Shown here: one piece after another, positions 1-61,675 of the stretch
How the letters are laid out: every line of letters begins with the position of its first letter
Position numbering within the stretch: the stretch's first letter is position 1
Source: Thioalkalivibrio sp. ALE14
GTDB taxonomy: Bacteria; Pseudomonadota; Gammaproteobacteria; Ectothiorhodospirales; Ectothiorhodospiraceae
Reading direction: 5' to 3'
Length of the DNA stretch: 61,675 bases
Assembly (NCBI RefSeq): GCF_000376845.1
Contig: NZ_AQXY01000019.1
Coordinates: 1-61,675, forward strand
Made by a program: the position numbers and the translations under genes
The notes under the pieces: model-generated
The model's database searches: none
What the model saw: only the letters and a program-made list of their open reading frames with translations
Told to the model about the DNA's origin: nothing

Positions 1-30
1 GCTGTATCGCGCTCGTCTCTGCTTGCTCAC
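1..30 (-). CDS. IS3-family transposase OrfA, first 10 codons only
   Basis: The GTG start is the complement of bases 28-30, and an SD-like GGAGGTG lies just upstream. The ten visible residues (MSKQRRARYS) match the start of the right-hand copy at 61448. The gene is truncated by the window edge. OrfA of IS3 elements is the helix-turn-helix DNA-binding part of the OrfAB transposase, made by frameshifting into OrfB. Confidence 0.8.
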   Translation of the reverse strand, partial: MSKQRRARYS

Positions 31-95
31 ATTCACCTCCAGTTACCCATCTAGTGTGGCTTAACTGGGGTGTCCGCTGTCATTGGACCACTTCA
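1..95 (-). mobile_element. Left partial IS3-family element (one terminus)
   Basis: Bases 1-95 are the exact reverse complement of 61383-61477. Reading leftward the element starts with TGAAGTGGTCCAATGACAGC at base 95, a TGA...-type end consistent with IS3-family termini, and runs into the start of a transposase OrfA gene. The rest of the copy lies outside the window. It interrupts the gene at 83-814. Confidence 0.9.
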
Positions 96-814
96 AACCT
101 TATCGAGATGCGCTTTCGGCCCTCGACCGTGCCGTGAACGATCCGCGCGATTCAGGAGGGCTTGTTACTGCCCATGAACTCCAGGGCATGGCGCACATGG
201 ACTTAAAATTCTTCGCCGCCGATATCCGGCAGCGGTGCGAATGGGCAGAGGACCCGGCGCAGCCTGGAACGATCGGACTGCTGATCGAAGCGCTTCATGC
301 CTTTTCAGACCGTGACCCCGCTGCGCCACGGTTACTCGGATTCCTTTCTGTAGAACTGAAGCTTCTCCGCATCCCGGAGCCGGCGCCGCTTGTAGCCTGG
401 CAAGTCGAGTTCCTGACGAATGCCGCGACGGCAGAATCTTGGCACGGTTGCGATCCGGTGACTTACTTTGCGTCGAAGCCCCCGGCACGCTCCAGTCTGC
501 AAAGCTGGGTAACGGCCGCGCTTGTCATGCGGAGCGTAGAGGTATTGGCGCAGAGCTACGGCCTATCACGAACCCGGAACGAAGCGTCCCCGCCGTTCAG
601 CGCTTGTGACGCCGTTTCGGAGCACCTCCAGTCCTGTGGCTGGGCTTGGTTCAACTACGAAGCTGTACGGAAGCGATACCAGGCAGCGAGGAAATGGACC
701 CGTGCGAGCGTGCCTTGGTGGCACCAGGAGAAACCCGCCGCTTGCATTCAGGTTTACTTGGGAACAACAGCGCTTGAGGCAGCGACGATGGATCTGGAGA
801 CACTGCCATTCTAG
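83..814 (+). CDS. Hypothetical island protein, 5' end probably replaced by the IS
   Basis: This is a 243-residue reading frame of unknown function. The only usable upstream start (TTG at 83) and the first four codons lie inside the IS end (to base 95), and an in-frame TAA sits at 62-64. The native start was therefore probably lost, or is the internal ATG at 188. The sequence is rich in Trp, Ala and Leu, with no signal peptide, no membrane segment and no motif I recognise. It precedes the AlpA-like gene in the same direction, as hypothetical genes often do in prophage and satellite control regions. It could be a pseudogene remnant. Confidence 0.5.
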   Translation: MDHFKPYRDALSALDRAVNDPRDSGGLVTAHELQGMAHMDLKFFAADIRQRCEWAEDPAQPGTIGLLIEALHAFSDRDPAAPRLLGFLSVELKLLRIPEPAPLVAWQVEFLTNAATAESWHGCDPVTYFASKPPARSSLQSWVTAALVMRSVEVLAQSYGLSRTRNEASPPFSACDAVSEHLQSCGWAWFNYEAVRKRYQAARKWTRASVPWWHQEKPAACIQVYLGTTALEAATMDLETLPF

Positions 815-829
815 GCTGACTGTGTGCGG

Positions 830-846
830 AAACCGCTTGCGGTTTT
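830..846 (+). terminator. Small hairpin with T run after the hypothetical gene
   Basis: AAACCGC-TT-GCGGTTT is followed directly by T and AG, and lies 16 bases after the stop at 814. The stem is only 7 bp and the T run is part of it, so this is a weak intrinsic terminator candidate. Confidence 0.4.
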
Positions 847-880
847 AGTACACGACTCCCGCCCGGTCACGCCACAAGAT

Positions 881-909
881 GCCTCCATAGTCACAACGGA
901 GGCCACGCG
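881..909 (+). promoter_or_regulatory. Hairpin that hides the ribosome binding site of the AlpA-like gene
   Basis: GCCTCC (881-886) is exactly complementary to GGAGGC (898-903). The latter contains the GGAGG Shine-Dalgarno sequence placed 7 bases before the ATG at 910. An 11-base loop separates them. Folding would block translation of the excisionase-like regulator, and of the coupled helicase gene. Confidence 0.5.
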
Positions 910-1110
910 ATGACCGACAATCCCAACATGACACCGCAGCAGGCAGCCGAATACCTGCACCTATCTCCCCGCACGTTGATCCGCTGGCGGAATATGCGCA
1001 AGGGGCCGCCTTGGGTGAAGGCGGGCCAGCGCATCATCTACCGCCGCGCAGACGTCGACGCATGGCTGGCGCGTAACGTTCAGGCTCCCGTTGCGGAAGT
1101 CACGGAATGA
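910..1110 (+). CDS. AlpA/excisionase-type HTH DNA-binding protein
   Basis: This 66-residue protein is almost entirely one winged HTH of the MerR/AlpA (HTH_17) type: 'TPQQAAEYLHLSPRTLIRWR' at residues 8-27, then 'GPPWVKAGQRIIYRRADVDAWL' features typical of AlpA and phage Xis proteins. In phage satellites such proteins activate or assist excision and early transcription. It has a strong GGAGG site, possibly sequestered in a hairpin. Its stop overlaps the start of the helicase gene (ATGA, 1107-1110), so the two are translationally coupled. No integrase accompanies it in this window. Confidence 0.85.
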   Translation: MTDNPNMTPQQAAEYLHLSPRTLIRWRNMRKGPPWVKAGQRIIYRRADVDAWLARNVQAPVAEVTE

Positions 1111-2735
1111 GCGCCGCCAAAAGAAACGCCCCGGCCGGGGGAGCGGCGCGGGGCGGTGGGGGTGAGCAAGGTCAAGCGCTCACGGATGAGCATAGCATGC
1201 GCCCGGCCATCGTGGCCGAAGACGGGCAGATGCACGAGATCCTTGACCAAGTGGACCGGGAACTAGGGCGAATGGCGAGCCCTATCATGTTCCGGAAGGG
1301 ATCGGCGCTGATCGCGGTCACTGATATCGACCGCCGCCCTGGTCTTGAGACGCGACAGACCGCACCCGCCACGTTGCTCCTGACCAACGCCGCAACGAAG
1401 GACCGACTGACTCGAGCGGTCGCCTGGGAGAGGTGGGACCAACGCTCCCAGCGCTACAAGCCTATCGACTGCCCCACCGCCTATGCCCAAGCGTTCCGCG
1501 AGCGCGGCGAGTATCGCCACGTGCCGGAGGTCACGGCCTTGACCGAGTGCCCGGTGGTGTTGTCATCCGGTCGGGTCATTCACCAGGGTGGATATGACCG
1601 TCATACCGGTATCTACGTGGCGCGCGCCCCGCGCGGCGGCTACCGGATCGGGGGAGACGATCGTGCGGACGCTGAGAAGGCGCTCGAGGTCCTGACCGAT
1701 CTGCTGAGCGAGTTCCCCTTTTCTACCGACGCTGACCGAGCGGCGGCGATTGCCGGCATCATGACGCCGGTGGCGGCCCCAGCCATCCCAGCATGCCCCC
1801 AGCATCTCGCGACCGCCGAGGCCCCCGGAGCCGGCAAATCGACCGTATGGGATGCCGCCGCCATCCTCGCAACCGGCCGGCCCATGCCGGTGATCTCCTG
1901 GCCAGCCGATGCCGCTGAACAGGAAAAACGACTGCACGGGGTGTTGCTGGCTGGGGATCCCCTGGCCAGTCTCGACAACCTGGAACGGCCATTGGCCGGC
2001 GAATCGCTCTGCCAGGCGACGACGCAGCCAGTCATGACGGTGCGCGCGTTGGGGGCGTCGACCATGTTCCAGGTGCCCGCGCGGGTGGCGTTATACGCCA
2101 CGGGCAATAACGCCGTGGTGCGAGGTGACATGACCCGCCGGACGGTCCTCACGCGCCTGTCCACGGGAATGGAGCGGCCCGAACGCCGGCCGTTCAAGCG
2201 GGACATCCTCGAGCACGTCCGCAGTCATCGCGACGAACTCCTGATGCACCTTACAGCGATCCCGCGCGCGTACCTAGCAAGCGGGCGACCGGACGTCGGG
2301 CTCGCGCCCTACAACTCTTTCGGCGAGTGGGACCTTCTGGTGCGGCGCCCGCTCGTCTGGCTGGGCCTTCCCGATCCCCTTGAGCCAAGTGAAGCACTGC
2401 GTGCGGATGACCCCGACCGTCAAGACCACCGTGCGCTGCTCAAAGCCTGGCACGCGCACTTCGGCTCCGAGCCGCAAACGGCGGCCGAAGTGATTCGTGC
2501 CGCTACGGACACCGTACGGCGCATGGACGGCACCACCGCAGATGATGCACCGGACTTGGCTGATGCGGTAACAGCCGTGTGCACGAGTGGTCGCGGGCCG
2601 AAGCTGGACGGGCGCACGCTGGGCTTTGCGCTTCGGCGTTACGTCGATCGTATCGAGTCGGGCTTGCGGCTCGAGCGCGCCGGCACCGACCGGACCAACA
2701 CGGGCCGTTGGCAGGTGCGCGAGGTCGGGGCATGA
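1107..2735 (+). CDS. D5/primase-C-like helicase ATPase (satellite replication protein)
   Basis: The protein has 542 residues. A Walker A motif APGAGKST lies at residues 239-246, a Walker B-like LASLDN at about 286-291, and a sensor motif YATGNN at 331-335 followed by an Arg-rich 'GDMTRRTVLTRL' segment. TGNN...GD..RR is characteristic of the superfamily 3/D5-type helicase domains of phage and plasmid primase-helicases. I see no zinc-binding or archaeal/eukaryotic-type primase domain in the N-terminal 200 residues, so it is probably helicase only. It is translationally coupled to the AlpA-like gene and followed by the iteron-like repeats, the arrangement expected for a satellite replication module. 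The exact family is uncertain. Confidence 0.7.
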   Translation: MSAAKRNAPAGGAARGGGGEQGQALTDEHSMRPAIVAEDGQMHEILDQVDRELGRMASPIMFRKGSALIAVTDIDRRPGLETRQTAPATLLLTNAATKDRLTRAVAWERWDQRSQRYKPIDCPTAYAQAFRERGEYRHVPEVTALTECPVVLSSGRVIHQGGYDRHTGIYVARAPRGGYRIGGDDRADAEKALEVLTDLLSEFPFSTDADRAAAIAGIMTPVAAPAIPACPQHLATAEAPGAGKSTVWDAAAILATGRPMPVISWPADAAEQEKRLHGVLLAGDPLASLDNLERPLAGESLCQATTQPVMTVRALGASTMFQVPARVALYATGNNAVVRGDMTRRTVLTRLSTGMERPERRPFKRDILEHVRSHRDELLMHLTAIPRAYLASGRPDVGLAPYNSFGEWDLLVRRPLVWLGLPDPLEPSEALRADDPDRQDHRALLKAWHAHFGSEPQTAAEVIRAATDTVRRMDGTTADDAPDLADAVTAVCTSGRGPKLDGRTLGFALRRYVDRIESGLRLERAGTDRTNTGRWQVREVGA

Positions 2736-2747
2736 CCGCCGCGCCCC

Positions 2748-2869
2748 GTGCAGGAGATGCAGGAGATGCAGGGGGTATTCCCGGCTCATATCTATATTTC
2801 GCACCGCGCTGCGTTTTTCACGCGTTGGTGGTGCACATCTCCTGCATCTCCTGCATCTCCTGCACCACC
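2748..2869. repeat. Iteron-like repeats with inverted 24-bp arms; candidate replication origin
   Basis: CAGGAGATG occurs twice in tandem at 2751-2768, and its complement CATCTCCTG three times in tandem at 2836-2862. Bases 2748-2771 and 2842-2865 form a perfect 24-bp inverted repeat. The right cluster is itself bounded by GGTGGTGCA (2827-2835) and TGCACCACC (2861-2869). The spacer and the flank at 2881-2920 are AT-rich for this genome. The position just after the helicase gene fits an origin bound by an initiator; an operator is the alternative. Confidence 0.55.
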
Positions 2870-3063
2870 TCCCGTTCCCTCCTGTTCCTTATAAACCTAT
2901 TTCCTATTCCCGAAAGGGAGTGCAAGGCATTGAATAAAAGGGCTTCGATGCGGAAGGCAATCCAGAAGGGTCCTTCTGTACCCCTTCGGGGTGCGGGTGC
3001 GGAGAGGCGCGATCTTTCGCTAGTTAGTGGGCTTGGAATATAGGCAACCAATCGGGTTACACC
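2870..3063. other. Non-coding stretch before the terS-like gene, with small hairpins
   Basis: Together with the repeat cluster this is a gene-free gap of 328 bases. An AT-rich tract lies at 2881-2940. AGAAGG-GT-CCTTCT (2964-2977) and ACCCC-TTC-GGGGT (2980-2992) form tight adjacent hairpins. Upstream of a terminase small subunit this is also where a cos or pac site would be expected. I see no gene I trust here. Confidence 0.4.
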
Positions 3064-3663
3064 ATGACAACCGAAGACGAAACCACCGCCGAAGATGGCC
3101 AGGGAACGGACCTGTCACTTTTGCCAGAGCCGGACCTTGGCGTCCGCGTTCGGCCGGCGCAGTTCGCCAGGATGCTGAACGTCTCCAGGCAGACGGTATC
3201 CCGGTGGGTCAAAGAAGGCCGTGTGCTGTTGGACCCGTCCGGCCGCCTGGATCCAGTAAAGGCCACCGAGCGGGTGCTACAGCATGGCGACCCGGCCCGC
3301 CTGCGCGCCACGCTCCTGAAACCCGTCATGGATGACATGGCCGGGCTGCGAACGGAACTCCGGGCAGCCCTGGAACGTGCCGAAGCGGCCGAAAACCGAG
3401 CCGAACGCGCCGCCGCTCGGGCGGACGAGGCGGCTGCTGATCTGAACATGGTGGAGGGCGCTGCGGATGGCTTCATCGCGGCCCTGGCGAATGACGAGGA
3501 TCAGCGCTCACGGCTCGCTGGATTGGGCGCAGATGAGGCCCGCGACTACCTGGAAGAACTCTACATGCAGGCGATGGACGATGCGTGCCCGACACCGGAA
3601 GAGGGGGGCGGGGTTGCGCCTGCGCTTGAACATCGAACAGACCATGAGGTGAGCCATGACTGA
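3064..3663 (+). CDS. Terminase-small-subunit-like (Nu1-type) HTH protein
   Basis: This is a 199-residue protein. Residues about 29-75 form an HTH ('QFARMLNVSRQTVSRWVKEG') followed by 'DPSGRLDPVKATERVLQ', the pattern of phage Nu1/TerS DNA-packaging proteins and related phage DNA-binding proteins. Residues about 85-130 are an Ala/Glu/Arg-rich coiled coil, which would suit oligomerisation. The C-terminus is acidic. In satellites a private TerS redirects the helper phage's large terminase to satellite DNA, and that role fits the absence of TerL here. The stop overlaps the start of the next gene by 8 bases. No good SD precedes the ATG. A plain transcription regulator is the alternative. Confidence 0.6.
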   Translation: MTTEDETTAEDGQGTDLSLLPEPDLGVRVRPAQFARMLNVSRQTVSRWVKEGRVLLDPSGRLDPVKATERVLQHGDPARLRATLLKPVMDDMAGLRTELRAALERAEAAENRAERAAARADEAAADLNMVEGAADGFIAALANDEDQRSRLAGLGADEARDYLEELYMQAMDDACPTPEEGGGVAPALEHRTDHEVSHD

Positions 3664-3928
3664 AGTGCTGAACGTACCCATCCCGCCCGGGTTGAGTGAG
3701 ACCACCATTCACGACCCCAACAGCACCGGGATCGTGGCCGGGCAATTCCTGGTCGCGTACTCCGATGCGACGCAAACGGGGGGCATCTTCCCCATGCAGG
3801 ACGATCAGCGGCGTTGGACCCTGATACACCCCGTCACAAAGGAGCAATTCGTGGAGATTTGCTCGGACTACGTGACCGCCGAGGTGAAGGCCAGGACGTC
3901 CGAGATTATCGACGCCGTAAGGCATTGA
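3656..3928 (+). CDS. Small hypothetical island protein between terS-like and capsid genes
   Basis: This 90-residue acidic protein overlaps the preceding gene by 8 bases, so it is probably co-translated. It has 'QFLVAYSDATQTGGIFPMQDDQRRWTLIHP'-like composition with several aromatics and no membrane segment. I do not recognise a family. Its place between a TerS-like and a capsid gene suggests a virion or packaging accessory role, such as a small head protein, but nothing in the sequence proves it. Confidence 0.6.
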   Translation: MTEVLNVPIPPGLSETTIHDPNSTGIVAGQFLVAYSDATQTGGIFPMQDDQRRWTLIHPVTKEQFVEICSDYVTAEVKARTSEIIDAVRH

Positions 3929-4150
3929 CGTACACGGCCGGGGCTGCGATAGTTTCAGGCAATACCACGTTTCGGGGTTGATCCCCTGGCGACCCGGCTT
4001 CAATCGCTTCGCGCTTGGCCAGAGCCCAGGAAAGCAGCCCCGAACGAGGACCGGGCCCCGGTCTGGAAGGTGATCGCGCAAACCTGCGGGTTTGCTGCTT
4101 TCAACGTTCCGGCCGGGGCTTTGTCGTTCCGGTCGGTGGAGAACCGGAAC
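3929..4150 (+). other. Structured leader upstream of the capsid gene
   Basis: No convincing gene is present. Three self-complementary elements occur: GGGG-TTGAT-CCCC near 3974-3987, the palindrome ACCGGG-C-CCCGGT at 4050-4062, and GCAAACC-TGC-GGGTTTGC at about 4077-4094. GGCCGGGGCT appears near both ends. A GTG at 4070 could extend the capsid frame upstream, but the ATG at 4151 has the better SD. It may be a translational control leader for a highly expressed capsid gene. Confidence 0.4.
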
Positions 4151-5965
4151 ATGCAAGCGACACAGACCCGACAAGCTGACCTGGACGCGGCCCAAGCCTC
4201 CACCGAGGCAATGACCGTGCCGCTGGTCCTGTCCACCGAGTACCCCGTGGATCGGGGTGCCTTTGTGGAAGTTCTGGACCACACCCCGGATGCGGTGGAC
4301 TTGAGCCGCGCTCCCCTTCCGTTCATCGAATCCCACGATACCGGGCGCCTGAATATCGGCGTCGTTGAGGCCTTGCGCCTGGCGGGCGGCAAGCTGCGTG
4401 GTGAGCTCCGGCTTGGCACCAGTGATCGTGCCCGCGAACTGATGCAAGACATCCTCGCCGGGATCGTGACCAGCGTCTCCATTGGATACCGGATCTTCGA
4501 CGAACAGCCAGGAGCGGATCAGCGCACCGTCCGGGTGACCCAATGGCAGCCCTTCGAGGTCTCCGCCGTGAGCGTGCCGGCCGATCCTACTGCGGGTTTT
4601 TTCCGCGCCGAACCGATGAGGAATACACCGATGAGTGACCACGAGAACGAAACCAACGATCCAAACGCCAACCAGGTGACGCTCACGCGCTCCGAACGCC
4701 GCAGCCAGAACCGTGCAATGGAAGCGGAACGCCAGCGCGTCTCGGACCTGCTTTCCCTAGGCGAATCGTATGCCCGCTTCGGCGGTCGGGAACTCGCGAA
4801 GCAGGCCATTCGCGAAGGCCGGGACGATGACTGGTTTTGCCAGACAGTACTCCAGCGTGCGGATTCCAGCCATATGCCGGCCCCGGAGCCATACACGGGC
4901 AAGCGAGATGCCTTCGGAAACCCCGCTGGTGGGCTCGGCTTGTCAGGCCGGGAAATGGAGGACTATTCCCTGGTTCGGGCGATCCGGGCCATGGTCGATC
5001 CGAAGGCATCCAAGGATGCCGGGCTGGAACTTGAGGCCTCGCGAGCGATTGCAAAGGAACTGCGCCGGGAGACCTCGGGCATCCTGGTGCCGGTAGAAGT
5101 CCAGCGGCAGTACGCCAACCGTTCCACGCTCACGGCCGGTGCGACCGGCGCGGCCCTGGTGGGTACTGACCACATGGGCGGCTCGTTTATCGACGTTTTG
5201 CGCAACAAGTCCGTTGCTTTCGAGGCCGGCATGCAGCCGATGCGGGGCCTTCAGGGCGACGTGTCCATCCCGATGAAAACGGACTCGAGCACCGGGGCTT
5301 GGATCGACGGCGAAGGCGAAGCGCTTTCACTGACCGCGCCAACGCATGGGGCCGTTACCTTGTCGCCGCGAACGGTGGGCGGTCTGGCCTCCTTCTCCCA
5401 TCGGATGCTGCTTCAGAGTAGCCCCGAGGTTGAAGGGCTGCTGCGAAATGACCTCGCAAGCACTTTGCAGGTGGAGATCGACCGCGCCGTCCTTAACGGC
5501 TCGGGCACCGGCAACGAGCCCACCGGCATCCTGAATGCCGCCGGGATTGGGTCGGACACCTACAGCGGGAGCCCGACGTACAGCGACATTATCGGCGCGG
5601 AGACCCTGGTGGCCGACCACAATGCCGACTCGCCCCAGTCGATCTACGTCACTTCCCCTGCGCTGCGCGGCACGCTGAAGGGCACCGATATCGGCAGCGA
5701 TACCGGCCAGATGATCTGGACCAACGGCGGCCCTGGCGAGGGCATGATGACCGGTTACCGGGCGCTTGCCACCAAGAACATGCCGGCCGATGCCGTGCTG
5801 TTCGGGGACTTCTCGCAAGTGCTGTTCGGCGAGTGGGGCATCCTGGAATTGATGGCCGATCCGTACCACGAGTTCGAGAAGGGATCGGTGCGGGTGCGGG
5901 CGCTGTACTCCTGCGACATTGCCCTGCGGCACCCGAAGGCCTTTGCCGCGATCACGTCCGCGTAA
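4151..5965 (+). CDS. Fused HK97-type prohead protease and major capsid protein
   Basis: From the chosen ATG (GGTGGAG upstream) the protein has 604 residues. The N-terminal part is a U35 prohead protease. The expected catalytic set is visible: His in 'PFIESHD', Ser in 'VTSVSIGYRI', Glu in 'FEVSAVSVPADP'. A charged linker ('RSERRSQNRAMEAERQRV') resembles a scaffold/delta region. The C-terminal half is an HK97-fold capsid with 'QGDVSIPMKTDSSTGAW' and 'EIDRAVLNGSGTGNEPTGIL'. The protease would cleave the scaffold during head maturation. It is unusual that no portal, connector, TerL or tail gene accompanies it. Confidence 0.9.
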   Translation: MQATQTRQADLDAAQASTEAMTVPLVLSTEYPVDRGAFVEVLDHTPDAVDLSRAPLPFIESHDTGRLNIGVVEALRLAGGKLRGELRLGTSDRARELMQDILAGIVTSVSIGYRIFDEQPGADQRTVRVTQWQPFEVSAVSVPADPTAGFFRAEPMRNTPMSDHENETNDPNANQVTLTRSERRSQNRAMEAERQRVSDLLSLGESYARFGGRELAKQAIREGRDDDWFCQTVLQRADSSHMPAPEPYTGKRDAFGNPAGGLGLSGREMEDYSLVRAIRAMVDPKASKDAGLELEASRAIAKELRRETSGILVPVEVQRQYANRSTLTAGATGAALVGTDHMGGSFIDVLRNKSVAFEAGMQPMRGLQGDVSIPMKTDSSTGAWIDGEGEALSLTAPTHGAVTLSPRTVGGLASFSHRMLLQSSPEVEGLLRNDLASTLQVEIDRAVLNGSGTGNEPTGILNAAGIGSDTYSGSPTYSDIIGAETLVADHNADSPQSIYVTSPALRGTLKGTDIGSDTGQMIWTNGGPGEGMMTGYRALATKNMPADAVLFGDFSQVLFGEWGILELMADPYHEFEKGSVRVRALYSCDIALRHPKAFAAITSA

Positions 5966-6165
5966 TGTTCCGGCCCTGGAGGCGTGGGAGTGGCCCAGCG
6001 CCTCCAGGGGGGTTCCCAGTGTTTGGCATGGCATTGGGAACTTGGGATGGGCCACACCGGATGAGGGTGCTTCCTCCCCAAGTACCCTTACGGCTGCCAA
6101 CGCCGGCCCGCTGTTGGGGCAGCGGAGCTACGGCAGCCCCTAATTCTTAATGCCGAGGTAAGACG
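5966..6165 (+). other. Hairpin-rich non-coding region after the capsid gene
   Basis: CCCTGGAGGCG (5974-5984) pairs perfectly with CGCCTCCAGGG (5999-6009), and the loop contains TGGG/CCCA. A second stem, GTTCCCA/TGGGAAC, follows at about 6013-6042. Neither has a T run, so they are not classic terminators. They may stabilise the capsid transcript's 3' end. I see no coding sequence here. Confidence 0.45.
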
Positions 6166-6372
6166 ATGTTCATTGAAACCGTAGACCGCCAGCGCCGGAA
6201 CGCCGTCTACATTCGCGCCGACCGCGTGTGCGGCGTGAAGGATTGGCCGGGCATCGGTGATGCCCCGAGCGATGCCGAAGTGTTCCTTCTTGGCGCACCA
6301 GAAACGCTTATGGTCGGGGAAGCGGCCAACAAGCTTCGCCAGCGAATCGAGCAAGCCCTGGCGACGAAGTAG
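6166..6372 (+). CDS. Small hypothetical island protein
   Basis: This is a 68-residue protein with an SD-like GAGGTAAG ahead of the ATG. It begins 'MFIETVDRQRRNAVYIRADR' and ends in a Lys/Arg/Ala-rich helix. The N-terminal half looks like a short beta-rich fold and no known family is evident. It is the last rightward gene of the island and faces the two leftward genes. A small DNA-binding or head-decoration protein is possible but unsupported. Confidence 0.6.
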   Translation: MFIETVDRQRRNAVYIRADRVCGVKDWPGIGDAPSDAEVFLLGAPETLMVGEAANKLRQRIEQALATK

Positions 6373-6407
6373 GGCCGCGCCGCCTTGCGGGCCGCGTTCA
6401 AAGAATA

Positions 6408-6427
6408 GGCCGGCGCAAAGGCCGGCC
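6408..6427. terminator. Hairpin between convergent island genes
   Basis: GGCCGGC-GCAAAG-GCCGGCC is a perfect 7-bp GC stem in the 79-base gap between the stop at 6372 (+) and the stop at 6452 (-). It lacks a clear T run, but its position suits a shared terminator. Confidence 0.45.
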
Positions 6428-6451
6428 CTCGTTGAGTATCAGCGGTTTCGG

Positions 6452-6892
6452 TTAGCCGACCGGTTTCAATCCTGACGCCTTCCGGCACGCTTCCCACAAG
6501 CGGCCCACCAGTGCATCCGCTGCGGCGGTTTCCCTGCTAATCCAGAACCAGACCGCCGGCGGCGCTTCGTTGGAGTCCACCAGTAGGCTTGCCGCCTCGC
6601 TGACCGTCTGAAGACGAAGGGTGCGTTTGTCCAGTTCCTTCAGCACCTGCTCCGAGCCAGAATTTCCCTTTTCCCGCGCACCGAACTCGCGATAGAGGCG
6701 GTCCAAGAACTCCCGCCCGGCCCGAATCTCGTTTTCCGCCCACCAGTAGAGGCACTGGTCGTCGTCTACGCCGCCTTCCGCGATGTGCCCGCAGAACCGT
6801 TCGATGGTCTGCAAGCGCTGAATGCGCTTCGAGACCTCCCGGTTCCAGTCCGTGGCGGCTGCCGTTTCGTTCATGGGCTCCGAGGCATTCAT
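6452..6892 (-). CDS. Hypothetical helical island protein
   Basis: The protein has 146 residues from the ATG that overlaps the upstream gene's TGA (ATGA, 6889-6892). It is largely helical and charged ('NREVSKRIQRLQTIERFCGHI', 'QVLKELDKRTLRLQTVSEAASLLV') with a Trp-rich patch (YWWAENE, WFWI). I do not recognise a family. A longer reading frame to 7003 exists, but it would overlap the neighbouring gene heavily and has Pro/Arg-rich shadow-like sequence. It lies with the next gene in a leftward two-gene cassette opposite the capsid module, a place where satellites often carry accessory or phage-interference genes; that role is inference. Confidence 0.6.
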   Translation of the reverse strand: MNASEPMNETAAATDWNREVSKRIQRLQTIERFCGHIAEGGVDDDQCLYWWAENEIRAGREFLDRLYREFGAREKGNSGSEQVLKELDKRTLRLQTVSEAASLLVDSNEAPPAVWFWISRETAAADALVGRLWEACRKASGLKPVG

Positions 6893-7083
6893 GCGAACAC
6901 CTCCCGGGGCTGCGACTCGAGAACTCGCACCCGGCCTTCGCGGGCATGGCGTTGGTGCTCCGGGCAAAGCAAGGATTCGGTGTCGCGATCCAGCGCGACC
7001 CATTGGGTGCCGATGTTCCGGCAGCGGGTGCCGTGCGTGGTGGCCGCCTGGCAGCGGTGGGGTGATCCTTCATGGTTTGGCAT
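6889..7083 (-). CDS. Small Cys/His protein (zinc-ribbon-like, CQA..GTRC..CxxH)
   Basis: The protein has 64 residues. 'HRCQAATTHGTRCRNIG' followed about 20 residues later by 'LLCPEHQ' gives a Cys-x7-8-GTRC...Cys-x2-His pattern, seen in small phage and mobile-element proteins and probably binding one zinc. It is the first gene of the leftward cassette and overlaps the next by 4 bases. The target is unknown. With 13 bases of ATG-proximal sequence shared with no other gene, the start is reasonably secure. Confidence 0.65.
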   Translation of the reverse strand: MPNHEGSPHRCQAATTHGTRCRNIGTQWVALDRDTESLLCPEHQRHAREGRVRVLESQPREVFA

Positions 7084-7129
7084 GGCGTCTACTCCTGACC
7101 GTGATGTGACCAGGAACGCTGCCTTGTGA

Positions 7130-7150
7130 CTTTTCCGTGACCCGGAAAAG
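7130..7150. repeat. Palindrome and TGTGAC repeats beside the tRNA
   Basis: CTTTTCCG-TGACC-CGGAAAAG is a perfect 8-bp stem. TGTGAC occurs at 7105-7110 and 7125-7130, 20 bases apart, and CGTGAC at 7136-7141. Helically phased short repeats next to a tRNA 3' end resemble integrase or Xis arm sites, but no integrase is in view to support this. Confidence 0.35.
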
Positions 7151-7187
7151 AAAAGGGGTCAGGCCGAATGACCTAACCCCTTGTTTT
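7146..7187. terminator. Bidirectional intrinsic terminator downstream of tRNA-Asn
   Basis: AAGGGGTCAGG (7153-7163) pairs with CCTAACCCCTT (7172-7182) with one mismatch. Leftward it is followed by TTCTTTT, rightward by GTTTTATT. It ends tRNA-Asn transcription on the minus strand and isolates the island. Confidence 0.75.
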
Positions 7188-7190
7188 ATT

Positions 7191-7266
7191 TGGCTCCCCG
7201 GGACGGGCTCGAACCGCCGACCTAGTGATTAACAGTCACCCGCTCTACCGACTGAGCTACCGGGGA
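7191..7266 (-). tRNA. tRNA-Asn (anticodon GTT)
   Basis: Read on the minus strand, the acceptor stem TCCCCGG pairs with CCGGGGA before G-CCA, which is encoded. The anticodon loop is CTGTTAA and the T-loop TTCGAGC. The 76 bases include CCA. The 3' end faces the island, the usual geometry for integration into a tRNA gene. No second copy of the 3' end was found in the window. Confidence 0.95.
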
Positions 7267-7349
7267 ATTGGGCGCAAATCCTAATGGGGCGGGGCGGGGG
7301 CGTCAAGGAAAATCTGGCGGCTCCCCGCCTTTTGCCGTCCTTCGCCGCG

Positions 7350-8540
7350 TTACCGGTGGGTCGCGGCGAACTGGCGCAGACGTTCCAGTGCCTTGTCGAG
7401 CTGGTCAACACTGGTGGCGAAGGAAACGCGGACATGCCCCGGGGCCCCGAAGGCACTGCCCGGCACCAGGGCGACACCGACTTCGTCCAGCAACTGCTTG
7501 GTCAGGGCCACGTCCGTGTCAATGTCGGCCGCCTCCATCAGTCCGGTAACCCGGGGAAAGCAGTAGAAGGTGCCGTCCGGCATCAGGCAGTCAATACCGT
7601 CGATGGCGTTGAGCCCGTCCACCACGTGGCGGGCACGCTCGGCAAAGGCCGAGCACATGGCCACGACGCAGCCCTGGTCACCCTCGAGTGCGGCCTCGGC
7701 ACCGGCCTGGGCGATCGAGGTCGGGTTGGAGGTGCTCTGCGACTGGATCTTCTTCATCGCCGCGATCAGGTTTTTCGGGCCACCGGCGTAGCCGATGCGC
7801 CAGCCGGTCATCGCATACGCCTTGGACACGCCATTGAGGACCACGGTGCGCTCCAGCAGGTCCGGCGCCACGTTGACGATGTTCTCGAACTGCTTCCCGC
7901 CAAACAGGATGTGCTCGTACATGTCATCCGTGGCGATGACCACACGGGGGTGGCGGCGCAGGACCTCGGCGAGCTCCGTCAGCTCTTCGGCGGAGTAGGC
8001 CGCCCCTGTCGGATTGGACGGGCTGTTCAGGAACACCAGGCGGGTGTTCGGAGTAATCGCGGCCTCCAGCTGCTCGCCGGTAATGCGGAAGCCCGCTTCC
8101 TGCTCGGCGCTAACGATCACCGGGCGCGCACCAGCCAGCAGGGCGATGTCCGGATAGGACACCCAGTAGGGCGCCGGGATCACGACCTCGTCCCCGGGGT
8201 TGAGCAGGGCCTGGCAGAGATTGAAGATGCTCTGCTTGCCGCCGGAGGAGACCAGGATCTGGTCCGGGCTGAACGCGAGGCCGTTGTCGCGATCAAACTT
8301 GCGAATGATCGCGGCCTTGAGGCTGGCCGTACCGTCCACCGGAGTGTACTTGGTTTCTCCGCGGGCAAGCGCGTCGATCGCGGCCTGCTTGATATGCTCG
8401 GGGGTATCGAAATCCGGTTCTCCGGCCCCCAGCCCGACAATGTCCCGTCCCTCGGCTCGCAGCTGGGCGGCCAGCGCGCTGACGGCGAGGGTGGGGGAGG
8501 GCTGGATGCGCTGGACGCGGTCGGAAAGCTCGATATCCAA
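7350..8540 (-). CDS. Class I aminotransferase, aspartate aminotransferase type
   Basis: The protein has 396 residues, typical of the AspAT subgroup 1b / aspartate-prephenate aminotransferases. It transfers the amino group between aspartate and 2-oxoglutarate with PLP. Key features are '[13 protein letters not shown]' near the N-terminus, '[11 protein letters not shown]', the PLP-lysine segment '[19 protein letters not shown]' and the C-terminal arginine segment 'HVRVSFA'. The start is TTG at 8538-8540 with a modest GAGG upstream. It diverges from uvrB across 54 bases. Activity on prephenate or aromatic substrates cannot be excluded. Confidence 0.9.
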
Positions 8541-8594
8541 GGGGGAGGCCTCTGTGTGATCGGGTCGAAGGGCCGCGTGGGCGGTCGGGGCGAA

Positions 8595-10655
<2,061 letters not shown>

Positions 10656-10697
10656 AAAGATGGCTCCCACGGGAGCGTCGATTCGAGCCCCTGAACC

Positions 10698-11741
10698 ATG
10701 TCCGACAAAAAGCCCTTGCCCTTGGGCCCGGTGATGCTGGACATCACCGGGATGGAATTGACTCCGCAGGACCGGGAACGCCTGCGCCACCCAGCCACCG
10801 GCGGCGTGATCCTGTTTGCCCGCAACGTGGGCACGCCGGATCAGGTGGCCGCACTGGTGGCCGCCATTCGCGCCGAGCGTCCCGGCATCCTGATCGCCGT
10901 GGACCAGGAAGGCGGGCGGGTGCAGCGTCTGCGTGACGGCTTCACCGCCATCCCGGCCATGCGCCAGCTCGGCCACGTCTACGATGTCGACCGCAACAAG
11001 GCCTGCGAACTGGCCCGCGCGACGGGCGAGCTGCTGGGCCGCGAGCTGCGCGGCGTCGATATCGACTTCAGCTTTGCCCCGGTGCTCGATCGCGACCTGG
11101 AGATCAGCGAGGTCATCGGCGACCGCGCCTTTCACCATGACCCGGACGTGATCGCGCGCCTGGCCGGCGAGCTGATCCGGGGGCTCGGGGCCGCCGGTAT
11201 GGCCGCCGTCGGCAAGCACTTCCCCGGGCACGGGGCCGTTGCGGCCGACTCGCATGTGGACCTGCCGGTGGATGACCGCCCGCTGTCCGAGATCGAGAAT
11301 CAGGATCTGGAGGCCTTTCGCCCGGTACTGGGCGATCTCGAGGGCATCATGCCGGCCCACGTGGTATACCCGCAGGTCGACGAACAGCCCGCGGGCTTCT
11401 CGCGGGTCTGGCTGCAGGACATCCTGCGCCGCGAACTGCGCTATCGCGGCGCCATCTTCAGCGATGATCTCGCCATGGCCGGGGCCGAAGGGGTGGGCGG
11501 TCCGGCCGAACGGGCAGCCGCCGCGCGTGCCGCGGGCTGTGACATGGTCCTGATCTGCAACCAGCCCGAGCAGGCCGACGCCATCCTGGCCGCCCAGGCG
11601 GACCAACCGCTTTCGGCCGACGCGCTGCGCCGGCTGGAACGCCTGCGGGCCCGGCCACTGGAGACCGACAAGCAGCGCCTCGTCGGGCTGCGCGCGCAAC
11701 TGGCGAACTGGATCCAGGCCAGCCAGCTGGCCACCGCATAA
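10698..11741 (+). CDS. nagZ: Beta-N-acetylhexosaminidase (cell-wall recycling)
   Basis: The protein has 347 residues, the normal size for NagZ (glycoside hydrolase family 3). It removes GlcNAc from anhydro-muropeptides in the cytoplasm. Signatures are 'IAVDQEGGRVQRL', 'KHFPGHGAVAADSHVDLP' with the general acid/base His, and 'AIFSDDLAMAG' with the nucleophile Asp. There is no signal peptide, as expected. It follows uvrB by 42 bases. A strong promoter begins just after it, so the next gene is probably transcribed separately. Confidence 0.95.
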   Translation: MSDKKPLPLGPVMLDITGMELTPQDRERLRHPATGGVILFARNVGTPDQVAALVAAIRAERPGILIAVDQEGGRVQRLRDGFTAIPAMRQLGHVYDVDRNKACELARATGELLGRELRGVDIDFSFAPVLDRDLEISEVIGDRAFHHDPDVIARLAGELIRGLGAAGMAAVGKHFPGHGAVAADSHVDLPVDDRPLSEIENQDLEAFRPVLGDLEGIMPAHVVYPQVDEQPAGFSRVWLQDILRRELRYRGAIFSDDLAMAGAEGVGGPAERAAAARAAGCDMVLICNQPEQADAILAAQADQPLSADALRRLERLRARPLETDKQRLVGLRAQLANWIQASQLATA

Positions 11742-11759
11742 CCCTATGAAAAGAACGGA

Positions 11760-11789
11760 TTGGCGCCCGCGAGCCGAGACGCCTATAAT
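11760..11789 (+). promoter_or_regulatory. Sigma-70 promoter of the DsrE-like gene
   Basis: A TTGGCG -35 box (11760-11765), an 18-base spacer and a perfect TATAAT -10 box (11784-11789) stand 66 bases before the ATG at 11856. It is the best consensus -10 seen in the window. Confidence 0.75.
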
Positions 11790-11855
11790 GCGCGACCGGT
11801 TTGCGATTGAGCAGCTATTAATATTCACACTCACCACTGAAGTTGGAGATCCGAA

Positions 11856-12224
11856 ATGGCCGACAAGCTCCTGATCGTCATGGTCAACACCGACCCGAGC
11901 AACGCTTCCGAACTGGGTGCCCCGTTCTTCCAGGCCACCGTTGCCGCCGCCATGGAATACGACGTTGAAGTCGTGATGACCGGTCGCGCCGGCGAACTCG
12001 CGAAGAAGGGCGTGGCCGAGAACCTGTTCGTGCAGGAAGGCTCCAGCAAGAGCGTCTACGACTTCATGAAGGACGCCGTCGAAGCCGGGGTCGTGATGAA
12101 GGTCTGCACCCCGACCCTGGACCTGTGGGGCAACGATCTGATCCCCGAAATCGAAGAAACCGTGGGCGGTGCCTACGTGATCTCCGAAGCGATGGACGAC
12201 GACACGGTCACCTTTACCTACTAA
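11856..12224 (+). CDS. DsrE-family sulfurtransferase-like protein
   Basis: The protein has 122 residues with the DsrE/F alpha-beta fold pattern: 'KLLIVMVNTDPSNASELGAPFFQA' and then 'EVVMTGRAGELAKKG'. A single Cys in 'VMKVCTPTLDLWG' sits where DsrE-like proteins carry their sulfur-binding cysteine. Such proteins carry persulfide sulfur in sulfur oxidisers. It is monocistronic, with its own promoter and a strong terminator, and is well separated from dsr or hdr genes. That suggests high, independent expression. The exact subgroup and partner cannot be told from sequence alone. Confidence 0.8.
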   Translation: MADKLLIVMVNTDPSNASELGAPFFQATVAAAMEYDVEVVMTGRAGELAKKGVAENLFVQEGSSKSVYDFMKDAVEAGVVMKVCTPTLDLWGNDLIPEIEETVGGAYVISEAMDDDTVTFTY

Positions 12225-12247
12225 GGTCTCCGACGTTCGTTCGCCAG

Positions 12248-12280
12248 CCGGCCGGCCCTTGTGCCGGCCGGTTGCGTTTC
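12248..12280 (+). terminator. Intrinsic terminator of the DsrE-like gene
   Basis: CCGGCCGGC (12248-12256) pairs perfectly with GCCGGCCGG (12263-12271) across a 6-base loop, followed by TTGCGTTT. It lies 23 bases after the stop. Confidence 0.75.
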
Positions 12281-12365
12281 CGGGCCCTGAAACGGCGACG
12301 ACCGCCTTGCCGATTGCGCGGCGCTCGGACATGATTTCCCCGCACTGACACCCTCAGGACATGCC

Positions 12366-12917
12366 ATGAGCCCGGAACAGGCCCGAGCCACCCTGCGTGA
12401 TGCCGACTGCCTCTTCAGTCGCGATGCCGTCGAGACCGCGATCGACCGCCTGGCCGAACGCACCGCGACGGCGCTGAAGGACCGCAACCCGCTGGTGATG
12501 GGCGTGATGAACGGGGGTGTGGTGCTGATGGGGGGCCTACTGACCCGCTGGTCGTTTCCGATGCAGGTCGATTACCTGCATGCAACGCGCTACCGCGGGG
12601 GCACACGCGGCGGCGACCAGCTCCACTGGCTGGCACGCCCGCAGGCGCCGCTCAAGGATCGCACCGTGGTGATCGTCGACGACATCCTCGACGGCGGCAT
12701 CACCCTGGAGGGGATCAAGACGTTCTGCGAAGAGCAGGGCGCCGAGCAGGTGATCTCCATCGTCCTCGTCGACAAGCACAATCCGGAGCGCGACCCCTCC
12801 ATCACCGTGGATTACGCCGCGCTGGAGGCGCCGAACCGCTACCTGTTCGGGTACGGCATGGACTACCAGGACTACCTGCGCAATGCCCCCGGCATCTTCG
12901 CCGTGGCGGACCACTAA
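12366..12917 (+). CDS. hpt: Hypoxanthine-guanine phosphoribosyltransferase
   Basis: The protein has 183 residues, standard for type I PRTases. It makes IMP/GMP from hypoxanthine/guanine and PRPP. The PRPP-binding motif 'VVIVDDILDGGITLEGI' is at about residues 100-116, and 'VMNGGVVLMGGLL' forms the pyrophosphate loop. The next gene starts 21 bases downstream and encodes methylthioinosine phosphorylase, whose product hypoxanthine is the substrate of this enzyme. The pair therefore forms a coherent salvage operon. Confidence 0.92.
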   Translation: MSPEQARATLRDADCLFSRDAVETAIDRLAERTATALKDRNPLVMGVMNGGVVLMGGLLTRWSFPMQVDYLHATRYRGGTRGGDQLHWLARPQAPLKDRTVVIVDDILDGGITLEGIKTFCEEQGAEQVISIVLVDKHNPERDPSITVDYAALEAPNRYLFGYGMDYQDYLRNAPGIFAVADH

Positions 12918-12938
12918 CCACCAACGCCCGAGGCTTTC

Positions 12939-13691
12939 ATGTCCGCACCCCGCATTGCCGTGATCGGCGGCACCGGCCTGACCCGGCTGAAGGATCTGGA
13001 GATTACCCGGCGTCAGGTGATGCACACGCCCTTCGGCGAACCCTCCGGGCCGCTGGTGTTCGGCCGCCTGAACGATACCGAGATCGTGTTCCTGCCGCGC
13101 CACGGGGCCCGGCACACCATCCCGCCGCATCAGGTCAACTATCGCGCCAATATCTGGGCCCTGAAGAACGCCGGGATCGACAACGTCGTCGCCGTGGCCG
13201 CAGTGGGCGGGATCACGGAAGACATGAAGCCCGGGATCGTCGCGATCCCCGACCAGATCATCGATTACACCTGGTCGCGTGCGAACACGTTCTTCGAAGG
13301 CGGCGACCTGGAAGAGGTCACCCACATCGACATGACCTGGCCGTACAGCGAGGCCGTGCGCCAGACCCTGATCCGTGCGATCGACGATCTTGGAATCGAT
13401 GCCGTCGAGCACGGGACTTACGGCGCCACGCAGGGTCCGCGTCTGGAGACGGCCGCGGAGATCGACCGTCTTGAGCGCGACGGCTGCGACCTGGTCGGCA
13501 TGACCGGCATGCCCGAGGCGGCGCTGGCCCGCGAGCTGGAACTCAACTACGCCTGTTGTGCCGTGATCGCGAACTGGGCCGCCGGCCGCGCCGAAGGCGA
13601 GATCACCATGGATGACATCGCAGCGAATCTGGACGTGGGGATGGCTCGGGTGAAGCAGATCCTGACCCACGTGATCAGCAGCCTGTCCTGA
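12939..13691 (+). CDS. S-methyl-5'-thioinosine / methylthioadenosine phosphorylase
   Basis: The protein has 250 residues of the PNP/MTAP family. It cleaves the methylthio-nucleoside with phosphate, releasing purine base and methylthioribose-1-phosphate. Features are 'IAVIGGTGLT', 'FLPRHGARHTIPPHQVNYRAN', 'GTYGATQGPRLETAAEI' and 'GMTGMPEAALARELEL'. Pairing with hpt favours the thioinosine (hypoxanthine-releasing) enzyme found in several gammaproteobacteria. Substrate choice between MTI and MTA is not certain from the sequence alone. Confidence 0.88.
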   Translation: MSAPRIAVIGGTGLTRLKDLEITRRQVMHTPFGEPSGPLVFGRLNDTEIVFLPRHGARHTIPPHQVNYRANIWALKNAGIDNVVAVAAVGGITEDMKPGIVAIPDQIIDYTWSRANTFFEGGDLEEVTHIDMTWPYSEAVRQTLIRAIDDLGIDAVEHGTYGATQGPRLETAAEIDRLERDGCDLVGMTGMPEAALARELELNYACCAVIANWAAGRAEGEITMDDIAANLDVGMARVKQILTHVISSLS

Positions 13692-13756
13692 CGCTTGTCC
13701 GTGCGGGAACGGGACCGGGCCTGACAAACCCGCAGCCTGCGATCAGATCCCTGGAA

Positions 13757-13810
13757 TGAGTGGAGCGGGCGCCTCGCAGGGCGCCACTTCCGCTCACTTA
13801 TCTTTCATTT
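13757..13810 (+). terminator. Long hairpin terminator after the salvage operon
   Basis: TGAGTGGAGCGGGCGCC (13757-13773) and GGCGCCACTTCCGCTCA (13780-13796) form a 17-bp imperfect stem with a 6-base loop. T-rich CTTATCTTTCATTT follows. Confidence 0.65.
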
Positions 13811-13812
13811 AA

Positions 13813-13828
13813 CATAATATGTATTATG
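13813..13828 (+). promoter_or_regulatory. AT-rich palindromic operator candidate
   Basis: CATAATA-TG-TATTATG is a perfect 7-bp inverted repeat with a 2-base spacer in an otherwise GC-rich genome. It lies about 120 bases ahead of the orphan gene at 13946. The dyad resembles a dimeric repressor site and also contains -10-like hexamers (TATTAT). Confidence 0.5.
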
Positions 13829-13945
13829 CGTCGTCGCCAGTGTAGCTGGCAGCGTCATTCTGTGTGGTAGCAAACAGAAGCTCCTCTGCACTGGATATAG
13901 CTTGGGTGGTCCTTAGTCGTAAATTTTGTCAGGAGAATTTCGGAC

Positions 13946-14317
13946 ATGGCTATTTCCCGGCCCAACCCAACCGAAACAGAATTTCTACAAATCGATCAGG
14001 CTCTTTCGAGATGGGACAATGAGGGTGGCGCCCATCCAGACAAGGCAGAAGCTGACATCCACGAAATGTCGAACACTGAACTGGTTCACCTTCGGATTCG
14101 TGTGATTGCGCTGGAGAACTTGATGCTGATGCTACTCGCTGAAAGTTCCGACCGGCAGCTTGAGGTTGCCCGAGAAATGGCGAGCTATATCTTGCCGCGT
14201 GCCGGCTTCACCCAGCACTCGCTTACCGTAAAAGCTGCGAATCAGATGACCGATATGGTTAAGCGGGCCGAGCACTTTCGGACAGTGTGTGAGCCTTCCT
14301 GTAAGCGTCCGCGTTAA
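13946..14317 (+). CDS. Orphan hypothetical protein, AT-richer than its neighbours
   Basis: The protein has 123 residues with AGGAG upstream of the ATG. The sequence is acidic at the N-terminus and helical ('NTELVHLRIRVIALENLMLMLLAESSDRQLEVAREMASYILPR'), ends in Cys-x3-Cys-less 'CEPSCKRPR', and has no membrane segment. I do not recognise a family. Base and codon use are visibly less GC-rich than in adjacent genes, and it stands alone between a terminator and the bioA terminator with its own dyad operator. These are signs of horizontal acquisition. A small regulator or stress protein is possible but unsupported. Confidence 0.7.
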   Translation: MAISRPNPTETEFLQIDQALSRWDNEGGAHPDKAEADIHEMSNTELVHLRIRVIALENLMLMLLAESSDRQLEVAREMASYILPRAGFTQHSLTVKAANQMTDMVKRAEHFRTVCEPSCKRPR

Positions 14318-14381
14318 CGGGGTAGACCCAAAAGATTAAACAGTTAACCGGCGGAGGCAGCACGGCGAGGCGTAGCCCCGG

Positions 14382-14412
14382 GTTATTCGACGGCCCCCCA
14401 ATGGGCCGAATG
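14382..14412 (-). terminator. Hairpin after bioA
   Basis: CGGCCC and GGGCCG, flanked by ATTCG and GAAT, form a stem of about 9 bp near 14385-14410, directly downstream of bioA on the minus strand. There is no strong T run. Confidence 0.4.
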
Positions 14413-14424
14413 GCAGTAATCGCG

Positions 14425-15783
14425 TCAGGCACGTACGGCCTTCTCGATGCCTTCGGTCATCACTTCGACCAGGAAATCGATCTGCTCTTCAGTGATCACG
14501 TACGGCGGCATCAGATAACTGACGTTCCCTAGCGGTCGCAGCAAGGCCCCGCGGGCCAAACCGTGACGATAGATATGCAGGCCACGGCGCTCCTGCCATG
14601 GATATGGCGTGCGCCGGAACTTGTCCTGCACCAGTTCCACCGCCGCAATCATGCCGTGCTGGCGCACGTCGGCGACGTGCGGATGATCCCTCAATGGTTC
14701 AAGTCGATTCTGGATATGGGATGCAAGCTCCCGGTTTCTCTCGAGAACGGGATCCGCATGAAAGATATCCAATGTGGCCAGTGCTGCCCTGCATGCCAGC
14801 GGATTCCCGGTGTAGGAATGCGAATGCAGGAACATGTTGAGCTTCTCGTAATCGTCATAGAACGCCTGATAGATGGTGTCCGTGGTCAGCACGGCCGCCA
14901 TGGGCAGATAACCGGCGGTCAGCCCCTTGGACAGGCACATGAAATCGGGCGTGATCGGCCCCTGTTCGCAGGCGAACAGCGTGCCGGTGCGGCCGAAACC
15001 CACCGCGATCTCGTCGGCGATCAGGTGCACCCCGTGGCGGTCGCAGGCCTCGCGCAGTAGCCGCACGTATTCCGGGTCGTACATGCGCATGTGGCCCGCG
15101 CACTGGACCAGGGGCTCGACGATGACCGCGGCGACCTCATCGGCGTGCGCCGCAAGGGCCTGTTCCATGTGCACGAACTGGCGGCGCGCCACGTCGGCAC
15201 AGGTTTCGCCGTCCTCGCGGTCGAAACAATCCGGGGCCGGCACCGTGATCACGTCCAGCATCAGCGGTTCGTACGTGGCGCTGTAGAGCGGCACATCGCT
15301 CACCGAAAGCGCACCCAGGGTCTCGCCGTGGTAGCTGTTCGACAGCCGGATGAAGCGGGTCTTTTGCGGGCGATCGACGTTGCGCCAGTAGTGAAAGCTC
15401 ATCTTCAGGGCGACTTCCACCCCGGCACTGCCGTTGTCCGCCAGGAACACCCGCTCCAGCCCATCGGGGGTGATGTCGATCAGCCGTTCACACAGTTCCA
15501 CGACTGGCTCGTGGGTACAGCCCGCCAGGATCACGTGTTCCAGCCGGTCCAGCTGGTCCTTGACCGCATCGCCGATACGCGGATTGGCGTGACCGAAGAG
15601 GTTGACCCACCAGGAGCTGATCGCGTCCAGGTAGCGGTTACCGTCGAAGTCGTAGAGCCAGACGCCCTCCCCGCGCTGGATCGGGAGCAGCGGGAGGGTG
15701 CCCTCCTCGCCGTAATCCTTCATCTGGGTGCAGGGATGCCAGAGGGCGCGCAGGTCGCGCTGCTTCAGGGTGTCGTTGTTCAT
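14425..15783 (-). CDS. bioA: Adenosylmethionine-8-amino-7-oxononanoate aminotransferase
   Basis: The protein has 452 residues. It converts KAPA to DAPA in biotin synthesis, using S-adenosylmethionine as amino donor and PLP. The N-terminal 'LWHPCTQMKDY' and 'DAISSWWVNLFGHANPRI' are diagnostic for BioA. The PLP lysine lies in 'MCLSKGLTAGYLPMAAVLTT' and the Asp in 'LIADEIAVGFGRTG'. No other bio genes are nearby. The radical SAM gene upstream ends 38 bases before its start in the same direction. Confidence 0.95.
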   Translation of the reverse strand: MNNDTLKQRDLRALWHPCTQMKDYGEEGTLPLLPIQRGEGVWLYDFDGNRYLDAISSWWVNLFGHANPRIGDAVKDQLDRLEHVILAGCTHEPVVELCERLIDITPDGLERVFLADNGSAGVEVALKMSFHYWRNVDRPQKTRFIRLSNSYHGETLGALSVSDVPLYSATYEPLMLDVITVPAPDCFDREDGETCADVARRQFVHMEQALAAHADEVAAVIVEPLVQCAGHMRMYDPEYVRLLREACDRHGVHLIADEIAVGFGRTGTLFACEQGPITPDFMCLSKGLTAGYLPMAAVLTTDTIYQAFYDDYEKLNMFLHSHSYTGNPLACRAALATLDIFHADPVLERNRELASHIQNRLEPLRDHPHVADVRQHGMIAAVELVQDKFRRTPYPWQERRGLHIYRHGLARGALLRPLGNVSYLMPPYVITEEQIDFLVEVMTEGIEKAVRA

Positions 15784-15821
15784 GGGGCCTATTGTGCCAA
15801 AGCCGCCCGCAAAGAAGGCGG

Positions 15822-17192
15822 TTACTGACCCGATTCGGCCTTCATCGCGGCCAGTTCGTCCTCGAAGAAGAAGCGCTCCTCGCCAAAGGCCGGCTCCAGC
15901 TGATCGAGCCAGGTCGCCTGCTCGTCATAACGCGCGAAGAAGGGCCGCTGCACCCAGTCGGGGTTGCGTGCCTGGATGAAACGCAGCACGAACACCTTTT
16001 CGCCGTTGATCTCGGCCACCCCCTGGATCTCCACCTTGCCGGGCTCGGCGCTCATCGAGGGGCCACGCGCAGTGCGACCCAGACCCGAGACCTGTTGCAT
16101 GGCCTCCCGATAGATTTCCCAGGCCTGGGCCAGTGGGACCTCGAAGTACCGTCGCGCGCCGGTATCGCGTTCGACGAACATGTAGTACGGGATGATCCCG
16201 AGGCGCACCTGCTCGCGCCACAGATCGGCCCAGGCCGCGGGGCTGTCGTTGATGTGCCGAAGCAATGGCCCCTGGGCACGGATCTCGGCGCCGGCATCGC
16301 GCACGCGGCGGATCGCCTCGCGCGCGATCGGGGTGCGCAGTTCATTTGGATGGTTGTAGTGCGCCATCAACGCCACGTGCTTGCCCGCCTCGGCCAGCCG
16401 CTCCAGCAGAAGCAGGAGTTCATCCGCGTCGCTGTCGGTGACAAAGCGATAGGGCCAGAACGTCAGGGCCTTGGTGCCAATACGGACGGTCTGGACGTGG
16501 GCCAGCTCGGGCTCCAGCAATGCCTCGAGATAGGCCTTCAGGTGCTTGGTTTTCATCACCATTGGGTCGCCACCCGTCATCAGCAGGTCACTGATCTCCG
16601 GGTGACTGCGGAGATAGTCATGCAACAGGCCGGCATCGGTGCTGGCGATGCGCAGTTCCTTGTCCCCGACAAACTGGGCCCAGCGGAAACAGAAGGTGCA
16701 GTAGCTGTGGCAGGTCTGGCCCTGGCCGGGAAAGAACAGGACCGTCTCGCGATACTTGTGCTGCAGCCCGTTGATGACCTCGCCTGCCTCCTCGCTTGGC
16801 CGGTTGAGCTCCATCTGCCCCGCGGGATGCGGATTCAGCGCTTCGCGCAACTCGTGCGCCAGCGCCTGGATCTCGTCACGCCCCGCCCCTCTTCGATGCA
16901 GTTGTGCCATGCGTTCGAAGGCCTCGGGGGCGAGCATGTCCCGCTGCGGAAAGGTCAGCTGGAACATGGGGTCGTCGGGTACGCGGTCCCAGTCGATCAG
17001 CTCGTCGATCACGTAATCGTTGACCCGGAACGGCAGGACACTGGCGACCACCCGCATCTCGAAGCGCATGGCTTCGGGAAGCCCCTTCAGGGCCTCGATA
17101 CGGTCGATGGAACGGTCATTGAAGACCCGGAATTCGCGCGGCTCGACGGCCCCGAGCTCCGGGTCCCGGTAAAACTGGACAACGGAATTCAT
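15822..17192 (-). CDS. KamA-family radical SAM protein (lysine 2,3-aminomutase-like)
   Basis: The protein has 456 residues from the ATG at 17192, with an SD GGAGGGA. The Cys-x3-Cys-x2-Cys cluster 'CHSYCTFCFRW' binds the 4Fe-4S/SAM, and 'LLMTGGDPMVMKTKHL' is the SAM-contacting GGD/E motif. Its overall length and C-terminal 'IIPYYMFVERDTG' match KamA-like aminomutases rather than the shorter EpmB. The classical PLP motif PGGGGK is not present; only 'SAEPGKVEIQG' aligns to it. No lysine acetyltransferase (AblB) or EF-P gene is adjacent. The substrate (lysine, glutamate or other) is therefore open. Confidence 0.75.
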   Translation of the reverse strand: MNSVVQFYRDPELGAVEPREFRVFNDRSIDRIEALKGLPEAMRFEMRVVASVLPFRVNDYVIDELIDWDRVPDDPMFQLTFPQRDMLAPEAFERMAQLHRRGAGRDEIQALAHELREALNPHPAGQMELNRPSEEAGEVINGLQHKYRETVLFFPGQGQTCHSYCTFCFRWAQFVGDKELRIASTDAGLLHDYLRSHPEISDLLMTGGDPMVMKTKHLKAYLEALLEPELAHVQTVRIGTKALTFWPYRFVTDSDADELLLLLERLAEAGKHVALMAHYNHPNELRTPIAREAIRRVRDAGAEIRAQGPLLRHINDSPAAWADLWREQVRLGIIPYYMFVERDTGARRYFEVPLAQAWEIYREAMQQVSGLGRTARGPSMSAEPGKVEIQGVAEINGEKVFVLRFIQARNPDWVQRPFFARYDEQATWLDQLEPAFGEERFFFEDELAAMKAESGQ

Positions 17193-17337
17193 CCGTCCCT
17201 CCTTGCTGACAAGATGCACGGGAACGCGATGCCAGACATGGAGGGGGCGTCGGGCACGGGCGATCCACCGGTGCAATGGCACTGCACCCGGGCAGCCAGT
17301 GGGCCGCCCCGGTGCGTACGTGGGGTGTTCGGGGATT

Positions 17338-17358
17338 CGGCAAATTAACAACTTGCCG
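17338..17358. promoter_or_regulatory. Inverted repeat in the divergent kamA-like/aminotransferase promoter region
   Basis: CGGCAA (17338-17343) and TTGCCG (17353-17358) are perfectly complementary with a 9-base AT-rich spacer. The 296-base gap between two divergently transcribed amine-metabolism genes holds no gene. The dyad is an operator candidate for both. Confidence 0.4.
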
Positions 17359-17488
17359 ATGGAATCACAACGGGTGTCTGATCTGAACCCTGTGGCCAAT
17401 GAGACTGCCGCCCAGCACGGTGTCGGGTTCCGGTGTTCTACCTTTTTTCCGACTGGGTTACCCTTCGAACCCTGTTCAGGAGGATCCC

Positions 17489-18622
17489 ATGCACCCGGAA
17501 TTTCCACAGGAAGGAATCATTCACCTCAACCATGCCGCCGTCGGGCCCTGGCCGCGGCGAACCGAGGAGGCCGTCTGCCGGTTTGCCCGAGAAAACGTGG
17601 CGCATGGCTCGCGCGACTACCTGCAATGGCTCAAGCGCGTCGATGCCACCCGAGAACTGGCACGGGCGCTGATCGGGGCACCGGCCGCGGAGGATATTGC
17701 CTTCGTGAAGAACACCTCCGAGGCCCTGTCGATGGTGGCCTTTGGCCTGGACTGGAAACCGGGTGACAACGTGGTGTTTCCGGCCCACGAGTTTCCCTCC
17801 AACCGCGTCGTCTGGCTAGCGGCGGCCGAGCGCTTCGGCCTCGAAGCGCGCGAAGTCGAGATTGGCGAAGAGCCCGAGCGCGACCTGCTGGCGGCCTGCG
17901 ACGGGCGCACGCGCCTGGTGGCCACCAGCGCCGTGCGCTACGACTCCGGCATGCGGATCGATATCCAGGCCCTGGGCGCGGAGCTCCGCTCGCGCAGCAT
18001 CCTGTTCTGCGTCGATGCGATTCAGCACCTGGGCGCCCTGCCCTTCGATGCCCCGGGCTGCCATGCGGATTTCGTGATGGCGGATGCGCACAAGTGGATG
18101 CTGGCGCCGGAGGGGATCGGGGTGTTCTACGTGAACCCGGAAATCCGCGAGCGCCTGACGCTGCAGGAGTTCGGCTGGAACATGCTCGAGCATGCCGGCG
18201 ATTTCTCCAATCCGGGGATCGAGCCGGCGGCGAGCGCCCGGCGCTTCGAGCCGGGCAGTCCGAACATGCTTGGAATCCACGCGCTGCACGCCAGCCTCTC
18301 GCTCCTGCTGGAGACCGGCCTTGAGACGATCGACCACGAGATCCGGGAACACTGGCTGCATCTGGAAGAGGGTCTGCGGGCGCAGGGCTGCCGCATTCTG
18401 ACGCCGCGCGGCCGGCGCGCGGGCATCCTTACGTTCCTGCCCCCGGTGAATGACCTGGATGCGCTTTACGCACAGCTTCAGGGATACGGAATCCTGTGTG
18501 CCCAGCGCGGCGGCGGGATCCGCTTTGCACCGCACTTCTACCTGACGCGGGAGCAAATCGACCGGGCCCTGGAGTGTCTCGGCGAGGCCATCCGCGAGAA
18601 CGCGGCTGCAGGCGTACGCTGA
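17489..18622 (+). CDS. Class V aminotransferase (cysteine desulfurase/epimerase-like)
   Basis: The protein has 377 residues from the ATG at 17489, with CAGGAGG 5 bases upstream. It is a fold-type I PLP enzyme. 'IHLNHAAVGPWPRRTEEAV' is the class V N-terminal pattern, 'FCVDAIQHLGALPFD' holds the PLP-contacting Asp/His, and 'VMADAHKWMLAPEGIGVFY' contains the PLP lysine. A Cys desulfurase-type active-site cysteine loop is not obvious, so isopenicillin-N-epimerase-like or other class V chemistry is as likely as desulfuration. Confidence 0.85.
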   Translation: MHPEFPQEGIIHLNHAAVGPWPRRTEEAVCRFARENVAHGSRDYLQWLKRVDATRELARALIGAPAAEDIAFVKNTSEALSMVAFGLDWKPGDNVVFPAHEFPSNRVVWLAAAERFGLEAREVEIGEEPERDLLAACDGRTRLVATSAVRYDSGMRIDIQALGAELRSRSILFCVDAIQHLGALPFDAPGCHADFVMADAHKWMLAPEGIGVFYVNPEIRERLTLQEFGWNMLEHAGDFSNPGIEPAASARRFEPGSPNMLGIHALHASLSLLLETGLETIDHEIREHWLHLEEGLRAQGCRILTPRGRRAGILTFLPPVNDLDALYAQLQGYGILCAQRGGGIRFAPHFYLTREQIDRALECLGEAIRENAAAGVR

Positions 18623-18729
18623 GGGTTGCGGATTCGGGTCGACGAAAGGGACCCGGATGTGGCGTCCTGCGGCGGGTGACGGGCTCGACCGGCAAGCTCG
18701 CCCCAAACACCCAGGCCTTTGCCCCGCGG

Positions 18730-19068
18730 CTAGAACGTGTGGGTTTTGCGGTCGGAGTTCAGCATGCCGCCCAGGTGTTCCTCGATCCGACGGTGGGTGA
18801 CTCCCTTGTCGGACTTGTTGAACTGGACGCCAATGCCACGCAGGCGGTTGCCCTGGGCGCGCGGCGGGGTAATCCAGACGACCGTACACGGGGTCGGGAG
18901 GCGATCCGAATCCTCCAGCAGTGACAGCAGCAGGAAGACCTGGTCTCCCAGCTTGTAGGCCTTGTCGGTCGGGATGAACAGCCCGCCATTGGTCACGAAC
19001 GGCATGTAGGCCGCGTACAGCGCGGGTTTTTCCTTGATTGCCAAGGTCAGCATGCCCTGTCCGGCCAT
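18730..19068 (-). CDS. pilZ: PilZ-domain protein (type IV pilus assembly)
   Basis: The protein has 112 residues from the ATG at 19068. It contains 'MLTLAIKEKPALYAAYMPFVTNGGLFIPT', 'LGDQVFLLLSLLEDSDRLPTPCTVVWITP' and 'GIGVQFN', the arrangement of the small PilZ proteins at the end of fab/tmk/holB operons, as in Pseudomonas pilZ. These pilus-type PilZ proteins lack the N-terminal RxxxR c-di-GMP motif, and none is seen here. It works with FimX/PilB in pilus extension. It is the last gene of the leftward operon, 100 bases after holB. Confidence 0.9.
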   Translation of the reverse strand: MAGQGMLTLAIKEKPALYAAYMPFVTNGGLFIPTDKAYKLGDQVFLLLSLLEDSDRLPTPCTVVWITPPRAQGNRLRGIGVQFNKSDKGVTHRRIEEHLGGMLNSDRKTHTF

Positions 19069-19168
19069 AGACCCTCCCGTGTGACCTGAATGCGTGCTCG
19101 GTCGGGCAGTATCGCCCATCGCACCGATACGGCGCCACCCCGTGGCGATGCGCCCTGTGAGCGGAGCG

Positions 19169-20158
19169 CTATTTCCGGAGAAAACCCAGCGCGATGTCCT
19201 CCATGCGCAGCTGCGGATTCAACTGCCGGGTGGCCTGACGCTGCCAGACCGCTGCCTCGGCGGACAGCGCGGCGAGCCGTCGGGGCCCGGTCTGCCGGGC
19301 GAAGGCCTCCAGCAGGTCCCGCGGGAACTGCCGGCCAAAGGCATCCGGCTCGCCGGTAACCAGGAGGCGCTGGGCGGCGACCAGCAGGGCCTGGATACGC
19401 GGGATCAGCGATTCCGGCAGGCTGCGCTGCATGCGGGCGGCCATCTCGGTGACACCGGGGCTGCGCAACAAGGTGGTCAGGGCCTCCCGGTCCTGTTCCC
19501 AGCGACCCATACGCTCGGCGTCGGTCAGGATCTCGCGCGCGGCGAGCGGCCGTCCAAGACTCGCGGCATAGGCCTCTTCCACCGAGGATGCGTCATCGGC
19601 AAAGCCGCGCAGCCACGCGGTCGCTTCGGTGTAGTCCGGCGTGGGGATCTCGACCATCTGGCAGCGACTGCGGATGGTCGCCGGCAACCGTGCCGGCTGC
19701 GCTGCCTCGAGGATCAGCATCGCGCCGGGCGGCGGTTCCTCCAGCGTCTTGAGCATGGCGTTCGCGGCATTGGTGTTCAGGGAATCCGCCGGGCGGATCA
19801 GCACGCTACGCAGCTTCCCCGAGCCCGACAGCCCGAGAAACTCGATCGCCTCGCGGGCCGCCGCGATCAGGATCTCCTTGCCGGCCTCTTCCGGTTCCAG
19901 GGTCAGGACCTCGGGGTGCACACCCCCGGCGAGGCTGCGGCAGGCATTGCACTCCCCGCAGGCCGCCTCGGTCCCGGTCGCCCGCTGACAGAGCAAGGCC
20001 TGGACCAGCGCGCGCGTCAGCAGCGCCTTCCCTACCCCCGTGGCGCCATGAACCAGCAGGCCGGTGGGCAGGCGCCCCTCGCGCCCCTTACGGATCAGGC
20101 GCTCCCAGGGTGCGTACAGCCAGGGCGGCAAGGCATCGGTGGTCGTCACGGCGTCCAT
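19169..20158 (-). CDS. holB: DNA polymerase III delta' subunit
   Basis: The protein has 329 residues. It belongs to the AAA+ clamp-loader complex that loads the beta sliding clamp. Features are the degenerate P-loop 'VHGATGVGKALLTRALVQ', a Cys-rich zinc finger 'CGECNACRSLAGGVHPE' preceded by a Cys near 'LLCQRA', and 'NAANAMLKTLEEPPPGAMLIL' (Walker B/SRC-like, then 'TIRSRCQ'). It normally follows tmk directly. Here 168 bases of palindromic repeat separate tmk's stop from its ATG, so coupling to tmk is lost. Confidence 0.93.
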   Translation of the reverse strand: MDAVTTTDALPPWLYAPWERLIRKGREGRLPTGLLVHGATGVGKALLTRALVQALLCQRATGTEAACGECNACRSLAGGVHPEVLTLEPEEAGKEILIAAAREAIEFLGLSGSGKLRSVLIRPADSLNTNAANAMLKTLEEPPPGAMLILEAAQPARLPATIRSRCQMVEIPTPDYTEATAWLRGFADDASSVEEAYAASLGRPLAAREILTDAERMGRWEQDREALTTLLRSPGVTEMAARMQRSLPESLIPRIQALLVAAQRLLVTGEPDAFGRQFPRDLLEAFARQTGPRRLAALSAEAAVWQRQATRQLNPQLRMEDIALGFLRK

Positions 20159-20162
20159 GGAC

Positions 20163-20330
20163 CTAGCCCCGATGTTTCATGAATTCGCGTGATGATCGCG
20201 CAGGATATTGGCCGTACAGGGGATCGTTCGAAGGAGTGGCGTATTGGGCGATACGGCCGACTGCGGAAAATTCCCTGTGCGGCCAAGAGACCCGCGAGGG
20301 CGCGTGCAATTCATGAAACATCCGGGCTAG
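20163..20330. repeat. 168-bp palindromic MITE-like element between tmk and holB
   Basis: The termini at 20163-20185 and 20308-20330 are inverted repeats matching at 22 of 23 positions, with CTAGCCC outer ends and GATGTTTCATGAATT inside. TTGGCCGTACAGGG (20208-20221) is complementary to 20273-20286 with one mismatch, and CGTAT/ATACG (20240-20255) closes the centre. The whole element is one symmetric palindrome centred near 20247. The right end supplies the TAG stop of tmk. There is no coding capacity. Confidence 0.75.
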
Positions 20331-20980
20331 CCCTCCAGGGCGTGCAGCGGCAGGCGTTCGCGGACCCCGGCAAGGATTCGATCGGCTACCGTGTCCGGGT
20401 CAGCGGCGGCATCGACGACCAGATATCGGCCGGGGGATTGCGCGGCCCGTTCACGATAGGCGTCGCGGGCGCGCTCGAAGAAGTCCAGCGCCTCGCGTTC
20501 GATCCGGTCGCGACGGCCCCGCTGCACCGCTCGTTCCAGCCCGGTCTCCGGGTCGATATCCAGCAGGATCACCAGATCCGGCCGGAGCTCGCCCTGCAAC
20601 CAGGCTTCCAGTTGCTCGACCCGTTCGCCACCCAGGCCCCGTCCGGCGCCCTGGTAGGCAAACGAGGCATCGGTAAAACGGTCGCTGAGCACCCACTCGC
20701 CAGCATGCAGGGCCGGCCGGATCACTTCGGCCAGGTGCTGGGCACGGGCCGCGAACATCAGCAGCAGCTCGGCCTCCGCGCACATGCCCGGCAGGTCCGG
20801 ATCCAGCAGCAGCCCCCGCAGGCGTTCGCCCAGCGCGGTCCCGCCCGGCTCGCGGGTGGTCCGCACCGAATGCCCCGCACCCCGCAGGGCAGTGTCCAGG
20901 CGTTCGATCTGCGTGCTCTTGCCCGAGCCCTCGATGCCTTCGAGGACCAGTAAGCGGCCAGGATAAGACGAACGTTCCAT
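20327..20980 (-). CDS. tmk: Thymidylate kinase
   Basis: The protein has 217 residues from the ATG at 20980. It phosphorylates dTMP to dTDP. The P-loop 'LEGIEGSGKSTQ' is at about residues 13-24, 'TREPGGTALGERLR' binds dTMP, and 'SDRFTDASFAYQGAGRGL' is the DR(Y/F)-type signature. The LID segment is 'RGRRDRIERE'. A frame extension to 21037 would run into mltG and is rejected. Its TAG stop lies inside the terminal repeat of the palindromic element, so the last codons may have been changed by the insertion ('LHALEG' end). Confidence 0.95.
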   Translation of the reverse strand: MERSSYPGRLLVLEGIEGSGKSTQIERLDTALRGAGHSVRTTREPGGTALGERLRGLLLDPDLPGMCAEAELLLMFAARAQHLAEVIRPALHAGEWVLSDRFTDASFAYQGAGRGLGGERVEQLEAWLQGELRPDLVILLDIDPETGLERAVQRGRRDRIEREALDFFERARDAYRERAAQSPGRYLVVDAAADPDTVADRILAGVRERLPLHALEG

Positions 20981-20999
20981 GTGCAAGGCGACTCCTGTT

Positions 21000-22034
21000 C
21001 TACCGGTCGCGGATACCGTAGCGGCTGCCGTCACCACCCAGCTGGTAGCGAATCACGGCCTCGCGGTGCTCGCGATAGGTCTCGGAGAAATGATGACTGC
21101 CATCGCCGCGCGAGACAAAGAACAGGTCGTCGGTATCCGCCGGTCGCGCGGCGGCCTGCAAGGCCGCCCGGCCCGGGAGCGCAATCGGCGTCGGCGGGAG
21201 TCCGGCTCGGGTGTAGGTATTGTACGGGTGGTCGCGGTCGAGTTCGGCGCGAGTCAGGCGTTGCACGCCCGGCTCCTGAACGTACAGGAGGGTCGGGTCG
21301 GTCTGCAGCCGCATGCCGCGCTTGAGCCGGTTCACGAATACGCCCGCCACCCGGTCCCGTTCGTCTCCGCGCCCGGTCTCGCGCTCGATAATCGAGGCCA
21401 GAATCAGGAGCTCGTAGGGGGATTCCACCGGATGGTCGTCGATACGGTCTTCCCAGGCCCGGTCCAGATTCAGGCGCATGGCCTGGTGCGCGCGCTTCAG
21501 AACGGCCAGGGCGTCGGTACCGGACCCGAAAAAATAGGTATCCGGAAGAAACCAGCCCTCCGGATGTTCCAGATCCGACAGCCCCAGGGCCTCGAGCAGG
21601 TTATGCACGCCGACGGACTCGGACGGACCCACCAGCTCGGGGTGTTCGCGCAATGCGGCCAGCGCCTGACGAATGGTCCAGCCCTCGGGGAACGTGAGGC
21701 GATGCTGCACGACATCGCCCCGGGCCATCGCGTGCAACAACTCGCGGGGCGTCATCGCCGGTGTCACGGCGTACTCGCCCGCCTGCAGCCTGGGCGCAAG
21801 CCCCTGACGGCGACCATAGACCTCTGCCACCCATGCGGATTCGATCCACCCGCGTTCGACGAAGGAGCGACTCACTGCACGCAATCCCTGGCCGGACTCC
21901 AGCTGGTAGCGTTCCGAGCCCTCCAGCGCCAGCGGCGTGTCCAGCTGTGCCCGGTAGTGATCGCTCAACCACCAGGCGGCCGCCAGGGCCAGCACCACCA
22001 CCAGAGCCAGGACAGCGAGACTAATCCGCTTCAT
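21000..22034 (-). CDS. mltG: Endolytic peptidoglycan transglycosylase MltG
   Basis: The protein has 344 residues from the ATG at 22034. One N-terminal membrane anchor (residues about 5-24, 'SLAVLALVVVLALAAAWWL') precedes a YceG domain. 'ELLILASIIERETG' contains the catalytic Glu and 'DPTLLYVQ' and 'NTYTRAGLPPTPIALPG' are family hallmarks. MltG cleaves nascent glycan strands at the inner membrane and terminates them. It overlaps the end of pabC by 14 bases and stands 19 bases before tmk. Confidence 0.95.
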   Translation of the reverse strand: MKRISLAVLALVVVLALAAAWWLSDHYRAQLDTPLALEGSERYQLESGQGLRAVSRSFVERGWIESAWVAEVYGRRQGLAPRLQAGEYAVTPAMTPRELLHAMARGDVVQHRLTFPEGWTIRQALAALREHPELVGPSESVGVHNLLEALGLSDLEHPEGWFLPDTYFFGSGTDALAVLKRAHQAMRLNLDRAWEDRIDDHPVESPYELLILASIIERETGRGDERDRVAGVFVNRLKRGMRLQTDPTLLYVQEPGVQRLTRAELDRDHPYNTYTRAGLPPTPIALPGRAALQAAARPADTDDLFFVSRGDGSHHFSETYREHREAVIRYQLGGDGSRYGIRDR

Positions 22035-22833
22035 GCAACGCGATTCCCATGGGATAGAGCGGATCATCCTGCCACGCGCGCCCCGGATTGTCCGCTTCGG
22101 CCAGCACCGCCGGGGTTATCCCGAGGCGCGCATTGGTCACGTAGAGCCCGTCGGCCCGCTCGACGCGCGCGGTCTCCGGATAGGCCTCTACGACTTCGAA
22201 CCCGAAACGCGCCGCGTGATCGAGCATCCAGGCGCGCCGGGTCCCCGCGATGCCCGACTGATCGACCGGCGGGGTCAGCAGACGCTGTCCCTCACGCAGC
22301 CAGAGATTGCCCTGAGTGGCGCTCACCACCCGCCCCAGCGCATCGCGGACGATTGCCTCCTCCCAGCCGGGTTCCCAGCGGCCGCGTACCACCACCTGTT
22401 CCAGGCGGCTGGTGTGCTTGAGCCCGGCGAGCGCCGGGTTGACCCCGATCGGTACGTCCGACCAGCCCACGGTCAGGGGCATCCGGTCGCCGGGTGGTGC
22501 TTCGTCCAGCACGGGCCCCGCACTGACGATCCGCGTCGGTGCCGGATGGGCCGGTGCTGCGTAACCCCGCGGGCCTTCGCCGCGCGTGATCGTCACCCGT
22601 ACCAGGCAGGCAGGTGTGGTGGCTACCCGGGCCACCTCCTCCAGAATCTGCCCCTCGTCGGCTTCCGGGAATCCCAGCTGGCGCAGCCCCCGCCACAGCC
22701 GATTCCGGTGGTACTCCCACAGCTGCGGCCGCCCGGCCCGTACGCGCAGGGTCTCGAACAGCCCGTCGCCCAGCAGCAACCCGCGGTCGCCCGCCGAGAC
22801 CGTTTCTTCCGGTTTCCCGTTCATCAGAATCAC
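22021..22833 (-). CDS. pabC: Aminodeoxychorismate lyase
   Basis: The protein has 270 residues if started at the GTG at 22831-22833, which overlaps the pabB stop (GTGA). An ATG at 22824 is the alternative. This fold-type IV PLP enzyme releases pyruvate from aminodeoxychorismate to give p-aminobenzoate for folate. 'DRGLLLGDGLFETLRV', the PLP lysine in 'PALAGLKHTSRLEQVV' and 'VVSATQGNLWL' are diagnostic. Lying directly after pabB, it completes the PABA branch within the fab operon. Confidence 0.93.
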   Translation of the reverse strand: MILMNGKPEETVSAGDRGLLLGDGLFETLRVRAGRPQLWEYHRNRLWRGLRQLGFPEADEGQILEEVARVATTPACLVRVTITRGEGPRGYAAPAHPAPTRIVSAGPVLDEAPPGDRMPLTVGWSDVPIGVNPALAGLKHTSRLEQVVVRGRWEPGWEEAIVRDALGRVVSATQGNLWLREGQRLLTPPVDQSGIAGTRRAWMLDHAARFGFEVVEAYPETARVERADGLYVTNARLGITPAVLAEADNPGRAWQDDPLYPMGIALHEAD

Positions 22834-24179
22834 GACATGGCCTCTTTCGGCCCAATCAGCGCTTCCAGCAGGCCCCGGGCCTTGTGCCGCGTCTCCTCGA
22901 GCTCGCGTTCCGGCTCGGAGTCGGCGACGATGCCGGCGCCGGCGCGAAAACGAAGCTCGTTCCCGCGCACCACCAGCGTGCGGATCAGGATGTTGGTATC
23001 CATGCGTCCGTGCCGGCTGACATAGCCACAGGCGCCGGTGTAGGCGCCGCGCGGCGCGTACTGTTCCAGTTCCTGGATGATCTGCATGCTGCGGATCTTG
23101 GGGCACCCGGTGATCGTGCCACCGGGGAAGACCGCCCGCAGCACCTCCGCGGCCGTGGTCCCGCGGCGAAGGCGGCCCACGATGCTCGAGACGATGTGAT
23201 GGACCCGGCGATAGCTCTCGATGGTCATCAGTTCCGCGACCCGAACGCTCCCGGTCTCGGCGATCCGTCCGACGTCATTGCGTTCTAGATCCACCAGCAT
23301 CACATGTTCAGCCCGTTCCTTCAGGTTGAACGTCAACTCACTGAAAAGACGCTTGTCTTCCTCCACATCCGCATCCCGTCTCCGCGTTCCCGCGATCGGC
23401 CGGGTCTCGACTTCGCCCGCCTCGACCGACACCAGGCGCTCCGGCGAGGAACTGATCACATGGGCTCCCGGAAGTTGCAGCCAGGCAGCGAACGGGGCGG
23501 CATTGGCCTGACGCAACCGCGCATACAACACCGCCGGGTCCAGCGGTTCGTCGGACGTGGCGTGCCATTCCCGCGAGAGATTCACCTGGAAGGTATCCCC
23601 GGCCCGGATGTACTCGAGTCCCCGGAGCACCGCCCCGCGATACTGAACGGGGTCCTCTTCCCGTAACGCCAGGTCAGGCAACGAGCGGGACGCCGCCTCC
23701 ATATTCTCCCGCGCCTCCGCACAATCCCGCTCGACCTGTGCACGGCGTTCCGCGTCGTTCGTCTCGTCGACGAACCACGTGCTTCCCTCGTGGTGGTCAT
23801 GGATCAGGGCTGCGGGGAAGTACGTCACCAGGGCGTCGGGCAGCCAGGGATCGGAACGGCATTTCCCCAGCGCCGGTTCCAGGCGCCAGGCCAGTTCATA
23901 GCCGGCATAGAGAAACCACCCCCCGAGGAACGGGAGGTGGGCGTGGTCGGCATCGTCGGGAGCCAGGACGGGCGACCCGGAGAGGTCCTGATCCAGCGCT
24001 TCCAGCACATCGTCGCCTGTCGCGGTCGACAGCGTGCGGCCGGGAAACGCGAACAGGATGGAGAAGCGCGCCGGAGCCTGCCCGATCAGGGCCGACTCCA
24101 GCAGATGCGGATAGCGTTCAGGGAAACGCCGCGCCAGGGCCGCGAAATCGACCCCGGCGGCCAGCCGATGGACCGCCAT
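22830..24179 (-). CDS. pabB: Aminodeoxychorismate synthase component I
   Basis: The protein has 449 residues of the chorismate-utilising family. It aminates chorismate with ammonia from a glutamine amidotransferase (PabA), which is not in the window. It has the PabB motif 'RPIAGTRRRDADVEED', where the Lys/Ala position distinguishes PabB from anthranilate synthase; 'FNLKERAEHVMLVDLERND'; and 'FPGGTITGCPKIRSMQII'. Most gammaproteobacterial fab operons carry pabC alone; here pabB sits between fabF and pabC, 15 bases after fabF. Confidence 0.92.
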   Translation of the reverse strand: MAVHRLAAGVDFAALARRFPERYPHLLESALIGQAPARFSILFAFPGRTLSTATGDDVLEALDQDLSGSPVLAPDDADHAHLPFLGGWFLYAGYELAWRLEPALGKCRSDPWLPDALVTYFPAALIHDHHEGSTWFVDETNDAERRAQVERDCAEARENMEAASRSLPDLALREEDPVQYRGAVLRGLEYIRAGDTFQVNLSREWHATSDEPLDPAVLYARLRQANAAPFAAWLQLPGAHVISSSPERLVSVEAGEVETRPIAGTRRRDADVEEDKRLFSELTFNLKERAEHVMLVDLERNDVGRIAETGSVRVAELMTIESYRRVHHIVSSIVGRLRRGTTAAEVLRAVFPGGTITGCPKIRSMQIIQELEQYAPRGAYTGACGYVSRHGRMDTNILIRTLVVRGNELRFRAGAGIVADSEPERELEETRHKARGLLEALIGPKEAMS

Positions 24180-24194
24180 GGCGGCGCCGCAGCG

Positions 24195-25433
24195 TCAGAT
24201 GCTGCGGAACACCAGGGTGCCGTTGGTGCCGCCGAAACCGAAGGAATTCGACAGGCCCACCTTGGTGTTCATCTCGCGCGCCTCGTTGGCCACGTAATCC
24301 AGGTCGCAACCCTCGCTGGGGTTCTCCAGGTTGATCGTCGGCGGCGACACCTGATCACGCAGCGCGAGGGCCGTGAAGACGCCCTCGATGCCCCCCGCGG
24401 CCCCCAGGAGGTGGCCGGTCATCGACTTGGTGGAGTTCACCAGCAGCTTGTACGCGTGATCACCGAAGGCCTTCTTCAGGCCCTGGGTCTCGGCCAGGTC
24501 GCCGGCCGGGGTGGACGTCCCGTGGGCGTTGATGTAACCCACCTCTTCCGGGTTCACGCCGGCATCCTTCAGGGCACGATGCATGCACTTCGCGGCGCCG
24601 GAGCCATCCTGGATCGGCTGCGTCATGTGGTGCGCATCCGCATTCCAGGCAAAGCCGGCGACCTCGCAGTAGATGTTGGCCCCACGGGCCTTCGCGTGCT
24701 CGTACTCTTCCAGCATCATCACGCCGGCGCCGTCGCTGAGCACGAAACCATCGCGATCCTGGTCCCAGGGGCGCGATGCGCGTTCCGGGTCGTCGTTGCG
24801 GGTGGACAGCGCGCGCGCGGCCGCGAACCCGCCGATGCCCAGCGGCGTGGTGGCCATCTCGGCACCGCCCGCAACCATTGCGTCGGCATCGCCGTAGGCA
24901 ATCATGCGCGCGGCATCGCCGATGTTGTGGGTGCCGGTCGCACAGGCGGACACGATGGAGATGTTCGGGCCCTGCAGGTTGCGCATGATGGACAGGTTGC
25001 CCGCCACCATGTTGATGATCGCGCTGGGCACGAAGAACGGCGAGATCTTGCGGGCACCGCCCTTCAGATACGCCCCGTAGGAGCGCTCGATATACGGCAG
25101 ACCGCCGATCCCGGAGCCGATGGCGACCCCGATCCGCTCGGCGTTCTCCTCGGTCACCTCCAGCCCGGAGTCGTCGAGGGCCTGCAGGCCGGCGGCGATC
25201 CCGTAGAGGACGAAGGTGTCCATCTTCTTCTGGTCTTTCGTCGGGACGTAGTCATTGGCCTCGAAGTCCCGAACCGCGCCGGAGATCTTGACCGGCATGT
25301 CCGAGGCATCGAAGACATCGATGGGGGAAATGCCGCTCTTGCCGGCCTTGATGTTGCTCCAGGCCTTGTCGATAGTGGATCCGACCGGGGACACGATCCC
25401 CAGCCCGGTAATCACGACACGTCGCTTAGCCAA
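24195..25433 (-). CDS. fabF: Beta-ketoacyl-ACP synthase II
   Basis: The protein has 412 residues. It elongates acyl-ACP with malonyl-ACP. The catalytic Cys is in '[19 protein letters not shown]' (about C164), with His residues in '[13 protein letters not shown]' and '[15 protein letters not shown]'. The start is TTG at 25431-25433, supported by GAGGAG 7 bases upstream; no in-frame ATG gives a full N-terminus. It sits downstream of acpP, as is standard. Confidence 0.96.
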
Positions 25434-25544
25434 TGATGTTCTCCTCGAAAGACTGCAATACGCGTTCAGCGAAACGACGAAGGGCCGCCCTGCGCGCAGG
25501 AAGGCCCGTTCGCGTCGTCCTGACCGGCGCCCGGAGGCGTCGGA

Positions 25545-25784
25545 TCAGTCCTTCATGTGCTCGTTGATGTAATCGATCGCCTGCTGCACGGTGGTGATCT
25601 TTTCCGCCTGCTCGTCGGGGATCTCGGTCTCGAATTCCTCTTCGAGCGCCATCACCAGTTCCACCGTGTCCAGCGAATCCGCACCCAGGTCGTCGACGAA
25701 GGCAGCGGCGTTGGTCACGTCCTCTTCCTTGACTCCCAGTTGCTCGACAACGATCTTCTTGACGCGTTCTTCAATGCTACTCAT
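25545..25784 (-). CDS. acpP: Acyl carrier protein
   Basis: The protein has 79 residues and is very acidic. The phosphopantetheine attachment Ser is S37 in '[21 protein letters not shown]'. It shuttles growing acyl chains among FabD, FabG and FabF, which are all encoded beside it. The gaps of about 110-130 bases on each side suit the separate, strong expression usual for ACP. Confidence 0.98.
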
Positions 25785-25912
25785 GGTTCAGAAATCCCCT
25801 TCGGTGTGAGGCGGCTTCGTTGAAAGGTCCGCCATTCTAGAGAAAAGCCCCGCCGCGATCTAGCGATGCGTGCAGCGGGACCTGCGGGCGGCACGCGGCC
25901 TGCCCGCCGTGA

Positions 25913-26650
25913 TCAATGCATGAACATCCCGCCGTTGACGTGCAGGGTCTCGCCAGTGATGTAACCAGCCTCCTCCGAGGCCAGGAAACCGACCGCCGCC
26001 GCGATCTCCTCCGGCGCGCCGAGGCGCCCCAGCGGGATCTGGCCCAGCAGGGCCGCCTTGGTGTCATCACCCAGCTCGCGGGTCATATCGGTATCGATGA
26101 ACCCGGGGGCGACCGTATTCACGGTGATACTGCGGCTCCCGACCTCGCGCGCCAGCGACCGGGCAAAGCCCGCCAGGCCGGCCTTGGCCGCGGCGTAGTT
26201 CGTCTGCCCGGCGTTGCCGGTGGAGCCCACCACGGAGCCGATCAGGATGATGCGGCCGCGGCGCAGCTTCATCATGCCCTTCAGCAGGCGCTGGGTCAGG
26301 CACACGGCGGCGGAGAGGTTGGTATCGATGATCGCATCCCACTCCTCGTCCTTCATGCGCATGAACAGGTTGTCGCGGGTGATGCCGGCATTGTTCACCA
26401 GCACCTCGATCGGGCCTTCCTGATCCTGGATGGACTGCAGGCCGGCGGCGACAGATTCCCCGTCGGTGACGTCCATCGCGATCCCGCGCCCGCCCCATTC
26501 CTTCAGGACCTCGGTGATCCGTTCGGCACCGGCCTCACTGGTGGCGGTACCTACGACCTGCAGGCCCTGTTCGGCCAGGCGGCGGGCGATGGCGGCGCCG
26601 ATCCCGCGGCTTGCGCCGGTGACGAGGGCTACACGTTTGCTGTCGGACAT
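25913..26650 (-). CDS. fabG: 3-oxoacyl-ACP reductase
   Basis: The protein has 245 residues of the classical short-chain dehydrogenase type. It reduces 3-oxoacyl-ACP with NADPH. 'VTGASRGIGAAIARRL' is the Rossmann glycine motif, 'VNNAGITRDNLFMRM' is the typical FabG NNAG segment, and the Ser-Tyr-Lys catalytic set lies in 'IGSVVG' and 'NYAAAKAGL'. It is placed between fabD and acpP as in most bacteria. Confidence 0.96.
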   Translation of the reverse strand: MSDSKRVALVTGASRGIGAAIARRLAEQGLQVVGTATSEAGAERITEVLKEWGGRGIAMDVTDGESVAAGLQSIQDQEGPIEVLVNNAGITRDNLFMRMKDEEWDAIIDTNLSAAVCLTQRLLKGMMKLRRGRIILIGSVVGSTGNAGQTNYAAAKAGLAGFARSLAREVGSRSITVNTVAPGFIDTDMTRELGDDTKAALLGQIPLGRLGAPEEIAAAVGFLASEEAGYITGETLHVNGGMFMH

Positions 26651-26726
26651 GGCAGTTGCCTTTGCTTCATCATGTAAGAGGGGTTGGCGAAACGAGGTTG
26701 ACCGAGCGTGTCCCGGCCATTGAGGG

Positions 26727-27671
26727 TCAGTCCGACCCCAGGCGCTCCAGGGTGGCCTTCAGGGTGTCGCGGTCGGCGACATCGAACAGTTCCAGCTCAC
26801 GATCGATCCGCTTGGCCAGGCCCGTCAGCACACGCCCCGGCCCGCACTCCACCTGAACCGCCACGCCCTGCCCGCGCAGACCGCGAACGGTCTCGACCCA
26901 GCGTACCGGCCGATAAAGCTGCGCCGCCAGGTTTTCCTTGATCACCTCGGCGGACTCCGCCGGCGCCGCCGTCACATTCTGCCAGACCGGGATATTCGGT
27001 GAACTGAAGGTGGTGTTGTCCAGAGCGGCCTGGAGGCGATCCGCCGCCGGGCGCATCAGCGCACAGTGAGAGGGGACCGAGACCGGCAGCTTCAGGGCGC
27101 GTTTGGCGCCCGCGTCCTTCGCCGCGCCCACGGCACGATCGACCGCGGCCGTATTGCCCGCGATGACCACCTGCCCCGGGGCGTTCAGGTTGACCGCTTC
27201 CAGTACCTCGCCCCCGGCGTGCTCGCTGCAAAGGGCCTGTACCGCCACGTCATCGAGACCGAGGATCGCGGCCATCGCGCCCTCGCCTTCGGGCACCGCC
27301 GCCTGCATCGCCCGGGCGCGTTCCGCGACCAGTCGGACCGCGTCGGGGAAGCGCAGCACGCCGGCTGCCACCAGCGCGCTGTACTCGCCGAGACTGTGAC
27401 CGGCAACGGCCTGCGGGCGCGCGGTCGTCTGTTCACTCAACAGGCGCCAGGCAGCGACCCCCGCGGCGAGCATCACCGGCTGGGTCCATTCCGTCTGGTT
27501 CAGCTGTTCGACCGGGCCGTGCTGGCACAGGCTCCAGAGATCGGCGTCGAGGCAATCCGAGGCCTCCTGGAAGGTGTCACGGACAATGGCATGGTCATCG
27601 CCCAGATCGGCCAGCATGCCGTTGGACTGGGACCCCTGGCCGGGAAATACGGCTGCCCAAGATGTTGTCAT
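26727..27671 (-). CDS. fabD: Malonyl-CoA:ACP transacylase
   Basis: The protein has 314 residues from the ATG at 27671; a TTG two codons upstream is possible. It loads malonyl onto ACP. 'AVFPGQGSQSNGM' opens the protein, the active-site Ser lies in 'AVAGHSLGEYSALVAAG', the malonyl-binding Arg near 'VAERARAMQAAVPEG', and the His in 'VPSHCALM'. It is the first gene of this operon. plsX, fabH and rpmF, which usually precede it, are absent, and a promoter lies immediately upstream. Confidence 0.96.
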   Translation of the reverse strand: MTTSWAAVFPGQGSQSNGMLADLGDDHAIVRDTFQEASDCLDADLWSLCQHGPVEQLNQTEWTQPVMLAAGVAAWRLLSEQTTARPQAVAGHSLGEYSALVAAGVLRFPDAVRLVAERARAMQAAVPEGEGAMAAILGLDDVAVQALCSEHAGGEVLEAVNLNAPGQVVIAGNTAAVDRAVGAAKDAGAKRALKLPVSVPSHCALMRPAADRLQAALDNTTFSSPNIPVWQNVTAAPAESAEVIKENLAAQLYRPVRWVETVRGLRGQGVAVQVECGPGRVLTGLAKRIDRELELFDVADRDTLKATLERLGSD

Positions 27672-27702
27672 TCGCAATGGTCTCGCGCGTGAAAGCGCGC
27701 GT

Positions 27703-27731
27703 AGTGTAGGCGGTCAGGGATACGTCGGCAA
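27703..27731 (-). promoter_or_regulatory. Promoter of the fabD operon
   Basis: On the minus strand a TTGCCG -35 box (27726-27731), an exact 17-base spacer and a TACACT -10 box (27703-27708) lie about 30 bases ahead of the fabD start. An inverted GCGCG repeat sits in the short leader. Confidence 0.55.
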
Positions 27732-27820
27732 ACGGGCGCGATCGCGCCAGGCGCCTGCCGAATGGATGCGCGCGAATGCCCGTACGCCCGGCGCTCCGCC
27801 CACGCGTGGCGCCGCGTGAC

Positions 27821-27848
27821 TTGTGTTCCACCAGCGCATCCGGATAAT
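27821..27848 (+). promoter_or_regulatory. Promoter of infA
   Basis: TTGTGT (27821-27826) and GATAAT (27843-27848), 16 bases apart, lie 33 bases before the infA ATG. They diverge from the fabD promoter within a gap of about 210 bases. Confidence 0.5.
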
Positions 27849-27881
27849 GTCGCCACCTTGATTCAATACGAGAGGAACTGT

Positions 27882-28100
27882 ATGGCGAAGGAAGACGAAA
27901 TCGAGCTGGAGGGTACCGTCGTCGAGACGCTCCCGAACACCACCTTCCGGGTGGAGCTCGAAAACGGGCACACGATCACGGCGCACATCTCCGGCAAGAT
28001 GCGCAAGCATTACATCCGGATCCTGCGCGGCGACAAGGTGATCGTGCAGATGACGCCCTATGACCTGACCAAGGGTCGCATCGTCTACCGCAACAAGTAA
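27882..28100 (+). CDS. infA: Translation initiation factor IF-1
   Basis: The protein has 72 residues, the exact IF-1 length, from the ATG at 27882 with AGAGGA upstream. It is an OB-fold protein that binds the 30S A site during initiation. '[19 protein letters not shown]' and '[19 protein letters not shown]' are near-invariant. It is convergent with clpA, as in E. coli (clpS-clpA-infA neighbourhood). An upstream frame extension is rejected. Confidence 0.98.
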
Positions 28101-28114
28101 GTTCGCCTCTCTAA

Positions 28115-28150
28115 CGAAGAAGCCCCGGCAGGACCGGGGCTTCTTCGTTT
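28115..28150. terminator. Intrinsic terminator between infA and clpA
   Basis: CGAAGAAGCCCCGG (28115-28128) pairs perfectly with CCGGGGCTTCTTCG (28134-28147), with a 5-base loop and TTTG after it. The symmetric stem starts with GAAGAAG, so it can serve both convergent genes. Confidence 0.85.
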
Positions 28151-28190
28151 GCGGGCCCTTCCGCGGGCCCGGTTACGCCAGCACGCCGCA

Positions 28191-30461
<2,271 letters not shown>

Positions 30462-30466
30462 GGGAG

Positions 30467-30793
30467 TCAGGCCTCCTCCATCGAGCAAAGCAGTGGGTGC
30501 TGATGACTGCGGGCGTAATCGTTCACCTGCGCCACCTTGGTCTCGGCCACATCCCGGGTAAAGATGCCGCATACTCCCTTGCCGCGCGTATGCACGTGCA
30601 GCATCACCCGGGTGGCCTTTTCGCGATCCATGCTGAAGAAGGTCTCCAGTACTTCGATCACGAACTCCATCGGCGTGAAATCGTCGTTGAGCAGTACCAC
30701 CTTGTACTGTCGCGGTGGCTGGAGCTCCGGCCTCGATTCTTCGACCGTTACCGAGTCGTCTCGATCGGGGTTTTGGGGCTTGTCATCACTCAT
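30467..30793 (-). CDS. clpS: ClpA adaptor ClpS (N-end rule)
   Basis: The protein has 108 residues. ClpS delivers N-degron substrates (Leu, Phe, Tyr, Trp) to ClpAP. '[24 protein letters not shown]' holds the Asn-Asp-Asp substrate pocket, and '[19 protein letters not shown]' is the rest of the core. A flexible acidic N-terminal tail of about 30 residues precedes it, as usual. It forms an operon with clpA. Confidence 0.97.
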
Positions 30794-30903
30794 CGGTCGA
30801 ACTCACGCGTTCAGCGGTTACTCGTTTGGGGTGTCTCCATCCTCGAATGGTTCCGGGCTCGAGCCAAGTGCCCTTACGGACACTCCGACCACCGGCCCGT
30901 GCG

Positions 30904-32160
30904 TCACATGTGCTTGATCATCGCCTCGCCGAAGGCCGAACAGGCAATCGGCTCGACGTTGTCCATCAGCCGCGCGAAGTCGTAGGTCACCTCGCCGGCA
31001 CTGATTGCGCCGCCCATGCCCTTGACCACCCGATCCGCCGCCTCGGACCACCCCAGATGCCGCAGCATCATCTCGGCAGACAGGATCAGCGAGCCGGGGT
31101 TCACCTTGTCCTGGCCGGCGTACTTCGGCGCCGTGCCGTGAGTGGCCTCGAACATGGCCGTGGTATCCGACAGGTTCGCACCCGGGGCGATGCCGATGCC
31201 CCCCACCTGGGCGGCCAGGGCGTCGGAGATATAGTCGCCGTTCAGGTTCAGCGTGGCGATCACCGAGTAGTCCTCCGGGCGCAGCAGGATCTGCTGCAGG
31301 AAGGCGTCGGCGATCACGTCCTTGATCACGATGTCGCGCCCGGTCTTGGGGTTCTTGAAGGTCTGCCACGGCCCGCCGTCGAGATCCTTCGCACCGAACT
31401 CCTCGCGCGCCAGCTCGTAGCCCCAGGCCTTGAACGACCCCTCGGTGAATTTCATGATGTTACCCTTGTGCACCAGGGTCACCGACGGCCGATCGTTGTC
31501 GATCGCATACTCGATGGCCTTGCGCACCAGGCGCTTGGTGCCCTCGCTGGACACCGGCTTCACGCCGATCCCCGCGGTGTCCGGAAAGCGGATCTGGGTG
31601 ACGCCCATCTCGTCCTGCAGAAAGTCGATGACCTTCTTCGCCTCCGGCGTGCCGGACTCGAACTCGATCCCGGCATAGATGTCCTCGGAGTTCTCGCGGA
31701 AGATGACCATATCGGTCTTCTCCGGCTCCTTCAGCGGGCTCGGCGTGCCGTCGTAATAGCGAACCGGACGCAGGCAGACATACAGGTCCAGCTTCTGGCG
31801 CAACGCCACGTTCAGGGAACGGAAGCCACCACCGACCGGGGTGGTCAGCGGGCCCTTGATCGACACGCGATAGTCCTTCACCGCCTGCAGGGTCTCGTCC
31901 GGCAGCCCGGAGTCGTCGGCATAGACCCCGGTCGCCTTCTCGCCGGCGTAGACCTCCATCCATTCAATCTTCTTCTTGCCACCATAGGCCTTTTCCACGG
32001 CCGCATCGGTCACCCGGCGCATCACCGGGGTGATGTCCACACCGATCCCGTCACCCTCGATATAGGGGATCACCGGATGATCCGGCACCTGCAGCTTCCC
32101 CTGGTCATCGACGGTGATGCGTTCGCCCTTCTCCGGGACCTGAATGTGCTGGTAGGCCAT
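30904..32160 (-). CDS. icd: Isocitrate dehydrogenase (NADP type)
   Basis: The protein has 418 residues from the ATG at 32160. It converts isocitrate to 2-oxoglutarate. The family signature is '[25 protein letters not shown]'. The phosphorylatable Ser segment equivalent is '[28 protein letters not shown]', and 'GGPWQTF' and '[12 protein letters not shown]' follow. Tyr/Arg positions for NADP preference appear conserved in the C-terminus but were not aligned. It diverges from nudJ, as in the conserved icd-nudJ-mnmA-hflD neighbourhood. Confidence 0.95.
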
Positions 32161-32215
32161 GCCAACTCCTTGTGCGGAAATCGAGAAAATGGATCGGTGG
32201 GATGCGTATATCTCG

Positions 32216-32221
32216 ATTATA
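32216..32221 (-). promoter_or_regulatory. -10 box of the icd promoter
   Basis: A perfect TATAAT on the minus strand, 56 bases upstream of the icd start. A matching -35 box is not clear, so the transcript start is only probable. Confidence 0.45.
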
Positions 32222-32314
32222 CATACCGGACCGGCGTTTCCGGGGACACAAGCGAAACCCATTGCGCGTTCCGGAACGGCGGCAGGCGTCGACGGCTGCG
32301 TTATCATCCGCCGC

Positions 32315-32776
32315 ATGACCGAACGCCTCCCCTGTCACATCACCGTGGCCGCCGTAATCGAGCACGAAGGCCGATTCCTGTTCGTCGAGGAAACCGACGC
32401 CGGTCAGCGCGTCCTGAACCAGCCGGCCGGGCATCTGGACACCGGCGAAGACCTGACCGAAGCGGTCGTGCGCGAGGTGCTCGAGGAGACCCGCCTCGCA
32501 TTCACACCCGAGGCGGCCCTCGGCTGCGACCTGCTCGAACTGGCCAGCGGAGCGGTAATCCTGCGCGTCACCTTCTGCGGCACGAGTGCCTCGGCGCCCT
32601 CCCCGCCCCCCCGCGATCCGGCGATCCATGACCTGCACTGGCTCACACCGGAGATGGCCGAACGCGACTGGCCCCTGCGCAGCCCCCTGGTGATGCGCAG
32701 CATCCAGCGTTACCGGGACGGACTGCGGCTCCCGCTCGCGGCGGTCGGGGGGTTGGTCCGGGCCTTCGCGCCATGA
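32315..32776 (+). CDS. nudJ: Nudix hydrolase, phosphatase NudJ type
   Basis: The protein has 153 residues from the ATG at 32315. It acts on HMP-PP and nucleoside phosphates in E. coli. The Nudix box is '[20 protein letters not shown]', with the catalytic Glu residues in REVLEE. '[10 protein letters not shown]' and '[14 protein letters not shown]' are typical of NudJ. It overlaps mnmA by 4 bases (ATGA), so the two are co-translated. Confidence 0.92.
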
Positions 32777-33873
32777 CGGAACGCGAACGCGTCATCGTCG
32801 GCCTGTCCGGCGGCGTCGACTCCGCCGTCGCGGCCAGCCGGCTGCTGGAGGCCGGCTATCGCGTCGAGGGCCTGTTCATGAAGAACTGGGAGGATGATGA
32901 CGACGCCGAGTACTGCGCCGCCGAGGCCGACTATCGGATGGCCGTCGAGGTGGCGGACTGCCTGGAGATTCCGCTGCACAAGGCCAACTTCGCCGAGGAC
33001 TACCGCCAGCGCGTATTCGCGCAGTTCCTGCACGAATACGAGGAGGGACGCACCCCGAACCCGGACATCCTCTGCAACCGCGAGATCAAGTTCCGCTCGT
33101 TCCTCGACCACGCGCGCGAGCTCGGCGCCCGCTGGATCGCCACCGGCCATTACGCGCGGGTCCGCCATCATGCGGACTACAGCGAACTGTGCATGGCGGC
33201 TGACGCCAACAAGGACCAGACCTACTTCCTGCACACCCTGACCCAGGAGCAGCTGCGCCCGGCCCTGTTCCCGTTGGGGGGCATCCCCAAGGACCAGGTC
33301 CGCGAACGGGCCCGCGAACTGGGCCTGCCCAATCACGCCCGCAAGGACTCCACCGGCATCTGCTTCATCGGCGAGCGCCGCTTCCGCGACTTTCTGGCGC
33401 AGTACCTGAAGGCACCCGAAGGCGACATGCGCACCCCGGAGGGGCAGATCATCGGCCGCCATCAGGGCCTGATGTTCTACACCCTCGGCCAGCGCCAGGG
33501 ACTGGGCATCGGCGGGGTCGACGGCTTCGCCGAGGCCCCCTGGTACGTCGTCGACAAGGACCTCGAGCACAACGCCCTGATCGTCGCCCAGGACCCGCAG
33601 CATCCGCTGCTGATGAGCCCTTCCCTGACGACCGAGCCGGTCCACTGGATTCACGAGCCACCGGCTACCGGGGAGCCGGTGCAGGCCCGGTTGCGCCATC
33701 GTCAGCCCCTGCAGGCCTGCCGCGTGGCGGCGCTGGACGGCGCCGGAGCCACGGTGGTGTTCGACGCCCCGCAACGGGCCGCGACCCCCGGACAGTCGAT
33801 CGCCTTCTACCGCGGCGATGTCTGTCTCGGAGGGGCCGTGATCGCGAGGCGTACCACGATGGCTGCGGCCTGA
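32773..33873 (+). CDS. mnmA: tRNA-specific 2-thiouridylase
   Basis: The protein has 366 residues. It thiolates U34 of tRNA-Lys/Glu/Gln using sulfur relayed through Tus proteins. The PP-loop is 'VGLSGGVDSAVAASRLL'. The catalytic Cys pair lies in 'NPDILCNREIKF' and 'DSTGICFIGERRF'. 'ATGHYARV' and 'YTLGQRQGLGIGG' are further hallmarks. mnmC, which completes the same mnm5s2U34 modification, lies 18 kb downstream. Confidence 0.97.
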   Translation: MTERERVIVGLSGGVDSAVAASRLLEAGYRVEGLFMKNWEDDDDAEYCAAEADYRMAVEVADCLEIPLHKANFAEDYRQRVFAQFLHEYEEGRTPNPDILCNREIKFRSFLDHARELGARWIATGHYARVRHHADYSELCMAADANKDQTYFLHTLTQEQLRPALFPLGGIPKDQVRERARELGLPNHARKDSTGICFIGERRFRDFLAQYLKAPEGDMRTPEGQIIGRHQGLMFYTLGQRQGLGIGGVDGFAEAPWYVVDKDLEHNALIVAQDPQHPLLMSPSLTTEPVHWIHEPPATGEPVQARLRHRQPLQACRVAALDGAGATVVFDAPQRAATPGQSIAFYRGDVCLGGAVIARRTTMAAA

Positions 33874-33952
33874 TCCGTGAGTCTGCCGGGCCACTTCCGG
33901 TATAGTGAGCCCACCCGGCATCCCGCCCCGCCCACCCAAGGAATCAACTGGC

Positions 33953-34582
33953 TTGGACCGCTCCGACCACAACCGCACCCTGGCACTGGCCGCCCTCTTT
34001 CAGTGCGCGAGCCTGGTCAAGGACCTCGCCTGGCGCGGCAGCTGCGACGAATACGAATTCGAGGTCCTGATCGGCAGCCTGTTCGCCTTCGATGTCGAGA
34101 CCCCCGAGGCGGTCTACCGCGAGGCAGTCAGCCTGCGCAGCGGGCTGGAACGCGTCGAGAGCCAGCTGCAAAACGGCAGCAAGCCGCCCGACATGGAGAT
34201 CACCCGCTACGCCATCGGACTGATCTTCCTCGAGCGCAAGCTGCAAAAGCGCGACGACATGCTGCAGCAGCTCACCGACGGACTGCAGGGCGCCCAGCGC
34301 CAGATCGACTATTTCCACATCACGCACGAAAGCGTGATCGCGCGCCTGGCCGAGATCTACAAGGAAACGATCTCCGAGCTGGGCCCGCGCATCATCGTCC
34401 AGGGCGAACAGAACAACCTCTCGAATCCCGAGACCGCCGCGCGCATCCGCGCGCTGCTGCTGGCCGGGATCCGGGCCGCGGTCCTCTGGCGCCAGGCCGG
34501 TGGATCCCGCTGGAAACTCCTTTTCGGCCGCAAGCGGCTGATTCGCGAAGCGAACAACATCCTCAACCGACTCAATACCTGA
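33953..34582 (+). CDS. hflD: High-frequency lysogenisation protein HflD homologue
   Basis: The protein has 209 residues from the TTG at 33953, with AAGGAA upstream. This start gives the expected N-terminus '[17 protein letters not shown]' and a length close to E. coli's 213. A GTG at 33905 would add a Pro-rich tail and is less likely. HflD is a helical, membrane-associated protein that binds lambda CII in E. coli; its housekeeping role is uncertain. '[15 protein letters not shown]' and '[20 protein letters not shown]' are family segments. It lies downstream of mnmA as in E. coli. Confidence 0.9.
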
Positions 34583-34598
34583 ACGCGGAAGACGCATC

Positions 34599-37352
<2,754 letters not shown>

Positions 37353-37361
37353 GGTTTCGGC

Positions 37362-37748
37362 ATGGGACGGCGGATATCCACGGAAGCGGTACAGTCCGGT
37401 CAGACGCTGGCGACAGCGGTTCATGACCGTTCCGGCCGTCTCCTGATCCCCGCCGGCATGGTGCTCCAGGACAAGCAGATCCGCGTACTCCTGTCCTGGG
37501 GCATCAGCACCGTCGAGGTCGTCGAGGACGAGCAGGCAGCCGCCAACGATGGCCACGACGAGCCCCCGGAGCTCCCCGCCGATGCCCGCCCCACCCCGGA
37601 GATGGAAGAACAGGCCGATACCATCCTGGCCGAGCGCTTCCGTCACTGTGACGTGGCGGCGCATCCAATGGACGGGATCCATCGACTGGCCCGCGAGCAG
37701 CTCCTGGACGATCTCATGCGCCGCGGTCACAAGCCCCGGAGTGCCTGA
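37362..37748 (+). CDS. Small hypothetical protein coupled to an HDOD gene
   Basis: The protein has 128 residues. The N-terminal ~50 ('VQSGQTLATAVHDRSGRLLIPAGMVLQDKQIRVLLSWGISTVEV') resemble the N-terminal segment often placed before HD-GYP/HDOD signalling domains. The middle is acidic and disordered, and the C-terminus helical. It ends in TGATG, where its TGA overlaps the ATG of the HDOD gene by one base, which indicates coupled translation and a shared signalling function. The exact role is unknown. Confidence 0.75.
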   Translation: MGRRISTEAVQSGQTLATAVHDRSGRLLIPAGMVLQDKQIRVLLSWGISTVEVVEDEQAAANDGHDEPPELPADARPTPEMEEQADTILAERFRHCDVAAHPMDGIHRLAREQLLDDLMRRGHKPRSA

Positions 37749-38587
37749 TGACGGTGGCCGAGTTTCTCGAGCAGGACGAAGCGCTGTGCAGTTTTTCCGG
37801 CAGTTACAACACCATCTTCACGCGCCTTAGCGATCCAACCGCCAACGTCGCCGGGATCACCGAGGCAGTGGAGCTGGACCCGACCATCGCCGCGAAGACA
37901 CTGCGGATGGCCAATTCCTCGCTGTACGGCTTCCCCGAGCCCATCGACACCCTGCACCGGGCGGTCTCGATTATCGGGTTGCAGCAGATGCGCCAGATCG
38001 TGCTGTCGACCATCGTCATCCAGCACTTCCGCGGCCTGCCAGTCATCGGCGTCGACATGGAATCCTTCTGGCGCCACAGCATCGCGGTCGGCGTGCTCAG
38101 TCGATCCATCGCCCGCTTCCGGCGCGAGGCGAACATCGAGCGCCTGTACCTATACGGGATCATGCACGACCTGGGGCGCCTGCTGCTGTTTCTGCACCTG
38201 GGCACCGGAACCGAGGAGCTGATCAACATCCGCGAGCGCGAGCAGTGCCTGCTGTTCGAAGCGGAACGGGAACTGCTCGGCTTCGACCACGCGGCCATCG
38301 GCTCCGGCCTGCTCGAGCAATGGGGCATGGCTCCCGCCCAGGTGGAGGCCACGCGCTACCACCACGCCCCGGAGGAGGCCCGCGCGTTTCCGGTGGAAAC
38401 CGCGATCGTGCACGTCGCCGACAGCATCGCGAACTCGCTGCGGCTGGGGTCGTCCGGCGAGCGTTTCGTGCCCCCGGTGGCACCCGAGACCTTCGATCGC
38501 ATTGGCCTGGAGATGCCGATCTACGAAGACATCATCGGCCACGCCTGCAAGCATCTGGACCAGATGCAGGCGATCCTCCTCGACTGA
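37748..38587 (+). CDS. HDOD-domain signalling protein
   Basis: The protein has 279 residues. The HDOD fold is visible in 'DPTIAAKTLRMANSSLYGFPEPIDTLHRAVSIIGLQQMRQIVL', then 'FWRHSIAVGVLSRSIAR', 'LYLYGIMHDLGRLLLF' and 'VEATRYHHAPEEA'. HDOD proteins are catalytically degenerate HD relatives acting in c-di-GMP-linked regulation. Here a partial 'HDLGRLLL' retains one HD pair, but other metal ligands look incomplete. It lies just upstream of a GGDEF/EAL enzyme gene. Confidence 0.88.
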   Translation: MTVAEFLEQDEALCSFSGSYNTIFTRLSDPTANVAGITEAVELDPTIAAKTLRMANSSLYGFPEPIDTLHRAVSIIGLQQMRQIVLSTIVIQHFRGLPVIGVDMESFWRHSIAVGVLSRSIARFRREANIERLYLYGIMHDLGRLLLFLHLGTGTEELINIREREQCLLFEAERELLGFDHAAIGSGLLEQWGMAPAQVEATRYHHAPEEARAFPVETAIVHVADSIANSLRLGSSGERFVPPVAPETFDRIGLEMPIYEDIIGHACKHLDQMQAILLD

Positions 38588-38616
38588 GCCCCTATGCAGG
38601 CAAAGGACGCTGTTGC

Positions 38617-40569
38617 ATGAGCCCATCCTATCGCACGCCCGAGGAGGTCAATGCCCTTCATGAGCGTATCCGCTTCCTCGAGGAGGCCCTGGAGGCCAAC
38701 GCCTATGCGATGGATGTGCTCGCCTCGACCACGGCGATCTTTGGCGACACCGACCGCAACCGCAGCCCCGAACTGATCATACAGAACACCGTCGAGGCCA
38801 TCCGCCGACTGCTGCCGGCGCAGGACGTGGCGGTGTATGTCCTCGACAACGACTGCTCCTTTAACCTGGCCTACCAGGAACATCCGGGGGAGCTGGAGCC
38901 GGATCTCGCGGAGACCGTCGAACAGCTCATCCAGGACGGGCAGTTCTCCTGGGCGCTGCACCAGAATCACCCGGTCTGCCTGCCCTCCCCGGCGGCGGGC
39001 GACAGCGTGATGTTGCACGTCATCTCCACGCGCACCCGCATTCGCGGGATGTTCGTCGCCCGCTTCCGCCAGGCGGAGCTGCAGCGCTACGAGATGATCC
39101 TGTCGACGCTGACCATGGTGCTGTTCAACACCGCCTACGCGCTGGAGAGTGCCGACCTGTTCCAGATGATGGACCGCCGCCAGAAAGCCCTGCAGCGGAT
39201 CACCGAACGCCAGTCGCGCGAGCTGCTGCACCACATGTCGCACGACTCGCTGACCAACCTGCCCAACCGCATGCTGTTCAGCGACCGCCTGTCGCAGGCG
39301 ATGGAGCGCCATGCGGGGGCCGCCGCAGGGCACGTGGCGCTGATCCTGCTCGACCTCGACAACTTCAAGCGCACCAACGACTCCCTGGGACACCGTGCCG
39401 GGGACGAACTCATCCGCAAGGTCGCACAGGACCTTTCCGGGCTGCTGGACCATGCACGGGAACGATCGGGACGCCAGCTGCGTACCACCCTTTCACGTCT
39501 GGGTGGCGATGAATTCGGCATCCTCGTCGAGGACGGCGAGGGGCTGGAAGGCATCGTCCGGCTGGTCACCGACGTGGTGCGCAAGACCGCCACCGAGCGC
39601 CAGATCTTCGACCAGCCGGTCGTCAGCAGCGTCTCCTGCGGAATCGCGGTCTACCCCTACGACGGCGAGGACCCGGACACCCTGCTGGGGAACGCGGACG
39701 CCGCGATGTACGAGGCCAAGCAGCGCGGGCGCAATGGGTTCCGCTTCTACACCCAGGACCTGAACGCCCGCACCTTCCGCCACTTCGAACTGGAGAACGA
39801 ACTGGGCCAGGCGATCGCCAACGACCAGCTCGTTCTGCACTACCAGCCCAAGGTCGAACTCGCGAGCGGGCGCATCATCGGTGCCGAGGCGCTGATCCGC
39901 TGGCAGCATCCGAAACTGGGCCTGCTACCGCCCGGCCACTTTATTGAACTGGCCGAGGACATGACCCTGATCGAGGAAATCGGGGAATGGGTACTGCGTC
40001 AGGTCTGCCGGGACCTGCAGTCCCTGCGCGTCGCCGAAGACGCGCTACCCAGGATCGCGATCAATGTCTCCGCCCGCCAGCTGCGCCAGCCGGACCTTGC
40101 CGGGGGATTTCATCGCATTATCCGCGAGGCCGGCATCCCGACACGCTGCATCGAACTGGAGCTGACCGAGACCAGCATCATGGATGACCCGAAAGGCGCC
40201 GCCCGGGTCTTTCAGCGCCTGCGCCAGGCGGGTATGTCCCTCGCGGTCGACGACTTCGGCACCGGACATGCCTCCCTGATGCAGCTCAAGCAGCTGCCCG
40301 CCGATACGCTGAAGATCGACCGCTCCTTCGTGAAAGACCTCGACCAGGGCGACGGACACGCACAGATCGTGCGCGCCATCGTGCTGATGGCCCGCACCCT
40401 GGGGCTGGACGTGATCGCGGAGGGCGTGGAAACCGAACGGCAGGCGCAGCTCCTGCAGAAGCTCGACTGCCACACGGCGCAGGGCTACTACTATTCGCAT
40501 CCGGTCCCGTTTGCGGACTTCCGCAAGCTGCTGGGCCCGGCGGTCACCCTCCCCCTGGAAACCGCCTGA
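38617..40569 (+). CDS. GAF-like/GGDEF/EAL cyclic-di-GMP enzyme
   Basis: The protein has 650 residues from the ATG at 38617. A GAF-like sensor (about 20-180) is followed by a GGDEF domain with intact GGDEF at 296-300 and an EAL domain with EAL at 424-426. EAL catalytic signatures 'ELELTETSIMDD', 'AVDDFGTGHASL', 'LKIDRSFV' and 'VIAEGVETE' are all present. The RxxD inhibitory site before GGDEF is absent (RTTL). It has no membrane segment. It could both make and degrade c-di-GMP, or use GGDEF as a GTP sensor for the EAL domain. Confidence 0.93.
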   Translation: MSPSYRTPEEVNALHERIRFLEEALEANAYAMDVLASTTAIFGDTDRNRSPELIIQNTVEAIRRLLPAQDVAVYVLDNDCSFNLAYQEHPGELEPDLAETVEQLIQDGQFSWALHQNHPVCLPSPAAGDSVMLHVISTRTRIRGMFVARFRQAELQRYEMILSTLTMVLFNTAYALESADLFQMMDRRQKALQRITERQSRELLHHMSHDSLTNLPNRMLFSDRLSQAMERHAGAAAGHVALILLDLDNFKRTNDSLGHRAGDELIRKVAQDLSGLLDHARERSGRQLRTTLSRLGGDEFGILVEDGEGLEGIVRLVTDVVRKTATERQIFDQPVVSSVSCGIAVYPYDGEDPDTLLGNADAAMYEAKQRGRNGFRFYTQDLNARTFRHFELENELGQAIANDQLVLHYQPKVELASGRIIGAEALIRWQHPKLGLLPPGHFIELAEDMTLIEEIGEWVLRQVCRDLQSLRVAEDALPRIAINVSARQLRQPDLAGGFHRIIREAGIPTRCIELELTETSIMDDPKGAARVFQRLRQAGMSLAVDDFGTGHASLMQLKQLPADTLKIDRSFVKDLDQGDGHAQIVRAIVLMARTLGLDVIAEGVETERQAQLLQKLDCHTAQGYYYSHPVPFADFRKLLGPAVTLPLETA

Positions 40570-40603
40570 CCGCCGCTCTACCCGCAGAACCGGGGAACCG
40601 TTC

Positions 40604-41986
40604 CTATCCGCCCTGCGGGCCGGTCAGGGCCGCCGGGTCCAGCAGGGCCTGCAGGCGTTCGCGCGGGATGTCGGTGTGTTCCGCCGCGACCTCGACGATC
40701 GGCCGCCCCGTGGCATAGGCCTCCTTGGCGATGCGCGCCCCGGCCTCGTAGCCGATCTCGGCGTTCAGGGCCGTGACCAGGATCGGATTGCGATCCAGAG
40801 CCGCGCGCAGGACATCCTCGTTGACCGTGAAGCCCGCGATCGCCCGGTCCGCCAGGTGTTCGCACGCGCGCGCGAGCAGCCCTGTCTGATTGAGCAGGTT
40901 GTCGGCAATCAGCGGCAGCCCCACGTTCAGCTGGAAGTTGCCGCCCTGCCCGGCCGCTGCGATCGCGGCGTCCAGCCCGATGACCTGCTGCGCCGCCATG
41001 ATCACGGCCTCGGGGATCACCGGATTGACCTTCCCCGGCATGATCGAACTGCCGGGCTGCAGGGCCGGCAGGGCGATCTCGCCGAGCCCGGCCAGCGGCC
41101 CCGAGTTCATCCAGCGCAGGTCGTTGGCGATCTTGATCAGGCTGGTCGCCGTGGTCCGCAGCTGCCCGGACAACTCGACGGCAGTGTCCTGGCTGGCAAG
41201 CCCCGCAAACCCGTTTGACTCCCGCTCGAAGGCAATCCCGGTGCGCTCCGCCAGGCGCGCCGCGACGCGATCCCCGAATGCCGCCGGGGCATTGATGCCC
41301 GTGCCCACCGCCGTCCCGCCGATCGCAAGCCGGTTCACCCGGGTACGGGTCTCGCGCAGGCGTTCCACGTCCAGCTCCAGCTGCGTGCGCCAGCCGGAAA
41401 GCTCCTGGCTCATGCGCACTGGCATCGCGTCCATCAGGTGGGTACGCCCGGTCTTCACGACCGCGGTCAGCCCGCCCTCGCGCCGGGCAATGGTGGCAAT
41501 CAGGTGACGCAGGGCCGGGATCAGCTCCTGCTCCAGCTGGGTGGAGGCCGCCACGTGCAACGCGGTGGGGATTACGTCATTCGAACTCTGCGAACGATTC
41601 ACGTGATCGTTCGGGTGAACCGGCAGGCCATCGGTCGAGGCCAGGCGCGCGATCACTTCGTTCATGTTCATGTTGCTGCTGGTGCCGGAACCGGTCTGGT
41701 AGACATCCACCGGAAAGGCGTCGGCATACTCGCCACTGGCGATCGCCTCGGCGGCTGCGACGATCGCGCCGGCCACGTCGGGCGTTAGCTGGTCCAGCCC
41801 CTGATTGGCCTCGGCGCAGGCCGCCTTGGTCTGCGCCAGCGCGCGGATGAACGCCCGCGGCAGGGGTCGCCCGGCGATGTGAAAATTATCCACCGCACGC
41901 TGGGTCTGGGCGCCCCACAGCGCCTCTTCCGGGACCTCCACCGGCCCGAGACTGTCCTGTTCCTCACGCATTGCGGGCTTCGACAT
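40604..41986 (-). CDS. fumC: Fumarate hydratase class II
   Basis: The protein has 460 residues, a normal FumC. It interconverts fumarate and malate without iron-sulfur. The superfamily signature is 'GSSIMPGKVNPVIPE', and 'SGTSSNMNMNEVIA' and 'TGRTHLMDAMPVRMSQE' are FumC motifs. It faces purB, a homologue of the same fold, across a 155-base divergent promoter region. Confidence 0.96.
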   Translation of the reverse strand: MSKPAMREEQDSLGPVEVPEEALWGAQTQRAVDNFHIAGRPLPRAFIRALAQTKAACAEANQGLDQLTPDVAGAIVAAAEAIASGEYADAFPVDVYQTGSGTSSNMNMNEVIARLASTDGLPVHPNDHVNRSQSSNDVIPTALHVAASTQLEQELIPALRHLIATIARREGGLTAVVKTGRTHLMDAMPVRMSQELSGWRTQLELDVERLRETRTRVNRLAIGGTAVGTGINAPAAFGDRVAARLAERTGIAFERESNGFAGLASQDTAVELSGQLRTTATSLIKIANDLRWMNSGPLAGLGEIALPALQPGSSIMPGKVNPVIPEAVIMAAQQVIGLDAAIAAAGQGGNFQLNVGLPLIADNLLNQTGLLARACEHLADRAIAGFTVNEDVLRAALDRNPILVTALNAEIGYEAGARIAKEAYATGRPIVEVAAEHTDIPRERLQALLDPAALTGPQGG

Positions 41987-42003
41987 GCCATTCTCCTGTT
42001 TGA

Positions 42004-43509
<1,506 letters not shown>

Positions 43510-43522
43510 TCCGGCGCGCGGC

Positions 43523-44695
43523 ATGGCGGCCCCGGACCCGAACCAACCGCTCGCCCTGCTCGGCGGCCTCACCCCCGCCGAGTTCCTGCGCGACTACTGG
43601 CAGCAGCGCCCGCTGCTGGTGCGCGGCGCCATCCCCGGCTTCGACAACCCGATCGAGCCCGACGACCTCGCCGGGCTGGCGACCGATGCCGACGCCGCCA
43701 GCCGTATCGTCAGCGGTCATGTCGATCGCCAGGACTGGGATGTCGAGTACGGGCCCTTCGATGCCGAGCGCCTGGGCGAGCTGCCCGAGCATGACTGGAC
43801 GCTGCTAGTCACCGATGTGGAACGCTTCTGGCCCGGGGGGCCGGAGTTCCTCGCACGCTTCGACTTCGTCCCGCGCTGGCGCCGGGACGACCTGATGATC
43901 TCCTATGCCCCGCCCGGCGGATCGGTCGGCCCGCATGTGGACCAGTACGACGTCTTCCTGTTCCAGGCCGCCGGGCGGCGCCGCTGGCAGATCCAGGACC
44001 CGCCGGGATCCCTGGCGTGCCACGACGACCTGCCGCTGGCCATCCTGCAGGCATTCGAGCCCACCGAGACCTGGGAACTGGGACCCGGCGACCTGCTCTA
44101 CCTGCCGCCCGGCCTGCCGCATTACGGCATGTCCCTGGACGTGGCGTGCATGACCTGGTCGGTCGGCTTCCGGGCCCCGACCATGCTCGATGTCCTGACC
44201 GGCTTTCTCGAGGAACGCGCCAACGTGATCGGCGACCAGGCGCGTTTCGAGGACCCCGGGCGGCACCCGGCAGCGCACGCGGCCGAGATCCCGGCGGCGG
44301 ACCGGGGCGAGCTGCGCGAGGCGCTGCGGGCGCTGCTCGCTGCCGAGGACCATGACCTGGACGCCTATCTGGGCCGCTTCCTGACCCGCCCGGCGGGCAA
44401 CGTGGAACTGGCCCCGGATGACCCGTCGCTGGCGGCCCGCGCGACCCCGGCGACCCGGTTCATCGTTCATCCGGGCGTGCGGCGCGCATGGTTCCGCGGT
44501 CCGGACGGTCCGGTGCTGTGCATCGCCGGCACGGACTATCCGGCACAGGCCGTCGCACCCGAGGTGCTCGAGGCCTTCTGTGACGCCGACACGCTCAGCA
44601 TCGCGGAGTGGGAGGAGGCGATCCCCGCGATCCGGCAGGTCCTCGCGGACGGGCTGGAGGCCGGCTGGCTCGCGCCGGACGACCCGGCCGACTAA
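43523..44695 (+). CDS. roxA: Ribosomal oxygenase RoxA (L16 arginine hydroxylase)
   Basis: The protein has 390 residues. It is a JmjC-type Fe(II)/2-oxoglutarate dioxygenase that hydroxylates an arginine of ribosomal protein L16 (YcfD). The iron ligands are His and Asp in 'VGPHVDQYDVFLFQ' and a His in 'LPPGLPHYGMSLD'. The N-terminal 'FLRDYWQQRPLLVRGAIPGF' is characteristic, and a C-terminal winged-helix part follows. It lies 13 bases after purB; roxA is also near purB in E. coli. Confidence 0.92.
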   Translation: MAAPDPNQPLALLGGLTPAEFLRDYWQQRPLLVRGAIPGFDNPIEPDDLAGLATDADAASRIVSGHVDRQDWDVEYGPFDAERLGELPEHDWTLLVTDVERFWPGGPEFLARFDFVPRWRRDDLMISYAPPGGSVGPHVDQYDVFLFQAAGRRRWQIQDPPGSLACHDDLPLAILQAFEPTETWELGPGDLLYLPPGLPHYGMSLDVACMTWSVGFRAPTMLDVLTGFLEERANVIGDQARFEDPGRHPAAHAAEIPAADRGELREALRALLAAEDHDLDAYLGRFLTRPAGNVELAPDDPSLAARATPATRFIVHPGVRRAWFRGPDGPVLCIAGTDYPAQAVAPEVLEAFCDADTLSIAEWEEAIPAIRQVLADGLEAGWLAPDDPAD

Positions 44696-44718
44696 CCGGG
44701 CGCGCCCGGCGGGGGCCG

Positions 44719-45708
44719 TCAGGCCGCCCGGGGCAGACAGGCCTGCGCCGCCTGCTCGATCAATTCCGGCCCGGCGTCCGGCTGGTGGGTGCCCTCGGTC
44801 AGGATACGGCGCCACCGGCGAGCCCCGGGCTCGCCGTGGAACAGCCCCAGGATGTGACGGGTAAGGCGCGCCAGCGGAACGCCGTCGCGGCGCATCTGTT
44901 CCGCCAGCGCCAGGATGCCGTCCAGCACCGCCTCGCGAGTGGGATCCTGCGCTGCGCCGAAATACAGTCGATCGACCGCGGCCAGGCTCCAGGGCTCGTG
45001 ATAGGCCTTGCGGCCGAACATCACGCCATCCACGTGTTCCAGATGGCTGCGGGCGCCGGGCACATCGTCCAGTCCACCGTTCAGCACGATGGTCAGGTCC
45101 GGGAATTCCGCCTTCAGGCGGTACACGCGCTGGTAGTCCAGAGGCGGGACGTCGCGATTGTCCTTGGGGCTCAAACCCTGCAGCCAGGCCTTTCGCGCAT
45201 GCACCACGAAGTGCCGGCAACCGGCCGCCGCCACGCGTTCCACGAAGGCATGCAGATCGCCCTCGGAATCCTGGTCATCAATGCCGATCCGGTGCTTGAC
45301 GGTGACCGGGACATCCACGGCCTGCTGCATCGCCGCGACGCAATCGGCGACCAGGCCCGGCTGTGCCATCAGGCAGGCGCCGAAGGCGCCCGACTGCACG
45401 CGGTCGGAAGGGCAGCCAACGTTCAGGTTGATCTCGTCGTAGCCGCGCTCGGCCGCGATCCGGGCGGCGCCGGCCAACGTGGCCGGTTCGGAACCGCCCA
45501 GTTGCAGGGCCAGCGGGTGCTCCACCGGCGCATACCCCAGCAACCGGTCGCGATCGCCATGAATCACCGCATTGGCATGCACCATCTCGGTGTACAACAA
45601 TGCCCGCCGGGTCAGCAGCCGATGGAACCGGCGACACCACGTGTCCGTCCAGTCCATCATCGGTGCCACCGAAAACCGCGGGTCGGGAGCGGATCCCGCG
45701 TCACTCAT
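44719..45708 (-). CDS. dusA: tRNA-dihydrouridine synthase A
   Basis: The protein has 329 residues from the ATG at 45708, with GGAGG 8 bases upstream. Longer starts at 45723 and 45747 are less well spaced. It reduces U20/U20a in the tRNA D-loop with FMN. 'FSVAPMMDWTDTWCRRFHR' opens the TIM barrel, the catalytic Cys lies in 'GAFGACLMAQP', and 'INLNVGCPSDRVQ' binds FMN. It is convergent with roxA. Confidence 0.94.
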   Translation of the reverse strand: MSDAGSAPDPRFSVAPMMDWTDTWCRRFHRLLTRRALLYTEMVHANAVIHGDRDRLLGYAPVEHPLALQLGGSEPATLAGAARIAAERGYDEINLNVGCPSDRVQSGAFGACLMAQPGLVADCVAAMQQAVDVPVTVKHRIGIDDQDSEGDLHAFVERVAAAGCRHFVVHARKAWLQGLSPKDNRDVPPLDYQRVYRLKAEFPDLTIVLNGGLDDVPGARSHLEHVDGVMFGRKAYHEPWSLAAVDRLYFGAAQDPTREAVLDGILALAEQMRRDGVPLARLTRHILGLFHGEPGARRWRRILTEGTHQPDAGPELIEQAAQACLPRAA

Positions 45709-45764
45709 CAGCGAAGCCTCCATGCCTTGCGGGCGGCATGGCCACACCAGAAAGGATTGCCATC

Positions 45765-47192
45765 ATGTCGGAAAGCGAAGTCCCTGAAACCTTTCTTGAT
45801 AGTGTCTCACACATGGTCGACCGGGCCATGGCGTACCTTGAGCTGCCCGAGGGGGCCCGGGCGGCGCTGAAGACCTGTGATTCCGTCATTCAGGTGAGCT
45901 TTCCGATCCGTTTTCGCGACCGCATCGAAGTATTCAGCGGCTGGCGGGCGGTGCACTCCTCGCATCGGATGCCGTCCAAGGGCGGGCTGCGCTTTTCCGC
46001 GACCATGGACCAGGAACACGCCGAGGCACTGGCGGCCCTGATGACCTACAAGTGCGCCATCGTGGATATCCCCTTCGGCGGTTCCAAGGGCGGGCTGCGG
46101 ATCGACCCGCAGAAATACGACGAATGGGAGATGGAACGCATCACCCGGCGTTTCGCCCACGAACTGATCCAGCGCGACTACATCAGCCCGGCCCAGAACG
46201 TGCCCGCCCCGGATGTCGGGACCTCGCAGCGCGAAATGGCCTGGATCATGGAGACCTATCGCGAGCGCCACCCGGAGGACCTGGACCATGCCGCCTCGGT
46301 CACCGGCAAGCCGGTCGAGCTGGGGGGAATCGTCGGTCGCCTCGAGGCGACCGGGCGCGGCGTGCAGTATGCACTTCAGGCCTTCTTCCGCGAAGGCTCG
46401 GCGGCCCGCGAGGCCGGTTTCAAGGGCGGCCTGGGCGACCAGCGCATCATCATCCAGGGGTTTGGCAACGTGGGCTACTACGCCGCACGCTTCCTGCAGC
46501 ACGACGACCACGCGAAGATTGTCGGCGTCATCAAGAGCGATGGCGGGGTGTATTCCGAAGACGGGATCGATGTTGAGGCGCTGCACGACTACGTCCGCCG
46601 CAGCGGCACCATGGAGGGCTTTGCGGGGGTCGAGTTCGTGCGCGATGGCAACCGCATCATGGAACGCGATTGCGACATCCTGATCCCCGCCGCGCTGGAA
46701 GGGGCCATCCACCGCGACAATGCCGACCGTATCCAGGCCCGCCTGATCGCCGAGGCCGCCAACGGCCCCTGTACCTGGGAGGCCGACCTGGCCCTGCGGA
46801 CCCGCGGCGTCACGATCCTGCCGGATGTCTACGTCAACGCCGGCGGCGTCGTCGTCTCCTACTTCGAGTGGGTGCGGAACCTTTCCCACATGCGCTTCGG
46901 GCGCCTGGAGCGGCGCTACGACCAGTCCCAGGGCCAGCACATCGTGACGGCCATCGAGATGATGACCAACTCGAGCATCCCGGAATGGATTCGCGATGCC
47001 GTCGTGCGCGGGGCCGAGGAGATCGACCTGGTCCGTTCGGGCCTCGAGGACACCATGCGCGAGGCCTTCCGCGAGATGCACGAGGTGCGCGAAGTGGAGA
47101 GCAATGGCGAGGTACTCGACTACCGCACCGCGGCCTACCTGATCGCCCTGCGCAAGATCATCCGCGCCCGCAGCGACCTCAAGCTGATCTGA
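45765..47192 (+). CDS. Glutamate dehydrogenase-type amino acid dehydrogenase
   Basis: The protein has 475 residues from the ATG at 45765, with AAGGA upstream; a start at 45738 is possible. It interconverts glutamate and 2-oxoglutarate plus ammonia. 'MPSKGGLRFS', 'MTYKCAIVDIPFGGSKGGLR' with the catalytic Lys, 'NVPAPDVGTSQREM' with the catalytic Asp, and 'GFGNVGYYAARF' for NAD(P) binding are visible. Its length and style fit the Glu/Leu/Phe/Val dehydrogenase family. NAD versus NADP use is not read. Confidence 0.93.
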   Translation: MSESEVPETFLDSVSHMVDRAMAYLELPEGARAALKTCDSVIQVSFPIRFRDRIEVFSGWRAVHSSHRMPSKGGLRFSATMDQEHAEALAALMTYKCAIVDIPFGGSKGGLRIDPQKYDEWEMERITRRFAHELIQRDYISPAQNVPAPDVGTSQREMAWIMETYRERHPEDLDHAASVTGKPVELGGIVGRLEATGRGVQYALQAFFREGSAAREAGFKGGLGDQRIIIQGFGNVGYYAARFLQHDDHAKIVGVIKSDGGVYSEDGIDVEALHDYVRRSGTMEGFAGVEFVRDGNRIMERDCDILIPAALEGAIHRDNADRIQARLIAEAANGPCTWEADLALRTRGVTILPDVYVNAGGVVVSYFEWVRNLSHMRFGRLERRYDQSQGQHIVTAIEMMTNSSIPEWIRDAVVRGAEEIDLVRSGLEDTMREAFREMHEVREVESNGEVLDYRTAAYLIALRKIIRARSDLKLI

Positions 47193-47251
47193 GCCTGCCC
47201 TGCAGCGAGCGAAGGGGCGCGAGGGGGAATCCCTCTCCCCTGGCCGGCCTC

Positions 47252-48637
47252 CTACCCGGCCTGCCCGTAGCGCGACTCCAGCGCCGCGAACAGCGCCCGC
47301 AGCCCCATGGCCTCGCCGCCCTTGGGCCGTCCCGGACGCGCGCGCTCGTTGAAGGCCATGATGTCGAAGTGCATCCACGTCGCGCCTTCGGGGACAAACT
47401 CCTTCAGGAACAGACCGGCCGTGATGGCGCCCGCGTAGCCGCCGCTGGAGCTGTTCGCGATGTCCGCCACGTCGCTGTCCAGCATGTAGCGGTACGGCGT
47501 GTGCAGCGGCAGCTGACAGACCGGATCGTCCCATTCGCGCGCTGGTTCCACCAGCGCCCGGGCCCAGCCCTCGTCCTCGGTCAGGCAGGCGCTGATCTCG
47601 GTGCCCACGGCCACCCGCGCAGCCCCGGTAAGCGTGGCGAAATCGACCAGCAGATCCGGGTGGAACGATCCCGCCCGGTCCAGCAGGTCGGCCAGCACCA
47701 GGCGCCCCTCGGCATCGGTGTTGTCGATCTCGATCCGTTTGCCGTTGCGCGCAGGCAGGATGTCCCCGGGCCGGAAGGCCCCGGCGCCAATGGCGTTCTC
47801 CACCGCGCCGACCAGCACGGTCAGCCGGACCGGAAGGTTCTGCGCCATGATCAGGCGCGCAAGCCCCAGCACGATAGCGGCCCCGCCCATGTCCTTCTTC
47901 ATCTGCCGCATGGAATTGCCGGGCTTGAGGTTCAGCCCGCCGGAATCGAAGCACACGCCCTTGCCCACCAACACCAGCGAGGCCGCGTCCGGCGGGCCCC
48001 AGGTCAGCTCGATGACCCTTGAACCATGGTGGCTCGCCGCGCCCACCGCGTGGATGCAGGGGAAGTCCTGTTCCAGCTTGTCGCTGTCGCTGACCACGTG
48101 CAGGCTGCAGCCGAATTCCTCGGCCAGCTCCCGGGCCTTCAACGCCAGGTTGGCCGGCATCATATCCGCCGCCGGGGTATTGATCAGGTCACGGGTCAGG
48201 CCAATGGAGTCGACGAACGCCTGCACCCGGGCCGGATCCGCGCCTTCCGGCCAGACCAGCCGGGGTGCGCGTTCCTGCGCCTCGCGATAACGATCGAAGC
48301 GGTACCGCCCCAGACCCCAGCCGATCGCCGCGAGGTTCTGCACGTCGGGGGGCAGGAAATCCGTTTCCAGGCGATAGTCCCCGGTACCCAGAGACTCCGC
48401 CGCGCCGGCGAGCATCCAGATCGGCGTCTCCGCGTCAAAGCCGGCCAGCACGGCCTCGAGCCCGCCCTCGGGGTTGGGAATCCGCAACGTGGCGCCTGGG
48501 TCCGCCTCGAACCCGGAGGTGTCAACCCAGTTGCGCCAGCTGGCCGGGGCGCTCTCCAGGCGACCCGGGAGGGATTCGCGGCTGACCGGGATCAGCGGAA
48601 TGGCGGTGTCCGACGACGCAACAAAAACAGAATCCAC
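47252..48637 (-). CDS. M17 leucyl aminopeptidase family protein
   Basis: The protein has 461 residues, starting with GTG at 48635-48637. It is a cytosolic metallo-exopeptidase with two Zn/Mn ions. 'VLVGKGVCFDSGGLNLKPG' and the signature 'NTDAEGRLVLADLL' carry the ligands, 'KKDMGGAAIVLGL' follows. It resembles the short M17 branch (PepB-like) more than the 500-residue PepA with a DNA-binding N-domain. It is convergent with the glutamate dehydrogenase gene and divergent from the ABC genes. Confidence 0.9.
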   Translation of the reverse strand: MDSVFVASSDTAIPLIPVSRESLPGRLESAPASWRNWVDTSGFEADPGATLRIPNPEGGLEAVLAGFDAETPIWMLAGAAESLGTGDYRLETDFLPPDVQNLAAIGWGLGRYRFDRYREAQERAPRLVWPEGADPARVQAFVDSIGLTRDLINTPAADMMPANLALKARELAEEFGCSLHVVSDSDKLEQDFPCIHAVGAASHHGSRVIELTWGPPDAASLVLVGKGVCFDSGGLNLKPGNSMRQMKKDMGGAAIVLGLARLIMAQNLPVRLTVLVGAVENAIGAGAFRPGDILPARNGKRIEIDNTDAEGRLVLADLLDRAGSFHPDLLVDFATLTGAARVAVGTEISACLTEDEGWARALVEPAREWDDPVCQLPLHTPYRYMLDSDVADIANSSSGGYAGAITAGLFLKEFVPEGATWMHFDIMAFNERARPGRPKGGEAMGLRALFAALESRYGQAG

Positions 48638-48738
48638 GCGGCTTTCCTCTACAACGATGCAAAGCCCCCATAATACGCACCTTGTCGACCCGCCGGGATC
48701 GCTCTAACCCCGGAAAACGCCGAACAGTACAGGATGTG

Positions 48739-49719
48739 ATGATGACGCCAGCGCTGGAAATCCGCGGGCTGAAGAAGACCTACAAGAACGGGTTCGAGGC
48801 CCTCAAGGGGATCGACCTGGAGGTGGCACCGGGCAGCTTCTTTGCCCTGCTGGGCCCCAACGGGGCCGGCAAGTCCACGACCATCGGGATCATCACCTCG
48901 CTGATCAACAAGACGGCCGGCACGGTCAAGGTCTTCGGCCACGACCTGGACACCGACCTGCAGGCGGTCAAACGCTCCATCGGCCTGGTCCCGCAGGAGT
49001 TCAACTTCAACAACTTCGAGCCGATCGGCGAGATTGTGGTCAACCAGGCCGGTTACTACGGCATCCCGCGGCGCGAGGCCTGGGAGCGCTGCGAGCATTA
49101 CTTGAACGAACTGGGCCTGTGGGAGAAGCGCAAGGACATGGCGCGCACGCTCTCCGGCGGCATGAAGCGGCGGCTGATGATCGCGCGTGCCCTGGTCCAC
49201 GAACCGCGGCTGCTGATCCTCGACGAACCCACCGCCGGCGTCGATATCGAACTGCGCCGCTCCATGTGGGACTTCCTCACCCGGATCAACACCGACGGGC
49301 GCAGCATCATCCTGACCACGCACTATCTCGAGGAGGCGGAGACGCTTTGTCGCAACATCGCAATCATCGATGACGGCGGGATCATCGAGAACACCACGAT
49401 GAAGCAGCTGCTGGCCAAGCTCGAGACCGAGACCATGGTGCTGGATCTCAGCGAACCGCCCCCGGGCATCCCGGAGGATGCACCGGTGGTCCTGCGCCAG
49501 GTCGACGAACTGACGCTGGAGGCGGATATCCGCAGCGGTCAGCACCTGAACGACCTGTTCCGGGTGCTGGATCAGGCCGGGATCCGCGTGCAGAGCATGC
49601 GCAACAAGTCCAACCGCCTGGAGGAACTGTTCATCCGCATGACCCGCAACGGCCAGAGCCCCAGTCACCTCACACCGGGTGCCAGCGGCGCCAGCGAGCA
49701 GCCGGAGAACCAGGCATGA
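48739..49719 (+). CDS. ABC transporter ATP-binding protein (YadG-like)
   Basis: The protein has 326 residues. Walker A 'GPNGAGKSTTIGIITSL', signature 'TLSGGMKRRLMIARAL', Walker B 'LLILDEPTAGVDIELRR' and the switch His in 'ILTTHYLEEAE' are complete. A C-terminal extension of about 90 residues ends in a Pro/Ser tail. It pairs with the permease gene, overlapping it by 4 bases (ATGA). The ABC-2 arrangement is that of exporters such as YadGH; the substrate is unknown. Confidence 0.93.
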   Translation: MMTPALEIRGLKKTYKNGFEALKGIDLEVAPGSFFALLGPNGAGKSTTIGIITSLINKTAGTVKVFGHDLDTDLQAVKRSIGLVPQEFNFNNFEPIGEIVVNQAGYYGIPRREAWERCEHYLNELGLWEKRKDMARTLSGGMKRRLMIARALVHEPRLLILDEPTAGVDIELRRSMWDFLTRINTDGRSIILTTHYLEEAETLCRNIAIIDDGGIIENTTMKQLLAKLETETMVLDLSEPPPGIPEDAPVVLRQVDELTLEADIRSGQHLNDLFRVLDQAGIRVQSMRNKSNRLEELFIRMTRNGQSPSHLTPGASGASEQPENQA

Positions 49720-50498
49720 GCAGCACCCACCTGCATCACTACTGGACCGCCTTCCGCACCATCGTCACCAAGGAGGTCCTGCGCTTCGCCCGCATCTGGG
49801 TGCAGACGGTCCTGCCCCCGGTAATCACCACCGCGCTGTACTTCATCATCTTCGGCGGCCTGATCGGCGAGCGCATCGGGGAGATGGAAGGCTACCGCTA
49901 CATGGACTTCATCGTGCCCGGCCTGATCATGCTGGCGGTGATCACCAACAGCTATTCCAACGTGGTGTCGTCGTTCTTCGGTTCCAAGTTCCAGCGCCAC
50001 ATCGAGGAGCTGCTGGTCTCGCCCATCCCCAACAGCGTGATTATCCTCGGATTCATCTTCGGCGGCGTGGCCCGCGGCCTGTCGGTGGGGGTTGCGGTGC
50101 TGCTGGTCTCGCTGTTCTTCAGTCCGCTCAGCATTCACAACCCGCTGGTGATGCTGGTCATCGTGCTGATGACCTCGATCCTGTTCGCCCTTGCCGGCCT
50201 GATCAACGGCGTGTTCGCCCGCACCTTCGACGATATCGCGATCGTCCCCACATTCGTGCTTACGCCGCTGACCTACCTGGGTGGAGTGTTCTACTCCATC
50301 AGCCTGCTGCCGGAGTTCTGGCAAGGGGTCTCCATGCTGAATCCGATCCTCTACATGGTCGACGCCTTCCGCTACGGCAGCCTGGGTCACAGCGACTTCC
50401 CGATCGCCATGTCGTTTGCGATCATCGCCGGCTTCATCGCCGTCCTCTACGGCACCGCCCTGGTGCTTCTCAATCGTGGAGTCGGGATTCGATCCTGA
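49716..50498 (+). CDS. ABC-2 type permease (YadH-like)
   Basis: The protein has 260 residues with about six hydrophobic segments (for example 'VITTALYFIIFGGLIG', 'VLLVSLFFSPL', 'LVMLVIVLMTSILFALAGLING', 'IIAGFIAVLYGTALVLL'). The ABC-2 signature region is 'PLTYLGGVFYSISLLPEFWQ'. It forms the membrane part of the exporter with the preceding ATPase. A homodimer is expected, since only one permease is present. Confidence 0.92.
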   Translation: MSSTHLHHYWTAFRTIVTKEVLRFARIWVQTVLPPVITTALYFIIFGGLIGERIGEMEGYRYMDFIVPGLIMLAVITNSYSNVVSSFFGSKFQRHIEELLVSPIPNSVIILGFIFGGVARGLSVGVAVLLVSLFFSPLSIHNPLVMLVIVLMTSILFALAGLINGVFARTFDDIAIVPTFVLTPLTYLGGVFYSISLLPEFWQGVSMLNPILYMVDAFRYGSLGHSDFPIAMSFAIIAGFIAVLYGTALVLLNRGVGIRS

Positions 50499-50597
50499 GG
50501 AACCTTGGCGGCGAAACGGCCCGCGCGCGCTGGCTGACGGTGTTTATTGCCCGAAAAAACGTGGTATAAAGCGAAAACTCTCCGGGGCAAGGGCCAT

Positions 50598-52106
50598 ATG
50601 GGTTACAGCAGAAAGACATCGCATTTCTTTCTGGCGGGCACCGCCGGACTCGCCATCCTGGTGGGGACCAGCCTCCTGCTCGCCTCCCAGCCTGCCGAAA
50701 CCTCCCAGCCGCTCCAGATCGGTGCCGGCAACCCGCTCCCTGACGGCAAACTGTCTCTGGTGCGTGCCGACCACCCAGCCGGCGGCGCTTCGATCAGCCC
50801 GGTGCCGGCCGCGTCGTTCGATGCCAGTGCCCAGACCGTCGCATTCGCCACCGATATGCTGGATGACCCGGGCGCTGGCTACGACGATGCCCCCATCGAT
50901 CCGGACGCGGAAGCCCCGACCTCCTATGAAACCTTCGACCTCGACGGCGACACGGAGACCGCCGCCGAGGCGGAATCCCCGGAAACCGACTGGCACAGCC
51001 ATACCCTCCAGAAGGGCGAGCGCCTGACCGGGCTGTGGGAACGCGAATGGGAACTGCCCCTGGCAACCCTCTACCGCCTGCTGGACGACGATGACAATGC
51101 CTCGATCCTCAACCGCGTGCGCCCCGGTCAGGAGATCGAATGGCAGGTCGACGACGAGGGTTACCTGACCCGCATGCGCCTGTGGACCGACCGTGCCAGC
51201 GGCCACGAATGGATCCGCGAGGCCGACGGCTGGGATTTCGAGCGCGGCGAGGTCGAGAATGGCCGCGAGGTCAGCCACCTGATCATCAACGCCGAGATCG
51301 ACGGCAATATTGCCTCCGCGCTGAGCGAGCGGGCGGATATCTCCCCGAGTGCGGCCAACGCCCTGGCCGTGCTGCTGGACCGCTACCTCCCGGTGCGCAC
51401 CCACGCCCGCACCGGAGACCAGTTCACCCTTCTGGTGGAACAGGAAACCCTGGTCGGCGACGACACCCCGCACAATCTGCGCCTGCTCGCCTTCGACTAC
51501 GCCGGCGAACGCATCGAGATCCGGGCGGCGCGCAACGTGAACGGACGATTCTATACCCCCGAGGGCGAGAGCCTGCTGCCGCCTTTTGACCGGCGCCCGT
51601 TTGCCGGCAATTACCGCATCAGCTCCAGCTTCAACCCGCGGCGACGCCACCCGGTTACCGGCCGTGTCGCGCCTCACCACGGGACGGATTTCGCCATGCC
51701 GGTGGGGACCCCGGTCCTGGCTCCGGCCGATGGCCGCGTGACCCGGGTCGAGAACCATCCCTACGCCGGGCGCTTCATCGTGATCGAGCACGGCCAGGGA
51801 TACTCCACGCGCTACCTGCATCTGCAACGACAGCTGGTACGCCCCGGGCAGACCGTGGAGCGCGGTGACCGTATCGCCCTGTCCGGCAACACCGGCCGCA
51901 GCACCGGGCCCCACCTGCATTACGAGATCCACGTGAACAACCGGCCGCAGAACCCGATGCGCGTGGAGCTTCCGGAAAGCGATGCCCTGGAAGGCGACGA
52001 ACTCGACCACTTCAAGTCCATCAGCCAGACCCTGCTGGCGCAGCTGGACCACGGGCTTCGCAACCAGCAGGTGGCCTTCACCCCCTTCGACGAACTGTCG
52101 CGTTGA
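50598..52106 (+). CDS. M23 peptidoglycan endopeptidase (MepM/YebA-like)
   Basis: The protein has 502 residues from the ATG at 50598. An N-terminal membrane anchor (about 8-30, 'FFLAGTAGLAILVGTSLLLAS') is followed by a Pro/Asp-rich linker, a LysM-like OapA region ('HTLQKGERLTGLWEREWELPLATLYRLLD') and a LytM domain. Zinc ligands are in 'HHGTDFAMPVGTPV' and 'GPHLHYEIHVN'. It would cut peptide cross-links in the periplasm. A TATAAA -10-like box lies at 50564-50569. Confidence 0.92.
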   Translation: MGYSRKTSHFFLAGTAGLAILVGTSLLLASQPAETSQPLQIGAGNPLPDGKLSLVRADHPAGGASISPVPAASFDASAQTVAFATDMLDDPGAGYDDAPIDPDAEAPTSYETFDLDGDTETAAEAESPETDWHSHTLQKGERLTGLWEREWELPLATLYRLLDDDDNASILNRVRPGQEIEWQVDDEGYLTRMRLWTDRASGHEWIREADGWDFERGEVENGREVSHLIINAEIDGNIASALSERADISPSAANALAVLLDRYLPVRTHARTGDQFTLLVEQETLVGDDTPHNLRLLAFDYAGERIEIRAARNVNGRFYTPEGESLLPPFDRRPFAGNYRISSSFNPRRRHPVTGRVAPHHGTDFAMPVGTPVLAPADGRVTRVENHPYAGRFIVIEHGQGYSTRYLHLQRQLVRPGQTVERGDRIALSGNTGRSTGPHLHYEIHVNNRPQNPMRVELPESDALEGDELDHFKSISQTLLAQLDHGLRNQQVAFTPFDELSR

Positions 52107-52179
52107 ATCACTGACGCGCTTGCCGATCCGGCCGCCGGCGGTACGGAGCCCATCCGCATCGCCGGCGCTCCTTTGATTC

Positions 52180-54051
52180 GTGGTTGCTGACTCTCCATCG
52201 CGCCCGCTGCTCGACTGGGCACGCCTTGAATGGCGTGACGGCATGCCCTTTGCCATCGACTACGGGGACGGCTATTTCGGCTCGGATAACCCGCGCGCCG
52301 AGGTACAGGACGTCTTCATCGAAGCGAATGGGCTACCGGATCGCTTTTCCGGCCGGCGCCATTTCGCGATCGGCGAAACGGGCTTCGGCAGCGGCCTGAA
52401 CCTCCTGCTGGCCCTGGCACAGTGGCGCCGCCACGCACCACCCGACGCCTTCCTCTCGCTCCTGAGTCTGGAGGCCCATCCCCTCTCCCCCGAGGATCTC
52501 GCAACGCTTCACCAGCACCTCGGACTGGACGACGCCGACAGTCGTGCCCTGCGCGAGCAATACCCACCGCCGGTCCCGGGTCTGCATCGAATCGAGTTCC
52601 CGGGCGGGCGTGCCGTCCTCACGCTCGGACTGGGCGATGCGGCACCGCTTCTGGCCCGGGTCCGCGGGCGGATCGATGCGTGGTTCCTGGACGGCTTCGC
52701 ACCGCGCAGCAATCCCGCATTGTGGAACACGGGGGTGTTCCGGCAGATCGCCCGGCTGTCCGCGCCCGGCGCGACCTTCGGGACCTACACGGCCGCGGGA
52801 CAGGTACGGCGGGATCTGGAAGGCGTCGGTTTCTCAGTCCAGCGCGTGCCGGGCCACGGGCGCAAGCGCGAGCGTCTGACGGGCACCCTGGAGGGGCCTT
52901 GTGCAGAACCCCCGGCCCCGGCGACGCCGGCACCCCGCCGCGTCGCCGTCGTGGGCGCGGGGCTGGCCGGCCTGGCCACGGCCCACGCCCTGCATCGACG
53001 CGGGGTCCACACGGCCTTGTTCGATCCGGCCGGGGCCGGCGGGGGCGCCTCGGGCAATCCCGCGGCCGTTCTGCTGCCGAACCTGCATCCACGGGATGCC
53101 GAACTCAACCGACTGGCGGTTGCCGGCATGCGCCAGTCGCGCGAGCTGATCGCGGCGATGGAAGTCACCACGGGCAAGACGCTCCGCCTGGCCTCCGGGG
53201 TCGCCTTCCATGGCATCAGCGCCCACGGCCAGAAGCGCGTCACACGGCTGCGCAAGGCCGGGCGCGAGGCGACCGGGCTGTTGTTCGACCCCGAGGGGCC
53301 CCGGTGTGCCGATGCGCCTCACCTGTATTACTCCGATGGACTGGCCGTGGATATGGGCGCCCTGTGCCGCGCACTCGCGAGGGGCCTCCCGGCGATCCGC
53401 CAGGAAGCCGTCACCGGGATCCAGCTGTCCGGAGACACCGACGGTGTCCAGCTGCAAACCGATACCGGCAGCGAGACCTTCGACGCCGTGGTGCTCGCGA
53501 ATGCCGCCGGGCCGGGCCTACCCCTGTGCCCGGAACAGGCCGGCATCGCAACCGTCACGGGGCAGATGACCCGGGTGCAGGCCGCGTTGCCCGACTGGGG
53601 CGGATTCGTGGCCACGGGCCAGGGGTACTGTATCCCGGCGGCCGACGGGACCGCGTGGATCGGCGCCACCTATCGCCGAACGGCCAGCCCCGGGGTCCGG
53701 CAGGAAGGCTCCATCCTGGCCGAGGACGACGCCGCGAACCTGCGCCACCTCGCCTGGGTGCCCGGGCTGGAAGCCCCGGACACCGTCCAGGTGCTCGACC
53801 ACTGGGCCGGCGAGCGGGCCGTGGTACGCGACCGGCTCCCCCTGGTGGGCCCCAGCCGCATGGACGCAGGGGGCCGGGTCCAGCTGAACCTTGCGCACGG
53901 GTCACGGGGACTGCTGTACGCCCCGCTGGCTGCCGAGTGGCTGGCCGACCATCTGCTGGGGCTCGTCGAACCGTTGGAGGCCGGAACCGCGGCGCGATTC
54001 AGTCCGGGCCGGTTCACGGATCAGACCCCGGGCGCCTCAGGCGAGGCATAG
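52180..54051 (+). CDS. mnmC: Bifunctional tRNA mnm5s2U methyltransferase/FAD oxidoreductase
   Basis: The protein has 623 residues, starting with GTG at 52180 without a clear SD. The N-terminal methyltransferase has the SAM loop 'IGETGFGSGLNLLLALA' and 'AWFLDGFAPRSNPALW'. The C-terminal FAD oxidase begins about residue 265 with 'RVAVVGAGLAGLATAHAL'. It converts cmnm5U to nm5U and then mnm5U at U34. MnmA, encoded at 32773, adds the 2-thio group to the same base. Its 3' end overlaps the opposing GGDEF gene by 31 bases. Confidence 0.94.
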   Translation: MVADSPSRPLLDWARLEWRDGMPFAIDYGDGYFGSDNPRAEVQDVFIEANGLPDRFSGRRHFAIGETGFGSGLNLLLALAQWRRHAPPDAFLSLLSLEAHPLSPEDLATLHQHLGLDDADSRALREQYPPPVPGLHRIEFPGGRAVLTLGLGDAAPLLARVRGRIDAWFLDGFAPRSNPALWNTGVFRQIARLSAPGATFGTYTAAGQVRRDLEGVGFSVQRVPGHGRKRERLTGTLEGPCAEPPAPATPAPRRVAVVGAGLAGLATAHALHRRGVHTALFDPAGAGGGASGNPAAVLLPNLHPRDAELNRLAVAGMRQSRELIAAMEVTTGKTLRLASGVAFHGISAHGQKRVTRLRKAGREATGLLFDPEGPRCADAPHLYYSDGLAVDMGALCRALARGLPAIRQEAVTGIQLSGDTDGVQLQTDTGSETFDAVVLANAAGPGLPLCPEQAGIATVTGQMTRVQAALPDWGGFVATGQGYCIPAADGTAWIGATYRRTASPGVRQEGSILAEDDAANLRHLAWVPGLEAPDTVQVLDHWAGERAVVRDRLPLVGPSRMDAGGRVQLNLAHGSRGLLYAPLAAEWLADHLLGLVEPLEAGTAARFSPGRFTDQTPGASGEA

Positions 54052-56273
54052 GCCACATCGTTGCGGCCGGCCGCCTTCACGCGGTACATCGCATGGTCCG
54101 CAGCCATCATCAGATCCGCGAGCCGGCGGCCATCACGCGGATAGAACGCGACGCCAATACTGCAGGAAAGGCTCTGCTCGACCGGATCCATGTGACCGGG
54201 ATGCAGCTCGAATGGCTCGCGGAACGCCGCCTGGAGACGCTCGACCAGGCCCGCGGCCTCCTCCGGCCGGTTCAATGGCGCGCTCAGTACGATGAATTCA
54301 TCGCCGCCCAGGCGAACCAGCAGGTCATCAGGGCGCAGGCTGCCCGTCAAACGCCGAGCGAGCAGCCGCAACAGCTCGTCCCCCACTGCATGACCATACT
54401 CGTCGTTCACCGGCTTGAAGCGGTCCAGATCAATGAACAGCAGGGCTAACTGGCCCTCCAGACGATCCGCCCGGGCCGCCAGGCGCGGAAACGCGCGATC
54501 CAGCGCCGCCCGGTTAGCCGTACCGGTCAGTGGATCCTCCCAGGCGAGCGCCTGCATGCGATCCTCCAGTTCCTTTCGCTCGGTGACATCCAGCGCATGC
54601 CAGACCACAGCGGCGGAACCCTCGAACGGCGTGTGAATCGGCCGGACCCGCGCCTCGTACCAACGCGTGGCCTCGCCTGCGGCCTCGTTCTTCCCGCCAT
54701 GAAACGGATTCGCCTGCAGGCGGTACTGGATCTCCTGCATGCGTCCTTCCTGCAGCGAGCGTTGCACGATCCCGGCGAACCGCTCCGCCACTTCCCCCGG
54801 CAACAACTCGTCCAGCGTGTGCCCCACAGCCGTCGCATTCGGATCGCGGCCGCGGCGCCCATCGCCGAACTGCCGCCGTATCAGCCCGGCCTCGTCGATA
54901 ACCAGGGCATCGCCCGGCATTGCCTCGAACAGGGCGTCCTGCAGATCGCGGGCTTCGCTGAGCGCGTTAAACAGCATGCGATTCTCGTGCACATCGACAA
55001 AGCTCAGCAGACAGGCCCATTGGCCGTTCCAGTCGATCGAAACCCAGCGGAGCAGGTGGAAACGCTGGGCTCCGTCCGCCGTCTGCACGCGAATCTCGCG
55101 CCCCATGGGCTCTTCGCGCACATCCGGGCGCGCAAAGTCGAGTCCGGGCGGCAGGTGCACGCGGTCGTCCGGGTGGATGACGTCCAGTGCGGCCAGGGTC
55201 TCCCCGGGTGCCGGCGACATGCCCGTCATGCGTGTGAACGCGGGATTGGCCCACAGGATGCGTCGCCCGGCCACCACCAGCGTCGCATCATCCAGCCGGT
55301 TTACCAGCGCCTGATAGCGCGTGAGGGCCTCGCGACGCTGGCGCATGCCCTGGCCCACCCGGAAGGTGTAGCCACTCACTGCAACAAGCCCGACCGCCCC
55401 CAGGACCCACCATGCGGCCGGCCGGCTGGTCGCGGACGGACTGGGGGCCGGCTGCGCCAGCATCTGCCAACGCCCCCCGGCAAAGTTCACATCGAGCTCC
55501 AGCGGTGCACTGGATATGTCGAGCGCGTCGGGATTATAGAAAACCTCCCCCTCCGCGCCGGTTCCGTCCCGGCCCCGCAGGGCGACGGACAGTCGGGCCG
55601 TCCCGGGGACCAGGCCGGCCTGCCGCAGGAGGGTGTCGAAGTCGAGCGCGATACTCGACAGGCTCCAGGGATTCGCCGCGTCGGCATCCTCATCCGGTTC
55701 GGTCAGAACAGGGGCCCGCACCAGCAATCCCCGGCCACCCTGAGCGAGCGGCCATGGCCCCGCGACCACCGTCTCGCGGCTCTCCAACACCCGATGGAAT
55801 GACGCCGACTGCTGGGGATGGGCGGCCAGGTTCAGGCCAATGGCCGCCTCGTTACCCTCGCGCGGATAGACCAGATCCAGGGTCTCGCCACGTGCCAGTG
55901 TGAGGGACAGGATCAGATCCGGCTGGCCGCGATACAGCCGCTCCGCCGCCCGGGCGAACTCGTCCTCGTTCAACTCCGGGTGGACATAGGCGTAGGCGGC
56001 AAGGCCGATCGTCGCGTGCACGGAGGCGTTCAATACGCTCTCGAGGCGGGATCGCAGGCTGTTCGCCTCGGTCGCGAGTGACTGCTGGTAGCGCTCGGCC
56101 ATCTGCTGCTTCCAGCCCTGGTCAATCACCAGGAAAAGAAGCGCGAAAAACACGCCCGCAACCAGCGCCGCGACCACCGGCCCGCTGACATGGGGCTCCG
56201 TGGTACGAACCGGCGTCGCAGACGCAATGCCGCGGGAATCCGGTTCTTCCGTCGTGTCCGGGGATGAGCTCAT
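54021..56273 (-). CDS. Membrane diguanylate cyclase (CHASE-PAS-PAS-GGDEF)
   Basis: The protein has 750 residues. One membrane segment lies at about 31-52 and another near 285-308 ('WWVLGAVGLVAVSGYTF'); between them is a periplasmic CHASE-type sensor ('YAYVHPELNEDEFARAAERLYRGQPDLI'). Two PAS-like domains follow (about 330-450 and 450-590), then GGDEF at 656-660. The inhibitory-site motif RPDD at 647-650 precedes it, so product feedback is likely. No EAL domain is present. It would make c-di-GMP in response to an external small ligand. Its 3' end overlaps mnmC. Confidence 0.92.
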   Translation of the reverse strand: MSSSPDTTEEPDSRGIASATPVRTTEPHVSGPVVAALVAGVFFALLFLVIDQGWKQQMAERYQQSLATEANSLRSRLESVLNASVHATIGLAAYAYVHPELNEDEFARAAERLYRGQPDLILSLTLARGETLDLVYPREGNEAAIGLNLAAHPQQSASFHRVLESRETVVAGPWPLAQGGRGLLVRAPVLTEPDEDADAANPWSLSSIALDFDTLLRQAGLVPGTARLSVALRGRDGTGAEGEVFYNPDALDISSAPLELDVNFAGGRWQMLAQPAPSPSATSRPAAWWVLGAVGLVAVSGYTFRVGQGMRQRREALTRYQALVNRLDDATLVVAGRRILWANPAFTRMTGMSPAPGETLAALDVIHPDDRVHLPPGLDFARPDVREEPMGREIRVQTADGAQRFHLLRWVSIDWNGQWACLLSFVDVHENRMLFNALSEARDLQDALFEAMPGDALVIDEAGLIRRQFGDGRRGRDPNATAVGHTLDELLPGEVAERFAGIVQRSLQEGRMQEIQYRLQANPFHGGKNEAAGEATRWYEARVRPIHTPFEGSAAVVWHALDVTERKELEDRMQALAWEDPLTGTANRAALDRAFPRLAARADRLEGQLALLFIDLDRFKPVNDEYGHAVGDELLRLLARRLTGSLRPDDLLVRLGGDEFIVLSAPLNRPEEAAGLVERLQAAFREPFELHPGHMDPVEQSLSCSIGVAFYPRDGRRLADLMMAADHAMYRVKAAGRNDVAYASPEAPGV

Positions 56274-56472
56274 GCCGGGTCTTTTCGGGGGACGCAGGGC
56301 CTTCTACTATGCGCTATTGCCGGACGAACGGAAACGACCAATCAACCGCGCCCCGGACAGCGCCCTGACGGAAACCTCACGGATCCGCGAGCTTCACACC
56401 GCTCCTCAAGGGAGAGCACGGTACGGCTTGCCGTGCCCTACATGCAGGGCACGACCAACAGGAGAGAAGGAT

Positions 56473-56559
56473 TGGTGGGGACGGCCGGAGTCGAACCGGC
56501 ACGGCCTTGCGGCCAGCGGATTTTAAGTCCGATGCGTCTACCAGTTCCGCCACGCCCCC
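56473..56559 (-). tRNA. tRNA-Leu (anticodon TAA)
   Basis: Eighty-seven bases on the minus strand include encoded CCA. GGGGGCG pairs with CGTCCCC (one G-U), the anticodon loop is CTTAAAA, the variable arm TGGCCGCAAGGCCG is a class II hairpin, and the T-loop reads TTCGACT. No element is integrated next to it. Confidence 0.95.
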
Positions 56560-56615
56560 GGAGCGGTCGCATCATACCGTGCGTACCCGGTCGTCGCACC
56601 CGCGGCCGGCGGGGT

Positions 56616-58583
56616 CTACCCCGCTTCTGCGTCCGGCATTTCCGCGACCGGCAAGGGCACGTGCAGGGATGCCGCGATGGCCCGTAACAACTCGACCTCC
56701 GCGATCACCGTCTGCCCGCCATGGGTAATGGTGGCGAGCATCGCGGTGACGAGACGCTGCTTGTCCGCCGGGCGCAGTGCGTCCAGTGCCTCCAGCGCCC
56801 GATCCACGCCTTCCGCCCAGGCCGGCGGGTCGGCCGCCGCTTCAAGCGCCGTACCCATGGCATCCTCCGAGGGCCCCTCGACCCCCAGGGCCACAACACC
56901 CGCACGCAGCGCCGCCCGCGCCCCTTCGGGGTCTTCCGGATGACCGTGATGGGCAAGCACGGCCAGGATGCCGCACGCATGGGACTCGTGACGCTCCAGG
57001 CGCTCGCGACCACCTGGGCGGGTGCGCGACGGCTGATCGAGGTCGCGCAGCTGGCGCCGAAGGAGCCGTCCGGTGGCGTATTCGAAGGCGGACACCCGCC
57101 CGTCGGCCCGGATCAGCTCGTCGATCAACGCCCCCAGCGCCTGGCGTTCCTCCCGCGGACGGTGGCGGACAACCGGGAAGCTCATCTCCAGCAGCGGGAT
57201 GCGCAGATCCGGGCGCAGCTCGGGCACAGCATCCAGCAGAGTCCGGACGCGGGATTCACTCTCGGCGCCCCGCTTCGCGGTGATGCGCAGCAGCTGATGG
57301 TCCCGCACCTCGGGATCGGCGCTGATCAACAGATACAACAGCACCTCCACGCCCCAGGCGTCGGAGTGTGCGGCGCGCTCCAGCGGGCCGGGCATCGCCG
57401 CCACCAGCAGCCCGGCCCCGAGGATCTGCGCCAGCCCCGGATCACCGATGTTCTCCATCAGGCGTTCCGGATGCAGGAACATGCTGCCGGCCTCGCGTGG
57501 ATCTTCGCCGTCACGCGCCTCGGACTCGACCTGCGCCTCCTGCTCCGCACGACGGGTTTGCGCATCCCGCTCCATCTGTTCGCGGACCGTCTCCAGCTCT
57601 TCCGGCTCGAACCCGGGCTCGATGGCCTGGATCCGCTGTACCAGCGGCGGATGGGTCGCAAACATCTGGCCCAGGGCGCCGGAGGCGAACAGCATGTGTC
57701 CTACCTCCTCGGTATCCGCACGCATCGCGGTGTGCCCGGCGCCGATCTTCTTCAGGGCGCCGGCAATGCCGTCCGGCTGACGGGTGAACTGCACCGCCGA
57801 GGCATCGGCCAGGTATTCCCGCTGGCGCGAGACCGAGGCGCGGATCCAGCGCCCGAAGAACAGGCCGATATAGCCCACCACCATCAACGCCAGGCCCGCG
57901 GCGACGATACCCCCGGCGTTGCGGTTGTTGCGCGACAGGCGCATGGCGAACAACACACGCTGGCCGATCAGGGCCATCACCAGGATCCCGAACAGCATGC
58001 CCATCAGACGAATGTTCAGGCGCATGTCGCCGTTCAGCACATGGCCAAACTCGTGGGCGACCACGCCTTGCAGTTCGTCACGGTCCAGTTGTTCCAGTGC
58101 CCCGCGGGTCACCGCGATCGCGGCATCGTCCGGCGAATAGCCGGCCGCGAAGGCGTTGATGCCCGCCTCCTGTTCCAGCACGTAGACCTCGGGCACCGGA
58201 ACGCCGGAGGCGATGGCAATCTCCTCCACCACGTTCATCAGCCGCCGCCGCAACGGATCGCGGGTATCCCCGTCCACCCGGGTGCCTCCGAGCTCGCGGG
58301 CGACGGCCCCGCCGCCATCGCGCAGGCCCAGCGTCCGGTAGAGACTGCCCAGCCCGATCAGCCCCACCGTCAGCACGGTGGTCCAGACCATCACGTCGAC
58401 GTTGCGGACCAGGAAATCCCGCGTCAGCCAGGGTTCGCCCGCGGCCACCGGCTCGGCCTGTCCGAACAGAACCAGCACGATGGCGTTCATCACCAGCACG
58501 ATTGCCAGCACCGCCAGGCCGAACAGGAACAGCAGCCAGCGAGTCCGGCGCTGCGCCCGGTCCTGATGCTCGAAGAAATTCAT
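56616..58583 (-). CDS. M48 metalloprotease (HtpX-like) with long C-terminal extension
   Basis: The protein has 655 residues, more than twice HtpX length. Membrane segments are at about 16-41, 63-81, 190-212 and 224-245. The zinc site is HEFGH at 177-181, with the third ligand in 'SRQREYLADASAVQ'. From about residue 330 a soluble region follows, ending in a TerB-like segment ('GGQTVIAEVELLRAIAASLHVPLP'). It would act on membrane proteins facing the cytoplasm. lemA lies 13 bases upstream in the same direction, a known M48-LemA pairing. Confidence 0.9.
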   Translation of the reverse strand: MNFFEHQDRAQRRTRWLLFLFGLAVLAIVLVMNAIVLVLFGQAEPVAAGEPWLTRDFLVRNVDVMVWTTVLTVGLIGLGSLYRTLGLRDGGGAVARELGGTRVDGDTRDPLRRRLMNVVEEIAIASGVPVPEVYVLEQEAGINAFAAGYSPDDAAIAVTRGALEQLDRDELQGVVAHEFGHVLNGDMRLNIRLMGMLFGILVMALIGQRVLFAMRLSRNNRNAGGIVAAGLALMVVGYIGLFFGRWIRASVSRQREYLADASAVQFTRQPDGIAGALKKIGAGHTAMRADTEEVGHMLFASGALGQMFATHPPLVQRIQAIEPGFEPEELETVREQMERDAQTRRAEQEAQVESEARDGEDPREAGSMFLHPERLMENIGDPGLAQILGAGLLVAAMPGPLERAAHSDAWGVEVLLYLLISADPEVRDHQLLRITAKRGAESESRVRTLLDAVPELRPDLRIPLLEMSFPVVRHRPREERQALGALIDELIRADGRVSAFEYATGRLLRRQLRDLDQPSRTRPGGRERLERHESHACGILAVLAHHGHPEDPEGARAALRAGVVALGVEGPSEDAMGTALEAAADPPAWAEGVDRALEALDALRPADKQRLVTAMLATITHGGQTVIAEVELLRAIAASLHVPLPVAEMPDAEAG

Positions 58584-58596
58584 GGCGCCCCGCGGA

Positions 58597-59187
58597 TCAG
58601 GAGAAGTTCACTTCCACGGGCTCGCGCTTCTGCGGGTCCTCGATCTCCAGCAGTTGCGCCGGGTGGAAGCCAAAGTTGTTGGCAATCAGGCTGTTCGGGA
58701 ACATTTCACCAAGAATATTGTACTGCATGACCGCATCATTGAAGGCCTGACGGGCGTAGGCCACTCGGTTCTCGGTGCTCGTCAGCTCTTCGGAGAGCTG
58801 CATCATATTCTCGTTGGCCTTCAGGTCGGGATAGCTCTCGGACAGCGCGAACAGTCGTCCCAGAGCCCCGGAGAGGCCCTGCTCCGAACTGGACAGCTTG
58901 CGCACGGCCTCCGCATTTGTCGGATCTCCGGCCACTTCCTGCAGGCTCTGCTGCGCCTGATTGCGCGCCTGGATCACGGCCTCCAGGGTGTCGCGTTCGT
59001 GGCTCATGTAGCGCTCGGCGACCTTCACCAGGTTCGGGATCAGGTCGTAGCGGCGGGTCAGCTGCACGTCGATCTGGGCAAAGGCGTTCTTGTACCGATT
59101 GCGCGACGTCACCAGACGGTTGTACGTCCACACGCCCCACACCACCAGCAGAACCAGTATCCCCAGCACCACCCACGTCATATCCAT
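58597..59187 (-). CDS. lemA: LemA family protein
   Basis: The protein has 196 residues. One N-terminal membrane anchor (about 4-21, 'TWVVLGILVLLVVWGVWTY') precedes an antiparallel helical bundle. 'YNRLVTSRNRYKNAFAQIDVQLTRRYDLIPNLV' is the classic LemA segment, with 'YNILGEMFPNSLIANNFGF' near the end. Function is poorly known; LemA genes often travel with M48/HtpX-like or TPM-domain membrane proteins, as here. A longer upstream frame runs antisense to motA and is rejected. Confidence 0.95.
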   Translation of the reverse strand: MDMTWVVLGILVLLVVWGVWTYNRLVTSRNRYKNAFAQIDVQLTRRYDLIPNLVKVAERYMSHERDTLEAVIQARNQAQQSLQEVAGDPTNAEAVRKLSSSEQGLSGALGRLFALSESYPDLKANENMMQLSEELTSTENRVAYARQAFNDAVMQYNILGEMFPNSLIANNFGFHPAQLLEIEDPQKREPVEVNFS

Positions 59188-59313
59188 TGCGGCCCGCTCC
59201 TTTGCGTTCGACTGCGCCGAGTGTACGCCGGCTGACCGGTCCCCGGCGAGCCGGCGAAGACGGCAACCGACGCACTGATTTATCCTTGCGCCAATCCATC
59301 CTCGGGATCTGAC

Positions 59314-60150
59314 ATGAACCTCTCTACCCTGCTCGGAATCGTCGGCAGCCTGCTGGTGTTCGGCAGTGTCATTGCGTTCTCCTCGCAGGACGTCGACGCC
59401 TTCCTGAACCTGCCGGGGCTGGGGATCGTGGTCGGCGGCACCATCGCGGCCACACTGATGAGCTACCCCTTCCACGAAGTGATGCGGGTGTTTCGCGCCG
59501 GTGCCAATGCAATCCGAGAGGAACGCTACGACGTCAGCCAGGACCTGGAGGAGATCGTGCAGGTCTCGCGCTACTGGTTTTCCCAGAACCTGCGGCGCAT
59601 CCAGGATCGCCTGGACCAGATCCGCAACCCGTTCCTGCGCACCGGCATCCAGCTGGTCATCGACGACACGCCGATGGACGATGTCTCCGACCTCCTGAAC
59701 TGGCGCATGGCCCGCCTGCGCGCCCGCGAGCAGGCCGATGCCCAGATGTTTCGTACCATGGCCACCTACGCCCCGGCCTTCGGGATGCTGGGCACCCTGA
59801 TCGGCCTGATCAACCTGCTGCTGACCACCGAGAGCGACGACTTCACCGTGATTGCGGTGAATCTGGGCATCGCCCTGATCACCACCTTCTACGGGATCCT
59901 GCTCGCCAACCTCGTGTTCCGGCCCATCGCCATCAAGCTGGAGCGGCGGACCGAGGAACGGGTCGTGCTGATGACCATGGTGCTGGAAGGCATCATGCTG
60001 ATGCGAAAGGGGCGCTCGCCCGGTTACATCCGCGAGACCCTGCGCTCGTTCATGGAGAACCACGCCGACGAGATCCGCCAGGTGCCCCCCAACGGCGAGG
60101 ACGAAGCCGCCGATCCGGGCGAGCCGGGCGAATCCACCGAGCGGCGCTGA
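59314..60150 (+). CDS. motA: MotA-type stator/ion-channel protein
   Basis: The protein has 278 residues with four membrane segments (about 4-22, 33-52, 150-170, 183-206). The MotA/TolQ/ExbB signature is 'FRTMATYAPAFGMLGTLIGLINLL' with conserved prolines. A large cytoplasmic region between segments 2 and 3 carries the charged residues expected to contact the flagellar rotor ('YDVSQDLEEIVQVSRYW'). It pairs with the next gene, 4 bases away. No other flagellar gene is in view. H+ versus Na+ use is undetermined. Confidence 0.9.
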   Translation: MNLSTLLGIVGSLLVFGSVIAFSSQDVDAFLNLPGLGIVVGGTIAATLMSYPFHEVMRVFRAGANAIREERYDVSQDLEEIVQVSRYWFSQNLRRIQDRLDQIRNPFLRTGIQLVIDDTPMDDVSDLLNWRMARLRAREQADAQMFRTMATYAPAFGMLGTLIGLINLLLTTESDDFTVIAVNLGIALITTFYGILLANLVFRPIAIKLERRTEERVVLMTMVLEGIMLMRKGRSPGYIRETLRSFMENHADEIRQVPPNGEDEAADPGEPGESTERR

Positions 60151-60154
60151 CCCC

Positions 60155-60964
60155 ATGCCCGGCCCCGCCTACTCCACCTCGGAACGCGCCGCGCTGCAGG
60201 CGGAGATGGATGCGCATGCCGCCACCCGCCCGGAGCAGGCCTTTCTTGGGTCCTACCCGGGGGAACGCCAGCGCGACGACGAACACGCCTGGATCCTCAC
60301 CTATCTCGACGTGCTGACCCTGGTCATCGTGATCTTCGTGATCATGCTGACCTTCATGGACCCGCGCGACGACGACCCGCGCGCCGTCTCCGCCAGCCCC
60401 ATCGCGCTGGCGCACCCGGACCGCAGCGCGCTGGTCGAGCCCCTGGTCCACCCCTCGCTCCTGGGTATACCCGCCCTCGAAGACGCCCCCGTAGACGAGT
60501 CCGCCGCCACGGGGACCATCGCGGAGCCACCATCGGGGCGCGGCACCGAGGATCTGCGCGACCGCGCCCCCGAAGGCGTGGACGTGGTCCAGCAACCGGG
60601 GCGCCTGGAGCTGCGCATCCGCGATGACATCCTGTTCGGCACCGCCCAGGCAGATCTGCGGCCGGACGGCGAGGCACTGCTTCACGATCTTCTACCCATC
60701 CTGGAGGATCATACGGGCCCCATCACCGTGGAAGGTCACACGGACAACCTCCCCATTGCGACCGAACGTTTCCCGTCCAACTGGGAGCTGTCCTCGGCGC
60801 GCGCCAGCGGCGTCGTGCGCTACCTGGTCACCCGTGGGGTGGCGCCTGACCAGTTGCGCGCAGTCGGACGTGCCGACACCCTGCCGGTCGCCCCCAACCA
60901 CACCTCCGCCGGCCGAGCGGAAAACCGCCGGGTCTCACTCGTTCTCGAGGCGGATACCCCCTGA
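60155..60964 (+). CDS. motB: MotB-type stator protein with OmpA-like domain
   Basis: The protein has 269 residues. A cytoplasmic N-terminus of about 45 residues, a membrane helix 'WILTYLDVLTLVIVIFVIML' with the channel Asp (LD), a long Pro/Glu-rich periplasmic linker and a C-terminal OmpA domain ('VEGHTDNLPIATERFPSNWELSSARA') that anchors to peptidoglycan. The N-terminal tail is longer than in typical MotB and acidic. With motA it forms a stator unit outside a flagellar cluster. Confidence 0.9.
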   Translation: MPGPAYSTSERAALQAEMDAHAATRPEQAFLGSYPGERQRDDEHAWILTYLDVLTLVIVIFVIMLTFMDPRDDDPRAVSASPIALAHPDRSALVEPLVHPSLLGIPALEDAPVDESAATGTIAEPPSGRGTEDLRDRAPEGVDVVQQPGRLELRIRDDILFGTAQADLRPDGEALLHDLLPILEDHTGPITVEGHTDNLPIATERFPSNWELSSARASGVVRYLVTRGVAPDQLRAVGRADTLPVAPNHTSAGRAENRRVSLVLEADTP

Positions 60965-61200
60965 CGACTTCCCGCATCCCGACACCAGGGGCATCGCGCA
61001 TCCGAGGTCGCTCGAAGCTACAGAGAAGACGCCCTTGACCCTTACGGAGAACCGTCTGTTGCTAATCCAGATCACCACGCGTCCGGCTCCCGGCAAGCCT
61101 CGGGCGCGCGATGCTGCTAAATTACGGTTAAGGAAACACATGATTCATGTACACGCTCGCGTTGGTACCCCAGATTTTCCGAGACCAGGCGCGTTGTGCA

Positions 61201-61230
61201 GCGGGTAGTGGTTCTACCCGCCCGTTTTTG
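61201..61230 (+). terminator. Intrinsic terminator candidate downstream of motAB
   Basis: GCGGGTAG-TGGTT-CTACCCGC is a perfect 8-bp stem followed by CCGTTTTTG. It lies about 240 bases after motB, so an extended 3' untranslated region or a small RNA would be its substrate. Confidence 0.55.
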
Positions 61231-61331
61231 ATGGATCCGGGGCGCAACGCAGGATCGGGGAACCTGGGGCACCAAGCCCACAATTTAATAAGCGAAGGGG
61301 ATCGGCCGCCCGTTGTTGATCAAAAACGGGC
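61220..61331. repeat. Three-copy GCCCGTTKTTGAT repeat
   Basis: GCCCGTTTTTGAT at 61220-61232 is perfectly inverted at 61319-61331. A third copy with one change (GTTGTT) at 61308-61320 directly faces the inverted copy, so 61308-61331 is itself a near-palindrome. Spacing between the outer copies is about 86 bases. Confidence 0.5.
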
Positions 61332-61382
61332 ACGCGCACCGCGTTGCGGCTCGCTCGCGCAGAGTGACTGCACGGCAGTCAC

Positions 61383-61675
61383 TGAAGTGGTCCAATGACA
61401 GCGGACACCCCAGTTAAGCCACACTAGATGGGTAACTGGAGGTGAATGTGAGCAAGCAGAGACGAGCGCGATACAGCCGGGAGTTCAAGGCCAACGCGAT
61501 TGCGATGGTCGAGAGCCAGGGCTATGGCTGCACGGAGGCGGCCCGGCGGCTCGGGATCAACCGGAGCATGCTGTCCCGCTGGCAGCGTGAGGCGCGGCGC
61601 AAGGCGGCCGGCGAAGCCGTTACTGAGCCGGCCTCGAACGGTCAGGAACAGGAGTTGCGGCGGCTGCGCGAGGAG
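61383..61675 (+). mobile_element. Right partial IS3-family element
   Basis: The element begins TGAAGTGGTCCAATGACAGC at 61383, identical over 95 bases to the inverted left copy, and runs off the window end. It was inserted exactly at the edge of a perfect palindrome (61364-61382). Confidence 0.9.
61448..61675 (+). CDS. IS3-family transposase OrfA (truncated by window end)
   Basis: Seventy-six residues are visible from the GTG at 61448, with GGAGGTG upstream; an ATG at 61446 would stop at once (ATG TGA). 'YSREFKANAIAMVESQG' and 'CTEAARRLGINRSMLSRWQ' form the HTH_Tnp_1 domain that binds the terminal repeats. A leucine-zipper-like helix starts at the end ('ELRRLREE'), as expected in IS3 OrfA. 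The downstream OrfB integrase is outside the window. Confidence 0.9.
   Translation, partial: MSKQRRARYSREFKANAIAMVESQGYGCTEAARRLGINRSMLSRWQREARRKAAGEAVTEPASNGQEQELRRLREE

Follow-up and report, generated by a model that had tools for sequence, protein, structure and literature searches.

Beside a tRNA gene in Thioalkalivibrio sp. ALE14 lies a short island that encodes a terminase small subunit (TerS) and a capsid protein fused to a protease, with no portal or large terminase (TerL) recognised among the genes scanned. One question then is what kind of element would carry the gene for a shell without the portal on which a shell is built. The window, that is, the whole stretch of 61,675 nucleotides analysed here, is contig C19 of the 31-contig, 3.02-Mb ALE14 genome and starts within the island, of which it holds the larger piece (7.1 kb, adjoining tRNA-Asn). 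The island is unlikely to be either a decayed prophage or one of the capsid-forming satellites (cf-PICIs); its genes and its relatives probably make it a satellite of the Gram-negative PICI (GN-PICI) type. In this analysis C and L numbers denote contigs and loci, respectively.

An island split by an insertion sequence

The preliminary description, made from the sequence of the window, had noted that no integrase was visible, an absence that turns out to be an artefact of assembly. An IS3-type element breaks the assembly, so that the island is split over two contigs and its integrase is seemingly missing. Bases 1–95 of C19 have eight further matches in the genome, of which seven end at query position 95–96 and one at 105, and on contig C22 the stretch from base 283 to the contig start is an IS3-type end, also in many copies, eight of its nine other matches ending at query 283–287. 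The ends on the two contigs are terminal inverted repeats of each other, and a 3-bp target duplication, AAC, is found at 96–98 on C19 and at 284–286 on C22 (locus L018), so that inverted ends with AAC on both sides give the pattern expected of one insertion, the interior of the gap between C19 and C22 not being assembled. On the far side C22 carries an intact integrase gene adjoining a second att copy; this exact copy was the one further occurrence of the tRNA-Asn 3' end in the genome in a search allowing up to 3 mismatches, and the tRNA was the sole match in an Rfam scan of bases 1–7300.

Of the 13 genomes sampled from the genus, 11 have the C22 flank, ALE14 among them, and this flank lies beside tRNA-Asn in five of the seven foreign loci examined (L138 and three further matches were left out). 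In the same five relatives both island flanks adjoin at an intact tRNA-Asn, that is, the site is empty, and in genome G022 the tRNA-Asn site is occupied by another element, whose integrase shares 37% identity with that of ALE14 and which matches none of the other ALE14 island genes. Since the att copy, the AAC duplication and the empty sites in five relatives all point to one element, the island is most likely a single unit of ~8.6 kb without the IS, a length obtained by arithmetic from the att and IS coordinates. Of the earlier picture of about 7 kb next to a tRNA, the tRNA stands and the 7 kb is the larger piece of this element. The island is a real and apparently complete satellite, though interrupted by the IS.

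The position of the IS within the island could also speak for an ordinary prophage, decayed or IS-truncated, that had lost portal, TerL and tail. The preliminary description had raised decay as an alternative and had looked to the region beyond the IS, where portal or TerL genes would mark a truncated prophage. Apart from the unassembled interior of the gap, that far side holds the integrase and att, and att, int, origin, alpA, pri, terS and capsid are all present and open, which makes decay unlikely.

Gene content and putative replication origin

The order of the island is att, int, ORF1, alpA, pri, origin, terS, orf90, protease/capsid, orf68, two reverse genes and att (Table 1). Following the inward-facing int, alpA and pri are co-directional, the exceptions to a single direction being orf183 and orf64 at the right end. 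Profile searches bear out the AlpA-type regulator, the TerS-like HTH protein and the fusion of a protease to an HK97-type capsid that had been proposed beforehand; the replication protein, previously called a D5-like helicase, is primase/helicase-like by its PHROG matches, while "D5-like" is not strictly shown, since no Pfam family scored above cut-off. The same protein has no match among solved structures, where TerS gives two weak HTH matches, and has relatives of 30–41% identity in five other islands (L117, L118, L126, L128 and L130). The listed start of ORF1 falls within the IS, which ends at base 95, so that its natural 5' end would lie on the IS far side; no relative of ORF1 was found in the other islands searched.

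Table 1. Features of the ALE14 island on C19 and, in the last line, on C22
Feature	Position	Strand	Basis
IS3-type element end, multi-copy	1..95		genome matches, inverted repeats, AAC duplication
ORF1	83..814	+	PF10910 weak, below cut-off
AlpA-like regulator/excisionase	910..1110	+	Pfam HTH_17, E 4e-14; phrog_66 excisionase/regulator, 3e-12
Primase/helicase-like replication protein (pri)	1107..2735	+	phrog_29234, 3e-95 (no function assigned); phrog_19930 DNA polymerase/primase, 7e-15
Probable replication origin	2736..2935	+	inverted iteron arrays after pri
TerS, phrog_57-like HTH protein	3064..3663	+	phrog_57 terminase small subunit, 3e-9
orf90	3656..3928	+	match only to own-genome copy among loci searched
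S78 protease fused to HK97-type major capsid protein	4070..5965	+	Peptidase_S78, 9e-8; Phage_capsid, 1e-33; phrog_617, 1e-118
orf68	6166..6372	+	relative in ALE31 island, 45%
orf183	6452..7003	-	ALE31 island protein 93% identical
orf64	6889..7083	-	ALE31 island protein 88% identical
att repeat, 48 bp	7191..7238		exact copy at C22 1699-1746
tRNA-Asn(GTT), integration site	7191..7266	-	empty in 5 relatives
Tyrosine integrase, intact, 416 aa	C22 299-1549 (L018)	faces inward	phrog_1, 4e-59

The earlier remark that no portal or large terminase is visible also stands, since the nine window ORFs scanned gave no Pfam or PHROG match to portal, TerL, connector or HNH, and the ORFs of at least 200 aa in the segment are that at 83–814, the primase, the capsid and two antisense frames, of which the one scanned has no PHROG match. 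Nor do the nine profiled ORFs include the ordinary (pro)phage set of TerL, portal, tail and lysis genes. P4-like satellites are marked by a Sid/Delta/Psu set and the P4 alpha primase, and the general Pfam scan gave no such match. A cf-PICI, a decayed prophage and, provisionally, a P4-like element were considered and set aside. Tycheposons may include similar elements.

The repeat cluster noticed earlier comprises iteron arrays of 9-nt period (2748–2772 and 2836–2870), within which inverted 25-nt arms (2748–2772 and 2841–2865) are 100% complementary and 68 nt apart. The spacer, with 53% GC against 64% for the scored stretch 910–7190, is mildly A+T-rich, and the single-strand DNA fold of 2735–2880 has a z of -7.6 against 200 shuffles. 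In GN-PICI origins an A+T-rich stretch directly behind pri lies between two sets of iterons (PMC6092414), an arrangement that is found here, so that the cluster, with its two iteron sets around a spacer of lower GC, probably resembles PICI origins. Among the eleven pri–terS regions compared, seven (window, L117, L118, L120, L126, L128 and L130) have inverted arms of 13–34 nt with 39–86 nt between them, and all seven spacers are lower in GC than their own scored island stretch; the clearest cases are L117, L118, L126 and L128, at 34–38%, while L130 (50%) and L120 (59%) fit the pattern less cleanly. In the remaining four (L034, L116, L121 and L125) the pattern is not plain: L034 has many scattered repeat copies, L116 has 23-nt arms only 8 nt apart, and L121 has 13-nt arms 37 nt apart.

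Comparison with known satellites

An inward int and alpA followed by replication and late genes is described as the order of GN-PICIs and not of prophages (PMC10111431), and the ALE14 island matches the former. As portrayed in PMC6092414 and PMC10111431, GN-PICIs such as EcCICFT073 and PmCI172 share with it int, alpA, pri, an origin with two iteron sets on either side of a spacer of lower GC, a one-direction order, an optional terS, often a major capsid gene and, as predicted for the ALE14 island, dependence on helper proteins. It differs from them in its size (8.6 kb against 10–20 kb), in the fusion of protease to capsid, in the pairing of terS with capsid and in its host, since the GN-PICIs named in 2018 belong to Enterobacteriaceae and Pasteurellaceae, whereas the present islands occur in Thioalkalivibrio, Dechloromonas, Zoogloea, Thiobacillus, Thiomonas and others.

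A capsid gene is no anomaly in this company. It is carried by 21 of 29 reference PICIs, a count of capsid genes irrespective of portal and TerL (PMC10111431), as well as by EcCICFT073 and PmCI172 (PMC6092414), and among Gram-positive satellites SaPIbov5 has in Ccm a capsid homologue (PMC8569155); the view of the preliminary description that satellites other than cf-PICIs usually borrow their capsid is accordingly not upheld. SaPIbov5 with Ccm, as presented there, has no TerS and no identified protease; the ALE14 island has both. The "minimal hijack design" suggested at the outset survives insofar as the island is satellite-like and carries TerS and a protease–capsid, but it is close to a known kind, of which it constitutes a new lineage and variant. 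The general kind, with capsid genes in such PICIs, is already published; new here, relative to the open-licence literature, are hosts outside the 2018 families, the terS–capsid pairing and the exchange of unrelated capsids.

The island might instead be a cf-PICI that lost portal, TerL and connectors. As summarised in PMC10690885, cf-PICIs have their own capsid protein, protease and TerS in common with the ALE14 island, and encode in addition a portal, head–tail connectors, TerL and HNH. None of the latter was found in the nine window ORFs, nor TerL or portal, the two sought among the relatives by HMM, in 17 other loci of the TerS family. Moreover, three capsid families stand at one place in these loci, which argues for repeated capture rather than one loss, and we give this derivation very little credence.

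Related islands in other hosts

The TerS family was assembled by profile. Of the 12 ORFs matched by an iterated HMM seeded with ALE14 TerS and L023, 10 lie in phage or prophage loci, each upstream of a TerL. A single-protein terS query of the viral contigs gave 16 pattern matches and no relative, profile A4 returned L034 alone from the same contigs, and profile A5 found the family in 3 of 370 genomes of the class sample, ALE14 included. The resulting 18 loci comprise 15 genomic ones found by the TerS profile, the window, the viral contig L034 and L151. The genomic loci belong to Thioalkalivibrio ALE31 (L116), Dechloromonas, Rhodocyclaceae, Chromatiaceae (L119), Zoogloeaceae, Zoogloea (two), Pseudoxanthomonas, Thiobacillus (three, two of them from one assembly), Thiomonas and Proteobacteria/Pseudomonadota (three). 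From its length and place, L119 was taken as the same contig as L023. An integrase lies upstream in 11 of the 15, as well as in the window and L151.

What follows terS varies. In 11 of the 18 loci it is a major capsid protein, of one of three Pfam families: that of the window (window, L126 and L130 by PHROG; L034, L119 and L129 by our own HMM), Phage_capsid_4 (L116, L121 and L128, with PHROG equivalents in L151) and, in L118, a lambda-E type capsid with a ClpP protease. In the other seven no capsid is recognised: in L120 the contig ends after an S49 protease, L125 and, by homology, L127 carry a gene resembling a tape measure, L117 carries one of minor tail type, and L122, L123 and L124 show nothing recognised. 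HMMs for TerL and portal gave no match in the 15 genomic loci, L034 or L151; their sources, VP882, CRP-811 and, for TerL, L020, are all phages or prophages of a single kind, and since several loci are cut by contig ends (e.g. L034, L119, L120, L126 and L129), the absence there covers the sequence present. Nine bounded segments of eight islands contain 74 ORFs of at least 200 aa, and of six unassigned ones that were profiled, including the antisense frame of the window, one is a primase and five have no match.

Direct repeats at a tRNA bound L019 (47 bp, 9.0 kb), L118 and L128 (46 bp each). The repeats are weak in L116 and L117 (14 bp each), L123 (17 bp) and L121 (15 bp, between a tmRNA and a point 16.8 kb distant); L127 has longer ones, up to 116 bp, ~14.4 kb apart, and none of at least 14 bp was found at the tRNA in L124, L125, L126 or L130. 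Past the capsid gene the L130 island ends at a host gene, murB-like by eye. In L019, which gave no TerS match, a capsid is accompanied by genes that look by eye like tape measure and minor tail.

The gene order envisaged earlier does recur in several hosts without recognised portal or TerL. Because a capsid gene follows terS in 11 of 18 loci and TerL or portal was found in none, the ALE14 island is best read as an integrative phage satellite of the GN-PICI type that borrows its remaining particle parts from a helper, a reading that we think likely, if well short of secure. Weighing against it are the seven loci in which no capsid is recognised, the narrow origin of the TerL and portal HMMs, the truncation of several loci, and an origin pattern that is mild in the window and less clean or not plain in some relatives.

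The protease–capsid fusion

The conserved part of the fusion starts near residue 28, and the putative protease residues His89, Ser137, Glu163 and Ser165 are kept in all 17 aligned rows. Its likeness to the phages VP882, CRP-811 and phiHAP-1 lies in a protease–capsid fusion of the phrog_617 type (33–35% identity to the ALE14 capsid), the difference from VP882 and CRP-811 in the TerS, TerL and portal that these have next to the capsid. A single-protein query of the genome contigs gave 10 pattern matches and no relative; capsid searches found ALE14's own copy alone in 47 genomes of the order and 6 positive genomes, ALE14 included, among 370 of the class sample, and the L130 capsid matched 21 plasmid records, all below 60% identity.

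In phages this capsid family follows TerS, TerL and portal: a portal lies within 6 kb upstream in 42 of 46 viral loci, the 46 being those, among the 80 best of 427 relatives, whose capsid lies 2 kb or more from the start of the locus. The four without such a portal are L034, L041, L066 and L089 (all except L066 read by eye). Such an arrangement is what a decayed prophage would once have had; against that origin, the terS module is common to 18 loci in which no portal or TerL is recognised, and together with the open genes and att copies of the ALE14 island this renders it highly improbable.

On the capsid tree the seven satellite rows, L019 among them, require five changes, of which at least two are forced by well-supported branches, so that more than one capture of a capsid is indicated and a single satellite-specific clade, which was considered, is not supported. 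The satellite labels are nonetheless more clustered than shuffled ones (as low in 2 of 500), and the capsids of the window, L126 and L129 group at 83. Long branches are flagged for four of the seven, for which reason their placement is weak and the inferences from the tree, clustering included, are soft.

The same satellite might, however, carry its capsid gene for an end other than its own heads, as a late gene captured from a helper that interferes with helper heads by mixing into or poisoning them, its DNA travelling in helper heads. Among the late genes of GN-PICIs those for capsid are the most frequent, and helpers are the presumed source of such late genes (PMC10111431); in EcCICFT073 the DNA undergoes packaging at phage size and the capsid gene, c1499, is dispensable for transfer (PMC6092414), so that a satellite capsid may not be needed. 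The long branches of the satellite capsids, and the tail genes that some relatives carry instead, would fit as well. Yet the invariant protease residues are retained throughout, capsids of unrelated families turn up repeatedly at this one position, and between the window and L116 capsid and TerS C-terminal half change together. We regard this explanation as unlikely, albeit one to be taken seriously beside that of a satellite whose capsid protein forms its own heads.

A probable exchange of a capsid cassette

The window and L116 are 91.6% identical over 2990–3476 and 95.0% over 6459–7059, with no match found between 3476 and 6459. Their TerS proteins are 92% identical over residues 1–130 and 36% over the rest (dN 0.18 and dS 0.42 for terS as compared between the two), and their capsids belong to different Pfam families, of which the natural reading is a cassette swap beginning inside terS. 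A sharp breakpoint inside terS is confined to this pair. The alignments of L126 with L128 and of L117 with L118 also end inside terS, at 76% and 67% nucleotide identity, but these pairs are so diverged that a faster C-terminal half alone could explain the pattern, which leaves their breakpoints unsure; in L126/L129 and L125/L127, which have like cargo, the alignments run through terS.

The N-terminal half of TerS presumably binds DNA and the C-terminal half TerL, roles that we assign after lambda Nu1. A tentative possibility, which we hold to be less probable than not, is then a distinct "split-head" lineage, in which the shell, with its fused protease, and the DNA-selecting subunit would be made by the satellite, and portal, motor and tail by the helper; the swapped unit of TerS C-terminal half and capsid would fit the helper's motor and portal, while the N-terminal half would keep recognising the satellite's own packaging site.

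The helper and a possible packaging route

No resident helper was found in the ALE14 genome by searches for GpA-type TerL and PF03354 TerL, neither of which was found, or for phrog_2, which gave a weak match (E 2e-4) in a 1154-aa frame. From the absence of the two TerL families and the weakness of the phrog_2 match, the helper probably comes from outside the strain. TerS itself, having no match among 50,697 phage records, points to no helper candidate. Elsewhere, GpA-type TerL occurs in 3 of 13 island-host genomes, away from the islands, and phrog_2 matches of E 1e-18 or better in 3 of 9 other genomes searched; the capsid of the resident Thiomonas prophage is by eye of the lambda-E type, unlike that of the satellite. 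Both this mismatch and the want of a resident helper in ALE14 tell against the satellite reading.

By analogy with E. coli PICIs, in which AlpA induction and replication from pri and ori have been tested (PMC10111431, PMC6092414), a helper phage would trigger AlpA, int would excise the island and pri would replicate it from the iteron origin. Most simply, the TerS–capsid pair would mark DNA for the helper's TerL and supply shells: the satellite TerS would bring helper TerL to satellite DNA, the satellite capsid protein and its own maturation protease would be assembled on the helper portal into heads, and these satellite-shell heads would take helper tails. We infer that induction and TerL recruitment occur and that the capsid protein becomes part of particles, doing more than disturb the helper. 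Precedents for the capsid step differ in kind. Ccm shows that a capsid homologue from a satellite can function with the portal of a helper, since it diverts helper heads begun on that portal, but it fills pentamers beside the helper capsid protein (PMC8569155), and PmCI172, which has a capsid homologue, makes small heads from a cause that is unproven (PMC6092414); given these two cases and the dispensable capsid gene of EcCICFT073, the capsid step is one that we infer.

Implications

With these islands, PICI-type satellites that carry a capsid gene extend to beta- and gammaproteobacteria of the environment, and capsid genes of unrelated families are seen to have been exchanged in nature next to a single TerS module. 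Why a satellite should carry a shell gene without a portal is a question that still stands, since the capsid gene of the E. coli example is dispensable. If the swap cassette is what it appears to be, it would bear on this very question, and would offer a direct test of which head parts must match, TerS with TerL and capsid with portal.

Related elements and their neighbours

The replication gene seems, from the sequence comparison, to have been exchanged as well in the Thioalkalivibrio ALE31 island (L116), since pri is matched there only at its start, which is kept, and is then followed by a different primase/helicase-like ATPase. Just after pri, the spacers between the two inverted iteron sets of the origin have, by eye, a common motif in L117, L118, L126 and L128, four loci of the island's TerS family, consisting of a GTGTCA-like stretch and GACAAAA, then a TATA-like sequence.

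The tRNA-Asn of the relative G022 is occupied by a different element, the integrase of which is 37% identical to that of the island, and the other island genes found no match within this element. Another copy of this end of the IS3-type element that interrupts the island lies close to the opposite end of the window. In the Thiomonas genome carrying the satellite L130, a prophage on a separate contig has a head module comprising TerS, a GpA-type TerL, portal and capsid, and this capsid, by eye of lambda-E type, differs from that of the satellite.

Coordinates of the features discussed
Feature	Locus	Position	Remark
Related island	L019	7911-16910	bounded by 47-bp repeat
Tape-measure-like gene, TerS-family island	L125	10989-14423	PHROG
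Tape-measure-like gene, TerS-family island	L127	10930-14040	homology
Prophage head module, Thiomonas	L146	9766-18033	
Element at tRNA-Asn of G022	L144	1314-9087	~7.7 kb
Replication gene, ALE31 island	L116	8090-9633	
Further copy of the IS3-type end	window	61383-61477	

Tail-type genes on islands

The related island L019 encodes an integrase, AlpA, a primase/helicase-like ATPase and a protease-capsid, together with tape-measure and minor tail genes as read by eye; TerS, TerL and portal were sought in it, with no match to any. In L125 and L127 the tape-measure-like gene occupies the position held by the capsid in other islands of the TerS family, and a tape measure thus borne on a satellite could alter tail length.
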